Positions 1 to 51,167 of a stretch of DNA of 51,167 nt are shown here, piece by piece (the first letter of the stretch is position 1; the number at the start of each line of letters is the position of its first letter). Where the stretch lies: positions 1 through 51,167 of the IMG/VR virus record IMGVR_UViG_3300048838_000881, one strand, 5' to 3'. The notes under the pieces were generated by a model. The model did no database searches and was not told the origin of the DNA. It saw only the letters and a list, made by a program, of their open reading frames with translations. The DNA is from a virus. A program made the position numbers and the translations under genes.

Positions 1-158
1 GAAGACAACACCGAAACTTCGACAAGTTCCACGACAACATTCCTTAACAAACTAAGCTTAACGCCCACAGATCCGTTGTCTTTCGGCAACTATCTTGTGC
101 AGTTTCAATTCCTTTGGCGCACTGCTCGTGCAGATAGAAAAATTGACATTAGAATTCG
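1..158. repeat. Left copy of the 158-bp end overlap
   Basis: Bases 1-158 are the same as bases 51010-51167 except for one substitution (C at 127, A at 51136). The repeat lies inside a coding region and the frame is continuous through it, so it is best read as the overlap left when a circular or permuted genome was assembled. A functional terminal repeat would not be expected to split a gene. Confidence 0.9.
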
Positions 159-351
159 ACGTGATGGTACTGATATAGAAACCTTTAGTTTATTTACTGG
201 TACAAATACAGACTATCCTTTGTCATCAGGATTTGTAAGGCAGCCGAGCCTATCTGGTAACTATACATTTACCCTTGATTTTAAAGTGATAGGCTCTGGG
301 ACAACGGTTTATATGCGAAAGGCTCGTATGTTCATTTGGAGAATATCGTGA
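1..351 (+). CDS. Virion/tail-fibre-like protein, C-terminal part (continues from 50611)
   Basis: This is the 3' part of the gene that begins with ATG at 50611. Joined through the overlap the product is about 249 residues: 133 codons on the right end and 116 here. Base 1 is the first base of a codon and the frame stays open to the TGA at 349-351. The segment is rich in T, S, N and aromatic residues with alternating beta-strand-like stretches and no membrane segment, as in phage fibre or spike domains. I recognise no named family. The stop overlaps the GTG start of the next gene (GTGA), so the two are probably translated together. One codon differs between the two copies of the overlap: Arg (cgt) here, Ser (agt) at the right end. 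Confidence 0.75.
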   Translation, partial: EDNTETSTSSTTTFLNKLSLTPTDPLSFGNYLVQFQFLWRTARADRKIDIRIRRDGTDIETFSLFTGTNTDYPLSSGFVRQPSLSGNYTFTLDFKVIGSGTTVYMRKARMFIWRIS

Positions 352-1334
352 GCGAGTTATACACCTACGCGAAGCTTTGCAACACTAATAGACTTATTGC
401 AGAAATCCATGACTCAACGATTGTAACTGCTTTAGACTATATCAATACCTTAGATTCACCTGAGAGAACAGATATCTATTTTAAAGAAGCTTTGTCTGAG
501 CCTGATGAAACAACCTTAGATACAATCGTAGATGAACACATCAACGAACCTCTTGCTGATGATTCTGTACGATCCATGCAGATGTATTCGAAAGTAGGAA
601 GCTTGCTTATTCCTTCACCTGCCACTGACGACGGAAGAATGTTGCAGGCAACAAATCGCGTGCCGGGTGGATACTCACTGTACATCACAGGAGAAGCAGA
701 CAACATTGCTTCTGGGACTTATGGTGGCGGCACTGCACTGCAATTTGACTCGAGCAATACAACTAAAGATTTTCAGCTGCTAAATCATTTTTATGCAATC
801 GGTGCGCGAGTAAATTGGGAAGGCTGCTCGATTGCGAACTATTTCAACGCAACCCTAGTAGCCCCTGCAACAACTGGGCTTACAAATACCACGGGGGATT
901 TTAACAAATACGCAGTCACAGGGGGGAACCTCATTATCCCCGCGCCCCCTGGTGCCGGGGCCTGGTCGATGGATCTTACCGCTAAGCTAACAAACACCCA
1001 GATTCTAAAAGCTGTACCTATACCAGCCGCTGGGAATAACGGGTGGTTCGACTACAACTCAACCCTTAACGAGCTGACTGTTAATTCAGAGCAAACGGGT
1101 GGTTACAACCTCTTTGACTTTGAAATCAACCTTCATTCCTTTGGTAGAAAAATATGGGCTCAGTCGGGGGCGGGACAAAGCTCGATGGATGTAACCGATC
1201 TTGTAGGCAAGCTTCTATACAACAGCTGGAAAATAAGGCTGAGCTTTTATCTTTATAACGGCGTCCTTCAGCCAGCACAAAAAGCCAGCGTGGTATTTGT
1301 GACCTGTGCAAAAGGCAATATATCGCCAGCATGA
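348..1334 (+). CDS. Probable virion structural protein (328 aa), function unknown
   Basis: I chose the GTG at 348 because it overlaps the preceding TGA and has GGAG six bases upstream; a TTG at 336 in the same frame is less likely. The first ~100 residues are acidic and probably helical. The rest is glycine-, asparagine- and threonine-rich and looks like beta-sandwich virion protein. There is no signal peptide and no transmembrane segment. It follows directly after the fibre-like gene and precedes the hydrolase and lysis genes, the usual place for receptor-binding or adsorption accessory proteins. The DNA is more AT-rich than the tail genes around 41-44 kb, as in the end of the large fibre gene, suggesting a recently exchanged adsorption module. 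No family recognised. Confidence 0.7.
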   Translation: MSELYTYAKLCNTNRLIAEIHDSTIVTALDYINTLDSPERTDIYFKEALSEPDETTLDTIVDEHINEPLADDSVRSMQMYSKVGSLLIPSPATDDGRMLQATNRVPGGYSLYITGEADNIASGTYGGGTALQFDSSNTTKDFQLLNHFYAIGARVNWEGCSIANYFNATLVAPATTGLTNTTGDFNKYAVTGGNLIIPAPPGAGAWSMDLTAKLTNTQILKAVPIPAAGNNGWFDYNSTLNELTVNSEQTGGYNLFDFEINLHSFGRKIWAQSGAGQSSMDVTDLVGKLLYNSWKIRLSFYLYNGVLQPAQKASVVFVTCAKGNISPA

Positions 1335-1870
1335 AATTACTATTTGTCCGTAGTAATAAGCTTGGCAGTCGAATTATCCGCTGGGGCCTCGGCGAGCCCG
1401 TGAGCCACGTCGCCGTCGACATCCCGGCTGGCATCTATCATAGCTACGGCACAGGGATTATAAAATCATCACGCGACGCTTTTCACGCCGTCTATACCGT
1501 GCATCGAAGCCTAGAAATCTCGTTTCCCGAGACCTTGCAGCAAGCCGCCACGGAGCTTTTTGAGAGCTACGTAAGCCCGCACGACGGCTACGATTACCCG
1601 GCGCTCGCGTTTTTCGCATTCCGCGCTATGCTTAAAAAACTGCTTCGTGTACCATTTCCTAAGACTAATCGCCTCCAGGTTATTGAATCCTTCCTATGCA
1701 CCGAGATCGTTTATCTCGTGGCACAGGTGCATGCTGAACTCGTCGGCGACGCGCTTCTTTTAGAAGTGGGCGACGATCTTGCGATGCATTCGCCCTGGGA
1801 GCTTTATCAAATCCTAGAAAAAAGGCTCGGAACGCATGCAAAAAATAATATATCTATGGATAACGACTAG
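1331..1870 (+). CDS. Permuted papain-like (YiiX/NlpC-P60 superfamily) hydrolase
   Basis: A 179-residue protein with the two signatures of circularly permuted NlpC/P60 enzymes in permuted order: an N-terminal SHVAV segment giving the catalytic His (about H26) and a later FLCTEIV segment giving the nucleophile Cys (about C123, with E125 two residues on). In this superfamily the enzymes are amidases, peptidases or acyltransferases acting on peptidoglycan peptides or lipids. No signal peptide is visible, so it is either carried on the virion or released at lysis. It overlaps the preceding gene by four bases and contains the start of the next gene. Whether it opens the wall at entry or modifies the cell late is inference; the fold call rests on motif order. 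Confidence 0.65.
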   Translation: MKLLFVRSNKLGSRIIRWGLGEPVSHVAVDIPAGIYHSYGTGIIKSSRDAFHAVYTVHRSLEISFPETLQQAATELFESYVSPHDGYDYPALAFFAFRAMLKKLLRVPFPKTNRLQVIESFLCTEIVYLVAQVHAELVGDALLLEVGDDLAMHSPWELYQILEKRLGTHAKNNISMDND

Positions 1871-2726
1871 TTTTTTTCTATTTTCCTGCGGCTCCTCTAA
1901 TAAGCCCCAGCAAGGCGCCGTGCCCGAGCGCGCTGCCGAGCTAGTGGCCATGTACGAAGAGAAGCTCGCCGAGATTAAAGCCCTGCAGACCCCCGACGGC
2001 TGGGTAGGGACCGCCCACTGCGACGCAGCCCTATGGACGGGGAAGCTCGGCGCGGCGCACGGCGTCGTGATTAATTTTACGGCAGCCGAATATCCTGGCG
2101 CACCGGGTAGATTTAACCGTCGACCCGAGCCGTTCTGCGAAGAAGGGGCCGGCTCAGCGACAAGTTGGTCACGTGATATGGGCATGGGACTCCTGGCGTA
2201 TGCTTGGAAAAAGAGCGATCTTGCGCTCGCGAAACGCCACGCCGATTACGGCAAGAAAAACTATTGGAAGATGGGCGAACCCCTTTCCGACGGGCGCGTG
2301 CTCTATACGCCCGCCGTGATCGGCATGCTTTACCAGGTGATTCACGCGCTCGGCGGCGAAGATAACGTTGCTCGCTCGTGGCCCGGCGTCTATGCGCCAG
2401 GGCTTAAAGATTATGAAGCGCACCTGCAGATGCTCGGCATCTGGCTGCGCGGCGATATTGCTGAAGTCGAGCGCTCGCGCCTCACGCTCGACGTGAGCGA
2501 CGCGATGCTTGATCGCATCAAAGAGCACGCCGCACGCGAGCCGCGCTGCCCGTTCTATCAGTATCTAAACGGCACGTATGCAGGCGACCTCGGCCCCACG
2601 GTCGAGCTTCTTCTAAGCTACGATTATGTATGCGAATATTTTAGAACGGACGAGCACGACGCCGTCGCGTCGGAGTGGATTTTCGCCGCTTCTCTTACGC
2701 TTGAAAGGCTAGGCGCATGGCAATAG
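1836..2726 (+). CDS. Lipoprotein resembling six-hairpin (alpha/alpha toroid) glycosidases
   Basis: The N-terminus is a lipoprotein signal: a hydrophobic stretch ending in LFSC, with Cys18 the expected lipidated residue, then a GSS linker. The 296-residue mature part is helical with repeated W, Y, H and G residues (TPDGWVGTAHCD near residue 50 and a SRDMGMGLLAYAW segment near residue 110), reminiscent of six-hairpin glycoside hydrolases and polysaccharide lyases. That family assignment is from memory and tentative. A lipid-anchored protein in the endolysin cluster could act at the outer membrane during lysis, in superinfection exclusion, or on surface polysaccharide. Start is ATG 1836, 35 bp inside the previous gene, which implies coupled translation. 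Confidence 0.55.
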   Translation: MQKIIYLWITTSFFLFSCGSSNKPQQGAVPERAAELVAMYEEKLAEIKALQTPDGWVGTAHCDAALWTGKLGAAHGVVINFTAAEYPGAPGRFNRRPEPFCEEGAGSATSWSRDMGMGLLAYAWKKSDLALAKRHADYGKKNYWKMGEPLSDGRVLYTPAVIGMLYQVIHALGGEDNVARSWPGVYAPGLKDYEAHLQMLGIWLRGDIAEVERSRLTLDVSDAMLDRIKEHAAREPRCPFYQYLNGTYAGDLGPTVELLLSYDYVCEYFRTDEHDAVASEWIFAASLTLERLGAWQ

Positions 2727-3103
2727 ATTCCTACAAAGATTTATTCGAGGCGATGACCGCAGCGCTTACGTTTCTCGCCGCGTTCGGCGCCTTGTGGTGG
2801 CGCATTTCAAAAAGCGCCGTTAAAACAAGCCTGGTGATGCGCGACATGGGCACGCAGCTTGAAAAGCTAACGCTTGCAAGCGCCGATCTAACGAAAAGCT
2901 TTATCACGCTCGCAACGAAGCTCGACGAGCGCGAGAAAGATATCGTAAAGCTCGAAGGCTCTATAGATACTCAGCGCAAAGATATGATTCACCTTATTTC
3001 GGCCCTTCAGCAATCAAGCGGCTCGCTAAACGCGCTTTGGCGCACGATGCAAAGCCTTTTTCCGCAAGACGTTCCGAAAAGGGCGAGCGATGAACACCGG
3101 TAG
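2717..3103 (+). CDS. Membrane-anchored coiled-coil protein, holin/lysis-accessory candidate
   Basis: A 128-residue protein with one transmembrane segment near residues 12-28 (ALTFLAAFGALWW) followed by about 70 residues of heptad-like helix (repeated L/I with K, E, D) and a short polar tail. This architecture, next to an endolysin, is seen in accessory holins of the XhlA type and in phage inner-membrane lysis proteins. It overlaps the lipoprotein gene by ten bases and its end overlaps the endolysin start by 14, so it belongs to the lysis operon. Nothing separates a holin from another membrane-tethered role. Confidence 0.5.
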   Translation: MAIDSYKDLFEAMTAALTFLAAFGALWWRISKSAVKTSLVMRDMGTQLEKLTLASADLTKSFITLATKLDEREKDIVKLEGSIDTQRKDMIHLISALQQSSGSLNALWRTMQSLFPQDVPKRASDEHR

Positions 3104-3611
3104 CACCAGCGAACCGATACGTATCAATCGAAGCTTGCATCTGCTATTCCCCCCGTTTCGTGAGATCGTCGAGCGCGGGCTTGCTATAGCACACGCCCAG
3201 GGCCTATGGGCCTACGTCTTCGAGGGCTGGCGTTCGACCGAGCGCCAGGCTTATCTTTATGCCCAGGGGCGCACGACGCCCGGCGCGAAGGTCACCTGGG
3301 TTAAGCCGGGGTTTTCACTGCATCAATACGGCCTTGCCGTCGACCTCGTCTTCGACAAGTTTCCCCTTCAAGCGGGCCTGCAATGGACCTGGGAGGGCGG
3401 CTATTCTGACGCAAACGGCGACAATTATGATAAGCTAGCTAGAATCATGAAAGCCGAGGGCCTCGAATGGCTTGGGGATAAAAATATTGAGCGCGCGCAC
3501 TTCCAGCTCACGACCGGACTCACGATTCAAGAAATCAAGACGATTGCCGATGCGAGGGGCACCCTTGGCGCGTGGGACGAAATCGAGCGACGACTTTTCA
3601 AGCGCGCATAA
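3090..3611 (+). CDS. Endolysin, M15-family (VanY/CwlK-like) peptidase
   Basis: A 173-residue zinc peptidase that should cleave the peptide part of peptidoglycan (D-Ala-D-Ala carboxypeptidase or L-Ala-D-Glu endopeptidase type). The M15 signature is clear: YVFEGWRSTERQ near residues 42-53, SLHQYGLAVD at 76-85 (zinc ligands His78 and Asp85), and an AHFQ segment with the third ligand His137. The size and single-domain form, without signal peptide or cell-wall-binding domain, fit endolysins of phages of Gram-negative bacteria, which depend on a holin for release. Neighbours on both sides are small membrane proteins. Confidence 0.85.
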   Translation: MNTGSTSEPIRINRSLHLLFPPFREIVERGLAIAHAQGLWAYVFEGWRSTERQAYLYAQGRTTPGAKVTWVKPGFSLHQYGLAVDLVFDKFPLQAGLQWTWEGGYSDANGDNYDKLARIMKAEGLEWLGDKNIERAHFQLTTGLTIQEIKTIADARGTLGAWDEIERRLFKRA

Positions 3612-3633
3612 TATGCACAAAAGAGGAATAAAA

Positions 3634-4020
3634 ATGAAAACCATAGCCCTGCTTATCATCCTAGCCCTTGCCGCTCTTTCGCCCATGCTTGCAGCTGCCG
3701 GGGGCGACGCTGCCCTTGAAGTCGTCGAAGCGCTGCCCGACGAATGCACGGGCTTCGTCTGCACGGCCATGGCGAATTTCCCAGAAATAAACGCCTGGCT
3801 CATAGCTATATTCACGTTCCTAGCGATATCGCTGCGCGCGCTTGCTGAATTCATAACGTTCGTCGGCCATCGTCTGAATAATGAAAAGACCGGGCAGCTC
3901 GGCAATAAAATTGAATCTTTCGCGCGCTGGGCTGCTCAAATCCTCGGCTGGTTCGGCGCCGGGACGCCGAAGGTCACAAAAGAAAAGCTGGGGCAAAAAG
4001 TGAATGAGCCAAAAGCTTGA
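3634..4020 (+). CDS. Small exported/membrane protein, holin candidate
   Basis: The start is ATG 3634, preceded by AAGAGGA with good spacing; an open frame extends further upstream but only overlaps the endolysin. The 128-residue product begins with a typical signal or membrane segment (ALLIILALAALSPMLAAAGG), has two cysteines near residues 29 and 34, and a second hydrophobic segment around residues 45-62 (INAWLIAIFTFLAISL). The C-terminal third is amphipathic and basic. A membrane protein directly after the endolysin is the best holin candidate in the window, though the class is not diagnostic. Its end overlaps the next gene. Confidence 0.55.
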   Translation: MKTIALLIILALAALSPMLAAAGGDAALEVVEALPDECTGFVCTAMANFPEINAWLIAIFTFLAISLRALAEFITFVGHRLNNEKTGQLGNKIESFARWAAQILGWFGAGTPKVTKEKLGQKVNEPKA

Positions 4021-4306
4021 TGAAAAAACAGACAGCGCCCTAACGAAGCTTGGGCTTCTCGCCAAGCTTCTCGGTCTTCTCGAAAGACTGCTTCCCGCCT
4101 TTCTCGTGGCGTGGAATAATGAGCTACGAAATAGAGCAAAGAAAGCTGAGTTTAAAGCTGAAAAACTAGACAGCGATCTAAAAATAACGCGCCATAAACT
4201 TTTGCTCGACTATAGAAATCATGGTATAAAAAATGAAGAAATCATTGATAATTTTCTTAAGCGCAAGTCTCGCTCTACTTCCAACGAGGACGACCCTAGC
4301 CGGTGA
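4004..4306 (+). CDS. Spanin-like inner-membrane/coiled-coil protein (i-spanin candidate)
   Basis: A 100-residue protein with a leucine-rich segment at residues 18-37 (LLAKLLGLLERLLPAFLVAW) then a charged, helical region full of K and E to the end. Short N-terminal membrane anchor plus coiled coil is the layout of Rz-type inner-membrane spanins. The last 74 bp overlap the next gene in a different frame, also a habit of Rz/Rz1 pairs. Against this, the partner has a C-terminal membrane segment and no lipobox, so the pair is not a textbook two-component spanin. Assignment is from architecture and position only. Confidence 0.45.
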   Translation: MSQKLDEKTDSALTKLGLLAKLLGLLERLLPAFLVAWNNELRNRAKKAEFKAEKLDSDLKITRHKLLLDYRNHGIKNEEIIDNFLKRKSRSTSNEDDPSR

Positions 4307-4631
4307 TATTTCACGCGGCGGGCAGGCAAATGAGCCTGGTGCCCCAGGGGGGATGGTTAAGAGCGACGACTTGCGCACGCTTTCGCCCGACGAGTGCTTT
4401 GCGCAAAAGCTCACGTGCGCATGCTATACGCCGCAAGCGACAAGTTATATAGCGCAAGAGCTTCTAGAATGCCAGATTGAGCGCTATAGCCTCGAAGAAT
4501 ACAGCAAGCTTATAGAAATAAAAGCCGCGTCGCCCTGGTACGAAGACCCCAGTTTTATTGTCGGCTCCGTAGTCGTTAGCTTTTCCGTCGGCGCGCTGCT
4601 AGGCTATCTCGTAACCAAGAGAAATCTCTAG
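4233..4631 (+). CDS. Exported cysteine-containing protein with C-terminal membrane anchor
   Basis: The 132-residue product has a cleavable-looking signal peptide (KKSLIIFLSASLALLPTRTTLA), a periplasmic middle with four cysteines (DECFAQKLTCACY near residues 54-66 and LLEC near 78), a short amphipathic helix, and a C-terminal transmembrane segment near residues 110-127. ATG 4233 lies inside the preceding gene. It closes the rightward lysis region. A periplasm-spanning protein with two membrane-associated ends could be a unimolecular spanin-like protein, but no family is recognised. Confidence 0.5.
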   Translation: MKKSLIIFLSASLALLPTRTTLAGDISRGGQANEPGAPGGMVKSDDLRTLSPDECFAQKLTCACYTPQATSYIAQELLECQIERYSLEEYSKLIEIKAASPWYEDPSFIVGSVVVSFSVGALLGYLVTKRNL

Positions 4632-4668
4632 TTCGCGACCTTCGTCGGGCATTAGTCTCCGGCGGGGG

Positions 4669-4824
4669 TTATTTTACTTTCTTAATAGTGCTGGCAAACA
4701 GAATTTCTTGGCAAGTCGGCGCGTGTTTTTTCGATTTCACGAAATCCACGGCCCAAAAGATCGGCGTTAGTGCCAGGCCCATGAGCGCAAGCACAGCGAA
4801 TTTAAATAAGCTTTCTTTTTCCAT
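4669..4824 (-). CDS. Small membrane protein (51 aa)
   Basis: On the minus strand, ATG at 4822-4824 opens a 51-codon frame ending in TAA at 4669-4671. The start has AGAGG eight bases upstream. The product has a hydrophobic segment (residues 9-25, FAVLALMGLALTPIFWA) followed by a lysine-rich tail with one cysteine. It is convergent with the lysis cassette and divergent from the gene at 4901. The clear ribosome-binding site, membrane segment and location make it a likely real gene; function unknown. Confidence 0.5.
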   Translation of the reverse strand: MEKESLFKFAVLALMGLALTPIFWAVDFVKSKKHAPTCQEILFASTIKKVK

Positions 4825-4858
4825 GACAAAACCTCTGTTTTTTGGTTAGCTATCAATA

Positions 4859-4864
4859 ATTATA
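4859..4864 (-). promoter_or_regulatory. Possible -10 element of a leftward promoter
   Basis: The AT-rich gap between two divergent genes (4825-4900) contains TATAAT on the minus strand at 4859-4864. It could drive the small membrane protein ending at 4669. No good -35 box sits at the right distance, so support is weak. Confidence 0.25.
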
Positions 4865-4900
4865 TCATCATTTACCAACACAGAAAAAGGGTTAAAACCT

Positions 4901-5107
4901 ATGCAAGAAGAAGTAAGCCAAACCACTGAAGAAAACACAGCTGTTAAGCGCGCTAATTATTATGTGGCGCAGATTGCTGAAAGCTTCCCGACGAAGCGCG
5001 ATCTATTAAACTATCTTAACGCACGCGGCGGGCTCGGTGAAGGTCAAGCTGTTATTAGGGGGCTAGAGGTAAAACCGGAAGTTCGGCAGGTTTTTGATTT
5101 CAACTAA
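4901..5107 (+). CDS. Hypothetical protein (68 aa)
   Basis: ATG 4901 is preceded by AAGGG with eight-base spacing. The product is a soluble, mostly helical 68-residue protein with an acidic N-terminus (EEVSQTTEEN) and a basic middle. No family recognised. It is the only rightward gene between two leftward ones, and its last four bases overlap the end of the convergent VRR nuclease gene. Confidence 0.6.
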   Translation: MQEEVSQTTEENTAVKRANYYVAQIAESFPTKRDLLNYLNARGGLGEGQAVIRGLEVKPEVRQVFDFN

Positions 5108-5421
5108 GCGCGATCTATTTCGACAAGCGCCGAATAAATAAAATCCCAATTACCTGGCGTTATCACGTAAGCGAGCCCGCCAGCTTTAATTATCTCTTTA
5201 AGCACGAAATCTTGCAGCGGATATTTTTCTTCGAAATTCACCCCCTGGCGATCGTCACGCTTAAGCTCCAGGGCGAAGAAATTACCGCGCAGACAGATTA
5301 TAAAATCCGGAACACCACGGCGCGCGACTTCTTGGGTTTTAAAAAACCAGCAATTCTTTAGCGCGTTTAAATCGTCGCGCACAATTTTAACTAGATCGGA
5401 TTCACGTTTCACGAGTCGCAA
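5104..5421 (-). CDS. VRR-NUC domain nuclease
   Basis: A 105-residue protein that is essentially a single VRR-NUC domain: basic N-terminus, GVPDFIICLRGNFFALELKR at residues 36-55 giving the PD-(D/E)xK core (Asp39, Glu52, Lys54), and a C-terminal segment with VITPGNWDFI. Family members are structure-specific or Holliday-junction-type nucleases, and stand-alone copies are common in phage replication modules. It overlaps the start-distal end of the polymerase gene by 20 bp, so it is the last gene of this leftward DNA-metabolism run. Confidence 0.85.
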   Translation of the reverse strand: MRLVKRESDLVKIVRDDLNALKNCWFFKTQEVARRGVPDFIICLRGNFFALELKRDDRQGVNFEEKYPLQDFVLKEIIKAGGLAYVITPGNWDFIYSALVEIDRA

Positions 5422-7222
5422 GGCTAGGGCTTCCTTTGATTTTATCCGCCCAGGATACCCAGCTATGGGAAACTTCGCAAGTAAGAGGAACGAGCGCGTC
5501 GGGAATATACGAGTTTTCCATCACGTGTTTTATATCTTCAAATAAATGAAAATCTTCCGGGTACGCGTTAAAGATAAGCTCGTCATGCACTTGCAAGATC
5601 ATTTGCGAGCGACGGCCTTTTAAAATATCCGCTACGCGCGGCATTGCGCGGCGCACGACCTGCGCGCAGCCGCCCTGAATCAAATGATTCGGCGCCGTGT
5701 ACGCAAAATCTGGGTCCGGGTAATGCGTGACGTAGCCGGCCCAATTATAAATGCGCTTCGCATCCGTCGCCACGCGGATTACGCGCCGCGAGAACTGGCG
5801 AACCGTCGGCAGCGCACTGAAATAGCGCTCCTTAAGCTTCTTCGCCTCCATGCGCGAGATCTTGAGCATGTTTGCAAGTTTATCAACCCCGCCGCCGTAA
5901 AGAAGCATAAAGTTCAATGTTTTTGAGTAGTTACGACTCACACGCATCATTTGCGCCGTTGCCTCGTGAACGTCGAGCCCCCCGTTTATAAGCTTTGCTA
6001 ACGCATGATCGCGTGCGTAATCGACCATCATGCGATACTCCATTTGCGAGTAATCAATCATCACCAAGCAGCTTTCGCTATCGAACGGCACGACGGCTCG
6101 CCGCACGGGATACGGCCCCGATTCTTCTTTGGGCAATTGCTGGAGTGGCGGGTCAGCGATCGAGAAGCGACCCGTCTCGGTGCCGGCAATACGAAAATTA
6201 GCGTGGATTCGTCCAAAGTGGTCGGAAAAATGAAGAAAATTTAGGAAATAAGAGGACGTAACTTTTGCGGCTTCTCGGTAGGCTCGAACCACGCTAGCGA
6301 GCGGGCTCGTAAAGCCTGCTAGCACATCATCGGTAAAGCTCGGATTTCCCTTAGCTGTCAACGGAAATTTTTCGTTTACCCTAGTGAACGCTTCGACGAG
6401 CACCTTTGCCGAATCGACGAATTCAAGGCCCGCGATATTATAAAAATCTCTAGCTTTCTCAGCCATTACACCCTGATAATGCTTGATCGCAGCTTGCGTG
6501 TACGGCAGATCAATTTGAACGCCCACGCGCTCCATATCGAAGCATACTCGCGTAAGTCGCATATCGTTTGCGTGCAATTCGCCGCGCCGTTTATATACAG
6601 CTGGCGTCTCGATATCAAGCTGCGCTAGCCGCGCCGTTTGCCAGCTGCCGAGCTGATGCGTCACGCGCCCGTCTTGCTCGCCGTATTCGCTAATGATATG
6701 AAACGGCACGCGATCGAAATGCTTGTTCTTCTTTTTCGCTTTTTTCCCGTGCGGTACGTGCATCGTATAAAGCTTGTGCTTATCAATATACTCGTCGACG
6801 ATCTTCGATTTCGCAAGCCCCACGCGCTTAGCGCATTGATCAAGCGTATAACTTAGATGATTGCTTTCTAGAAGCCTGGCGCACACCTCCGTATCATGCA
6901 CCGCGCCCGCGACCTCCAGGCCCTCATTTAAAAGCATGCCCATATCGAATTTAGCGTTGTGCATATACCAGAGCGATGCAGGATTTGAAAACACGGGCTC
7001 AAGGCGCGCAAGCCATTCGCGGGGCAGCACCCAGTCGTCGGCAAGGCCGTCGTAGGGCTTGAAATTTAGATAAAAACTCTCCGCCGCATCGGCAAGGATA
7101 ATTGAGAAAAGTCGATCACCCTGATATGGCCTAAGCCCCGTCGTCTCTGTATCGGCGGCATAAATGCCGGCCGGAGAGAACCGAGCGACGAGCGCTTCAA
7201 AGTTTGCGCGACGAACGATCAT
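5402..7222 (-). CDS. Family A DNA polymerase with 3'-5' exonuclease
   Basis: A 606-residue replicative polymerase of the Pol I family. The proofreading domain shows ExoI DTE (Asp24, Glu26), ExoII near residues 89-93 (NAKFD) and ExoIII YGEQD (Tyr180, Asp184). The polymerase domain shows motif A DYSQMEYR (Asp390), motif B from Arg430 to the YG at 442-443, and motif C QVHDE (His546, Asp547). There is no 5'-3' exonuclease domain, as usual for phage enzymes. All catalytic residues appear intact. The start (ATG 7220-7222) lies inside the end of the upstream gene, implying coupled translation. It should work with the primase-helicase encoded at 19.9-22.3 kb. Confidence 0.95.
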   Translation of the reverse strand: MIVRRANFEALVARFSPAGIYAADTETTGLRPYQGDRLFSIILADAAESFYLNFKPYDGLADDWVLPREWLARLEPVFSNPASLWYMHNAKFDMGMLLNEGLEVAGAVHDTEVCARLLESNHLSYTLDQCAKRVGLAKSKIVDEYIDKHKLYTMHVPHGKKAKKKNKHFDRVPFHIISEYGEQDGRVTHQLGSWQTARLAQLDIETPAVYKRRGELHANDMRLTRVCFDMERVGVQIDLPYTQAAIKHYQGVMAEKARDFYNIAGLEFVDSAKVLVEAFTRVNEKFPLTAKGNPSFTDDVLAGFTSPLASVVRAYREAAKVTSSYFLNFLHFSDHFGRIHANFRIAGTETGRFSIADPPLQQLPKEESGPYPVRRAVVPFDSESCLVMIDYSQMEYRMMVDYARDHALAKLINGGLDVHEATAQMMRVSRNYSKTLNFMLLYGGGVDKLANMLKISRMEAKKLKERYFSALPTVRQFSRRVIRVATDAKRIYNWAGYVTHYPDPDFAYTAPNHLIQGGCAQVVRRAMPRVADILKGRRSQMILQVHDELIFNAYPEDFHLFEDIKHVMENSYIPDALVPLTCEVSHSWVSWADKIKGSPSLATRET

Positions 7223-7655
7223 TCTGTAGCACTCGAATCAAGATTTCAGCGAGCAGCGCCATGCTTACGCCAGCGCGTGCAGCTAGGACCTCTAAATATG
7301 ATTTAGCAGCTACAGATATGCGACAAAAAAACGGTTTTAGCTCGTCTTCATCGCTTGGCGTGTAGCTTTTAATTGCATCCGCAAGCCATCGCGGGACGCC
7401 CTTCGAACCGTGTTCGCGTTTTATATCGAGGATAAATAAATCCATAAACTGCGAGCCGTTCGTGCCCATCGCGCGCGATACCTTGCCTATGAATTCAATC
7501 TGGCTCTCCGGAATGCGCACGAATAAGCTTACGGATTTTTCTTTAACGCTATTGCGAATGCTTTCTTGTATATTTTCTAGCCAATAATTACCGTCTTGTA
7601 TGCCGCCGCTACCGGCTGGCTTTCTAGTGCTGCTTGTCTTAGCTGTTTGACCCAT
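7197..7655 (-). CDS. Hypothetical protein (152 aa) between exonuclease and polymerase
   Basis: The frame starts with ATG 7655 and has a GGGGG stretch about nine bases upstream. It overlaps the upstream exonuclease gene by 79 bp and the polymerase by 26 bp. The first ~35 residues are polar and probably disordered. The remainder has two similar halves of helix-rich sequence (SLFVRIPESQIEFIGKVSRA and FFCRISVAAKSYLEVLAA), each resembling a ribbon-helix-helix or antitoxin-like unit. That would suit a small DNA-binding protein associated with the polymerase, but this is inference. Confidence 0.6.
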   Translation of the reverse strand: MGQTAKTSSTRKPAGSGGIQDGNYWLENIQESIRNSVKEKSVSLFVRIPESQIEFIGKVSRAMGTNGSQFMDLFILDIKREHGSKGVPRWLADAIKSYTPSDEDELKPFFCRISVAAKSYLEVLAARAGVSMALLAEILIRVLQNDRSSRKL

Positions 7656-8296
7656 CGTTTATTTCCCCCGTCCCATCTAAAGCCGTTGCGTTTCGCTTCG
7701 TCCGTGCTCGCGCCACCGTCTTCCCACGGCTTTGCGCAGAGAGCTTGTACCGTCACGACGGGGCTACGTGCGCTTGCGAGCACGTCTTTGATATCATAAC
7801 TGCTAGCAACGCGCAACATCGTCAGCACGTCGAAAAGCGCACGATGAGCGAACGGATTTAGAAAGCCGTGGTCGGCGGCCAGATGCCCCAGCGCGCGCGA
7901 TTTAAAGCGCGCAAGCGGCAAATCAAGCATCGTATCTATCCACGTGCGATCGGGCAGCAGCACGCCGAGTCGTGCGAAATTAGATGCTAGAATAGGCTTA
8001 TCAAAGCCAAGGCCGTTATGCGCCATGATATAATTGCACGACTTTGCGATATCTATGAAACGCGATGCGACTTCCTCCCACGGGCGCCCATAATCGTGCA
8101 AATCATCGCTCGTGATACCTGTAATCTCTGAAATTTCAGCCGCGATCGGTTTTTCGATCTTCACAAGATCAGATTGCATCATGACCGGGCAGCGTCGATC
8201 GACGTCCCAGATCACGGCAGCAAGCTCGATGATTTCGTCTTTATTCGTATCAAGTCCCGTCGTCTCAACATCCACGCCACAAATTAAAAGACTCAT
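7577..8296 (-). CDS. DnaQ-type (DEDD) 3'-5' exonuclease
   Basis: A 239-residue protein. The N-terminal ~180 residues are a DEDD exonuclease: DVETTG (Asp9, Glu11), HNGLGFDKP near residue 93 for the second motif, and HRALFDVLT near residue 151 for the HxxxxD motif, so it is the DEDDh subtype. A C-terminal extension of about 45 residues contains KRNGFRWDGGNKRW, a small domain often attached to phage exonucleases; its role is unknown to me. The phage thus carries two proofreading-type exonucleases, one here and one fused to the polymerase. It overlaps the zinc-ribbon gene upstream by four bases (ATGA). Confidence 0.85.
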   Translation of the reverse strand: MSLLICGVDVETTGLDTNKDEIIELAAVIWDVDRRCPVMMQSDLVKIEKPIAAEISEITGITSDDLHDYGRPWEEVASRFIDIAKSCNYIMAHNGLGFDKPILASNFARLGVLLPDRTWIDTMLDLPLARFKSRALGHLAADHGFLNPFAHRALFDVLTMLRVASSYDIKDVLASARSPVVTVQALCAKPWEDGGASTDEAKRNGFRWDGGNKRWVKQLRQAALESQPVAAAYKTVIIG

Positions 8297-8532
8297 TCAT
8301 AGACCTTTCTTGCTCTAAATTTAGCGCATATCTCACAGCGCTCGATATCGACCGCGCGATCAACGCCGACTAGTTTTTTATCACAGCTCCAGCGTGCCGT
8401 GCACGTGGGACATATCTTAACGTATCCCGTATCCGCCGCAAATACGCCATGCGACGTGTTTTTTAAAGCACGTGGCAACGACTCCGGTTTTACTTTCTTA
8501 GATGGCACGCCCGTCGACTGCATCGGTATCAT
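8293..8532 (-). CDS. Small zinc-ribbon protein (79 aa)
   Basis: Two cysteine pairs, CPTC near residues 42-45 and CEIC near residues 66-69, are set about 20 residues apart with an additional Cys between, the pattern of a zinc ribbon. The N-terminal 30 residues are polar and basic. Small zinc ribbons in phage replication clusters are often nucleic-acid or protein adaptors. It overlaps both neighbours (35 bp upstream, 4 bp downstream). No specific family recognised. Confidence 0.6.
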   Translation of the reverse strand: MIPMQSTGVPSKKVKPESLPRALKNTSHGVFAADTGYVKICPTCTARWSCDKKLVGVDRAVDIERCEICAKFRARKVYE

Positions 8533-9265
8533 GTAATTCGGTTTCAGAAATGCTCCTTAGATCAGAATCATCTACTTTCACGCTTGCTGTTTGAATCATA
8601 TCGAACCAGCCCTTAACGGCCTCTAATTCTTCTGGCGTCGTATCGCGTCCCTGTACGACGTCAAACACGTAGAACGTCCCTAGATCGTTCTCCGTTTTCA
8701 TAGCCGATAGCTCGAAGCATTTTGATGCGAGCGGGCGCTTGAACATCTTTAGCTTTTCTTTTGCCGTCACCAGCTTTTTTCCAGCCTTATAGCTTGTGCG
8801 TCGAAACGAAAGCATATACGGCATGAAGCTGCCCTCTTTAATCTCGCTCGCGACGAGCACGTAAAAATTTAAGCATTGATCGCGGCGCACGTTTACGCCG
8901 TTAACGTTTGCCGTCCATTCCCAGTTGCAATTTTCCGGCCCCCACGGCACCGTCTCTTTATATTCGAGCTTGCCCTTTGATTCCTCGAAGATTGCCCACG
9001 TCTTCGTCGAATGAAACGGGATGACTTCGAGCTTACCTTCTTTCGCGGCTAAGAGCCTACCGTCAAGCGACTCGCGAAGCTCGCCCATCATTGCTTTCCC
9101 GTCGGCGACGAGATCGCTGAGCCCCTGCATGACAAGGATTTTCGGAAGGATAATATCCTTTACGTCCGTTTGATCGTCGACCGACATTAGGCCCGCATAC
9201 TGTTCGGCCATGGCCAACTCTTTTTTCTCATCGGCTGCTTTCGCTAACTCTGTTTTCTTGCTCAT
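8498..9265 (-). CDS. Phage DNA-metabolism protein, possible ssDNA-binding protein
   Basis: A 255-residue soluble protein with an acidic C-terminus (DDSDLRSISETELHDTDAVDG), a beta-rich centre containing many aromatic residues (KTWAIFEES, NWEWTANVNG, FMPYMLSFRRTSYK) and an N-terminal IILPKILVMQG segment. An aromatic beta-rich core followed by an acidic tail is the general design of phage ssDNA-binding proteins, and the position beside polymerase, exonuclease and helicase fits. I do not see a diagnostic motif, so the function is inferred. Confidence 0.5.
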   Translation of the reverse strand: MSKKTELAKAADEKKELAMAEQYAGLMSVDDQTDVKDIILPKILVMQGLSDLVADGKAMMGELRESLDGRLLAAKEGKLEVIPFHSTKTWAIFEESKGKLEYKETVPWGPENCNWEWTANVNGVNVRRDQCLNFYVLVASEIKEGSFMPYMLSFRRTSYKAGKKLVTAKEKLKMFKRPLASKCFELSAMKTENDLGTFYVFDVVQGRDTTPEELEAVKGWFDMIQTASVKVDDSDLRSISETELHDTDAVDGRAI

Positions 9266-9266
9266 C

Positions 9267-9704
9267 TCATTTTCCCCTTCTCATGTTTAAACGTTTCACT
9301 ATTTTCGGTTCTTCTATGCCTGGCGCTCTAAAATCGTCGCGACCCTCTGCGATTGCTTGCTCAAGCTCTTGCTGATACCACGAGTTAAGCGTCGCACTAT
9401 GCACCGTCGCTAGATCTTCGAACGTTCCGCATTCTTTTAGATATTCAAAAAATTCGGCTTTTCGATCGCCCGTCGGCACGCGCACGGAAAACATGCTTTG
9501 CACGCTGAGCGTTCCGAAGCCAGGAACGTGCTGCTTTTCTATCTCAGAGGCTTCCATGTATGCAAGCACTTTCGCTTTCAACATCTCCAGGAGACATGTC
9601 TCAATCTTTAAAGCCGACGCCATTTCGTCGACCTTTATACGCTGCGCCCAGATAGCTTTACATAAACTCTGAAAATCAGTTAGCGTGGGGTTATCTTTCG
9701 TCAT
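9267..9704 (-). CDS. Conserved-type phage protein of the replication cluster (145 aa)
   Basis: A helical, charged protein. The second half (FFEYLKECGTFEDLATVHS to the C-terminus KRLNMRRGK) resembles hypothetical proteins I associate with phage replication and recombination clusters, but no function is known to me. It overlaps the SNF2 helicase gene by four bases (ATGA) and is one base from the next gene, so it sits in the middle of the operon. Confidence 0.6.
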   Translation of the reverse strand: MTKDNPTLTDFQSLCKAIWAQRIKVDEMASALKIETCLLEMLKAKVLAYMEASEIEKQHVPGFGTLSVQSMFSVRVPTGDRKAEFFEYLKECGTFEDLATVHSATLNSWYQQELEQAIAEGRDDFRAPGIEEPKIVKRLNMRRGK

Positions 9705-11125
9705 ATTAACTTTCCTTTTATCGTTAGAATTGTGTTCGCTATATTCTCTTTCGACGCGAGCGCGTCGAGAATCACTTCGTCAATCGTGCCGGGCGTCACA
9801 AGATCTATACGCGTGATACTCGTGTGCCGTTCGCTGCCGCCTCGATAATTGCGCGCCTCGCTTTGCAGATCGTCCTCTAGACGAAAATTGCGCGAGTAAT
9901 AGATCGCATAGCTTGCTGCCGTGAGATTTATGCCTGTGCCGCCAGCTGCTTGATTCGCTAGCATGACGTGCACCGACGAATCATCTTGAAAAGCGTCGAT
10001 TGCCGCCTGGCGTTCGCTATCTTTCATACCGCCAACGAGACTCACGTACTTTATACCTAGCTCGTCAAGCATCGTGCCGATCGCTCGATAGTTCTCGCGA
10101 AAGCATGCCCAAATAATTGCTTTTTCACCAGTGGGGATATTTTCAAGCGTATCGCGCAGCGCGTCGATGCGCGGATTCTTCTCATAGACCGTCGCCGCGC
10201 CGTTCGTATCGACGAAAAAGCCGGTTAGAATTTGCTGGAGCCTAAGCCCTTTCGTCAGTGCAAGCTCGGCAACGCAAGCTTTATCGTCAAGATACGCAAT
10301 AAAACTGCGAAGCATCTCGCGATAGTTTTTCGCTTGCGCTGGCGACATCTCGCAATAGACGCGTTTTCGCACGAGCGGCGGCAGGTCCATGCACTCGGAT
10401 TTGAGCACGCGCATCGCTTTCGTATACATTCTATCTTGCAGCGCTTGATACGCGCCATCGCGGGGGCGCCAGTCGGGGAAATATTTGTGCGACGGCATCC
10501 CGGCGTTGCGATCAAAGAAATAATGATTACGGAATACGCAGAAATTTTGCCCGAACGTCGCCCCCGCATCAAGAATACGATACTGCGCGAAGACGTCCAT
10601 CGGAGAATTTAGAATCGGCGTGCCGGTAAGTATATAGCGATGCGCCGCGCGATCGGCGAGCGATATCGCGGAGCGCGTGCGCTTAGCGCTTATCGACTTG
10701 CAGCGATGCGACTCGTCAAATATCAAAATCTCGGGCGAATACCAAAGCAGCGCACGGTGCACGTCAGCCATCGCCAGGCCCTCGTAGTTCATAATCAGAA
10801 TTTTATGCTCGTCAGCACGGCATAGTTTCTCTAGCGTTTCCACACGTTTTTTCCCGGCGCCCGTGAGCGTGACAACATCTTGCGCCGGGATATTTGAGAA
10901 GCGCGCTAGCTCGCGCCGCCAGTTTTCGACGACCGCTATTGGCCCGACGATAAGCGTGCGCCGCACACGCCCTGCTTCGTCGAATCTGCGCGCTAGAATA
11001 TTGATCGCCGTGCACGTCTTGCCCCCGCCGAGATCTATAAATAAAGCATAATCTCGTTGCGCGAGCGCCTGAGCGACGCCGCGTCGCTGGTGTTCCCATA
11101 GCTTTATATCCGTTTTCGTATACAT
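9701..11125 (-). CDS. SNF2-family DEAD/H-box helicase/ATPase
   Basis: A 474-residue superfamily 2 ATPase of the small phage SNF2 type. RecA-like domain 1 has Walker A GGGKT (33-37), motif Ia near IVGPIAVVENW (59-69), Walker B/motif II DESH (137-140) and motif III LTGTP (166-170). Domain 2 has the usual GTGINLTAA-type motif V and a motif VI-like RNYRGGSER near the end. Such proteins translocate on double-stranded DNA and take part in phage recombination or fork remodelling. A terminator-like hairpin lies just upstream, separating it from the gene at 11174-11479, so it may have its own transcript or be expressed by readthrough. Confidence 0.9.
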   Translation of the reverse strand: MYTKTDIKLWEHQRRGVAQALAQRDYALFIDLGGGKTCTAINILARRFDEAGRVRRTLIVGPIAVVENWRRELARFSNIPAQDVVTLTGAGKKRVETLEKLCRADEHKILIMNYEGLAMADVHRALLWYSPEILIFDESHRCKSISAKRTRSAISLADRAAHRYILTGTPILNSPMDVFAQYRILDAGATFGQNFCVFRNHYFFDRNAGMPSHKYFPDWRPRDGAYQALQDRMYTKAMRVLKSECMDLPPLVRKRVYCEMSPAQAKNYREMLRSFIAYLDDKACVAELALTKGLRLQQILTGFFVDTNGAATVYEKNPRIDALRDTLENIPTGEKAIIWACFRENYRAIGTMLDELGIKYVSLVGGMKDSERQAAIDAFQDDSSVHVMLANQAAGGTGINLTAASYAIYYSRNFRLEDDLQSEARNYRGGSERHTSITRIDLVTPGTIDEVILDALASKENIANTILTIKGKLI

Positions 11126-11144
11126 AATGCTTTTCTTCTTTCTA

Positions 11145-11173
11145 TAAAAAGACCCCCTGGCGCACCAGGGGGG
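11145..11173 (-). terminator. Rho-independent terminator, leftward
   Basis: CCCCCTGG at 11153-11160 pairs with CCAGGGGG at 11165-11172 around a CGCA loop. Read on the minus strand the hairpin is followed by TCTTTTTA. It lies immediately after the stop of the leftward gene 11174-11479 and before the helicase gene. Both arms carry the CCAGGGGG motif that recurs elsewhere in the genome. Confidence 0.75.
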
Positions 11174-11479
11174 TTAGCTTTTAAAAAATCCTTCGACTAG
11201 CTCGACGACTATGCCCGTTAGATCTTCAGCGTATACGTCTTTCGCGCCGCCGACGTATTTTAGAGAGCGCCCTGCATAGACGGCCACATGGTAGGTATCC
11301 GACGCGTGAAGCAGGATTATGACTTTGCAGTTTTTGCGGCCAAAAAAGGAAGCGTTAAATTGAAGGCCGCCAAGGTAGGCATCGCGCTCTTTTAGAGCTA
11401 CAAATTTTGTTGCGCCGATTGCGCAAAGTTCCATTGGTTGAATTTGGCTTTTGATCGTTGTTGCTAGTGCTCGACTCAT
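11174..11479 (-). CDS. Hypothetical protein (101 aa)
   Basis: The start ATG 11479 has AAGGA about nine bases upstream. The product is a small alpha/beta protein with short hydrophobic strands (CKVIILLHA, HVAVYAG) and no membrane segment. It is the first gene of the leftward DNA-metabolism run and is followed by a strong terminator, so it may be expressed at a higher level than the genes after it. No family recognised. Confidence 0.6.
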   Translation of the reverse strand: MSRALATTIKSQIQPMELCAIGATKFVALKERDAYLGGLQFNASFFGRKNCKVIILLHASDTYHVAVYAGRSLKYVGGAKDVYAEDLTGIVVELVEGFFKS

Positions 11480-11744
11480 TTCGTGTTTCCTTCTTTCTTG
11501 GTGAGGGGCTTCCCCACGTGGGTTGCTTCTTTTATATCTTGATTCGCTAGCTTGCGCAAGCTTATATAGATAGCCGTAAGCTCTAGAGCTATCCCCATGT
11601 TTAATAACTAAAATATCAAAAAAGCTAAATATATAGGATGCTTATACGATTTATCTAAAGATTTTTAATAAAATGTCGATATGTATGATATATGCAGAAA
11701 TGAGACGGAGAACGAAAAAATATTCTAATAAGGAGTAACCAGTT
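11480..11744. promoter_or_regulatory. AT-rich divergent control region with two palindromes
   Basis: This 265-bp gap separates leftward gene 11479 from rightward gene 11745. The right half is very AT-rich, as expected for promoters in both directions. Two perfect palindromes lie in the left half: AGCTTGCGCAAGCT at 11549-11562 and AGCTCTAGAGCT at 11579-11590, 29 bp centre to centre. They are candidate operators. The first gene to the right encodes a ribbon-helix-helix protein that could bind here; this is inference. I could not fix exact -35/-10 boxes. Confidence 0.45.
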
Positions 11745-11927
11745 ATGCCAGTAATATCGTTTTCGCTGACGAAAGAAGAAAAAGAACGCTTCGAGGTGAT
11801 TGCTCTAGCGCTCGGCGTGTCTAAATCAGAACTGTTTCGCCGCATCCTACAGCACTGGGCCGGCGAGCATATACGCACGACAAGAAAGGAGCCCAGCAAT
11901 GACGGCGCTACTAAGAAAAGATCTTGA
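11745..11927 (+). CDS. Ribbon-helix-helix (CopG/Arc-like) DNA-binding protein
   Basis: A 60-residue protein starting at ATG 11745 with AAGGAG nine bases upstream. VISFSLTKEEKERFEVIALALGVSKSELFRRIL shows the pattern of one beta strand followed by two helices, with the conserved SKSELFR turn. Such proteins bind palindromic operators as dimers. Located at the start of a divergent control region with two palindromes, it is a good candidate for an autoregulator of one or both operons. Its end overlaps the next gene by 29 bp. Confidence 0.7.
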   Translation: MPVISFSLTKEEKERFEVIALALGVSKSELFRRILQHWAGEHIRTTRKEPSNDGATKKRS

Positions 11928-12132
11928 AGAAATTAAAAATAAAATGACAACAGCATTCACAGCGCTCGGTGCGCTGCACAAAAAGATAAATGAGCTACCA
12001 AATACGAAAGACTACGTGAGCTTAAAGATATTGACATGCGATAGCTATAAGCTTGAAATGCGCAATTATATGCGCGAACTTGAGCAAGAGATCAACAAAA
12101 CTACGCTGGAGGTCATCACGCATGGCGAATAA
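11899..12132 (+). CDS. Hypothetical coiled-coil protein (77 aa)
   Basis: Second gene of the short rightward operon. The 77-residue product is almost entirely helical and charged (LRKDLEEIKNKM and RNYMRELEQEINKTTLEVI), with heptad-like spacing that suggests a coiled coil. There is no membrane segment. It overlaps both neighbours. Function unknown. Confidence 0.55.
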   Translation: MTALLRKDLEEIKNKMTTAFTALGALHKKINELPNTKDYVSLKILTCDSYKLEMRNYMRELEQEINKTTLEVITHGE

Positions 12133-12340
12133 TAAAGCTTATATCGAGCGAGAACTAATTGCTCTTGGACTCGACCGCACATCAGACGCTTTTCAATACA
12201 TTAAGCTAGAAGCTGAGGCGGCTGCCGAGATTCTTTCTAAACGCGAGGTGCTTGATCTAATAGCTGATCTCGTGCACGGACCGCTTGCGCTGCCTACGAT
12301 GATGTTTCTTGGTGATTCTGATTATGAAAGCGAAGATTAA
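12122..12340 (+). CDS. Hypothetical acidic protein (72 aa)
   Basis: I chose ATG 12122 because GGAGG lies ten bases upstream; the frame is open further upstream but that part only overlaps the previous gene. The product is a small acidic helical protein ending in SDYESED. It is convergent with the glycosyltransferase gene and overlaps its end by 47 bp. No family recognised. Confidence 0.6.
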   Translation: MANNKAYIERELIALGLDRTSDAFQYIKLEAEAAAEILSKREVLDLIADLVHGPLALPTMMFLGDSDYESED

Positions 12341-13250
12341 GCGCATATTCTTCGTGCGGGTTAGCTGCAAGATCTCTCACAAGCATATTTTCTTTTTTAA
12401 AGCGTGAGTAATCTACATAATGATGATGACGATTAAATTTATGCACCATCCGCGCAACATCCGAATGCACGCGCGCAAGCATGAGAGATTTAGCTAGCGT
12501 CCCAGTATCTGCATATTTCGAGCTACCGCGCACCTTCCCCTCTACGTGATAAAACTCATCCGTATTACCGCCCTTGAGCGCTTGCGTACCAAGCTTATTT
12601 TGCAAGAATGCATTGAATTGAATCGTGCACCATTTTGCTTTCAACATATCGAGCGATAGAATCGTATCTTCGTTATAGCGCCCGCGCCAGCGAAACGGTA
12701 CGTCATTGCGTATAAGATTGCATGAATAAATTCGCGTATTCAACGTGAACGGCGGCAGCGCCGCGGCGCCGAAAGCGAACATCGAATAATTAGGCCCGGC
12801 CATCGCCACGTTTCGATAGCGCAACACGAAATCTTCTTGCGCTCTAAAGAATACGGGATTTATAATCTTAATGCGCTCTTTACGCGTCATCCGTCGAAAG
12901 CACGAGATATTATCGTCCATCACCCAGTGCCACGCAGCGCCAAGCTCTGCGATCGAATAATCCCACGCGAAATTACGCGCTGGACCTGGCCCCGTACTCT
13001 TCGTCAATCCGAAATCGTCACACAATTCATATTTTTCTTTATACGATAGATCAAGTTCAAGCACCGTGGCGTCAAGCTGCATCGTCTCGACCGCTCTTTT
13101 ATATGCGATTACCTCTTGCGGTTCGACGACGAGATAATGAGCGACACCCATTTCCGTGAGTGCTTTCGACGTGAGCATATACTGTGCGCGTCCCTTCGTG
13201 GGTATAAATAGCGGGAAGCGCGGATAATTATTCCCAGCGTTTTGCTTCAA
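12294..13250 (-). CDS. TET-associated-type DNA glycosyltransferase (TAGT)
   Basis: A 318-residue GT-A-like enzyme. Characteristic stretches are the N-terminal FPLFIPTKGRA (11-21), GPGPARNFAWDYSI near 88-101, HWVMDDNI near 109-116 holding the metal-binding DD, NTRIYSCNLIRND near 171-183, GRYNEDTILSLDML near 190-203 and a His-rich HKFNRHHHYVDY near 272-283. I recognise these as the TAGT family, which in phages attaches sugars to hydroxymethylated pyrimidines in DNA. No TET dioxygenase, thymidylate-synthase-like hydroxymethylase or other hypermodification enzyme is visible here, so the source of its substrate base is open. It overlaps the ParB-like gene upstream by 23 bp, suggesting they work together. 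Confidence 0.75.
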   Translation of the reverse strand: MKQNAGNNYPRFPLFIPTKGRAQYMLTSKALTEMGVAHYLVVEPQEVIAYKRAVETMQLDATVLELDLSYKEKYELCDDFGLTKSTGPGPARNFAWDYSIAELGAAWHWVMDDNISCFRRMTRKERIKIINPVFFRAQEDFVLRYRNVAMAGPNYSMFAFGAAALPPFTLNTRIYSCNLIRNDVPFRWRGRYNEDTILSLDMLKAKWCTIQFNAFLQNKLGTQALKGGNTDEFYHVEGKVRGSSKYADTGTLAKSLMLARVHSDVARMVHKFNRHHHYVDYSRFKKENMLVRDLAANPHEEYALNLRFHNQNHQETSS

Positions 13251-13862
13251 GATCGCGCCTCTCTTTTTTCGGGTGCCAGATCGACTTCGTTTTTTCCGTG
13301 CAGCTTTGCCCGATCAGCTTAAAGAAATCTTCAACATCTTCCGGGGTATCAAAATTTACGATTATCTTTCGATAGCACGGCGCTGAATCTTCGAAATCCG
13401 GCATCGCGTCGTCCCACTCGCGCTTCGCATCTTCGGCGTTTAGCGCACGCAAAGCGCCGTCGCCCAGAATATTTGGGTCGATCGACATGATTTCGATATT
13501 CGAGAAGCCAAGAAAATCGAGATTAAAATCCATGCCCTTGAGCAAGAACATTTCATTTTTTAGGCTATCGATATCCCACTCGGATTCGGCGAGCTTGTTA
13601 TCCGCGATGCGCGCCGCTTTCACCTGCGCGGGCGTGAGATCCGAGCGCACGATGACCGGCACCTCGCGCATGCCGAGCCGCTCGGCAGCGAGCCGTCGAC
13701 AGTGGCCCTTGATGATAACGCCCTCCGCATCGACGACGATCGGCTGATCGAAGCCAAACTCGGCGATCGCCGAGCAAGCTTTATCACTTGCTCGGCGGGG
13801 TGCTTTTTAATATTATTGAAATAAGGCTTGATCGAGCTAAGCTCGCGCATTTCGCTTTGCAT
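13228..13862 (-). pseudogene. ParB/Srx-like domain protein, split by a -1 frameshift
   Basis: Two frames together make one ParB-like protein. From ATG 13862 the first frame reads IKPYFNNIKKHPAEQVIKLA, the start of a ParB N-terminal domain, then turns to nonsense. One frame back the sequence continues AIAEFGFDQPIVVD, then an IIKGHCRRLAAERLGM stretch with the catalytic-type GHxR, then MREVPVIVRSDLTPAQVKAARIADNK, ending at 13228. Joining needs one extra base near 13780. The lesion falls at an 11-bp hairpin (CGCCGAGCAAG / CTTGCTCGGCG, 8-base loop) next to a 16-bp palindrome, a place prone to sequencing or replication slips. It could be a true mutation, an assembly error, or, less likely, programmed frameshifting. 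The protein sits directly upstream of the TAGT gene. Confidence 0.7.
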
Positions 13863-13928
13863 GATTGATTTCTCTCTAGTATATTTGGCCTATACTAATA
13901 TGCGCCGCCCCTGCGTGGCTATCTCTTT

Positions 13929-14249
13929 TTAATTGCCGAGCTCGCCGCTCGCATTGCGATAGCGAACGATCGCGCAATATTCCTCGTGCCCGGCGACGGC
14001 AGCCGCGAGCGTAGAATAACGCGCCTGATAGTGCTTAAAATCATTGTCATAGAAAATCATCGTCTCAAATATGATCGGCGCCTCGCGCGGATTTATGCCG
14101 TGGTCAATCCCCAGGCACACGGTCGACACCAGTGTTTTACCTATATACTCCTGGCGCACGATGCGATTTTCGGGCACCTTTGCCCACGCGGCCCACTCGT
14201 TTACGTCCCTCGTTTTGACGACCTCGCCGTCAATCAGCATATAATACAT
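13929..14249 (-). CDS. Conserved-type small phage protein (106 aa)
   Basis: A 106-residue alpha/beta protein. Its layout (YYMLIDGEVVKTRDVNEWAAW, then STVCLGIDHG, then PIIFETMIFYDND, then an AAVAGHEEY helix) resembles hypothetical proteins I have seen in phages of many Gram-negative hosts. Function is unknown to me. It is separated from the ParB-like gene by 66 bp and from the next gene by six. Confidence 0.6.
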   Translation of the reverse strand: MYYMLIDGEVVKTRDVNEWAAWAKVPENRIVRQEYIGKTLVSTVCLGIDHGINPREAPIIFETMIFYDNDFKHYQARYSTLAAAVAGHEEYCAIVRYRNASGELGN

Positions 14250-14255
14250 AGCCGT

Positions 14256-14480
14256 CTACTCCAGGTTATCTACACCGTACTCGCTTAGAATCTCATGAAA
14301 TCTTTCGCGTACTTGCACGAGGATATCTTTCTCAGCAGTCGAATACCCCTCATTATATTTAACCTCGGAGCGTAGATACTCGGTCATAGCCTTTATAGCG
14401 CATTGCATATAATCAGCTTTTATATGCGTGTTATACGCGGCCGCGTCCTCCGGAAGATTGAATTCAAGGATTACTTTCAT
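14256..14480 (-). CDS. Hypothetical protein (74 aa)
   Basis: Starts at ATG 14480 with GAGGAAA upstream. The product begins VILEFNLPEDAAAYNTHIKADY and then forms two helices. Very similar layouts (EFNLPED followed by helices) occur in small phage accessory proteins, but no function is known to me. A hairpin lies in its leader (14505-14527). Confidence 0.6.
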   Translation of the reverse strand: MKVILEFNLPEDAAAYNTHIKADYMQCAIKAMTEYLRSEVKYNEGYSTAEKDILVQVRERFHEILSEYGVDNLE

Positions 14481-14504
14481 ATTTTTATTTCCTCGCCAGG
14501 GGGG

Positions 14505-14527
14505 AGGGGCTCAAAATCTGAGCCCCT
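14505..14527. other. Intergenic hairpin
   Basis: AGGGGCTCA (14505-14513) and TGAGCCCCT (14519-14527) form a nine-base-pair stem with a five-base loop between two leftward genes. No T-run follows on the minus strand, so it is not a standard terminator for that direction. It may stabilise or process the mRNA. Confidence 0.45.
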
Positions 14528-14534
14528 TAAAAAT

Positions 14535-14822
14535 CTATGCAATATCTCCACGTTCTTCTATGATATCTAGCGCCACGAGCGCCTGGCGCAGGCCCATGAT
14601 TGCATACTCGATCTCTCTTGCATGCACGTGCGGGTGCGCTCGCCGCTCCTCGTCTAAGCCTTCTAGCACAGCGATCAGCACGTCGCTCGCTCTTATCTTC
14701 AATCTATACGGTTTAACGTCCATGCGCGTCGTGCTCCAGGGGGCTTTTTCGAGTAAGGTGCCCCGTAACGTGGGGCTGACGATCATCTCAAGATAGGCCG
14801 CGACACCTATATCTATGTGCAC
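14535..14822 (-). CDS. Hypothetical helical protein (95 aa)
   Basis: The longest frame begins with GTG at 14822; an ATG 12 codons further in is an alternative, and neither has a strong ribosome-binding site. The second half is two helices (RASDVLIAVLEGLDEER and REIEYAIMGLRQALVALDIIEERG) joined by a short histidine-containing turn, superficially like the helical hairpin of the next protein upstream (15033-15527). A distant relation between them is possible but unproven. Confidence 0.5.
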   Translation of the reverse strand: MHIDIGVAAYLEMIVSPTLRGTLLEKAPWSTTRMDVKPYRLKIRASDVLIAVLEGLDEERRAHPHVHAREIEYAIMGLRQALVALDIIEERGDIA

Positions 14823-15032
14823 CTAGACCAGGGCGTTCTTGTGTCTGCTGACTCATTTAAATAACGATGACAATTCGTTACCCCTGTGCGCTTCTCCAGG
14901 GCTTACGACTTGAACGTAATGGCTTCCAAAGCACCCAGCTTCCAGCGCCGCGTGAGACAATTCAAAACTGTGAGCAGTTTGCATCATGCTCAGGATGATT
15001 ATCCCAATTGACGAGGATTGAGATAATTCAAA

Positions 15033-15527
15033 TCAAACTTGACTCGTACCCTCAACGCCTCTTGTTTCGCGGTTCTTTTTTCTTTTTTCAAGCCAATACA
15101 GCGCTTGACCCAAGCCGTGAATAGCGCGCTCGTTTTCTTTACAAGGATATGCCTTGTTTAGTTCTTCAAGAATCATTAAGGAAGCCTCAATTAAAGTATC
15201 AATCTGACAGCCATTAACGCCAACTTCTTTGATCGGTCCTTTTTGAAGCGTGAAAGCAATTGAATTTACGTCTTGTCGCACATAGACAAAATTATGTGGT
15301 CTGATATCCGCTTCAAACCATTTATAATCCATTGCTCCGGATTCGTTAAATTTCTCCGGATATTTTTCTCGAAGCTCGTCCATGATTACAACAGGAAACC
15401 CACCGATCTCTTTCACGCCCTTTAATGTTTCTAATGCCATTAGATTCTTATCCTTTCGTTTATGCGGCCAAACACAATCGCCTCTGCCGCAAAATGGTGT
15501 TCTTATATTTGGCGCGCATTTGCACAT
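15033..15527 (-). CDS. Acb2/Tad1-hairpin-like protein (candidate anti-CBASS/anti-Thoeris sponge)
   Basis: A 164-residue protein in three parts. A cysteine-rich leader (C2, C4, C13, C18; MCKCAPNIRTPFCGRGDC) looks like a small zinc site. A middle beta-rich part (IRPHNFVYVRQDVNSIAF then LQKGPIKEVGVNGCQ, residues 75-108) follows. The C-terminal helical hairpin contains KENERAIHGLGQALYWLEKR and the end RGVEGTSQV (156-164). I associate this hairpin with Acb2 and Tad1, phage proteins that sequester cyclic-nucleotide or gcADPR immune signals. The match is from memory of the family, not a search. The start at 15527 directly follows the previous stop; an internal ATG (15440) would omit the Cys leader. 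Confidence 0.6.
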   Translation of the reverse strand: MCKCAPNIRTPFCGRGDCVWPHKRKDKNLMALETLKGVKEIGGFPVVIMDELREKYPEKFNESGAMDYKWFEADIRPHNFVYVRQDVNSIAFTLQKGPIKEVGVNGCQIDTLIEASLMILEELNKAYPCKENERAIHGLGQALYWLEKRKKNRETRGVEGTSQV

Positions 15528-15878
15528 TCAAAAATCCCAAAAACTTTTTTCATTGGCGGCGTCCTTCTGCAAATGCCCATCTATATGCATTTTTATAGCT
15601 TCTCGCATGCATGCATCATAGGGCGTGAGGTATTTCTGCACATCCATAAATAATTCTCTTAACCTTGGAAGCCGCTTAATCGACTCAATAATCGGAGCAT
15701 CCGGACCCGCATCGCATGCCTCGCTGTTTGAAATCTCATGGGCTACATGTGAAAATTCTTCTAAGAACTTACCCCAAAGCTTAGTTAATTGGTCCCTACC
15801 CCCCTTGCAATCATTTGCACAGCTCGCTATTTTCTGATGAAAATAACCCCTTTCGTACTCGCCAAATTCTCTGCTCAT
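15528..15878 (-). CDS. Hypothetical protein (116 aa)
   Basis: A soluble, mostly helical protein with five cysteines scattered through it (residues 20, 24, 55 and 90 among them) and no membrane segment. Its stop is directly followed by the ATG of the Acb2/Tad1-like gene, so the two are probably co-translated and may be functionally linked. It overlaps the upstream gene by four bases. No family recognised. Confidence 0.55.
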   Translation of the reverse strand: MSREFGEYERGYFHQKIASCANDCKGGRDQLTKLWGKFLEEFSHVAHEISNSEACDAGPDAPIIESIKRLPRLRELFMDVQKYLTPYDACMREAIKMHIDGHLQKDAANEKSFWDF

Positions 15879-16159
15879 TCCTTCTCCGATTCTTCTAAAC
15901 CTAACGGCGAAACAATAATTACGCCGGATCTGTCTCTATGAAATTTCTCGTGCAAATATGCTAAGAGGATGACCTTTGCTTGTTTATTGGGCCTCATTTT
16001 ATTGGAAACTAGATGCATATCCTTTAAGAGTTCCATAGCTGAATAAGAAATTCCATACCCAGCAATAAGGTCAGCAATAGAGCTGGTGATTCTAAGAGCC
16101 GTAATATCCCCTTTAAAATAATTCCAAATTTCTTTTGATGGCCTTAACTTTTCAATCAC
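15875..16159 (-). CDS. Hypothetical protein (94 aa)
   Basis: An alpha-helical, basic protein of 94 residues (LRPSKEIWNYFKGDIT, then AMELLKDMHLVSNKMRPNKQAKVILLAYLHEKFHRD). It overlaps neighbours by one and four bases within the tight leftward operon. No family recognised. Confidence 0.55.
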   Translation of the reverse strand: MIEKLRPSKEIWNYFKGDITALRITSSIADLIAGYGISYSAMELLKDMHLVSNKMRPNKQAKVILLAYLHEKFHRDRSGVIIVSPLGLEESEKE

Positions 16160-16359
16160 TATTCATTTTCCCAAACCACTTGCATCTCTTTTCTCAATTT
16201 CTTGGTTACTGGTATGCGCATAAAATCTAAAAGACAAGGCCAACAGCTCCAGCGTAGAGATATGACGAGTTTTCTATCTTGAATCTTGGCCTGCACCATA
16301 TTCACAGCTTCTAGCTTGCATAAAGCGCATTTCCTTTTTCTTGGAGCAGACAGCCTCAT
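16159..16359 (-). CDS. Small zinc-binding-type protein (66 aa)
   Basis: Two cysteine pairs, CALC near residues 11-14 and CWPC near residues 39-42, suggest one zinc site. The rest is strongly basic (RLSAPRKRK at the start, KKLRKEM near the end), as in nucleic-acid-binding small proteins. It overlaps the upstream gene by four bases. Function unknown. Confidence 0.55.
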   Translation of the reverse strand: MRLSAPRKRKCALCKLEAVNMVQAKIQDRKLVISLRWSCWPCLLDFMRIPVTKKLRKEMQVVWENE

Positions 16360-16727
16360 CCCTTCTCCCGTTCAGTCTGTGCAAGAATCTTCTCGACCGC
16401 AATGATGCAACGCGCTTTTAGTGTCGGGTCAGCCTTTAATTTATCTATGCTTTGCTTAAAAATTCCTTCGCCAAATGAATTAGTTATTTCTTTAGCAATC
16501 TTTTTTCGCATGCCCTCTTTCATCGCAGCACGAAAAGATTCATCGAGCATTACAGCGTCGATTGATTCTTTGAGCCACGCTTCAATTTCTGATCCATAAG
16601 TTGAAAAGCATCTATTGATAATTGGTTTTAATGGAGAATTATAACCATCTCCAAGCATCTTTCTAATACTATCGGAAATTGCTGATTTAACTTCGCCTAG
16701 CACAGCTTTATCTAAATCATCCATCAT
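16356..16727 (-). CDS. Hypothetical helical protein (123 aa)
   Basis: A charged, almost fully helical protein of 123 residues with amphipathic segments (VKSAISDSIRKMLGDGY, then FRAAMKEGMRKKIAKEITNSF, then CIIAVEKILAQTEREKG). There is no membrane segment or metal motif. It overlaps both neighbours by four bases. No family recognised. Confidence 0.55.
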   Translation of the reverse strand: MMDDLDKAVLGEVKSAISDSIRKMLGDGYNSPLKPIINRCFSTYGSEIEAWLKESIDAVMLDESFRAAMKEGMRKKIAKEITNSFGEGIFKQSIDKLKADPTLKARCIIAVEKILAQTEREKG

Positions 16728-16960
16728 TCCTTCTCCAATCCGAAAGCACAGTCTCCAAGTTTGTCAAATTCTTCATCAAAAACATGGATAGCTAACAATG
16801 ATAATAGGATTAGTATCATCGAGGCGATGCCAAGCCACATAACATGTGTAACCATAAATGCCAGCAGCCCTACCCAGGGGGACAATAAAAGAAACACGAT
16901 TAACCCTAAACCAAGGTAAGCCGCCATTGGCTTGAAAGTTTCCCAATTTAGAGGCTTCAT
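16724..16960 (-). CDS. Small integral membrane protein (78 aa)
   Basis: Two transmembrane segments are clear: residues 13-35 (AAYLGLGLIVFLLLSPWVGLLAF and on) and 41-60 (WLGIASMILILLSLLAIHV), followed by an acidic cytoplasmic-like tail (DEEFDKLGD). Small membrane proteins in phage accessory operons are often superinfection-exclusion or membrane-directed counter-defence factors, but nothing specific is visible. It overlaps both neighbours by four bases. Confidence 0.6.
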   Translation of the reverse strand: MKPLNWETFKPMAAYLGLGLIVFLLLSPWVGLLAFMVTHVMWLGIASMILILLSLLAIHVFDEEFDKLGDCAFGLEKE

Positions 16961-17340
16961 TCCTTCTCCAAATCTTCTACTGCAAGCTTTAATTCGCCGA
17001 AATCTCGATTAAAGCTGTACCCGAATTTAGTGCTTTTAAAAAACGTATAATCCGTAAGGGCTTTAGCCGCTTCCGCAAGCTTGATGAATTTATCATACGT
17101 ATTCGCAGCCATAACGAAAAACTCTGCATCATTTTCCAATAAAGGGGTAGGAGAGTAAGAGTCATCTTGCATGGTAGTATTCTTATCGAATAATTCCTTC
17201 TCATCGCCAGGTGTGTAATTTAGTACAGCTGTATAACTCCGGCCTGACTCTGATTCAAAATGACAATCTTTCTCTAAAAAGAAAGACCATTTACCTTTGC
17301 TCCTTTTCGCAGCAATCTTTTTCATATCTTCGAGTTTCAC
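16957..17340 (-). CDS. Ea22-like small phage protein (127 aa)
   Basis: The C-terminal half carries DAEFFVMAANTYDKFIKLAEAAKAL, a stretch typical of ead/Ea22-like proteins found in many phage accessory regions, whose function is not known. The N-terminal half is a lysine-rich beta segment (RSKGKWSFFLEKDCHFESE). The assignment is by resemblance only. It overlaps neighbours by one and four bases. Confidence 0.6.
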   Translation of the reverse strand: MKLEDMKKIAAKRSKGKWSFFLEKDCHFESESGRSYTAVLNYTPGDEKELFDKNTTMQDDSYSPTPLLENDAEFFVMAANTYDKFIKLAEAAKALTDYTFFKSTKFGYSFNRDFGELKLAVEDLEKE

Positions 17341-17582
17341 TATTTAGCCTCGCGCAATAAATCTGAGAGTTTTCTATCCTTCAGCCTTTTCAAAGCCCTG
17401 TGGAATCTGATTTTTTGAATTAAACTAAATCTATGCTTAAAGGGCGTATAGAGGCCATACGAAAAAATACCGTTCCCTATCCAAACACTAAAACGTGAGT
17501 CGGCATACACCAGCGTATACTGATCAAACGAAAACTTATGGGGGCACTCCTCCATTTTCTTTAGCAGAAGATCGAAGCTCAT
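17340..17582 (-). CDS. Hypothetical basic protein (80 aa)
   Basis: An aromatic-rich N-terminal half (FDQYTLVYADSRFSVWIGNG) followed by a strongly basic helix (IRFHRALKRLKDRKLSDLLREAK). It overlaps the upstream gene by four bases. No family recognised. Confidence 0.55.
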   Translation of the reverse strand: MSFDLLLKKMEECPHKFSFDQYTLVYADSRFSVWIGNGIFSYGLYTPFKHRFSLIQKIRFHRALKRLKDRKLSDLLREAK

Positions 17583-17761
17583 TTCTTAACCTCATTATCT
17601 CGGCACTGGTGTCTAAGCGTCGCCCAATTTTTAAATCCATGCTTCTCAGCTAAAGCATTCAAAGCTTGTGTCTGCGATAAACCAGTGAGCTTCTTTATTT
17701 GCTTGGCTTGTTTTTTCAAATCTTTGATTTTGTCGGCAACTTGTACACTCTCAACTTTCAA
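17579..17761 (-). CDS. Small basic helical protein with KHGFKNWATL motif (60 aa)
   Basis: I place the start at TTG 17761 because AAGGGAG lies seven bases upstream; the same frame is open to a TTG at 17812 without a ribosome-binding site. The product has a lysine-rich helix (KDLKKQAKQIKKLTGLS) then QALNALAEKHGFKNWATLRH, a segment common in small proteobacterial and plasmid proteins. It may bind nucleic acid, by charge. It overlaps neighbours on both sides. Confidence 0.55.
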   Translation of the reverse strand: MKVESVQVADKIKDLKKQAKQIKKLTGLSQTQALNALAEKHGFKNWATLRHQCRDNEVKK

Positions 17762-17975
17762 GCATTGACTCCCTTGCGCGGATGCTCGCCACGTAGCTCT
17801 CAAATGCTTCAAGCACGTTTGCCTCTAAATAAATTTCGTCCCATCCATGCGCTCGCTTCGTTCTAAGCAGAAATTGATAGCCATCGTAACTCGCATAGAC
17901 ACCGTCGCCGATATATACTTCTTCATTCTTCATCCAACACCTCTCGGACTTGATAGTTTTATACGCGTGTTTCAT
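17751..17975 (-). CDS. Hypothetical protein of the YIGDGVYASYDG type (74 aa)
   Basis: Two starts are plausible. ATG 17975 overlaps the preceding stop (ATGA) and has GGGAG five bases upstream. ATG 17933, 14 codons later, has GAGAGG six bases upstream and would begin MKNEEVYIGDG, close to where similar proteins start. The core EVYIGDGVYASYDGYQFLLRT is a recognisable small beta-rich phage protein, followed by one helix. Function unknown. Confidence 0.6.
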   Translation of the reverse strand: MKHAYKTIKSERCWMKNEEVYIGDGVYASYDGYQFLLRTKRAHGWDEIYLEANVLEAFESYVASIRARESMLES

Positions 17976-18094
17976 ATCGACTCCCATAGCTTCGCTAGAC
18001 CGTTAACAAGCATCGTAGCTGCTACAATAAAAATGCCCACGAATATGATGAACGGCATGAGTGCAAGAACGATTAAAAAACGAATAAGCTTCAT
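17972..18094 (-). CDS. Small single-pass membrane protein (40 aa)
   Basis: ATG 18094 opens a 40-codon frame ending in TGA at 17972-17974, which overlaps the next ATG. GAGGG lies about ten bases upstream. The product is basic at the N-terminus (KLIRF) and then hydrophobic almost throughout (IVLALMPFIIFVGIFIVAAT), with a short polar end. A gene this small is easily missed, but the ATGA coupling and ribosome-binding site support it. Confidence 0.5.
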   Translation of the reverse strand: MKLIRFLIVLALMPFIIFVGIFIVAATMLVNGLAKLWESI

Positions 18095-18107
18095 ATCTAA
18101 TACACCC

Positions 18108-18356
18108 TCAATTCAACTGTTTTGCCTGCGCTTCAAGCGGCAAAAACGTCTCAATTGCTTTTTTAAGCTCGCTCGTTATCTCGCGCGCATAATTCACCAG
18201 GCTGGGGCTTACGGCGATTATCTCGCGCATTTCTCGCTCAAGCTGCGCCCGATCAGCTTCAAGCTCTTTAATCACTTCGATCAAATAACGCGTGCGATTG
18301 CTCGACGACTCTTCTCTGATCTTGTTTATCTTCTCCCAATCTACTTTAACCGCCAT
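18108..18356 (-). CDS. Coiled-coil protein (82 aa)
   Basis: Start ATG 18356 has AGGAG nine bases upstream. The sequence is charged and helical from end to end (KINKIREESSSNRTRYLIEVIKELEADRAQLEREMREI), with heptad spacing suggesting a coiled coil. No other motif. Function unknown. Confidence 0.6.
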   Translation of the reverse strand: MAVKVDWEKINKIREESSSNRTRYLIEVIKELEADRAQLEREMREIIAVSPSLVNYAREITSELKKAIETFLPLEAQAKQLN

Positions 18357-18374
18357 GCTCGTCGTTCTCCTGTG

Positions 18375-18476
18375 CTATGCAGAGAGCCCGTATCGTGGGC
18401 CAGCCGGGTTTTCCGTCACGTTTCCTGTGTCCAGCGCCTCTAGTGTTTTTGTCGTTTCAATCCTGGGTCTACACAT
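18375..18476 (-). CDS. Possible 33-residue peptide
   Basis: The 163-bp gap between 18357 and 18519 contains one short leftward frame, ATG 18476 to TAG 18375. Its start lacks a convincing ribosome-binding site and the product (MCRPRIETTKTLEALD and on) resembles nothing known to me. It is listed only because it fills an otherwise empty gap in a tightly packed operon. Confidence 0.2.
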   Translation of the reverse strand: MCRPRIETTKTLEALDTGNVTENPAGPRYGLSA

Positions 18477-18519
18477 GCCGGCTTTCTAGGCGACGCCGAC
18501 CAAGCGCCGCGCGGCAACT

Positions 18520-18729
18520 CTAATCTTTTAAACGAAGCACGACGAGACTTGCCCACAAGCGCGTAAGAAAAATCTTTTGCTGCACGGCGAACACGTAGCT
18601 GCCGTCAAGCTGCTCGCGGCGCACGACGAGCCGAAGCCCGCCGGGCAAGGGGCGTATAAATGCCTCCGTCTGCCGCATCGCCGCTAGATCAACCTCGCCA
18701 AATTCATCCTCGAAGCCTAGAATCTTCAT
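18520..18729 (-). CDS. Hypothetical protein (69 aa)
   Basis: A small alpha/beta protein whose C-terminal half alternates hydrophobic and basic residues (RLVVRREQLDGSYVFAVQQK). It overlaps the upstream gene by four bases. No family recognised. Confidence 0.5.
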   Translation of the reverse strand: MKILGFEDEFGEVDLAAMRQTEAFIRPLPGGLRLVVRREQLDGSYVFAVQQKIFLTRLWASLVVLRLKD

Positions 18730-18932
18730 GACGCCAGCGACCTTTCTAGCGAGCGAAAATGCTTATCTAATAGCTCGTTAAACTGATGCAGCGCCACGAC
18801 GGGGCGATCTTGCAGCCGTGCAAGCGACGCGACTACGAGGCTCGCGGCGTAGATAAATTCGCCGGCCCCATATTTATCGACCATAACCTCGGCAATGCTC
18901 ATTAGCTCCTCGACGCATTTATCGTTATTCAT
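18726..18932 (-). CDS. Hypothetical helical protein (68 aa)
   Basis: A small acidic-to-neutral helical protein (EELMSIAEVMVDKYGAGEF, then AASLVVASLARLQ). Similar short helical proteins are frequent in early phage operons. It is coupled by ATGA to the next gene. Function unknown. Confidence 0.5.
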   Translation of the reverse strand: MNNDKCVEELMSIAEVMVDKYGAGEFIYAASLVVASLARLQDRPVVALHQFNELLDKHFRSLERSLAS

Positions 18933-18980
18933 ACGGCCCGCCTTTCTTACATTTTAGGTTCGAGCCTTTATTATACCCGC

Positions 18981-19241
18981 CTATCGCTTGCCGCGCTTCG
19001 CTGGCGGATCCGGCGCCGTGCTGAAGCTAAAGCTAAGACACTCCGAGACGGTTGCTTGCGGGTAGCGCGGCTTGCAGACCAGATAGACTTGAATCGCTCC
19101 GACAACGCCAGCGCCGAGCAAGAACGTGATGATAAAGCCGAAAAGCAAAAGCACGTCGCGCCACGCGTCGCGGCGCCGCCCGGCAATGCGCCAAGCGAAA
19201 AGCGTCTCTAGGTCTTCGTCGTCTTCGTTTCGCCGTGCCAT
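18981..19241 (-). CDS. Single-pass membrane protein (86 aa)
   Basis: An acidic N-terminus (RNEDDEDLETLF), then arginine-rich residues, then one transmembrane segment at about 30-52 (LLLFGFIITFLLGAGVVGAIQVYL) and a short tail with two cysteines. The positive-inside rule puts the N-terminus in the cytoplasm. Three bases separate it from the upstream gene. Confidence 0.5.
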   Translation of the reverse strand: MARRNEDDEDLETLFAWRIAGRRRDAWRDVLLLFGFIITFLLGAGVVGAIQVYLVCKPRYPQATVSECLSFSFSTAPDPPAKRGKR

Positions 19242-19244
19242 GCG

Positions 19245-19541
19245 CTAGTTCACCGGGCCTTTATCGTAGCTAAATTTTATGCGCGTGGGGCCGGGGCGCT
19301 CGTTAGTTTCAAAAAACTCGATCGTAAGATCATTAGCCTGGCCATATAATTGCGCAAAATAATCCGTGAACGCGCGAAAGCCGGCTATCTCATCGTCAGC
19401 CGTATTGCTTACGACGTAAGCCGCGACGCTTGCGAGCGTAAGATAAGCTTCGTCCGTGCTCGCCGCTTCGTCGTGAAATATATCTAGGATTTGTTTCGTC
19501 ATGCGCGTGCCCATGCGCGAGATCTTGCTTTTATCTACCAT
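19245..19541 (-). CDS. Hypothetical protein (98 aa), first gene of the long leftward operon
   Basis: I chose ATG 19541 because AGGAG lies seven bases upstream; the frame is open 30 codons further but that part has no start signal. The product is helical (TKQILDIFHDEAASTDEAYLTLASVAAYVV) with a beta-rich end (TIEFFETNERPGPTRIKFSY). As the first gene after the divergent control region it should be expressed early and strongly. No family recognised. Confidence 0.55.
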   Translation of the reverse strand: MVDKSKISRMGTRMTKQILDIFHDEAASTDEAYLTLASVAAYVVSNTADDEIAGFRAFTDYFAQLYGQANDLTIEFFETNERPGPTRIKFSYDKGPVN

Positions 19542-19819
19542 CAAATAACTCCTGCGCGAAAAAGCGTAGACTGCTTTATAAAAAGAAGAATAAGACGAGA
19601 AGTATCGCGCCTTCTGCCGTATTGCAAGCATTTTTTGATTTCTGGAATAATTATTTTTTATTTGTCAAGCGTCGCCGCGCGGGGCAATTCAAAATATTAA
19701 TGGTTTCAAGAATCTAGCTAAAGCCTATTGCTAGGCCCGCGAAAATAAGATTAAGCTAACCCTTCCATCCAAAAATGAACACCGCATAAATGCATGCATC
19801 CGTATGAAAGGGTACCACT
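19542..19819. promoter_or_regulatory. Divergent control region between the accessory operon and the primase operon
   Basis: This AT-rich gap should hold promoters for the leftward accessory operon and the rightward replication gene. The best rightward candidate is TTGCAA (19622-19627), an 18-bp spacer, then AATAAT (19646-19651). A consensus -35 hexamer TTGACA is present on the minus strand at 19663-19668, but no good -10 follows at the right distance. A small inverted repeat GCCTA/TAGGC lies near 19725. Assignments are by eye. Confidence 0.4.
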
Positions 19820-19921
19820 ATGCTAGCTATCAATAATCAAGCGCGCGAAAAAAAGAAGCCGCGCTTGTCCGTTAGAAAAACAAACGCGGCCCCGCAAACT
19901 CTAAGAAAGGTTAAAGCATGA
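19820..19921 (+). CDS. Basic 33-residue leader peptide
   Basis: ATG 19820, preceded by AAAGGG with eight-base spacing, opens a 33-codon frame whose TGA overlaps the ATG of the primase-helicase (ATGA at 19918). About a third of the residues are K or R (REKKKPRLSVRK). It could be a translational-coupling leader that sets primase output, or a tiny nucleic-acid-binding protein. No family recognised. Confidence 0.45.
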   Translation: MLAINNQAREKKKPRLSVRKTNAAPQTLRKVKA

Positions 19922-22284
19922 TTCAGATTATAAAGCTACGAACAATGATTAAAAACGGCGAAGAGATAAAATACGACGCTATCCTCGACCCCGAGCTGCG
20001 CGTCGCTAGCGTGCAAAATCTTTTCGTCGACCTCGACGCGTATCTTAAACGCATCCCCGCCGCCGAACGCTGGAACCTTTTTTATACGCTGGCGAATTGT
20101 ACGGGAAACGACAAAGAAAGCAAGCGCCAATTTAGCTCGCAAAGCATGCTCGCGTTCGACATCGACGCAACAAACGGAGCCGATCCCCAGCGCTATCTTG
20201 ACGTCGTTTCGCGCGTTCTCGGCATACCGCGCGAAGCGCCCGCGCTGATAGCATCTGGCCACGGCGTGCACGTCGTCGTCGCCATGCGCGACCTCGTGCG
20301 ATCAACGCGCTGGTTTCGCGACATGAAACCCCACTACGTTGCCGTCTGTGAGAAGATAAACGCGGCGCTAAGCGCCGAAGCGCTGCCGGGCGCATGCGAC
20401 CCCTCAATCTTCGAGCCGCGTCGAATCCTGAGGCTTCCAGGCACGGAGAATCGAAAACCAGGTAAACCGGCCACGATGGCAGCTCTTTTGAAAGCCGACA
20501 CCACGCCCGTAGCGATTGATCTTGAAGCGCTTAGCGGACTGCCGAAGCTCGGCAAAGACGAAGCCGTCGGCCTTCGCCACGTCGCGAAACTCCCGAAACC
20601 CGACGAAGCTGCGATCATGGCCGGCTGCGAATTTCTAAAGCACGCCGCCGCAGCGCCGGAGACGCTCAGCGAGCCCCAGTGGTACGCCGCGCTCTCGATC
20701 GTCGGGCGTTTTCAAGACGAGCACAAAACGGCGCATGAAATATCGCGCGGCCATCCCGGCTATTCGCACGCGGCGACCGAGCGAAAAATCCAGCAAGCCG
20801 TCGAGGTTAGCGGCCCGCGCATGTGCTCAAGCATCGCCGCTATCTGGTCCGGCTGCTCCACGTGCCCGCATTTTGAGAAAGTTAAAAGCCCGATCATGAT
20901 CATGGCCGAAGGCAAGATCGCGTCGCAAGCCTCCGGTTTTTATAAGATTACGTGGCGGGGCGACGCCCCCCGCTATGAGCCCGACTATGACGGCCTCGTG
21001 CAATATTTTGATAATGAATACAAATATTTAGGCTACGGCGATAGTCGCAAGGTCTACACCTGGGACGGACACCGCTACGAACCGCGCTCGCCAGTCTGGC
21101 TCGAAGAATACGCGCTCACGCATTTTAACCCCACGCCAAAAACGGACATCGCCAAAGAATTTCGCGCGCGCATATCGAGCACGAAGCTGCGACCGACCGA
21201 CTGGTGGGACGCGTCGACCGCCGGGCTCATAAATTTCCGAAACGGCGTGCTCGACGTTGAGACGGGCAATTTCATGCCGCCAGCGCCCGATTGGGGCTTT
21301 CGCTATACGCTGCCCTTCGATTACGACGAGACGGCAACGTCGCCCCTTTACGACGGCCTAATGCAGCGCGTCACCAGGGGGGACGCCGAGCTAGAAGCCA
21401 TTCTCGACGAGTTTGCAGGCTACGCGCTCTCCGGCGCGCCGTATCACTACCCGAAGGCCCTTATCCTCGTCGGCGACGGGAGCAACGGCAAATCGACGTT
21501 CGTGAATATCCTGACGGCCCTTATCGGCGAGGACCATATCGCCGCCGTCGAGCTTTACGACATGCAGCGCGACCCCTACAAGCTAGCGACCCTCTCGGGC
21601 AAGCTCGTGAATATCTCGGAGGAGACGAGCCGCAAAGCGTTCACCGATTCGGGGCTTATCAAGAAGCTCGTCTCGACCATGACGCACCAAGCGCGCGAGC
21701 CCTACGGGGCGCCCTTTTATTTCAAGAATATCGCAAAGATTATAGCTACATGTAACCGGCTGCCGGAGAACTATGATTCCTCGCACGGGCTCTTTCGGCG
21801 GCTGCTTATCGTGCCGTTTAACGCGAAATTCTCCAGGGGCGACGAGGGGTTCGACCCGTTTCTTGAGAAAAAGATTATCGCAAGCGAACTACCTGGGGTC
21901 TTCAATCGCTGCCTCGCAGGCTATAAGCGCCTGGTTCGCCAGGGGGATTTCACCCATTCCGACGCGAGCCGCGAGACGAGCGCATCGTACATGGAGCTAG
22001 CGAAAAACTCGACGATCACGTGGGCCGAGGAGAATTTAGAGTTCGATGCGAAGCGCTTTGCGAACGGCGACGGCGAAAAGGTTATGGAAATGTACGAGCT
22101 TTATAAGCAAGACGCCGAGGCTCGGGGCGAGCAGATTCATAGCTTCAAGAAGTTTTCGCTACAGATTAGAGAGCTATTTCGGCATGCCAATGTGTATCTA
22201 CGTCGAATTCATACCGGCGAAACGACCATGTCGAATGTCCTTGTTGGCATACGCAAAATAACAGGGGACAGTAAGCCAGTTTGA
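19918..22284 (+). CDS. Primase-polymerase/SF3 helicase (D5-like replication protein)
   Basis: A 788-residue fusion. The N-terminal ~200 residues are an archaeo-eukaryotic primase domain: FDID metal site (80-83), SGHGVHV (113-119), and RILRLPGTENRK (169-180). A linker follows with a cysteine cluster (C303, C313, C316) that may bind zinc. The C-terminal half is a D5-type superfamily 3 helicase: Walker A GDGSNGKST (519-527), Walker B ISEE (566-569) and sensor-1 ATCNRLP (610-616). The protein should unwind DNA at the origin and lay primers. All key motifs are intact. It is translationally coupled to the leader peptide before it and followed at once by repeated 10-mers that are its likely binding sites. 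Confidence 0.93.
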   Translation: MIQIIKLRTMIKNGEEIKYDAILDPELRVASVQNLFVDLDAYLKRIPAAERWNLFYTLANCTGNDKESKRQFSSQSMLAFDIDATNGADPQRYLDVVSRVLGIPREAPALIASGHGVHVVVAMRDLVRSTRWFRDMKPHYVAVCEKINAALSAEALPGACDPSIFEPRRILRLPGTENRKPGKPATMAALLKADTTPVAIDLEALSGLPKLGKDEAVGLRHVAKLPKPDEAAIMAGCEFLKHAAAAPETLSEPQWYAALSIVGRFQDEHKTAHEISRGHPGYSHAATERKIQQAVEVSGPRMCSSIAAIWSGCSTCPHFEKVKSPIMIMAEGKIASQASGFYKITWRGDAPRYEPDYDGLVQYFDNEYKYLGYGDSRKVYTWDGHRYEPRSPVWLEEYALTHFNPTPKTDIAKEFRARISSTKLRPTDWWDASTAGLINFRNGVLDVETGNFMPPAPDWGFRYTLPFDYDETATSPLYDGLMQRVTRGDAELEAILDEFAGYALSGAPYHYPKALILVGDGSNGKSTFVNILTALIGEDHIAAVELYDMQRDPYKLATLSGKLVNISEETSRKAFTDSGLIKKLVSTMTHQAREPYGAPFYFKNIAKIIATCNRLPENYDSSHGLFRRLLIVPFNAKFSRGDEGFDPFLEKKIIASELPGVFNRCLAGYKRLVRQGDFTHSDASRETSASYMELAKNSTITWAEENLEFDAKRFANGDGEKVMEMYELYKQDAEARGEQIHSFKKFSLQIRELFRHANVYLRRIHTGETTMSNVLVGIRKITGDSKPV

Positions 22285-22390
22285 TCTTCTGTGCAGGGTT
22301 GTGCTGGATTGTGCAGGGTTGTGCAGGGTTGGAAAACCGAACTTTCTCTTTTAATTTCCAGGGGATGTGCAGGGTGTGCAGGGTTATAGT

Positions 22391-22407
22391 CTTTCTATAT
22401 AAGAAAG
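22391..22407. other. Small hairpin in the origin region
   Basis: CTTTCT (22391-22396) and AGAAAG (22402-22407) flank ATATA. It lies between the left iterons and the large hairpin, in AT-rich DNA suited to unwinding. Confidence 0.4.
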
Positions 22408-22426
22408 TATAGAATATATAATCTGC

Positions 22427-22472
22427 AACCCCCCCTATATTGGCATAGCAGCTATGCCACTTTAGGGGGGTT
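22427..22472. other. Large compound hairpin at the centre of the iteron block
   Basis: AACCCCCCCTA (22427-22437) pairs with TAGGGGGGTT (22463-22472), with one unpaired C. Inside it TGGCATAGC (22441-22449) pairs perfectly with GCTATGCCA (22451-22459) around a single A. On the plus strand the outer stem is followed by TTGTTG, so a terminator for the primase gene is an alternative reading. Its central position between opposing iterons also fits an origin structure. Confidence 0.6.
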
Positions 22473-22625
22473 TGTTGAGTTACTTTTTCTAGCTCCTTCC
22501 TAAGGCCTAACCCTGCACACCCTGCACACCCGCACAACACCCTGTAATCATTAGGGTTGCAAAAAAACAACCCTGCACATAGAAATAACGCTTTGCAAAT
22601 CTAAAAATCTGTGAACGAGATTTTC

Positions 22626-22769
22626 ATGGTTTTCGCGGCGAGCGTGAAAATCGTTTTTGATAGCGATCAATATGTGCTCAAAAAAGATCTTAAATGTGCT
22701 CAGCGTATTCGCGAAGGCTCCGAGATTTCTACTTGTGCAATGTTCGACAAAATGAGAAGCTGCCAATAG
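22626..22769 (+). CDS. Possible small protein (47 aa) beyond the origin
   Basis: ATG 22626 to TAG 22769 gives a 47-residue frame (MVFAASVKIVFDSDQY and on) with three cysteines. The ribosome-binding site is weak. The region from 22580 to 22796 holds no better gene; an opposing frame is also open here. Listed as a low-confidence candidate. Confidence 0.25.
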   Translation: MVFAASVKIVFDSDQYVLKKDLKCAQRIREGSEISTCAMFDKMRSCQ

Positions 22770-22796
22770 AATACCTGGCGAAAGGGGCGTACACCG

Positions 22797-23198
22797 ATGC
22801 TGGTGCAAGACACAATGACCCATACCGATATGACGGCGATGCTAAAAACGGCGCTCGTAGCGTGGGCTTCTAAATCACGCGGCTACGGCCCGTTATTCGC
22901 GAAGCTAAGCGCTGGGGCTCACGAGATCATGGCGCGCGCTCTAAGCGAAATGCGCGTGCTTAAGCCGGGCATGTTTGATTGGTGGTGGGCGAACGAGCAT
23001 ATGCGCTTCGCCGGTACGTGCTCGCAGCGCGAGCTAACCCTGGTGCATGAGATTATGTATTATTTTTTGACGGACCTAGCGAGGGGACGACTTGAAGCAA
23101 AAGAAGACGCCGATAAAGCAGGAAAAGCGGATGGCATTTCGGGGAAGCCAAAAACTTCAGACGGACATAAGGCTAGCAGCAAAAAGTCTCGGTCTTAG
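22797..23198 (+). CDS. Hypothetical protein preceding the terminase genes (133 aa)
   Basis: Starts at ATG 22797 after AAAGGGG; an internal ATG at 22815 is an alternative. The first ~95 residues are helical with several tryptophans (MFDWWWANEHMRF), and the last ~35 are a lysine-, glycine- and serine-rich disordered tail. Its place at the start of the late region, ahead of the small terminase, is where phages often keep an HNH endonuclease or a regulator, but no such motif is visible. Its end overlaps the next small gene. Confidence 0.6.
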   Translation: MLVQDTMTHTDMTAMLKTALVAWASKSRGYGPLFAKLSAGAHEIMARALSEMRVLKPGMFDWWWANEHMRFAGTCSQRELTLVHEIMYYFLTDLARGRLEAKEDADKAGKADGISGKPKTSDGHKASSKKSRS

Positions 23199-23268
23199 TT
23201 CGAGCGAGTTTCTGCGCAACGCTGCGAATCTTGCCGTCAAGAAAATAGATCGACTGTTTGGAGAATAA
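23092..23268 (+). CDS. Small ribbon-helix-helix-like protein (58 aa)
   Basis: TTG 23092 has GAGGGG six bases upstream and opens a 58-codon frame to TAA 23268; ATG 23131 is an alternative. The second half, LQTDIRLAAKSLGLSSSEFLRNAANLAVKKI, has the strand-helix-helix spacing of CopG/Arc proteins with a conserved SSSEFLR turn; the first part is very basic. It overlaps the end of the previous gene in another frame and stops directly before the next ATG. It could regulate the late genes. Confidence 0.5.
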   Translation: MKQKKTPIKQEKRMAFRGSQKLQTDIRLAAKSLGLSSSEFLRNAANLAVKKIDRLFGE

Positions 23269-23430
23269 ATGAACTACGTTGCCGTCTATTGCATTCTAAG
23301 TCTCATGCTTTTTTCGGTAGCAATTTTTAAGCTTCAGTATTCGCCCTGGTTTTTTCTGCTCATGATCACGCTCGATATTTTTTTCTTAAGCTATATGCGC
23401 GTGCAGCAAAAAACGATACTGCGGGAATAA
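23269..23430 (+). CDS. Small two-span membrane protein (53 aa)
   Basis: ATG 23269 directly follows the preceding stop. The product has two hydrophobic stretches (VAVYCILSLMLFSVAIF and WFFLLMITLDIFFLSY) joined by a short turn and ends in a basic tail. Small membrane proteins can sit between regulatory and terminase genes in phages. No family recognised. Confidence 0.5.
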   Translation: MNYVAVYCILSLMLFSVAIFKLQYSPWFFLLMITLDIFFLSYMRVQQKTILRE

Positions 23431-23436
23431 TGATAT

Positions 23437-23982
23437 ATGGCAAGCACAACACGCCGAAGAGCAACGAAAACAGCGACGGCGCCTGCGAAAAAGCGCGGCG
23501 CGGGAAGGCCGCCGGAATCAGCGCGCACGCTAAGTGAAGAAGAAATTAAGCAGGCCGCGAACCTCGCTGGCGTCGGATGTAGTCTTGATCAGATAGCAAA
23601 AATTCTGAGTATCGACCCTCGCACATTTGATAGAATACTCGATAAAAACCCTCATATAAATGACGCTATATCAAAAGGCCGCGAGCTTGCAGCGGGCAGT
23701 GTTATGGGCAAAGCTTATAACATGGCGATCTCCGGCGAGCACCCGGCAATGACTATTTTTTGGCTTAAAACACGCTGCCGCTGGAAGGAACCGCGCGACG
23801 AGAACGAGGGAATTTCGGTTCATAATATTCAAGTTACGCAACCCGCGATTGCCGCCGGTGCATCGTCCGGGCCTACGTATGTAGTAGAATTAAACGATAG
23901 CGGCAAGTTTAGAACCGCGCGCCCGCGTGAAGCTTCGAAATCATCCCCCCTGGTGATCGACGCGACGGCAAGCGATGAATGA
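23437..23982 (+). CDS. terS: Terminase small subunit
   Basis: A 181-residue DNA-recognition subunit of the packaging motor. After a lysine/arginine-rich N-terminus (AKKRGAGRPP) comes a helix-turn-helix (EEEIKQAANLAGVGCSLDQIAKILSIDPRTF), a short oligomerisation-like helix (AISKGRELAAGSVMGKAYNMA) and a WLKTRCRWKEP segment typical of many small terminases. The C-terminal ~60 residues are low-complexity. The gene overlaps the large subunit by four bases (ATGA), which supports the call. Confidence 0.85.
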   Translation: MASTTRRRATKTATAPAKKRGAGRPPESARTLSEEEIKQAANLAGVGCSLDQIAKILSIDPRTFDRILDKNPHINDAISKGRELAAGSVMGKAYNMAISGEHPAMTIFWLKTRCRWKEPRDENEGISVHNIQVTQPAIAAGASSGPTYVVELNDSGKFRTARPREASKSSPLVIDATASDE

Positions 23983-25397
23983 CACTTCTAACGCTACGGC
24001 TTCCTAGCCCTTACGAAGCTCAACGACCTTTTGTTTATTGGAATGAAGACAATCCGCAAGCGCAGGTGCTCGTCGCACCGTGTGCCGTGAAAGTCGGCAA
24101 GTCGTTGGGTTCAGCTATTTGGCTCGTAAAAGAAATGCTGGTGAACGACGGGAGCTACGGCGTGTGGATTGCGCCGACGTATCTGAAAGCAAAGATCGGG
24201 TATCGTTACTGTAAAGCGCTACTGCCCGATCATGAGAGTATTAAGTGTTTAGATGGGCTCCTAGAGATTCGCTTCGGCAATCGAAGCTACCTTAAATTCT
24301 TGCACGGTAAAGACGCTGAGACAACGGTCGAGGGCGAAGCCGTCGATCGCTTCGTGATTGACGAGAGTGGCAAGATTACGAAGCAGGTCTGGTACTCGCT
24401 GTTCACAACCATTACGCAAACGATGGGCCTCGGCATCATTACCGGCACGCCGCGTGGTTTCACCTGGTACTACGACCAGTATCGCAAAGCAAAAGCTGGC
24501 GATCCGTTCTACGTGTATACGAGCATCATGACCGAGCAAAGCCCGTTCGTGAATCCGAAGGCGATTGCGCAAGCTAAGCGCCTCTTGCCGAAAGCTTTAT
24601 TCGATCAATATTATCGTGCGATGTTCGTGAGCCTTTCGAGCGTCTTCGGCGACATCGGGTCGATGTTCGATGACGCGATAAAGGTCGAGCCCGGCGCCAA
24701 GTTCTGGGTGCACCCCGACGAAGCCGCGCGCACGCTTGAAACCGTCACCGGCTGGGACGTCGCCAAGCAGCGCGACTATTCGGTGTTCTACACCGTGAAC
24801 CTCCACGGCCAGCTCGTCGGCTATGCGCGCTTTACGCGCGTACCGTATGAAGCGCAGGTCGATCGGCTCAAAAATTATTTGCATCGCTATATGAAGGGCG
24901 AGCGCTATCTGCGCTACGATGCTACGGGCGTCGGCGGGGCCGTCGGCGAGATGCTCGTCGATAAGGATATCGACGCCACGATCACGCCTGTGATATTCTC
25001 GCAAAGGTCTAAGCAAGAAATGGTATCGCGCACGAGCGTGGCAATCGAAGCCGGATGGCATCGCGTGCCGCGCATCGAGCAGATCGAGCACGAGTTCGGC
25101 AGCTACGAGCTGACGGTCACGCGTTCGGGGCTCTTTAGTTATTCGGCTCCCGACGGCGAGCATGACGACGTGGTGAGCGCTGCCCTTTTGGCCATAAGCG
25201 GGGCACATAGTCTCAGCCAAACTGACGGCGCGGAAGATTTAGCTAATCGCTACTTGAGCGGCGAGCTTCCGGAAGAAGACGACGCCGACATCATGACGGA
25301 AGCCGCGAGCGAATTTGCAAGTGACCCTTTCTTTGACGACGGCGACGACGAGGACGGCTCGGAGCAAGACGACGAATTTGATTACCTAGAGGATTGA
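23979..25397 (+). CDS. terL: Terminase large subunit
   Basis: A 472-residue packaging ATPase-nuclease. The ATPase shows a Walker A-like VKVGKS (37-42, without the first glycine of the classic motif), Walker B FVIDES (125-130) and a coupling TGTPRG segment near residue 155. The RuvC-like nuclease begins at TGWDVAKQRDYS near 258 (first Asp) and ends with GEHDDVVSAAL near 395 (last acidic pair). The C-terminal 50 residues are extremely acidic. The small and large subunits overlap by four bases. Confidence 0.93.
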   Translation: MTLLTLRLPSPYEAQRPFVYWNEDNPQAQVLVAPCAVKVGKSLGSAIWLVKEMLVNDGSYGVWIAPTYLKAKIGYRYCKALLPDHESIKCLDGLLEIRFGNRSYLKFLHGKDAETTVEGEAVDRFVIDESGKITKQVWYSLFTTITQTMGLGIITGTPRGFTWYYDQYRKAKAGDPFYVYTSIMTEQSPFVNPKAIAQAKRLLPKALFDQYYRAMFVSLSSVFGDIGSMFDDAIKVEPGAKFWVHPDEAARTLETVTGWDVAKQRDYSVFYTVNLHGQLVGYARFTRVPYEAQVDRLKNYLHRYMKGERYLRYDATGVGGAVGEMLVDKDIDATITPVIFSQRSKQEMVSRTSVAIEAGWHRVPRIEQIEHEFGSYELTVTRSGLFSYSAPDGEHDDVVSAALLAISGAHSLSQTDGAEDLANRYLSGELPEEDDADIMTEAASEFASDPFFDDGDDEDGSEQDDEFDYLED

Positions 25398-25403
25398 TGC
25401 ATC

Positions 25404-27680
25404 ATGGGGCTTTTCACTAGAAAAAAAGAGACACCGTTAGAACTTCCGAACCCCACGCCGCAAGAGCTTCTAAGCATGGCCGAAGCGCTCATGGCGGGTG
25501 GCTTACCGCGAGCAATCGAAAGCTCAATCCAAAAGCAAATAGATGCGAGCCAATATTATCAAGCTTATGAATCCATGGACGACCAGGGCAATTATTTTGG
25601 CTCCGAGTTTAATATCCGTGCTACGGCAGGGCGCATCAAGGGCACCTATACGCGCGAACCGTGGATATTTACGGCAGCGACGCTTATCGCTAAGAGCATG
25701 GCGACCGTTCCGTTTAAGCTTCTAAACACGCAGACGAACGAATATGAGACTGAGCACGTGCTCTTAAAGAAAGTTGAGCTTGGCAACCCGCTTGAAGATG
25801 CATACACGCTCAAGTGGAAAGGCTATCTCGATCTGGTGCTTGGCGGCAATTTTTTCCGTGCCTATGACGCAGCCTATAGCCAATCGGTGCATATACCCGT
25901 CGAGAACGTGAGTCTTAAGCTTGATGCACAGAAACGATATATTGAATCCGTTATCATCTATGACACGCAGCGCCCCGGCAACACGTCGACGGTAATCCCA
26001 TATAAGCAAGTCGTGCATTTTAAATACCCAAATCCGTTTAACGTTTACTACGGCCTAAGTCTTTTCGTAGCAGCGTCGCGCCCGCTTCTCTTAGATCGCT
26101 ATAAGAACGAATTTGAGATGGCTTTTTATCTGCGTGGCGCTACGAATAGCGGCGTTATTGAAACGACGGACGACATTAATAAGACGCGCATGGAGCGCCT
26201 TATGCGCACGTTCGAGGCCGTCTACACGGGCAAGCGCAACTGGTGGCGCACGATCTTTTTGCCGAAGGGTGCAAGCTGGAAATCAAGCGGTCTTAGCATG
26301 ACGGAAATGCAGCACCTTGAGGGTCTTCGCGAGAATCGGTTAACGATATTAGCTGTGCTCGGCATTCCGCCAAGCAAGGTCGGCATCGTGCAAGACGTCA
26401 ATAGATCGACGTCCGAGGACCAAGATAAAACGTTCTGGACGAATACGATTCAACCGCTTTGCGACTTCATTGCATCGGGCTGGAATAATTCGCATCTATT
26501 TCGCGTGGTTTATGGCGGAAAATATAAGCTTGAGCCAGATTATTCAGGAATTGAAGCGCTGCAGGGCAGTCTTCGCTCGAAGGGCGAGCAAGCGAAAGCC
26601 GTAGAGAGTTATCTTTTAATCGACGAAATCCGAGAAGACATTCTCGGCTATGATCCGTTGCCAGACGGGCGCGGCCAGTTTTTCGTTTCCGAGATAAAGC
26701 CTGCTGTCGAGCCGGGGGCAGATTTATTTGCGAACCTATCGACCGAGACAGTGACCGAAGCGGACCCCGTGCAAGAGATCGCAGCGTCGACGGACGTGCT
26801 TCTTTCTGATATCCCGGCAATAAAGTCGCAGGCAATTTTATCCCAGGAACGGATTGAGACGCGGCTAACGGATGATTATAAGCGCGGATACGATAATTAT
26901 CTCGACGCGCTTCTAAAATATGCAGCTTATGCGCTTACGAATCAGTTAGACGTAAAGCAATATATTCGCAGCAAAGAGCGCGACCTTGCGAAGATCTATA
27001 TTGACGAGGTAGGTGATACGCTTATAAAGGCGCTCGATCGTGGTGTGAGCTTTGCCATGGCGCAGTCGAAAGCAAGCTACGCGGCGCGCCGCGCGTTGAG
27101 CGGTACCGTACATAAGCAGCTAAAATTTTCAGCTACCGACCAGCAAGCGCTCGACGCACTTCGCGAAGAAACGGAAGACGGTCAGCGTCGGACGCTAACC
27201 GAGCGAGCGATTACGAACTTTCTAGGCTTTAACCAGACGCGAAGCGCCGAGGTTCTTGATCTTATAGCCGACGGCCTTGAAGACGGACGGACCCTGGCGC
27301 AGGTGGCCTCCGAAATTCGTCAGACCTACGGCGAAGCATATAAAGACCAAGCGTTCACGGTGGCGCGCACCGAGCTTTTAAGCGCCGTGAGCCAGGGCAT
27401 CAAGTGGAACCATGATCTTCTCGCCGAGGTTTTTTCGGACGTTAAAAAGCAGTGGATCCACGTCGGCGACGTAGGCTCGAACCCTGACGCACGCGAAGAG
27501 CATGCCGGTTTCGAGTCGCTTGGTCCGGTCGATAAGGATTATATCTACGGCGGCGAGCTAGAATATCCTCGTGACCCGCGCGCCTCGGCTGGGTCAGTTA
27601 TCAACTGTCGCTGTAGTCTTGTAAGCGTCGTGCCCGACGATGCGACGAGCAACGCAGAAGTGATACTAGACAGGCTCTAA
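25404..27680 (+). CDS. Portal protein fused to a MuF-type head morphogenesis domain
   Basis: A 758-residue protein. Residues ~40-460 are an HK97/SPP1-type portal: the first clip/stem region (YTREPWIFTAATLIAKSMATVPFKL), the long FYLRGATNSGVIET segment and LGIPPSKVGI near 310 are typical. Residues ~560-750 look like a phage MuF domain: VARTELLSAVSQG, a KQWIHVGD segment and the CRCSLVSV end. In most phages the portal and MuF proteins are separate genes; here they form one chain. The portal ring is the channel and nucleation point of the capsid, and MuF-type proteins are minor head proteins near it. Confidence 0.85.
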   Translation: MGLFTRKKETPLELPNPTPQELLSMAEALMAGGLPRAIESSIQKQIDASQYYQAYESMDDQGNYFGSEFNIRATAGRIKGTYTREPWIFTAATLIAKSMATVPFKLLNTQTNEYETEHVLLKKVELGNPLEDAYTLKWKGYLDLVLGGNFFRAYDAAYSQSVHIPVENVSLKLDAQKRYIESVIIYDTQRPGNTSTVIPYKQVVHFKYPNPFNVYYGLSLFVAASRPLLLDRYKNEFEMAFYLRGATNSGVIETTDDINKTRMERLMRTFEAVYTGKRNWWRTIFLPKGASWKSSGLSMTEMQHLEGLRENRLTILAVLGIPPSKVGIVQDVNRSTSEDQDKTFWTNTIQPLCDFIASGWNNSHLFRVVYGGKYKLEPDYSGIEALQGSLRSKGEQAKAVESYLLIDEIREDILGYDPLPDGRGQFFVSEIKPAVEPGADLFANLSTETVTEADPVQEIAASTDVLLSDIPAIKSQAILSQERIETRLTDDYKRGYDNYLDALLKYAAYALTNQLDVKQYIRSKERDLAKIYIDEVGDTLIKALDRGVSFAMAQSKASYAARRALSGTVHKQLKFSATDQQALDALREETEDGQRRTLTERAITNFLGFNQTRSAEVLDLIADGLEDGRTLAQVASEIRQTYGEAYKDQAFTVARTELLSAVSQGIKWNHDLLAEVFSDVKKQWIHVGDVGSNPDAREEHAGFESLGPVDKDYIYGGELEYPRDPRASAGSVINCRCSLVSVVPDDATSNAEVILDRL

Positions 27681-27696
27681 GTTTCCTGCTTATAAT
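27667..27696 (+). promoter_or_regulatory. Candidate promoter for protease and capsid genes
   Basis: TAGACA (27667-27672), an 18-bp spacer and TATAAT (27691-27696) resemble a sigma-70 promoter. It spans the end of the portal gene and lies 25 bp before the protease start. A separate promoter would raise capsid protein output. Confidence 0.4.
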
Positions 27697-27720
27697 TCAT
27701 TATCTATAAAAGGCAAATAA

Positions 27721-28935
27721 ATGAAGAAATCTATCCGGCTAGCCCCCGGTTTCTCGTCGGCTAAATATTTTGATTTTGCGTCCCCCGGACGATGGACGAA
27801 ATTGCACGACGGTACGTATTCGCTAGCGTCGCCCGATCTTGATAAAGATCGGCTCTTTGCGTTCGGCGAAATCAAAGTCGTCGGCGAAGAACGCGCCGTT
27901 AAAGACGGCAAACGGCTCTATATCGCTGGCGTTGCGAATGCGAATATCATTGATCGCATGTGCGAGGTGCTTGACCCCGTGGGCATTGAGCTTGAGAGTT
28001 TTTCAAAAAACAGCCAACTTCTCGCCCATCACAGCTACTATCATCCGATCGGTCAGGTCGAAGATATTACCCCGGAAGACGACGGCGTTAAATTTAAGGC
28101 ATGGATAGGCGACCCCGAGAAGGCTGAGCTTACGCCCATGCAAAAAGAAATACGTTCGCTCGTGAGCCAGGGTATTTTGCGGACCGTGTCCGTCGGGTTT
28201 ATCCCGAAGAAGATTCGCCCGCCGTTGTTCGACGATCAGGGGAACATGACGGAACCCATGGTAATAGAGCGCTGGGAGCTTTTAGAGCTTTCCGTCGTCG
28301 CCGTGCCGTGCAACCAGGGCAGTACGTTTGAAACGTTAGATGCGCAAAAAGCTAGCCAAGAAAAAAAGCTTAGTGTAGCATTGAAGCAATCTAAAGGACT
28401 CAACGAAGACGTACTGGACGAACTTGAAGCGGCGGGGCTTGAAATCCAATCGCTTATATTCAGCAAAGACACGTTCTCCGAGCAAGACGCTAAGGACTGG
28501 GCCGAGGCTCATGGGTTTAGCGCTGCTAGCGTTGACGAGACGGAAGACAGCTACCGCCTGCGCCAACAAGAGCCCGAGCTGTTTGAAGAAGATAGCTTAA
28601 AAACAATTGACCTAACCGAAGGGGTGCAAGCAGTGATAGGCAAGAAAAAAGACGCCGAAGGCAAAGAAGCGACCGACACGAAAGAAGATCAATATAAGAC
28701 CGAGTTGATGACCCTCATAAAGGGCATGAACGAGCTATCAAAGCGCTCCGTCGAGCTTCTCGAAACCGTGCTTGCTAAGCTAGAAGAAAAGCCCGTCGAA
28801 GAAGTCGAGGAAGAAGAAAAACCAGCTGCCGAAGAAACTGAAGAAGAAAAGGGCATTGATGCACGCATCACGAAGCTCGAAGAACTGGTCGGCAAAGTCG
28901 TAAAATCAATTGAAGTGATCGCGGCGAAAAAATAA
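27721..28935 (+). CDS. Prohead protease (S78, HK97 gp4-like) with scaffold-like C-terminus
   Basis: A 404-residue protein. The protease domain (residues ~45-200) has LAHHSYYHPIG near 101-111 with the catalytic His and RTVSVGFIPK near 154-163 with the nucleophile Ser157, as in HK97 prohead proteases. After about residue 210 the chain becomes highly charged and helical, with long E/K-rich segments and a glutamate run (VEEVEEEEKPAAEETEEEKG), like the delta-domain or scaffold of other phages. So one gene probably supplies both scaffold and maturation protease. Start ATG 27721 has AAAGG upstream. Confidence 0.85.
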   Translation: MKKSIRLAPGFSSAKYFDFASPGRWTKLHDGTYSLASPDLDKDRLFAFGEIKVVGEERAVKDGKRLYIAGVANANIIDRMCEVLDPVGIELESFSKNSQLLAHHSYYHPIGQVEDITPEDDGVKFKAWIGDPEKAELTPMQKEIRSLVSQGILRTVSVGFIPKKIRPPLFDDQGNMTEPMVIERWELLELSVVAVPCNQGSTFETLDAQKASQEKKLSVALKQSKGLNEDVLDELEAAGLEIQSLIFSKDTFSEQDAKDWAEAHGFSAASVDETEDSYRLRQQEPELFEEDSLKTIDLTEGVQAVIGKKKDAEGKEATDTKEDQYKTELMTLIKGMNELSKRSVELLETVLAKLEEKPVEEVEEEEKPAAEETEEEKGIDARITKLEELVGKVVKSIEVIAAKK

Positions 28936-28991
28936 TTTTTTATATCATTGTGCCTTGAATGGTAACGATAAAACACTAGGAGCTTTTTAAA

Positions 28992-30395
28992 ATGTCAAAG
29001 ACTGCAAAGACTACGGACGAGATTCTTGATAGCGTAATTCAAGGCAAAGAGAATAAGGGCGCGCTGGCTACGGGCGGCGCTCCAGCCGTTATCGGTCAGC
29101 CGATTTACGAGGGCGACCTTGAGTATGCAAAGATGGCGGGCGCTAAAGATATGGGCGCTTTGCTTGGACAAAAGATCAACGATAAATCCGACGGCGCAGC
29201 GATTCCTTTGAACTTCGGTTCAAAAGCTCAGTGCGGGCACATGCCGCACGACGTGCGCTTGAGACTTTTCAACTTGAAAAAAATGGTGAACAACGTCGAA
29301 TTGCAAGCCGCAATTAAATATCCGCACCAGCATATCACGGCGGATATGATGACCGAAACGCCAGCTTATAAGCACTTTTTAAAGCCTGCTTTGAAAGCGT
29401 ATAACATTACGGACTTCAGCAATTGGATTCCGACCGTTAACACTCGCTTTTATTTTGAAGAATACGAGTTGCCGTTCCTGTTAGCGAACGCTTTTGATCA
29501 AATGCCGATGGATTCCGCGACCGTCGAGGTCCCCGGAGATACTGGGCACCTTGAAGGCGTCGAAGAAACCGACAGCGCTGTGTTTACCGCACAGAGCACC
29601 ACGCAAGCGAACTACGCTGTTACCGCACGTAACAACGTCGTTCATACGCAAATTACTGAAGATTTGCTCAGCGATTCTAGCCCAGCTTATATTGATAAGC
29701 TTCGTCGCGACGTCGTCGCCGGTATCGTGCGCGCTTATGAGCGTTGCATCATAAACGGTGATATCACCGGCTCGCCACGCGGCGCATCGCACCAGGATAG
29801 CGACACGCAAGCCCTGGCGTTAAACGCCACGTTCGCAAAAGCGTTCAACGGCTTGCGCAAAAAAGCATTCGCAAACGATACGGCTCTCGGAGCTGGCACG
29901 ATCGTCTACGATCACAGCAACGACACCGCGTCGAAAGGCATGTTCGCTAAGCTTATGGAGCTTATGGGCAAATTTTCGTCCGAGAAAGATGATCTTATCT
30001 TCTTGGTGCCGTCCATCGTCGAGCATCAAGTCGTTACCGGCGCGATTCCGGAGCTTTTCACTGCGTTTGCATTCGGCGGCCTTGCCTCGAACGTGACCGG
30101 CCAAATGCCTCCGATCTTCGGCGTGCGCGGCATGACAAGCCAGTTCATGCGCGAAGATTTAAACGCAAGCGGCGTTTACGACGGTTCTGTAACCGACCGC
30201 ACAGCGGTTATTTTGTTCAAGAAGTCGCGCTTTTTAAACTTCGTTCGTCAAGCGATTCGCGTATGGGCAGCTCCAAGCTTGCCGTCTAGCGATATCATGC
30301 TTATGACAGCTAAGATGCGCCACGCTTGGAACGGCAACAACCAATCGGCGACCGAGAAATCAATCGTCATGGCGATCAACGTAGCTAAGAGCTAA
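28992..30395 (+). CDS. Major capsid protein (HK97 fold)
   Basis: A 467-residue protein after AGGAG nine bases upstream. Position directly after the protease, length, and a soluble alpha/beta sequence with features seen in HK97-type capsid proteins (SAVFTAQSTTQANYAVTARN and the later IRVWAAPSLPSSDIMLMTAK) support the call. The first ~100 residues are polar and could be a delta-domain removed by the protease. A strong terminator follows, which would sharply limit transcription of the downstream genes compared with the capsid gene. Confidence 0.85.
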   Translation: MSKTAKTTDEILDSVIQGKENKGALATGGAPAVIGQPIYEGDLEYAKMAGAKDMGALLGQKINDKSDGAAIPLNFGSKAQCGHMPHDVRLRLFNLKKMVNNVELQAAIKYPHQHITADMMTETPAYKHFLKPALKAYNITDFSNWIPTVNTRFYFEEYELPFLLANAFDQMPMDSATVEVPGDTGHLEGVEETDSAVFTAQSTTQANYAVTARNNVVHTQITEDLLSDSSPAYIDKLRRDVVAGIVRAYERCIINGDITGSPRGASHQDSDTQALALNATFAKAFNGLRKKAFANDTALGAGTIVYDHSNDTASKGMFAKLMELMGKFSSEKDDLIFLVPSIVEHQVVTGAIPELFTAFAFGGLASNVTGQMPPIFGVRGMTSQFMREDLNASGVYDGSVTDRTAVILFKKSRFLNFVRQAIRVWAAPSLPSSDIMLMTAKMRHAWNGNNQSATEKSIVMAINVAKS

Positions 30396-30420
30396 CCTTT
30401 CGGGTGACTGCATATACATG

Positions 30421-30459
30421 AACCCCTGACCCTAGTAGTGTGGGGTCAGGGGTTTTTTC
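30421..30459 (+). terminator. Rho-independent terminator after the capsid gene
   Basis: AACCCCTGACCC (30421-30432) pairs with GGGTCAGGGGTT (30443-30454) around a ten-base loop, followed by TTTTCT. The stem is perfect over 12 base pairs. Confidence 0.9.
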
Positions 30460-30494
30460 TTTCACGTAGCTAGATATATAAAGAGGGGCGTCCC

Positions 30495-30851
30495 ATGAAG
30501 TGCGTTATACTAGAGGCTGGTGACCTGGGCGGCATGCCGCTCGTCGAGTGTGGGGGCGCGATGCTTAAGCGCGGCGATCGCATCGTCGTTTCTAAATCTA
30601 TGCTAGCAAGCCTTAAAAGCCAGTACGGCTCGAAGTTTAAAGAGATATCCGAGATCGAGAAAGAAAGTTTAAAGCAAGGTCGTTATGAGCTTGTCGTGCA
30701 TACGGGCTCGGCTCCCGTCGCGGAACTCGATAACGGCAAAGCCGTTGTCGACGCGGCACGCGTGCTATCTCCAGCAATGCCGGAGCCCGAGCTAGCGACG
30801 CCGTCCAGTGACAAATCTATGCAAAAGAAACAACGAGCACGCCGCAGGTAA
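30495..30851 (+). CDS. Hypothetical head-region protein (118 aa)
   Basis: Lies between the capsid terminator and the head-tail connector. The first half is compact alpha/beta (CVILEAGDLGGMPLVECGGAML), the last ~45 residues are proline-, alanine- and glutamate-rich and end in a basic KKQRARRR. Small proteins in this slot often decorate the head or act as linkers to the capsid hexamers, but no family is recognised. Confidence 0.6.
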   Translation: MKCVILEAGDLGGMPLVECGGAMLKRGDRIVVSKSMLASLKSQYGSKFKEISEIEKESLKQGRYELVVHTGSAPVAELDNGKAVVDAARVLSPAMPEPELATPSSDKSMQKKQRARRR

Positions 30852-30857
30852 TAAAAC

Positions 30858-31481
30858 ATGCTGGTCACGTTAAACGACATTAAAACTTTCTTAGGTATTC
30901 CTTTAGTAAATACGGAATATGATGCGATTTTAACCGTGTTTCAAGAGAGCGTCGAGCAAAGCATTATTAATTATTGCCAGACGGATTTTGCGACGCATGC
31001 CATCGTCGGCCCCCCGGGCGAGATTCTTGACGGCGGGCGCCAGGACGTGCTTATCCCCAAGAATTTCCCGATCATTAGCGTCGAGCGCGTTTATTTTAAC
31101 GTGAACGTCGACGGCACGGGCGGCTACCAGCTGGGGAGCACGGATTATTTTTACGACGAGGGCTCGATCACGCTTCGCTCGCAGCATGCGCCGTTTGCTC
31201 GTGGCATCGTGCGCCTGGACTATACCTACGGCTATGCTGCCGTGCCGGGCGACGTGAAAGCTGCCGTCTATCAATCCGTTAAAGCCGAGTTTCAGCGCTA
31301 TAAAAAGAATTCTGAAGATATTTCAAGCCGCTCGAAGGGCGACGAGTCGGAGAGTTTTGGTACCGGAAATAGCGGCGCCTGGGACCCGCTCACGGGCCTA
31401 CCGCGCCAGATCGTAGCGAAGCTGCAAGCGTACCGGCTCTACGAGTTTCCGAACATAAACATGGCGCAAAGGAACCTGTAA
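30858..31481 (+). CDS. Head-tail connector protein (gp6/HK97-adaptor-like)
   Basis: A 207-residue protein whose N-terminal 60 residues (TLNDIKTFLGIPLVNTEYDAIL then SVEQSIINYCQTDF) are the helical part characteristic of phage DNA-packaging/connector proteins (gp6-like). A beta-rich insert follows (FPIISVERVYFNV), then YGYAAVPGDVKAAVYQSVKAEF, a helix common to the family. It forms the ring below the portal that extends the channel. Position between capsid and HK97-gp10-like genes fits. Confidence 0.8.
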   Translation: MLVTLNDIKTFLGIPLVNTEYDAILTVFQESVEQSIINYCQTDFATHAIVGPPGEILDGGRQDVLIPKNFPIISVERVYFNVNVDGTGGYQLGSTDYFYDEGSITLRSQHAPFARGIVRLDYTYGYAAVPGDVKAAVYQSVKAEFQRYKKNSEDISSRSKGDESESFGTGNSGAWDPLTGLPRQIVAKLQAYRLYEFPNINMAQRNL

Positions 31482-31487
31482 GCCCCT

Positions 31488-32078
31488 ATGCCTAAGGTAC
31501 TGGACATGCAAGAACTTGTCGCCTTTATTCGCGAAATGCCAAAGGGCATTGATCGCGCGGCGACGCTCGCTCAGCTGGCCGTGATTCAAGACGCCGAGCT
31601 TCGAGCCAAGAAGAACGCGCAAGCAAATTTTATCGGGCGAAACGGGCGGCGCCTCTCCGGCGCGCTCATGAACAGCATATATTCGGGCTTCGAGAAGTCT
31701 TCAAATTCACGTTACCCTGTCGCTTTTATCGGCGTGCGCAATATCCCCTACGGGGCGATTCACGAGTTCGGCGGCACGATTACGCCGAAGAAAGCTAAGA
31801 ATCTTTGGATACCGAAGCAGCCGAACGCCGGGCGCATGACGCCGCGCGAGTTTATGAACCTGCGACGCGCGAATCCGAGCCAGTATTTTCTAAACGATAA
31901 GGTAGCGGGCCGGTGGATAGGCGCCCAAGCAAGATCGCGCCAGCTGATACCGCTTTTCTTTCTAACCAAAAAATCTGTAATCCCCGAGCGCCCGTACCTG
32001 CGGCCCGCGATGGAAGTAGCGGTCGAAGCTTTTGACGGACGCTTCGAGCATTTCCTAAAGGCGGAACTCGATGGCTAG
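31488..32078 (+). CDS. Head-tail joining / tail completion protein (HK97 gp10-like)
   Basis: A 196-residue basic protein. The stretch FIGVRNIPYGAIHEFGGTITPKKAKNLWIP (around residues 83-112) is typical of the HK97-gp10/minor-tail-Z group, which act in tail or neck completion. It overlaps the next gene by eight bases. The middle is rich in K and R, as expected for a neck protein near DNA. Confidence 0.75.
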   Translation: MPKVLDMQELVAFIREMPKGIDRAATLAQLAVIQDAELRAKKNAQANFIGRNGRRLSGALMNSIYSGFEKSSNSRYPVAFIGVRNIPYGAIHEFGGTITPKKAKNLWIPKQPNAGRMTPREFMNLRRANPSQYFLNDKVAGRWIGAQARSRQLIPLFFLTKKSVIPERPYLRPAMEVAVEAFDGRFEHFLKAELDG

Positions 32079-32541
32079 CGTAAGCGTTCGCGGACAAATC
32101 TTAGAAGCTGTAAAAGCGCGCCTGGAGACGATCACCACGGCGAACGGCTATCTAACGAACGTTCAAAAGATTTATTTTGATAAAATCCCTATGGGCCTTG
32201 ATCTAGCGTCGTACCATTTGCCAGCGATTTTTTTAATCGACGGCCCCGATACGCTCGAATTCGAGCACGCTTGCGTGAAGGGAAACTGGGACCTACGCTT
32301 GCAGCTTTGGCATAACGAGGTGGGCGATATCGAGATGATTCATTTCGTGCGCGACGTGCTCAAGGCGCTTTTTGCCGACAGTGCCGTGGCCGCAAGAAAT
32401 GATAAGTTTAGATCATTACACTCTAGCCTTGTGGAGCTTATCCCTGCTACAATAAGCCCAGACTTGCACATGATAGATGCTAACCGCGTAAGTGAACTCA
32501 CGTTCATTGTGCGCTATCGTACAAAATTATTTGAAATGTAG
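32071..32541 (+). CDS. Tail terminator / tail completion-like protein
   Basis: A 156-residue protein. The N-terminus (ILEAVKARLETITTANGYLTN), a central segment of beta strands (LRLQLWHNEVGD) and a C-terminal strand-rich end (SELTFIVRYRTKLFE) are the usual layout of tail terminator or gpU-like proteins. The position between HK97-gp10-like and tail genes agrees. No residue-level hallmark is available, so confidence is moderate. Confidence 0.7.
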   Translation: MASVSVRGQILEAVKARLETITTANGYLTNVQKIYFDKIPMGLDLASYHLPAIFLIDGPDTLEFEHACVKGNWDLRLQLWHNEVGDIEMIHFVRDVLKALFADSAVAARNDKFRSLHSSLVELIPATISPDLHMIDANRVSELTFIVRYRTKLFEM

Positions 32542-32553
32542 GAGTTTCTGCCG

Positions 32554-32922
32554 ATGTTTAAGCTCGTATTACTGGTTGCTCTGTTTTTCTCTAGCGCTGG
32601 CTTTTCGCAAACTTTTTTCGACAACACCAAGGTCAATAAAGTAGAGCTTTATCGCACCGTCGTCGGCACGACGTCGGCCGTAGCGATTCCGGCAGCTTCT
32701 ATCGGTGGCAACGTGCTGTCGTGGAAGATTTGCAACGACGCTGTGAACACATCGACCCATCTTTTCGTAGGTAAAGCAACTGATGCAGCGACCGACGGCG
32801 TTATGCTTGGCAAGGGAACGTGCTTAGAATGTTTGAATTGCAAGGGTGCCACGCTGCAAAGCATGCGCGTTAAGGGCCAAGCGGCAAGTAACGGCTATAC
32901 CGTAATTCAGTATAGAAATTAG
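32554..32922 (+). CDS. Signal-peptide-bearing protein A of a secreted pair (122 aa)
   Basis: Begins with a classic Sec signal peptide (FKLVLLVALFFSSAGFSQ, cleavage likely after FSQ). The mature ~100 residues form a small domain with paired cysteines (CNDAVNTSTHL, then GTCLECLNCKG). The last ~75 residues resemble the C-terminal domain of the gene at 32994 (WKICNDAVNTSTHL, VGKA, TDGVMLGK, SNGY). Secreted proteins between the tail terminator and the major tail protein are unusual because tails assemble in the cytoplasm. A periplasmic or surface role such as superinfection exclusion, or a signal-like anchor that is not cleaved, are both possible. Confidence 0.65.
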   Translation: MFKLVLLVALFFSSAGFSQTFFDNTKVNKVELYRTVVGTTSAVAIPAASIGGNVLSWKICNDAVNTSTHLFVGKATDAATDGVMLGKGTCLECLNCKGATLQSMRVKGQAASNGYTVIQYRN

Positions 32923-32993
32923 CGCGTAAGTAACGTTTTCGCTATAAGTTGTACCTAGATTAATCCACAAGTAACGAGAAAGAGGGTTTACCC

Positions 32994-33707
32994 ATGTTCC
33001 GAGCGATACTCCTAGCATTCTTATTGGCTGCGTCCACAGGTTTTGCACAAGACAAAATAGCTAACGTCACTTTATACAGAACGACTGCTGCGCCGACCGT
33101 TGCCGAAATAGCGACGATCGAAACGGTGGCCGACGTCGCTGGGGCGCTTGGCGGGAAATATTTCGATATCTCAACCGCTGGCGATCTTATTTTATACCGC
33201 GTTTGGATTGACGTTGATAACGGCTCGACGGCACCCGCCGCAGCTGGACGCACGCTTATATCCGTTGAAATTGCGGAAGATGCTACCGACGCAGCCGTCG
33301 CCACAGCCATCGTCGCTACGCTTGACCCGCTGCCCGGTTTCGCGGCGGCTGCCGTTGACGAGCTTGTAACCGTAACCTATTCAGCAAAGGGGGCTGCGAC
33401 GAACGTAGCTGCCGGAACGTCTGGCTTTACCGTCGGCGTATCGACAGAAGGCGTATCATCGACGGCAGCTATTGCACCGGCGTCGATAGCTGGCAAGCTT
33501 ATTGGCTGGAAGATATGCAACGACGCTGTGAATACGTCGACACATCTTTACGTTGGCAAAGCGATGGACACCGAAACGGACGGTGTTATGCTTGGCAAAG
33601 ATCAATGCTTCGCGTGCACGCAATGTAAAAGCTCGCATCTTCAAGAAATGAAGGTATCCGCTCAAGACGGAAGCAACGGCTATTCGGTGCTTCAGTTCTC
33701 TAAATAA
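32994..33707 (+). CDS. Signal-peptide-bearing protein B of a secreted pair (237 aa)
   Basis: Also starts with a Sec signal peptide (FRAILLAFLLAASTGFAQ). After it comes an inserted ~110-residue alanine-, threonine- and valine-rich beta domain (residues ~35-155), then a domain matching the 32554 protein, with GWKICNDAVNTSTHLYVGKA and a CFACTQCK cysteine cluster near residue 203. The two genes are therefore paralogues, the second carrying an extra domain like the flexible inserts in tail proteins. They sit 71 bp apart. Function unknown; export to the periplasm or membrane is inferred from the signal peptide. Confidence 0.65.
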   Translation: MFRAILLAFLLAASTGFAQDKIANVTLYRTTAAPTVAEIATIETVADVAGALGGKYFDISTAGDLILYRVWIDVDNGSTAPAAAGRTLISVEIAEDATDAAVATAIVATLDPLPGFAAAAVDELVTVTYSAKGAATNVAAGTSGFTVGVSTEGVSSTAAIAPASIAGKLIGWKICNDAVNTSTHLYVGKAMDTETDGVMLGKDQCFACTQCKSSHLQEMKVSAQDGSNGYSVLQFSK

Positions 33708-33720
33708 AAAGTTATTTTCA

Positions 33721-33732
33721 CCTTATATAAGG
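33721..33732. other. 12-bp palindrome before the tail gene
   Basis: CCTTATATAAGG is a perfect palindrome that runs into the AAGGGG ribosome-binding site of the major tail protein gene. It could be an operator or a coincidence of an AT-rich leader. Confidence 0.3.
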
Positions 33733-33742
33733 GGTCATGTAA

Positions 33743-35347
33743 ATGGCTAAGTATAGAAGTAAAACGAATTATGCTCAGATCTATAACGGCGATCGTCAGG
33801 GGTTTAACCTCGGCATCGACGGTGCAATATTTTTGAAGCAAGAGGCAACGCCCAGGACTTTTCAGGCTCCTTCTATCGGAACGCAAGGAAAAAGCGAGGG
33901 CGCCACCTCAGCGTCGACCGATATTTCTGCGGAAGCTTCTCCCGGAACGCTTAACGTGAACGTTCGCGGCGCAGGCGCTGTGACGGCCTCCGTAGCGACG
34001 GCTGGCCTTACGACGGGCGCTTTAATTGCAGCGGCCCTAGAGACGGCGATCAATACGGCGCTTACGGCTGCTGGGCAAGATAATCGCGTCTGGGTTGATT
34101 TCGATAGCGGCGACGATCATTACATAGTTTACGACCAGGCGACAGGTACGGCATCGACCGTTGTGATTACCGACGGCGTGACGAATAACCTTGCCGACGA
34201 CTTGTTGCTCGGCACCGCTAACGGCGGAACGGAGACAGCTGGGACGGACGATACGGATTTTCTTCTTTACACGACCGGAGGCCCGACGTTCAATCAGCCG
34301 ATCGAATCAAACGCACACCGTTCTGGAAGATTCCACAGCGGGATTGTTAAATCCAAGAAAGTTGCTGAGTTCAATTTATCGACCTACATAAATATGAGTG
34401 GCGCGGCTGGTGCTTCGATTGACCCAGCGGTTAGGCTTTTATGGAAAAGCTTGATGGGAACCGAAACCGTTGTTGCGTCGACAGCGATTCGTTATACGCA
34501 GGGGCTTCCTAACTTCACCATGTCTATGGTTCGCGTGTCGACTATATTCGCTGAATATTATACCGGCGCATACGTTCGTGAAATGAACCTGACGTTTCCT
34601 GGCGACGGCCCGGCGACGTGTGAATGGAGCGGAAAAGCGTCGACTCGCTTGATCGCGGGTATCGGGCGCGTTAACGGAGCCGTAGTGGCGAACGCTAACG
34701 TTATCCTAGAGAACGGCGAGACGGACCGCTACGACGTCGGTGCTCCTGTTATGGTTGTCGATACGGATGGACAAACGATTCTTTACGGAGCCGACGGCAG
34801 CTTGACGGTAAGCAGCATTACGGCCCTTTCGCATACGCTCACGCTTAGCGGCGCTGTAAGCGTTGCTGACGAAGGATTTATTGTGCCTTGGCATCCTGGT
34901 GCCGTGCAGCAAACGGGCCGTGATGCGATCTTCACGGACCTTGAAGGCAGCTTCAAGCTTAAAGCTTCGGGCTCCAGCATCTGTGCTACCAATATCTCCG
35001 TGGCCGCTAACAACGACCACTATGATATTGATAACTGCTTCGGCGCAGATCACAACGAGGGCTTCGCGGCGGCGAACCGCATGACGTACACCTTCGGCGT
35101 GACGTTCGATTTATCGAACGAGAATTTCGCTGAAGTTGTGCAAACGACGAAATTCGCGGGGCTCGACCCTGTGATCGTGCTCGGCGCCACGTCGGGGCGG
35201 CATCTAAAGATATCGGCCCCGAACTGGATTCCAGCCGTACCGACGATCGAAGTACCAGAAAACGGACCGACACCAGTAACGCTCGAAGGAAACTTATTTC
35301 AAAGTGCCCCTGGTGCGCAGGATCCGATTTTGATAGAGTTCCTATAA
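33743..35347 (+). CDS. Major tail (tube) protein, large form with an inserted domain
   Basis: A 534-residue soluble, beta-rich protein that lies between the tail terminator and the tail-assembly chaperone, where the tail tube gene is expected. Residues ~45-170 are a low-complexity A/T/V/G insert resembling an Ig- or flagellin-like domain on the tail surface. The rest includes ISMSGAAGASIDPAVRLL-type strands and a C-terminal NIDNCFGADHNEGFA segment. It is longer than most tube proteins (200-250 residues), which the inserted domain partly explains. Followed by a strong terminator. Confidence 0.75.
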   Translation: MAKYRSKTNYAQIYNGDRQGFNLGIDGAIFLKQEATPRTFQAPSIGTQGKSEGATSASTDISAEASPGTLNVNVRGAGAVTASVATAGLTTGALIAAALETAINTALTAAGQDNRVWVDFDSGDDHYIVYDQATGTASTVVITDGVTNNLADDLLLGTANGGTETAGTDDTDFLLYTTGGPTFNQPIESNAHRSGRFHSGIVKSKKVAEFNLSTYINMSGAAGASIDPAVRLLWKSLMGTETVVASTAIRYTQGLPNFTMSMVRVSTIFAEYYTGAYVREMNLTFPGDGPATCEWSGKASTRLIAGIGRVNGAVVANANVILENGETDRYDVGAPVMVVDTDGQTILYGADGSLTVSSITALSHTLTLSGAVSVADEGFIVPWHPGAVQQTGRDAIFTDLEGSFKLKASGSSICATNISVAANNDHYDIDNCFGADHNEGFAAANRMTYTFGVTFDLSNENFAEVVQTTKFAGLDPVIVLGATSGRHLKISAPNWIPAVPTIEVPENGPTPVTLEGNLFQSAPGAQDPILIEFL

Positions 35348-35375
35348 GGTATTGGATTGCTCCAGTATAACGGAG

Positions 35376-35413
35376 AAGGGCTGCTAGTGTTTATATACTA
35401 GCAGCCCTTTTTT
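35376..35413 (+). terminator. Rho-independent terminator after the tail tube gene
   Basis: AAGGGCTGCTAGT (35376-35388) pairs with ACTAGCAGCCCTT (35397-35409) around an eight-base loop, followed by TTTT. The 13-bp stem is perfect. Confidence 0.9.
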
Positions 35414-35457
35414 GTGGTAAAACGAGTATAAATCTAACTTTATTGGAGCAAAATACC

Positions 35458-35934
35458 ATGGCTATTACACTCGTTCGCAGTATTCCGTTGAATGCTCTTG
35501 AACTCGTATGCGAGTTCGATGACGCAATTGATCAAGGCAATAGTGATATTGAAGAATACAAAAAGACGGCGGATATGAAGCATCTTAAGTTTCATCCGAA
35601 CAAGCAACCAACTATTTTCCTATGCAATTTTGATCTAAAAGGCAAAGAGGCCGCCGCGATTAAAAACGCGATGCTTTCCGGGCGCGACGACGAGGGCAAT
35701 CCCCAGCTGACGCTCGGGACGTGGTCGTTTCGCGTGATTAAGTACACGCTAAAAGATATCCGCAATCCTGATTATATCGAAGCGCACGAGCGTATAGATA
35801 TGAAAAAAGATAAGGACGGCTACGCGCATGATGATCTGCTAGCTATCTTAGATAAGGTCGGCGTCGTTAATGAATTATTTACGTTCTATAATAATCTTGT
35901 AACAACGAGCGCGAAGAATAACGCAAAAAACTAG
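35458..35934 (+). CDS. Tail assembly chaperone (gpG-like)
   Basis: I chose ATG 35458 (GGAG ten bases upstream); a TTG at 35443 lies in the same frame. The 158-residue product starts MAITLVRSIPLNALELVCEF and ends NNAKN directly at a TAG. The last codons contain an A AAA AAC heptamer, so a fraction of ribosomes should slip back one base and read on into the next frame, as lambda G and GT do. Short soluble protein, between tail tube and tape measure, exactly the expected position. The chaperones coat the tape measure and are absent from the mature tail. Confidence 0.85.
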   Translation: MAITLVRSIPLNALELVCEFDDAIDQGNSDIEEYKKTADMKHLKFHPNKQPTIFLCNFDLKGKEAAAIKNAMLSGRDDEGNPQLTLGTWSFRVIKYTLKDIRNPDYIEAHERIDMKKDKDGYAHDDLLAILDKVGVVNELFTFYNNLVTTSAKNNAKN

Positions 35935-36374
35935 TAGCGGCGCTCGTCGACTTGTGGTTCGCCGACGACGCCGCGAAAAAAGCATACGATTGTCGTCTTT
36001 GCCTTAAAAACCCGAGCGTCGCTAAAGAGCGTCGCTGCCAGGAACCAGGCTATCAGAATTTAAAGAAGCCGCGGCGCGTAGATGCTAGGGGATTAGAGTT
36101 TCCGTTTTGTCCTGGCAAAGCAACGTGGGCGGAAGACACTCTTGCGCTTTTTGAGCAGTGCAGGATTGCTCTAGAAACGGGTATAATGCCTAAAGAAGGT
36201 AGCCTAGAAGATCAGCCCGCCGAATTTGTCGACGCTTTTCCGTTATTCGTACAAAGATGGCGCGATCGCAATTATGGGCGCATATGGTCCGACGTGCAGG
36301 AGTTCACGAGCAAGGTCCTAGAAGCTGTTCTAGGCAAGAAGAAAGGCGGTAGCGCAGGTGGCCGTAGTAAATAA
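35922..36374 (+). CDS. Frameshift extension of the tail assembly chaperone (gpT-like part)
   Basis: This frame has no good start of its own; it opens just before the slippery site and is reached by a -1 shift, giving a fusion of about 305 residues (158 from the first frame, 147 from this one). Two cysteines near CRLC and one at RRC may bind metal. The region from AAALVDLW to EGSLEDQPAEFVDAFPLFVQRWRD is rich in W and acidic residues. Its TAA overlaps the start of the tape measure gene. In lambda-type phages this extension binds the tape measure. Confidence 0.8.
   Translation, partial: RKKLVAALVDLWFADDAAKKAYDCRLCLKNPSVAKERRCQEPGYQNLKKPRRVDARGLEFPFCPGKATWAEDTLALFEQCRIALETGIMPKEGSLEDQPAEFVDAFPLFVQRWRDRNYGRIWSDVQEFTSKVLEAVLGKKKGGSAGGRSK
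35925..35931 (+). promoter_or_regulatory. -1 programmed frameshift slippery site
   Basis: A AAA AAC (35925-35931) in the zero frame, followed at once by TAG. It is the textbook X XXY YYZ site. Shifting back one base continues as CTA GTA GCG and joins the downstream frame without a stop. Confidence 0.85.
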
Positions 36375-39300
36375 AGAAGTCCGCATCAAGCTTACGATCG
36401 ACGGCGACGACGGCAAAAGCATACAAAAAATTAGTACCACGGCTGAAAATAGCGAAAGCAAATTCAAGAACCTGGGGCTATCAATTATTGCTGTAAATCA
36501 GGCAATCGAATTAGCATCGCGTGCATTTCAAGTGTTTGCAGGTCCGATTCAAGATGCTGTCGGCTCTTTTGTCGAGGCCGAGCGTTCAATGGGGCGGCTT
36601 GCTAGCACGCTTAAACTCACTGGAGAATTTTCGCAACAAGTTATAGATGATTTTGAGGCATTTGCTGCGCAAATGCAAATGAATTCTACGCTTGGCGATG
36701 AGCAGGTGCGCGATCTTATTACGACTGGCAAAGCCCTTGGACTCACGAGCGAGCGCACGAAGCAGCTCGCCCAAGCGAGTGCTGATCTTGCAGCTGTTAC
36801 CGGGAAAGACGTGCAAGCTTCTTTCGTAGAACTTACGGGCCAACTTTCTGGAACAGCCGGGCGCCTTGGCAAACTAATTCCTGAGCTTGCGAATATGAAT
36901 GCTCAGCAACTTCGCATGGGCGAGGGCATAGATATCGTAGCCAAGAAGTTCGGCGGCTTCGCAAAAGCAGAAGCTCAAACGCTCGCCGGAGCATTTAAGC
37001 AAATTCAAGAGATAACGGGTGACGTTCAAGAAGTTATAGGCGAGCTAATTTCTATTATCGTTGGCTTGCCGGATAAGACGGCAGCCGTAAGAAGCACGCT
37101 GCTACAGATAAAAGATGCGCTGACTGATTTTATAGATACGGCAAAGCGTGTGCGCGCGGCTATCGAAGCGATTGATTGGGCGAAGATAGCGCAGGGCGTT
37201 ACACTGTTCGCTTTAGCGCTAGCATCTATTAATATTAGCGCTATTGCTGCCGGGCTTGCGACACTTGCTACGTCGGTCGCAGCACTCGCTGCCGCCGCAG
37301 CGCCGATCGTAGCTATATCTGTTGCGATTATCGGCGTCGGCTTGGCCGTAGATATTTTGATACGAAATTTAACCCGCCTCGACGAGCTAGCGGCGACGCT
37401 GCTTGCTACTTACGATTCACTGTTCGCAAGACTCCAGCGAGGTTTTAACGCCCTAGCGATCGGCGTGCTCACAGCTATTGAAACAACACTAGAAGGGCTC
37501 GCTCGGGTTGGCGTAAATACGGAAAAAGAGCTTATCACCGTGCGTGCTACGTTGCTCGGCCTTAGCCACGACATAGACGACATCAATACGAGCATTGAAT
37601 CTTTTGATGGAACGTTGCAAGATGCGGCAAAAAATATTGATTTCGGCATCGCTGGAGAAGCTGCGAAGTTTCTAAATATTATTCTAGGCGACACTAAACA
37701 AATAGCCTCCGATATAGCTAGCGAAACTGAAGATCATGGTCGTGCTCTAGCAGCGAATATTAAGCTAAGCAAAGAGCAGCTTGACGTTATAAAAAGCATC
37801 GAGCAAGAGAATACGGCGCTAGCGAACGATATCGCGAATATTGGTGCCTCGCAAAAGCAACAGATTTTAAATGCGCTTGACACTGAGTTAAAGCTTTTAG
37901 ATTTAAAGCGCGAGCGCCTTATTTTAGATGGCAAGATCAGCGACGAAGCTGAGCGTGCGCTCCAAGCGCAAGGCGAGCTTTTAAAAGCGCGCGCAGAAAA
38001 GCGCGTGGCCGATATCGCCGCACCGCAATTAATCTCGTCCGATACGATCCAAAAGTTACGCGATGGCATCGGCGACGGGGCTGCCGATCTTGCAGGAAAT
38101 ATCAATGGCGCTTTGAGCAGTGTTGCAAGCACGATAAGTGCTGCTATGGGCGCCGTAACATCGGTGCTTGATTTCGCGCAGCAAGTGATCGACTTTATAC
38201 CGACGATTATTAACAAAGTAACCAGCATTTTTGAAAGTCTAACAGCATTGCCGCAGACCATTTTAGATAGCCTTATCGGCGTCATGGGTCCGGACGGCCT
38301 TGAGGGTGGTCTTTACGCAGCTGTCACCGGATTCATCAAGGATTTTATTCCTAGCTTATTAAATAATCTGGTTAACATCGTTGAAAGCTTGCTCATGTTT
38401 CTATATGACGGCTTACCCGCAGCGTTCGAGAATCTTTTAGAAAAGCTTCCCGATATTATGAGTCGTCTTCTTGATCGTCTCCCGCATATCGTCGAAAATT
38501 TCGTCGTAGCATTTATAAATGCTATGCCGCGAATCACGATCGCCATGGTTGAATTTCTTATCATGCATGCGCCACGCATTGCTTTGAAGATGATGGAAGT
38601 CTTCGCGATTCGTTTGCCGATTGCAATCGTCAAGGGGATTATTGAGGGTGCCAAGCAGTTTATAGAACGCGTCTCAGCGTTCTTTTCAGGCAAAAAATTT
38701 AAAGCCCCGAAATGGATTGAGGAGCTTCCTGAAACGGCAAGTAAAGCGCTCAAGAATATCAGCAAAGAAGCGAGCCAGATTTTTCAGGTAAAAGACCTAG
38801 AAGACGCCGTTAAGGGTATCGACCTTGCCGAGCGTCTGAAGACGATCATCGACGATGCAGCTAAGAAAATGATGAGCGCATTCGATTATCTTAAGAAAAT
38901 TTGGATGTGGATTTGGGACAACATCCTTTGGCCGATCATCGGATTTTTCCGCGAAGTCTGGCTGTGGATTTACGAGACGATTCTAAAACCGATTATAGAC
39001 GCCTTTAGATTCTTATGGACCTGGATATATGACACGATTCTAAAACCCGTGCTTGAAGCATTCCGCGTGCTATTCACGTGGATAAGCGAGAAGATCGTGC
39101 AGCCGATCATGACGGCCCTGCAACGTATCGTAGAATTTATCGGAACGTTCGCCAAGGATATGGTGAAGGGCATCTGGGACGGGTTGAAAGCAGCGTTTAG
39201 CGGCGCAAAAACTTTCTTTTCAGAAGCTGGCGTATGGATTTGGGAAGGCTTAAAGAAAGCGCTCGGCGGGCTAGGTTCTTTTCTAAAGGGTATTTTCGAT

Positions 39301-40146
39301 AAGCTAAACCCTGCTAACTTGTTTGAAAAGATTTTCCGCGTCGATTATAAGGGGCGCGACACGGTCGAGAAAGCTTTAAACATAGATATCCCGTTCGTAA
39401 ATTTTGCGACGGGCGGGCTTGTGCCAGGAAAAGCCCAGACCCCTGGCGACAGTCTTTTAAACGATCGTATCTTAGCGCTCTTATCGCCAGGTGAGGCGAT
39501 TATCCCGCGATCGCTCATGGGCGACCCTGCCGTAAAAGCAATTGTAAATGCTATTCTAAGCGGCAAGCTACAAGTTCCACAATTTGCGTTCGGCGGCATA
39601 GGCAAAGCAATTGGCGGCGCTGTGAGCGGCGCGAAAGATCTTGGCGGCACGATATCGGACGTGGGTAAAGATATCGGCGGCGGAATTTCTAGCGCTACAA
39701 AAGACGCTGGCGGCTTCGTATCGCAAGCCGGTAAAGATGCGCTTAAGAAATTAGGCATAGATCTAAATGCAGCGTGGCGCATGGTGCAAGAACGCACATT
39801 CGCTATGGTTATGCAAATGTTCCGCGAGAACGCTTTCGCAACGGGCGGCCTGGTGACGGGCTCAGGCTTCGGCGATTCGGTGCCTGCGATGCTAACGCCA
39901 GGTGAATTTGTCGTGCGGCGACGCTCGGCGCAAAATAATCTTGGCATGCTCGGCCAGCTCAACCGCACAGGAAGCGCGCAAGGCGGCGCTGGCGTCGTGA
40001 TTCAAAAGATAGAGATCAATGCAAAAACAAATCTAGACGCCGACGCGATTCGTCGCGAGGTGATTCCAGCCGTCGAGAAGCATTTAAAGCGCGCTTCACT
40101 TGACGGAAAACCTCTAATCGCCGCTAGCGGCGTCTATACAAGGTGA
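36358..40146 (+). CDS. Tail tape measure protein
   Basis: A 1,262-residue protein. Its length predicts a tail of roughly 190 nm by the usual 0.15 nm per residue. It shows long helical and coiled-coil stretches, several hydrophobic segments (residues ~290-350 and 640-760), and two characteristic C-terminal repeats, FATGGLVPGKAQTPGDS and FATGGLVTGSGFGDS, each followed by LSPGEAIIPRS or LTPGEFVVRRR. Near residues 850-920 four tryptophan-rich repeats of ~19 residues follow one another (IWMWIWDNILWPI, WLWIYETILKPI, WTWIYDTILKPV, FTWISEKIVQPI). Start is GTG 36358, within the end of the chaperone frame. Confidence 0.95.
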   Translation: MAVVNKEVRIKLTIDGDDGKSIQKISTTAENSESKFKNLGLSIIAVNQAIELASRAFQVFAGPIQDAVGSFVEAERSMGRLASTLKLTGEFSQQVIDDFEAFAAQMQMNSTLGDEQVRDLITTGKALGLTSERTKQLAQASADLAAVTGKDVQASFVELTGQLSGTAGRLGKLIPELANMNAQQLRMGEGIDIVAKKFGGFAKAEAQTLAGAFKQIQEITGDVQEVIGELISIIVGLPDKTAAVRSTLLQIKDALTDFIDTAKRVRAAIEAIDWAKIAQGVTLFALALASINISAIAAGLATLATSVAALAAAAAPIVAISVAIIGVGLAVDILIRNLTRLDELAATLLATYDSLFARLQRGFNALAIGVLTAIETTLEGLARVGVNTEKELITVRATLLGLSHDIDDINTSIESFDGTLQDAAKNIDFGIAGEAAKFLNIILGDTKQIASDIASETEDHGRALAANIKLSKEQLDVIKSIEQENTALANDIANIGASQKQQILNALDTELKLLDLKRERLILDGKISDEAERALQAQGELLKARAEKRVADIAAPQLISSDTIQKLRDGIGDGAADLAGNINGALSSVASTISAAMGAVTSVLDFAQQVIDFIPTIINKVTSIFESLTALPQTILDSLIGVMGPDGLEGGLYAAVTGFIKDFIPSLLNNLVNIVESLLMFLYDGLPAAFENLLEKLPDIMSRLLDRLPHIVENFVVAFINAMPRITIAMVEFLIMHAPRIALKMMEVFAIRLPIAIVKGIIEGAKQFIERVSAFFSGKKFKAPKWIEELPETASKALKNISKEASQIFQVKDLEDAVKGIDLAERLKTIIDDAAKKMMSAFDYLKKIWMWIWDNILWPIIGFFREVWLWIYETILKPIIDAFRFLWTWIYDTILKPVLEAFRVLFTWISEKIVQPIMTALQRIVEFIGTFAKDMVKGIWDGLKAAFSGAKTFFSEAGVWIWEGLKKALGGLGSFLKGIFDKLNPANLFEKIFRVDYKGRDTVEKALNIDIPFVNFATGGLVPGKAQTPGDSLLNDRILALLSPGEAIIPRSLMGDPAVKAIVNAILSGKLQVPQFAFGGIGKAIGGAVSGAKDLGGTISDVGKDIGGGISSATKDAGGFVSQAGKDALKKLGIDLNAAWRMVQERTFAMVMQMFRENAFATGGLVTGSGFGDSVPAMLTPGEFVVRRRSAQNNLGMLGQLNRTGSAQGGAGVVIQKIEINAKTNLDADAIRREVIPAVEKHLKRASLDGKPLIAASGVYTR

Positions 40147-40150
40147 TTTT

Positions 40151-41824
40151 GTGGCAGATATTGAACGCGGCTACCTAGAGAACGAGAACCCGGAAGGCTA
40201 CCTAGAGAACGATTATCTAGCGGGCGAGCTTGACGACGCGTCGGGCTTCCAGGTGCAAATGATTATAAATAAAAGCACGCCGCTTGGTTTTCAAGCTGAG
40301 CAGATCGTCAACGCTTCGCAAGCTGACGGTATGCAAGCCGAAATGGTTGTCGACACGAGCACGTCGCTAGGATTTCAGACGAATATGATCGCTGCGGCTA
40401 ACGTGCCGCTCGGCATGCAAGTCGAAATGGTGATCGGCGCGCTCACGTCGCTAGGTTTCCAGGTCGAGCAGGTGATCGAAGATTCAACGTTTGCCGGTAT
40501 GCAGGCATCACAAATCTTTTTAGCCGTCGAGCATGCGACAGGCTTTCAAGTTGAGGGCTTCATAACTGAGCAAGGAACGCTGGGGATTTCAGCGCTGCAT
40601 GATAAACTGCGCCACGCTATCCTAGAATATTATCTCCAATATCCGTACCTTGAAGAACCTTACCTCGTTAGCCTCATGGCCGCGTATCCTGGGCTCCAGG
40701 CTGCTATGACGATCAATAAGAGCGTGGCGACCGGCATGCAGGTCAATCAGATCATCGACCTTGTGCCCGAGGCTGGCATGCAAGCCGAAATGATTGTAAA
40801 TCAAGAGCACGCGACCGGCATGCAAGCTGCTATGACTGTTTTTGCTGAGAGCATGCACGGCTTCCAAGTGCAGCGCGTTATCAATGCGATGAACACCTAC
40901 GGCATGCAAGCCGAAATGATTGTGAATACAGAGCACGCTACAGGTTTCCAAACGCAGCAGCTTCGCGTGTTTAAAAACGGCATGCAAGCCGACATGATTA
41001 TCTATAACGTCACGCAGCTGCGCATTATGTGGGAATTTCCGTCGCGCGGCACCGAAGCGTTGCTCGGCCTTAACTGGGTAGCGTCGACCACGGCGGCCGG
41101 TGATTTTGCAGCAAGCAACGTGAATACGGATATTATCGAGCAGGTATGGCGATCGTCCGGCGTCCCGTCGTTTCAGACGCTTACGTGCGATACGGGCATC
41201 GTCCAGGGCGTGACCATAGATACGATCGCAATCCTGGGGCATAACTTTACGAAATCAGCGACCGTGCAGGTGCAGGGCTCGAACGATAATTTTGCAACGC
41301 CCCCGAACGTAACGTTCAACATGACGACCGAGCTTGAGAACATGTACTATATAAGCCCAGAATTCCCGACGATTGCCGGGCAAAACCGCTACTGGCGTTT
41401 TATCATTCAAGATACGACGAATCCGGCGGGCTACGTCGAGGTCGGAACGATTCTTTTCGGTACGTCTGAAATCTTCAGCGTCACCGAATGCTTCACGAAC
41501 CCAATCACCAGGGGGTATAAGCATTTCAAAGACGCGATGGCGACGGAAGGATTTACGACCGTATCGAACGACCGAGCGTTGAAACGCTTTTTGCGGCTTA
41601 ATTTTGAAAAGCTAAATTATTTTAAAGGAAACTTCAGAATCCTTGACGAGATGATGCGCTTTGCAAGGACAAGTCTGAAAGTTCTCGTTATACCGACGCC
41701 GCAATATCCGTCGCGCTTTGCCGTCTACGGCAAGCTCACGGGCTTGCCCGATATTATCCACGAGGGCATAGATGCGACGACCGAATATGTCGACGTCGAA
41801 TTCGAGTGGGACGAATCTTTATGA
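40151..41824 (+). CDS. Repeat-containing tail protein, distal-tail candidate
   Basis: A 557-residue protein beginning at GTG 40151. Residues ~32-290 are fifteen or so copies of a 14-residue unit of the pattern G(F/M)Q(A/V)(E/Q)x(I/V) plus seven variable residues, with one break at ~145-180. The C-terminal half is a beta-sandwich-like domain (TVQVQGSNDNF, NRYWRFIIQDTTNPAGYVEVGTILFG) that resembles discoidin or carbohydrate-binding folds. It follows the tape measure gene directly, the position of distal tail or baseplate proteins. The repeat could be a beta-solenoid or a surface-binding array. Confidence 0.7.
   Translation: MADIERGYLENENPEGYLENDYLAGELDDASGFQVQMIINKSTPLGFQAEQIVNASQADGMQAEMVVDTSTSLGFQTNMIAAANVPLGMQVEMVIGALTSLGFQVEQVIEDSTFAGMQASQIFLAVEHATGFQVEGFITEQGTLGISALHDKLRHAILEYYLQYPYLEEPYLVSLMAAYPGLQAAMTINKSVATGMQVNQIIDLVPEAGMQAEMIVNQEHATGMQAAMTVFAESMHGFQVQRVINAMNTYGMQAEMIVNTEHATGFQTQQLRVFKNGMQADMIIYNVTQLRIMWEFPSRGTEALLGLNWVASTTAAGDFAASNVNTDIIEQVWRSSGVPSFQTLTCDTGIVQGVTIDTIAILGHNFTKSATVQVQGSNDNFATPPNVTFNMTTELENMYYISPEFPTIAGQNRYWRFIIQDTTNPAGYVEVGTILFGTSEIFSVTECFTNPITRGYKHFKDAMATEGFTTVSNDRALKRFLRLNFEKLNYFKGNFRILDEMMRFARTSLKVLVIPTPQYPSRFAVYGKLTGLPDIIHEGIDATTEYVDVEFEWDESL
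40244..41020 (+). repeat. Coding tandem repeats of about 42 bp (14 residues)
   Basis: Units share the nucleotide word GGCATGCAAGCCGAAATGAT or close variants at 40786, 40903 and 40979. About half are more diverged in DNA than in protein, indicating old duplications kept by selection. Confidence 0.85.
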
Positions 41825-43572
41825 GTTCTAGCAATCGTCGCGAATATCTTACGGCAACGGTGCTTGATCAAGCGTTCCTTGATCGCTGCCAGGATAACCT
41901 TGATAACGGTCTCCATATGGTGGTCGACATCGAGTCGCCGACGGGCAGCATGATTTATGCGTCGGATAGAAATAAATACGTGGGCGGCACGTTCTACGAG
42001 GCGCTTCTCCAGTTTCCCGTGATTAAGCGCAGCCTCGGCGAATGGCTAGCGCCGGAGATTGAATTTTCAATGCTCCAGCTGGTGCTCGGCAACGTCGACG
42101 GGCGTTTTAACGAATTCATGCCGGGCGGCGCAAATTATCTAGGCTGGATTTCTCGCATGATCGACGTGAAGCTGGGGCTTCGCGACGTGGCGTCGACGTA
42201 CACGTCTATTTTCGTGGGCCGCGTCACCGATATCGGCGGCGTGCAGCGTGATCGTAAGCAGATTTCGCTAACGGCTCGCGATACGTTCGACGCGTTAAGC
42301 GTTCAGTTTCCGTCAGCCGTCTTTAGCGACTCGACGCTGCCGGATATAGACGCGAATCTTATCGGCACGGTAGTGCCCGTGATCTACGGCGACTGGACGA
42401 CGGGGCTTATCTCTGGCAAAGCGCGGCCCGACGACCCGGCGTCGCCCATGATCGACATTCCCCAGGTGCCGGCCTACCCGACGAACGGTCAAGCAGCTGG
42501 CGTACTCGCCGGAACGACGCCCCTTGATCTTATGATTTCTGTTAATGATAACGCATACCTAGATACGACCGAGGTTTACCTAAAGCGCTCCGATTCGTAC
42601 TGGCTGTTTGACGCGGGCGATATTGTCGGCGTCGCGGCGAACCGTATTTTTTCAATTACCCAAGGCGCTGGCGGTGGCACGACGCTCGTCGACGGGGCGG
42701 CCTACCAGTATGCCAACGGCGACACGTTCTTCGTAAAGGTGCGCGGCAAAGACCTCGGCGCCTACGATGATAATATTGTCTGGCAAGCGCGCGACCTGAT
42801 TCTAAGCTATACGCCCCTTCTTTCTAGCGATTTTGATGCAAACTGGGCAACGTATCGCGATAAAGCAAGCCCCGCGCAATCGAATATTGCAGGCATTAAA
42901 TCACGCATCTGGGTGCAGCAGCCGCAGGGCGTCATGAGCTACGTGCTTTCGCTGCTTGAACAAGTGCGCCTTGAAGCTTTTATATCAAACGAGCAAAAAT
43001 TAAAGCTTAACTCGCTTCATTTCGAAGACTTCACGGCGTCGCCAAGCTTTAAAATACGGAACTGGGATATCGAGGAAGGCTCGTTCAAGCCGGTGCTCGA
43101 CGATCGCAATATCTGGAACCGTGCGCGCGGCGCCTATGCTTTCAATCCGTCGGTGAACGAGAATGCGTTCGAGACGCCGATCTATCGCAACGCGGCTGCC
43201 GTCACGCAAGCGGGCGGCAAGCTTATCTCGAAGCTCGTCGTGTTTCCGAATCTTTACGTGAAATCCGACGTAGTCAACCAGCTGCGTGAAATGCTACGAT
43301 TAGCGTCTAGTTACACAGAATTTATCGACGTTACGCTTACGCCTCGCGCTATGCTGCGGGAACTAGGTGACTTTGTGCTTCTAAATGTTAATATGGGAGC
43401 AACAATATTAGAAAACGTGCCGGCCATGATACGCGAGCTTAGCTACGACCCGAAGGGTATGCGCATACCTGCGAAACTCTGGTCGATGCAAATGGTGCCG
43501 TATCCCGGCTACGCGCCGACATACACAGGAATTACGGGCGGCAATGGTGCTGCCATTATTGAAGAAACTTAA
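41821..43572 (+). CDS. Tail/baseplate hub protein
   Basis: A 583-residue protein starting at ATG 41821, which overlaps the previous stop (ATGA). A frame open 15 bases earlier has no better start. The sequence has the mixed character of hub or distal-tail proteins: ETPTGSMIYASD-type strands, a DUF-like domain with QLVLGNVDGRFNEFMPGG near residue 85, IFVGRVTDIGGVQRD near 130, DTFDALSVQFPS near 160, and a C-terminal YPGYAPTYTGITGGNGA. Its neighbours are tail proteins. I do not place it in a named family. Confidence 0.75.
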   Translation: MSSSNRREYLTATVLDQAFLDRCQDNLDNGLHMVVDIESPTGSMIYASDRNKYVGGTFYEALLQFPVIKRSLGEWLAPEIEFSMLQLVLGNVDGRFNEFMPGGANYLGWISRMIDVKLGLRDVASTYTSIFVGRVTDIGGVQRDRKQISLTARDTFDALSVQFPSAVFSDSTLPDIDANLIGTVVPVIYGDWTTGLISGKARPDDPASPMIDIPQVPAYPTNGQAAGVLAGTTPLDLMISVNDNAYLDTTEVYLKRSDSYWLFDAGDIVGVAANRIFSITQGAGGGTTLVDGAAYQYANGDTFFVKVRGKDLGAYDDNIVWQARDLILSYTPLLSSDFDANWATYRDKASPAQSNIAGIKSRIWVQQPQGVMSYVLSLLEQVRLEAFISNEQKLKLNSLHFEDFTASPSFKIRNWDIEEGSFKPVLDDRNIWNRARGAYAFNPSVNENAFETPIYRNAAAVTQAGGKLISKLVVFPNLYVKSDVVNQLREMLRLASSYTEFIDVTLTPRAMLRELGDFVLLNVNMGATILENVPAMIRELSYDPKGMRIPAKLWSMQMVPYPGYAPTYTGITGGNGAAIIEET

Positions 43573-43587
43573 GGGGAGAATATCAAA

Positions 43588-44265
43588 ATGGCAGTGAATT
43601 TGACGTTATCTAAAACACTTAGCGGCTCCGCAGCGGCAGATTCACTAGCGGGCGGCGGCACGGGCGTCGATCTTGGCTCCGTGGTGAACGGCGAGTATTG
43701 CCCGATCATATCGAAGGCGGCGAACACCGGCTGGCAAACGCTATACATTCGTCACAATGCGACGATCGACCCGATTACGAACGTCAAGACATTCATTGCT
43801 GAATTCTCGCAGACCTACGGCGGCGCTGATAGTGCAGCTGGCGATTTCGCCACGCTTGTTGCTAAGGGCAACGCGTCGGGCAACTCGGCGAACAACGGCG
43901 ACGGCTTGAGCGCGGGCCTTCGCATCGAGCACGACGCCGATTTAGGTGCCACGCTTGGCGCTTCGGCGTTTGACGCCACGCGCGCGCAAGTTGACATCTA
44001 CGGCGACAACAATACGGACGGCATTGATCTAGCGAGCGCGTTTGATCTTCACGTCGATGCGTTGATCTATGATTCTGACCCGCACGGCACGCCCGGCACG
44101 CCGGTCGACGCTTCGGCGCCCGTTACCGGGCAGATCGGCAAGGACGGCGATTCGGTGCTCGGCGATCATGCGCTCGTCAAGCTTCGTTATTATCTTGAAG
44201 AAGCTGCGCCAGATGGTGGCATAGTGCAATTTGACTTCGTGATAGGCTATAGCTTCACCGCTTAA
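43588..44265 (+). CDS. Tail structural protein (225 aa)
   Basis: A soluble protein with low-complexity stretches (NASGNSANNGDG, DDPHGTPGTPVDASA) and a GVDLGSVVNGEYCPIISKA core. Acidic (about one in six residues is D or E). It is the last tail gene before the homing endonuclease and probably forms part of the tail tip. No family recognised. Confidence 0.65.
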   Translation: MAVNLTLSKTLSGSAAADSLAGGGTGVDLGSVVNGEYCPIISKAANTGWQTLYIRHNATIDPITNVKTFIAEFSQTYGGADSAAGDFATLVAKGNASGNSANNGDGLSAGLRIEHDADLGATLGASAFDATRAQVDIYGDNNTDGIDLASAFDLHVDALIYDSDPHGTPGTPVDASAPVTGQIGKDGDSVLGDHALVKLRYYLEEAAPDGGIVQFDFVIGYSFTA

Positions 44266-44346
44266 TTCAAGTAGTTACGTAAGTATTCTATCCTCTTTTT
44301 TCTTCTTACTGTAGAGAATACCCTCAACAATATTTGAGGTGTATTC

Positions 44347-44979
44347 ATGAACGATTTTTATGTGTATGGGCATTTTAAAGGCAATGTATGCATGTATGTA
44401 GGGGCAGGTAGAGAGCATAGGGCATGGGCGTTCAATAAGCGATCTAAGCGCTGGTTTAAAGAATTTGTAAGCCCGCCCGAAGTTCGTATTTTGCTGCAAG
44501 GGTTAAGTCAAGATCAAGCAAGCGAAAAAGAGATTGAAATACTTGCAGAGTACCGTGCTAAAGGACAAGCAACAATAAATTGCACACGCGGCGGAGAAAA
44601 AGGGATAGCGTGGTCACGCGGGAAAAACTTATCTACAGAGCATAAATTAGCGATATCAGGAGCTAAAAAAGGAAAGCCAAATGGTTTAGAAGGGCGCAAG
44701 TGGTCAGAGGCCCATAAACACAAAATATCAGAATCTCGCCGAAATAGCGAGAAAGTTAAATTAGCGGGTGCTAAGATATGGGAAACCAGAAGATTAAACG
44801 GAACAGCGCAAGGGTTTACTACAGCAAAAGCTAGAGCTGTGCGGTGTGTAGATACCGGAGAAATTTTTCGTACTGCAAGAGAAGCGGCAGAAAAAATTTC
44901 AGGTAGCGATAAGCACATACAAGCTTGCTGCGTAGGGCGCAGAGCGACGCATAAGAAATTAAGATGGGAATACGTGTGA
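44347..44979 (+). CDS. GIY-YIG homing endonuclease with NUMOD domains
   Basis: A 210-residue free-standing homing endonuclease. The N-terminal part resembles a GIY-YIG nuclease (YVYGHF near 5-10, MYVGAGREHR near 18-27, and SEKEIEILAEY near 60-70 for the acidic residue). The middle is two NUMOD3-like DNA-binding helices (STEHKLAISGAKKGKP, then WSEAHKHKISESRR) and the C-terminus a NUMOD1-like repeat (VDTGEIFRTAREAAEKISGS). It sits between two tail genes, and its DNA is more AT-rich than theirs, as expected for a mobile gene. Its stop overlaps the GTG start of the next gene. Confidence 0.85.
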   Translation: MNDFYVYGHFKGNVCMYVGAGREHRAWAFNKRSKRWFKEFVSPPEVRILLQGLSQDQASEKEIEILAEYRAKGQATINCTRGGEKGIAWSRGKNLSTEHKLAISGAKKGKPNGLEGRKWSEAHKHKISESRRNSEKVKLAGAKIWETRRLNGTAQGFTTAKARAVRCVDTGEIFRTAREAAEKISGSDKHIQACCVGRRATHKKLRWEYV

Positions 44980-45428
44980 GCCAAGAAGTCCTAGTCCCAA
45001 GCTATCAGCCGGTGCCAGCTAGATTTTTTCGTCTACGCTGGCGCTTCGAGTATTCCGACGGCAAGCCGCCGCGCGTCGGCGTCTGGGACGGTGCCACGAC
45101 GAAAGACGCGGACGGCGCTTGGGCGGTCGACAAAACGAACCTGGCCTATGCGATTATCGAGGCCGAAGATCGGACGACGTTCGAGGTGCGCCGCGCGCTC
45201 GTCGTCGAGGGCGCAGCTTATGCGTCGAGCCAGTGGGAAGCCTATGCACGCGCGGGCAATGCGCTCGCGATTCGCCACGCTGTGACGCCTCGCGTACACG
45301 TAGCGGGCCTTAGTTTTCTCACGCAAGAAGAAAAAATCAGTGTCCTGGTGAACGGCACCGTAACGCGGCGCCCGCTTACCGACTACGAAAAGAGAATGAA
45401 TATCCACGAGCATAAACTTGGGAGCTAG
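44976..45428 (+). CDS. Tail-associated hypothetical protein (~150 aa)
   Basis: GTG 44976 overlaps the endonuclease stop (GTGA) and has GGGA six bases upstream; ATG 44964 in the same frame is an alternative. The product is beta-rich with repeated W, Y and R (ARFFRLRWRFEYSDG, VGVWDGATTKDADGAW) and ends in DYEKRMNIHEHKLGS. The same protein would have followed the 43588 gene directly before the endonuclease arrived. Probably a tail-tip component. Confidence 0.55.
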   Translation: MSQEVLVPSYQPVPARFFRLRWRFEYSDGKPPRVGVWDGATTKDADGAWAVDKTNLAYAIIEAEDRTTFEVRRALVVEGAAYASSQWEAYARAGNALAIRHAVTPRVHVAGLSFLTQEEKISVLVNGTVTRRPLTDYEKRMNIHEHKLGS

Positions 45429-45433
45429 GTAAC

Positions 45434-48175
45434 ATGGCAGTAGTATCACGTCTTCAGTTAAATCATCCTGCGCTTGGCACAGCTGGCGGCGCCGGTCTTC
45501 ATTCTAGCATTGAAGCTTTATATACGAAGATCGGCGATAATATGAATGATCGCTGGTACTCGCTTGCTGATTTTGATCAAGCTGAGACGGTCGACCTGGT
45601 CCACAATTTTGACTCTGATATTTCGAGCATACAATACGATTTATGGAACTTCACAGGCGGCGAATGGGTGCTGCTTACCGAAGCGACGACGCCGAAACGT
45701 TCTGATTTTTCTGTCGTCGAGAAGACTGGCGACGAAGCGACGACGCTTCAGATTACAAATAACACGGGCGGCAATGATCTAACGTTTGCCGTAAGCCTTG
45801 TGTTTGGCGTCACGCGCCTTGACCAGGGCGACGTGCAAGACGTTGACGTGCAGACAACGCCGCCGGAAGACGGTCAAGCCCTGGTGTACGAAGCCGCTAG
45901 CGGCAAGTTTAAGCCCGGCGCTTCGGGCGACGCGAGCTTTAAGCTCCAGGGGGTTACGGACCCAAATGCCACGCTAAAGGGCGGCTTTATTCTCTTAGGT
46001 GACGGTAGAGAGCTAGCAACGTATGACGGTTCCGGCTCGGCAAGCACCGACTACGGTAAAGATATAACGATAAACCTTGATACGATTTTAGGCACAGACC
46101 CAACGAATGCGACGACTTATTATCTATACATTGATCTTAACTCCCTTTCTAGTGAGGTCACACTTTCCGACAATGGCCGGAAGGTTTATGGAGTCGTTGA
46201 AGCAAATTTCCATCTTTCAACCATTGCACCAGAGCTTAAAGACCAGGTGCGCTACGTGCCCGTTGGATTCATTCGATCCGCAACAAGCGGAACGGTTTGG
46301 AGCGGCGCAGGTGCTGCGTTTGGAACCCTTGCAACAAGAGCGCACCAAAAGTATGCAGGTGAGGAAACTAATAACTACGTTTTAAATCCAAGTGCTTTGA
46401 TTAACGCCACCGATGGAGTTGTGGCGGCTGGCTCAGGTTTTACAGTAACGCGCGGCACGACGGCGGCTACGTTTGCAAACACTTACTTTGCCATTAACGG
46501 CAACACGACTATCAATAAGACTGTTGATTGGACGTTGAACACTCTCCAAGAGAAGCACAACGGCCAGTTAATGCGCTTTAGTATGCGCTGTAAACTAACA
46601 TTAGATACTGGCTCAACTGGCGTCTACAAGATTGGTTTATATGATGGCTCTGCTTACGTTGCAGGCACAGAACTGACACTTACAGATGGTGCTAACGTTA
46701 AGTGGGAAGCCTTGTTCGTCTTGGACATGACTAAGACTTACGTTGCTAGGCTAGAGTGCACTACAGCCGGTGACGCTGATGATTTGATTTTAGTTGATGA
46801 CGTTACCGTATCTCCTGAACTGACCGTTGCTGGATCTACAAAAACCCAGTGGAAAACCGCCACAGGACTTTTTTCATTTACAAATCGCGCTGGCGGAGCC
46901 TTAGATTTCACTAGAAGCGCAGAGGCTATCTTTTATGCGCAAGATGGAGAAAACCTATATCTTAGTGGGACGTTTTCTGCTAGTTCAGCAGGAACGGGAG
47001 TAGGCACAGCAGACATAATCGCAATTAGATCTGCTTCGCTAACCTTTAATTATAATAAAATGGCGAATTCGAGCACATTAGGAAGTGCAGTAGGAGAAGG
47101 CTTATGGTACGACGGCGGGAATTTAAAGGTTCTATCTTTGATTACAGATGGTAACACAACGCCATATCAAATAACTTTTGCTGAGAATGGATTAACAAGA
47201 ACTTTACGAGAAGGTGATATTGCTAATGGAGATATAGTTAATTTCCTTGTTGGCCCTATACCAATCGCCGAATGGGCTGGTTCTTCTTTAACAATGGCTA
47301 ATAGCCAAGTTGAGTATGCGAGTAATACTAATGCAAATGGTATAGCCAACACAAATTATAACTCTTCGACTACTTCCTATAATCCATTAGGAACCCCAAT
47401 CGTATCTATTGCTTCAACTACGGCAAATACATTCACTTCTTATGATGTTCTTTTACCAACGCCGCTAAAGGCGACTGATAAAGTCTATTTGGAAATGAGT
47501 AATAATCAAGTGGGCTGGACTCCACTACCCCCTCCAGTTTCTCAAGGAACATCAAGATATGGTGCTTTTTGGGAAGCGACCTCTAGCACTACAATTAGAG
47601 TATATTTTGGTAACAAGGGAGCAAGGCCAACTAACGCTACTTATGCTGGCGACGGGGAAGCATGGAGTAGTTATTCAACTTATAACTGGCGCATTACAAA
47701 AGCCCAAAATCCTATAGGTATTGGAACTGGCCTTGCTACCGCTACTCAACCAGGTGCGTTGTCTCAGATTAATAGGTTCCAGTCTAAGCATCTAACTTCA
47801 AATATTACCTCTACAACTAACCCAATAACTGATTTGACTTTTAATAACTTAGTTGTCGGAAAGTTTTATCAAATAAACTTGACAGGATTTGCTTATTTGC
47901 TCGGAAATTCTGCATCCGAAGAAGTTCGTGTCAGAGCATTGCATAACAGCAATATCATAGATCAATGGAATTTACGCGCTGATCTTGGTGCAACAGACGC
48001 CAAAGGTTATAGAGCATCAACTATATGGATTTTCCAAGCGACAGCAACAACTTTAACTTTTAGCGTTGATATATCAGGTAATGGAGCATTAAACGGAAGC
48101 GCAAATGGATACGATGCGACTAGGGTAACCCTAATCGAACTTGGATCTTATCAAGCGACTACAGCATTTACATAA
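45434..48175 (+). CDS. Large tail fibre protein
   Basis: A 913-residue protein starting MAVVSRLQLNHPALGTAGGAGLHSS. The first ~200 residues are compact and resemble the conserved attachment part of fibres. The long middle and end are strand-rich T/N/S/G segments with probable carbohydrate-binding domains (NYVLNPSALINATDG near residue 315 starts one). The coding DNA of the last third (from about 46.9 kb) is clearly more AT-rich and uses different codons, consistent with exchange of the receptor-binding part. Followed by a remnant gene at 48186. Confidence 0.8.
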   Translation: MAVVSRLQLNHPALGTAGGAGLHSSIEALYTKIGDNMNDRWYSLADFDQAETVDLVHNFDSDISSIQYDLWNFTGGEWVLLTEATTPKRSDFSVVEKTGDEATTLQITNNTGGNDLTFAVSLVFGVTRLDQGDVQDVDVQTTPPEDGQALVYEAASGKFKPGASGDASFKLQGVTDPNATLKGGFILLGDGRELATYDGSGSASTDYGKDITINLDTILGTDPTNATTYYLYIDLNSLSSEVTLSDNGRKVYGVVEANFHLSTIAPELKDQVRYVPVGFIRSATSGTVWSGAGAAFGTLATRAHQKYAGEETNNYVLNPSALINATDGVVAAGSGFTVTRGTTAATFANTYFAINGNTTINKTVDWTLNTLQEKHNGQLMRFSMRCKLTLDTGSTGVYKIGLYDGSAYVAGTELTLTDGANVKWEALFVLDMTKTYVARLECTTAGDADDLILVDDVTVSPELTVAGSTKTQWKTATGLFSFTNRAGGALDFTRSAEAIFYAQDGENLYLSGTFSASSAGTGVGTADIIAIRSASLTFNYNKMANSSTLGSAVGEGLWYDGGNLKVLSLITDGNTTPYQITFAENGLTRTLREGDIANGDIVNFLVGPIPIAEWAGSSLTMANSQVEYASNTNANGIANTNYNSSTTSYNPLGTPIVSIASTTANTFTSYDVLLPTPLKATDKVYLEMSNNQVGWTPLPPPVSQGTSRYGAFWEATSSTTIRVYFGNKGARPTNATYAGDGEAWSSYSTYNWRITKAQNPIGIGTGLATATQPGALSQINRFQSKHLTSNITSTTNPITDLTFNNLVVGKFYQINLTGFAYLLGNSASEEVRVRALHNSNIIDQWNLRADLGATDAKGYRASTIWIFQATATTLTFSVDISGNGALNGSANGYDATRVTLIELGSYQATTAFT

Positions 48176-48185
48176 GACGTTAAAA

Positions 48186-48269
48186 ATGAAAGAACTCGCA
48201 ATTGACATAGCTAAACGTCTTATAGGAACGCCCTACATATGGGGCGGTTCTATGACCTGGATTGCTTAA
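48186..48269 (+). pseudogene. Remnant of an NlpC/P60 hydrolase
   Basis: ATG 48186 to TAA 48269 encodes 27 residues, MKELAIDIAKRLIGTPYIWGGS and a few more. AxxLIGTPYxWGG is the start of an NlpC/P60 domain, where the catalytic DCSG would come next. The frame ends before it. This is therefore the 5' end of a cell-wall hydrolase gene that has lost its catalytic part, replaced by the structural gene at 48297. Confidence 0.55.
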
Positions 48270-48296
48270 TATGATCGAAAGCAGACTTGATAAATT

Positions 48297-48662
48297 ATGA
48301 TCGCCATAACAACCAACACGCACCGCGTCTTTATCATCGCCGAAGCCACGGCGATGGCCGCCGACGTTGAAAGCGTGGTGATTGATTTTCGCGATATGCC
48401 GCTCGGCTCCGTGCAAGTCGTCTGGGAGAATGCCGATAGCACAGATGGCGAATTCAAACTTTACGCCAGCAATTTTTCGGAAGCGAATACGTTTACGGAA
48501 GATAACGCTATCCCGCTCAGCGATTTTGTCGTCACCTCGCCCTCGGGCTCGAAACTTTGGAGCTACGAGCGTTTAGCTTTTCGCTATATGATGCTAAAAT
48601 GGAAGTCGAACGGCACGTCAACCGGCACGATGAAAGCTATTGCGATTGGGAAAAAGACCTAG
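48297..48662 (+). CDS. Virion protein (121 aa)
   Basis: A small beta-rich protein (IIAEATAMAADVESVVIDFRD, VQVVWENADSTDGEFKLYAS). Its position directly after the fibre gene and a layout like short tail-tip or fibre-associated proteins suggest a virion role. No family recognised. It has no clear ribosome-binding site (upstream TTGATAAATT), so translation may depend on the preceding remnant. Confidence 0.55.
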   Translation: MIAITTNTHRVFIIAEATAMAADVESVVIDFRDMPLGSVQVVWENADSTDGEFKLYASNFSEANTFTEDNAIPLSDFVVTSPSGSKLWSYERLAFRYMMLKWKSNGTSTGTMKAIAIGKKT

Positions 48663-48665
48663 CCT

Positions 48666-49004
48666 ATGCCTATACTAGAGCTTCCAGGAACGATCGTTAG
48701 AACTGAGCCCGGAAGCCCGCTAGAGGTCACAAGCGAACGCCTTAGCATCGGCACGGTTCTAAACTATGCCCTGGCGACGGCTGACACCGAATACCCGATT
48801 GCACTGCCCGTCGGCGCGATAAATATCTTTTTTAACACGCGCCTAGGAAGTCTCACGTATGCTACGGCACCAGGGGGGCCTTATTTTTACGTCGGCCCCA
48901 TGGCGACCGTCGAGCTACGAAGCCTCGACCCCGCTGCTACGCCGACCCTCTACGTAAAATCATCAAAAGATAACGACACCTTGCAAGTTCACATGCAGAC
49001 CTAA
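48666..49004 (+). CDS. Virion protein (112 aa)
   Basis: A small beta-rich protein with several proline and glycine turns (LPGTIVRTEPGSPLEVTSE, TAPGGPYFYVGPMATVELRS). Similar in length and style to the neighbours. Four bases separate it from the previous stop. Function unknown. Confidence 0.55.
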   Translation: MPILELPGTIVRTEPGSPLEVTSERLSIGTVLNYALATADTEYPIALPVGAINIFFNTRLGSLTYATAPGGPYFYVGPMATVELRSLDPAATPTLYVKSSKDNDTLQVHMQT

Positions 49005-49034
49005 GCTAAAGCCCTGGCGCCCCGAGCCGATAGC

Positions 49035-49064
49035 CTCCTCGTTGATTTAAACACCCCCGAGGAG
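49035..49064 (+). promoter_or_regulatory. Hairpin that could sequester the ribosome-binding site of 49076
   Basis: CTCCTCG (49035-49041) is complementary to CGAGGAG (49058-49064), which contains the AGGAG ribosome-binding site for ATG 49076. A 7-bp stem with a 16-base loop could hide it from ribosomes. By eye only. Confidence 0.35.
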
Positions 49065-49075
49065 AACTTCGCCCC

Positions 49076-49903
49076 ATGTCTATTAATATAAATAAAATTG
49101 CATATGATTCGACGACCCCAGCCGACGGCGCTGCCCTCGCAGCTTTCGTGCGCACGTCCGCCGGAGCGCTGACGTCGACCAATATCGGCGGCAAAGAAGG
49201 GCTTGACGTCAACGTCATAAACGACATAGCGGTCGAGATCGACGGCGTCTATGATGCAGGCGACAACCTGACTCCAGATAATGTGGGCCTCGTCGGCCAC
49301 GTGCGCGACGCGGCGCCCGGCGCCGAAGAACAAACGCTGCGCCTAACGGGCGGAAATCCGAGCGGCGACGACCTTGACCCGGCAAATATTTTCGCCCTCG
49401 ATACGACCTCGTTCCTGCACGCCTGGGACGGCTCGGCGTGGGATAGGGTCGGCCTAACGAGCGGCGCGCTCAACGTTATGCCGCAGGGCAACGTTGCCGA
49501 CGACGCTGCCGACGCCGGAAACCCGATAAAAATGGGCGCGCGCTCCATAGATGCAGCTTTGACTGAGCTATCTGCCGCCGACGATCGCTCGGACCTGATC
49601 GTCGACTCGTATCGCCGCTTGCTTGTGTCCACTGCGCCGAACGTTGAGGGCTCCGTCGCTGCCGTCTCCGTAACGACGACCGCCGCTACGCTTGGAGCCG
49701 CAACGTCGGGCCGCAAGCGCGTCGTGATCGAGAATCGAGGCGCGAAGGCCATCGCCATCGGCTTTGCCGACACCGTGACGTTTGCATCGGGCCTCGTAAT
49801 CGACGCAAAAGCAAGCTGGTCGGAAGAAGTCGGTGAATTCGTGCCGCTATTCGCAATCTCCGAGTCCGGCACGCAAGACGTGCGCTTCATGCAGCTAGCC
49901 TAA
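49076..49903 (+). CDS. Virion protein (275 aa)
   Basis: A soluble, alanine-, aspartate- and threonine-rich protein. The first ~150 residues include DVNVINDIAVEIDGVYDAGDNL and a LRLTGGNPSGDDLDP segment, the C-terminal ~100 a beta-rich domain (GRKRVVIENRGAKAIAIGFAD, VRFMQLA). The C-terminal part resembles the 50294 protein (both contain KxVVIxNxG/ES-type strands and a G/A-rich end). Probably a tail-tip or fibre-associated protein. Followed by a terminator. Confidence 0.55.
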   Translation: MSININKIAYDSTTPADGAALAAFVRTSAGALTSTNIGGKEGLDVNVINDIAVEIDGVYDAGDNLTPDNVGLVGHVRDAAPGAEEQTLRLTGGNPSGDDLDPANIFALDTTSFLHAWDGSAWDRVGLTSGALNVMPQGNVADDAADAGNPIKMGARSIDAALTELSAADDRSDLIVDSYRRLLVSTAPNVEGSVAAVSVTTTAATLGAATSGRKRVVIENRGAKAIAIGFADTVTFASGLVIDAKASWSEEVGEFVPLFAISESGTQDVRFMQLA

Positions 49904-49946
49904 GAGAGACGACCTCCACGAACGTCCTCTTCTTCTTTCTCCTTCG

Positions 49947-49979
49947 CCCGGTTTAGCTTTTAGCTAAGCCGGGTTTTTT
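49947..49979 (+). terminator. Rho-independent terminator
   Basis: CCCGGTTTAGCT (49947-49958) pairs with AGCTAAGCCGGG (49962-49973), with one G-T pair and a TTT loop, followed by TTTTTT. It ends the 45-49.9 kb transcript. Confidence 0.9.
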
Positions 49980-49991
49980 GTTATACTTGCC

Positions 49992-50036
49992 GCATACTTT
50001 CGTATACCGCTGCATACTTGCATAAAAAGGTGCATA
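49992..50036. repeat. Four short GCATA repeats before the gene at 50041
   Basis: GCATAC at 49992 and 50012 and GCATA at 50020 and 50032 lie between the terminator and ATG 50041, with a GTATAC palindrome at 50002. They may mark a promoter or activator site for the last rightward genes. Function unproven. Confidence 0.35.
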
Positions 50037-50040
50037 ATCT

Positions 50041-50289
50041 ATGAACGAAGCGCCCCCTACGCTGCTCTCGGTGACCGACGTTGATCTTCGCCGCCTCGAA
50101 GCAACTATGAAAATTATAAAGCGAGGCGAATATAAGCTTGACGGAGAAGAAATCTTAGCTGCCGCGCAAGTCATAACCTGGCTATCGACCACGCACTCGA
50201 AAATCGAAGCGCTTCTCGCCCCGGCGCTAAACCCCAGCGTGCCAGCGCCGATAGATAAAAAGAAAAAAACAAAGACCCCTGGGGCCTAA
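50041..50289 (+). CDS. Hypothetical protein (82 aa)
   Basis: ATG 50041, preceded by AAGGTG about ten bases upstream. The product is a helical protein with a basic C-terminus (DKKKKTKTPGA) and one longer helix (EEILAAAQVITWLSTTHSKIEALL). Not obviously structural. It starts the last transcript of the window, which runs across the junction into the fibre-like gene. Confidence 0.55.
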   Translation: MNEAPPTLLSVTDVDLRRLEATMKIIKRGEYKLDGEEILAAAQVITWLSTTHSKIEALLAPALNPSVPAPIDKKKKTKTPGA

Positions 50290-50293
50290 CATT

Positions 50294-50611
50294 ATGGGCA
50301 TAACAACAAGCTCTGATCGCTCGGACGTTGTCGAAACGGGCCTAGATCATGCGGTGCTTACCGTGGGTACGACCATTACAGAAGTAAAGGTCGGCGCATC
50401 ACGCAACGCAACCCGACAAATTGTAGTTATCTATAATGAAAGCAACAATCGTACCCTTTGGTGGGGAAAATCAAGCGTGGCTAGTTCAGGTTCTGGGCGC
50501 GGGTTTCCTATTTTACCGGGGCAAAGCGTTTCGCTTCCCGTTGGCGATATCGGTATTTACATCATAGGCGAAGCATCAGGACAAACAGCCTGGGTTGCGG
50601 AGATAGGCTAA
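50294..50611 (+). CDS. Virion protein (105 aa)
   Basis: A beta-rich protein (LTVGTTITEVKVGASRNATRQIVVIYNESNNRTLWWG) with two W and several G. The stretch TRQIVVIYNES resembles a part of the 49076 protein. Its last base overlaps the ATG of the next gene (TAATG). Probably a fibre-associated or decoration-like protein. Confidence 0.55.
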   Translation: MGITTSSDRSDVVETGLDHAVLTVGTTITEVKVGASRNATRQIVVIYNESNNRTLWWGKSSVASSGSGRGFPILPGQSVSLPVGDIGIYIIGEASGQTAWVAEIG

Positions 50612-51167
50612 TGAATCCACTGCAAGGCCCGCTTAGCATCAACAATAACCGGGGCCTATACATAATGGATAGGCTAGCAACCCCAGCTACCTCGCAAGCT
50701 ACTGCCAACACCACAACTACACTCGACGCCGGCTCTTCACGTACCTGGATTTTTACAGGAACAGTAGCCGGGCAGATATTTAGGCTGCCCGATGCAACTA
50801 CGCTTATCGCGAATACATGCTACGAGCTTTGGAATTTTTCAACGCAGACCATAGCGATTCAAGATAACTCGGGCACTCTTCTAGCGACGCTTCGCGCTAA
50901 CGCGCAAACGTTTATCTTTCTTAGAGACAATACTACTAGCGCTGGGATTTGGGCGCTGACCTATACGCTTGATAGTGGTAACATTTTTGGAACGCAGCTT
51001 TATTACACTGAAGACAACACCGAAACTTCGACAAGTTCCACGACAACATTCCTTAACAAACTAAGCTTAACGCCCACAGATCCGTTGTCTTTCGGCAACT
51101 ATCTTGTGCAGTTTCAATTCCTTTGGCGCACTGCTAGTGCAGATAGAAAAATTGACATTAGAATTCG
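50611..51167 (+). CDS. Virion/tail-fibre-like protein, N-terminal part (continues at base 1)
   Basis: ATG 50611 opens a frame that reaches the end of the window and continues in frame at base 1 to TGA 351. The sequence (MNPLQGPLSINNNRGLYIMD, then TTTLDAGSSRTWIFTGTVAGQIFRL and LYYTEDNTETSTSSTTTFL) is beta-rich and threonine-rich. The join gives about 249 residues. The frame continuing through the overlap is strong evidence that the genome is circular. Confidence 0.75.
   Translation, partial: MNPLQGPLSINNNRGLYIMDRLATPATSQATANTTTTLDAGSSRTWIFTGTVAGQIFRLPDATTLIANTCYELWNFSTQTIAIQDNSGTLLATLRANAQTFIFLRDNTTSAGIWALTYTLDSGNIFGTQLYYTEDNTETSTSSTTTFLNKLSLTPTDPLSFGNYLVQFQFLWRTASADRKIDIRI
51010..51167. repeat. 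Right copy of the 158-bp end overlap
   Basis: Same sequence as bases 1-158 with one mismatch (A here at 51136, C at 127). See the entry at 1-158. Confidence 0.9.

Follow-up and report, generated by a model that had tools for sequence, protein, structure and literature searches.

The open reading frame at positions 15033-15527 (minus strand, stop codon included) of the window, i.e., of the whole stretch of 51,167 nucleotides analysed here (a 51 kb record classed as virus), starts with ATG and encodes a protein of 164 amino acids, in which, according to the list of open reading frames and to homology, a cysteine-rich leader of 29 residues precedes a body with the homology and the fold of Tad1. 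The best explanation of the whole, and one in which we place good confidence, is a Tad1-type immune sponge that carries a micro-module as its leader, an internal start at Met30 being also probable. As far as the sequence can indicate, the protein would serve in counter-defence. The hairpin family leaves the leader wholly unexplained, and this leader is the least expected part of the protein and the one with the best claim to novelty.

The body comprises residues 30-164 (15036-15440, minus strand), Met30 corresponding to the start of the relatives; it is delimited by alignments and by an AlphaFold model of these residues, with a mean pLDDT of 90.5 (80 in the model that includes the leader). Its Tad1 core, residues 77-164 (15036-15299, minus strand), contains the last strands, the GPxxExGxNG loop, the helical hairpin and the VEG tail, and was recognized by phmmer, hhalign and PHROG comparisons. 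Among solved structures, CmTad1 (PDB 8kbb) is matched by residues 76-164 in phmmer (E 3.3e-13, 40% identity over 77 columns), as is, at E 2.8e-5, gp184 (8y6v); the protein furthermore matches phrog_2428 (E 3.4e-22). A profile built from 19 family members matches six distinct PDB Tad1 chain sequences (E 2e-9 to 2e-17), and hhalign connects the family to a Tad1 set of eleven homologues from annotated phages, two of which are annotated as Tad1 (SBSphiJ7, SPG24), at 99.9% (E 9.7e-32, 88 columns). Concerning the Pfam hairpin family PF24729 (Acb2_Tad1_hairpin), the window protein itself did not match it in the Pfam search, and Pfam, NCBIfam and PADLOC returned no convincing family for this protein; 25 of the 34 family members match PF24729 at E <= 0.1, and two individually tested relatives, 73% and 62% identical to the window protein, pass its gathering score of 27 (L002 with 28.1 bits, L012 with 27.4 bits; both positive controls scored). 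The Acb2/Tad1 hairpin family, which the earlier note had proposed, is borne out by phmmer, by hhalign, by the structure matches and, in the relatives though not in the window protein, by PF24729, and the GVNGCQ motif (residues 103-108) and the RGVEGTSQV end to which it had pointed are present. Two Tad1-like genes were also found that have been left unannotated in public phage records, one in Vibrio phage BX-1 (L112; 1501-1716) and one in SPG24 (AB930182; 31557-31784).

In Tad1, two long C-terminal helices come after an N-terminal beta-sheet (PMC12043709). The AlphaFold model likewise ends in two long helices, residues 109-126 (15150-15203, minus strand) and residues 130-155 (15063-15140, minus strand; with N132, R149 and R153 according to model and alignment), so that the C-terminal hairpin described before is recovered. 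The part preceding them, described before as a beta-rich middle, is mixed: the models contain only three strands of three or more residues before the C-terminal helices, together with extra helices; both strand and helix occur before residue 77, and a good alignment with solved Tad1 is confined to residues 77-164. In Foldseek, the top 20 PDB matches are all Tad1, including complexes with gcADPR and with cAAA/cAAG, and the confident PDB matches of both models, with and without the leader, are to Tad1 only; matches in the viral structure library include proteins named 'Acb2/Tad1 hairpin'. The TM-score to solved Tad1, on the other hand, is no higher than about 0.5, owing to residues 30-76, which are unlike the corresponding part of solved Tad1. 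By comparison with the named chains (CmTad1 8kbb/8kbc/8kbd, CbTad1 7uav/7uaw/8smd, and SBSphiJ7), residues 77-164 share strands, the GPxxExGxNG loop, the CREN motif, the helical hairpin and the RGVEGT tail, whereas the block of residues 30-76 with its extra helices and KFNESGAMDYKWFE is found in the window family and not in solved Tad1, and the cysteine leader in the window protein only. A fold match over the full length is provided by an unnamed viral protein (BFVD A0A516MPI8; TM 0.94 by target, 52% identity), which with its 135 amino acids has no space for a leader.

A conserved N-terminal block of its own (FNESGAMDYKWFE) marks the unnamed phage family to which the body belongs; 47 homologous loci with conserved motifs throughout were found in IMG/VR, so that the observation goes beyond chance. 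This block, residues 30-76 (15300-15440, minus strand), is built around KFNESGAMDYKWFE from a short strand and helices, is nearly invariant in 34 IMG/VR family members and does not align to solved Tad1. The GVNGCQ loop (15204-15221, minus strand) corresponds, in the alignment of the family with Tad1, to GxNGV in most Tad1. In one sub-clade (L013-L020, L083, L090 and L092; tree support 100/100), by contrast, TKPASEGGDLNRCQ or a similar sequence stands in the place of GPxxExGxNGCQ; this exchange, with hairpin and tail retained, suggests a changed choice of ligand. In the tree of the family and other Tad1, branches are long and support is poor; the window protein falls within the family next to L003, with weak support. 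As far as our searches show, the clade is present in databases but uncharacterised. The body thereby adds to the Tad1 sponges a well-populated, unnamed clade of proteins from uncultivated phages, whose distinct N-terminal block may alter the choice of ligand.

The ligand pocket of CbTad1 reportedly includes N92, R109 and R113, and F82 is also said to belong to it. The first three align with N132, R149 and R153 of the window protein, which are conserved in the family; at the position of F82 the alignment places Leu123. Hairpin, tail and loop of Tad1 are all kept in the window protein. According to a review (PMC12043709), Tad1 assembles as a hexamer of dimers; gcADPR or cyclic dinucleotides are held between the helices of one protomer and, on the other protomer, the conserved loops together with the C-terminal tail, and the interfaces of trimers take up cyclic trinucleotides. 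From solved Tad1 we infer, by analogy, oligomeric state, ligand and host target system: the protomers of the sponge would form pairs and a hexameric assembly, and gcADPR or cyclic di- or trinucleotides would be bound where the C-terminal hairpin and tail of one protomer meet the loops of another, such that the captured signals would leave the Thoeris and CBASS effectors switched off during infection.

The leader (residues 1-29, MCKCAPNIRTPFCGRGDCVWPHKRKDKNL; 15441-15527, minus strand) contains cysteines at positions 2, 4, 13 and 18, as had been described in the earlier note (a small CxC...C...C leader). It is absent from around 35 distinct relatives, of which all complete ones start at the position that corresponds to Met30; the 424 kb surrounding the relatives, read in all frames, contain no peptide resembling it. 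Compared with these relatives, only this genome has added the leader. It was probably gained recently, since the tree places the window protein inside the family (beside L003, as mentioned). At the same time, the motif MCxCxPx(I/L/V)RTPxCGx3C, which window residues 1-18 fit at the very start of the open reading frame with all four cysteines in register, heads 28 or more other phage proteins with bodies that are, in almost all cases, otherwise unrelated. The loci bearing the peptide are L022-L044, L096-L103 and L115-L120. Annotated carriers include Burkholderia phage KL1 (AEX56077), Variovorax phage VCLv11, Pseudoalteromonas phage PH357 (APC44355) and several Vibrio phages; the KL1 and PH357 types share the leader peptide with the window protein, whereas their bodies have no relationship to Tad1 and, for the most part, none among themselves. 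Among 29 bodies behind the leader, only two pairs are related; the bodies include GNAT, DUF3310, HTH_3, phrog_11184, phrog_419 and unknowns. In the family libraries searched, the leader is nowhere named on its own; phrog_11184 (of unknown function) includes it together with one particular body, and a literature search for the peptide (as IRTPFCG, IRTPWCG and IRTPYCG) found no paper.

A codon pattern for MCxCxPxIRTPxCG was found in 23 IMG/VR stretches. When the ATG requirement was dropped, only three further stretches were added (one with a GTG start, two with His before the first Cys), such that 23 of 26 are preceded by ATG; loosening the pattern at residues 6 and 8 while requiring C18 gave 28 matches. 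In an alignment of 30 leaders, among them that of the window, one from a MAG contig and four from annotated phages, C2, C4, R9, T10, P11, C13, G14 and C18 are invariant; most of these positions are fixed by the search patterns, and fairer signs of conservation are P6 (28 of 30; free in the relaxed pattern) and P21 (24 of 30; in no pattern). Among the 27 viral records with the leader, 26 contain one copy and one contains two, although 'once per genome' is provisional, as many of these records are fragments; the reversed pattern has no match in the 27 records. Cellular genomes (257 Gb) yielded a single match, on a MAG contig of 7.4 kb, and plasmids (7.3 Gb) none. A reading of the leader as a DNA element was rejected: upstream sequence carries 0.12 bits per base, compared with 1.41 at codon positions 1 and 2 (a value inflated by the search patterns) and 0.41 at position 3, and beyond a weak ribosome-binding-site signal the upstream regions have no sequence in common. 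As the upstream DNA is unconserved relative to the codon positions, it is the peptide that seems to be under selection.

The leader is thus a recurrent module of phage proteins. It looks like a promiscuous N-terminal micro-module that probably binds metal, the four invariant cysteines in the arrangement CxC-x8-C-x4-C suggesting a metal knuckle. More tentatively, and at somewhat less than an even chance, it may be an undescribed Cys4 module of around 20 residues, present once per phage genome and moved between unrelated bodies, that is itself the selected unit and has here captured an anti-defence sponge. If true, the leader matters more than the body: a peptide that sits N-terminally on unrelated phage bodies, usually once per record, and is nearly absent from bacterial chromosomes has an odd pattern for a domain, and would point to a phage-specific function, e.g., metal-dependent docking to a host machine, exposure of an N-terminal cysteine, or co-translational control.

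With regard to the body, a sponge of the Acb2 type, binding cyclic oligonucleotides and not gcADPR, appears very improbable. Acb2 (e.g., T4 Vs.4, which scores 71 bits with PF24729) has the Pfam hairpin family in common with Tad1 and with the window family, but it is devoid of the strand part and of the GxNG loop, both of which the window protein possesses, and it exhibits no significant direct similarity to the window family: the profile comparison with Vs.4 gives a non-significant 19.6% over 15 columns, against 99.9% for Tad1, and the significant sequence and structure matches are to Tad1 or gp184 only. The family to which the earlier note had pointed is right; judged by these comparisons, the body is homologous to Tad1 and Tad1-like more precisely than Acb2-like. 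Unlikely, though somewhat less so, is the use of the hairpin scaffold for another job, e.g., as a virion component or for binding other nucleotides. In gp184 the hairpin terminates a longer protein, some hairpin homologues are annotated as structural (P59, Lactococcus 1706), and the conserved block with KFNESGAMDYKWFE is unlike solved Tad1; however, the residues that match Tad1 in hairpin and tail are among the conserved ones, and the reading frame lies in a region of small genes, on the opposite strand from the tailed-phage structural-looking genes, which are situated on the plus strand at 24-50 kb (assigned by eye, without a search).

A further alternative concerns the leader only and is compatible with the Tad1-type reading of the body: the leader might be a tiny separate coding unit that runs in frame into the sponge gene, the sponge being made from Met30 only. 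We regard this as doubtful, yet as a serious candidate. All relatives start at Met30, and the ribosome-binding site there is as good or better, with AAAGGA (15451-15456, minus strand) as the likely site and an anti-SD duplex of -5.4 kcal/mol compared with a weak -4.0 before the leader ATG. The leader is moreover disordered in the model (pLDDT below 50 for residues 1-26), and short leader reading frames that stand alone do exist (L098, L099 and L115). Other leader proteins, on the other hand, likewise run in frame into full domains, and the leader ATG directly follows the stop of the upstream gene (TGAATG), an arrangement expected for, and consistent with, coupled translation. Both leader-bearing and leaderless proteins may be made. 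Under the preferred explanation, a Tad1-type sponge with a micro-module leader, the sponge gene would have gained its 29 N-terminal residues from a widespread phage micro-module, the leader would probably form a small Cys4 metal knuckle with an action of its own, apart from that of the sponge, and the internal start at Met30 would probably also give the ordinary leaderless form.

The reading frame is part of a minus-strand run of close-packed small genes (13929-17340, from the list of open reading frames). As these small neighbours are almost devoid of Pfam or PHROG matches, the gene context neither favours nor opposes a counter-defence role. Around the Tad1 relatives, the search for conserved synteny gave only scattered matches, mostly to replication genes, and no common anti-defence island. 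The neighbouring gene at 14535-14822 (minus strand) was considered as a second hairpin after a single pairwise BLAST comparison (E 2e-4) and was rejected, with 0.3-1.2% in the profile comparison and no phage relatives. Polymerase- and helicase-like genes are situated on the minus strand at 5-11 kb (by eye, no search). At 12294-13250 (minus strand), a gene matches phrog_842 (beta-glucosyl-HMC-alpha-glucosyltransferase; E 2.4e-37), from which the phage may glycosylate its DNA bases. The start of a short reading frame at 13228-13671 (minus strand) matches the middle of PHROGs that are ParB-like and DNA methyltransferases; it may represent the C-terminal part of a ParB-like gene that was split or has suffered a frameshift. 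Finally, TCATTCCTTCTCC recurs between 15874 and 17202 wherever one small minus-strand gene gives way to the next; these junctions have a stop/start overlap, GGAGAAGGAATGA, in common together with a ribosome-binding site.
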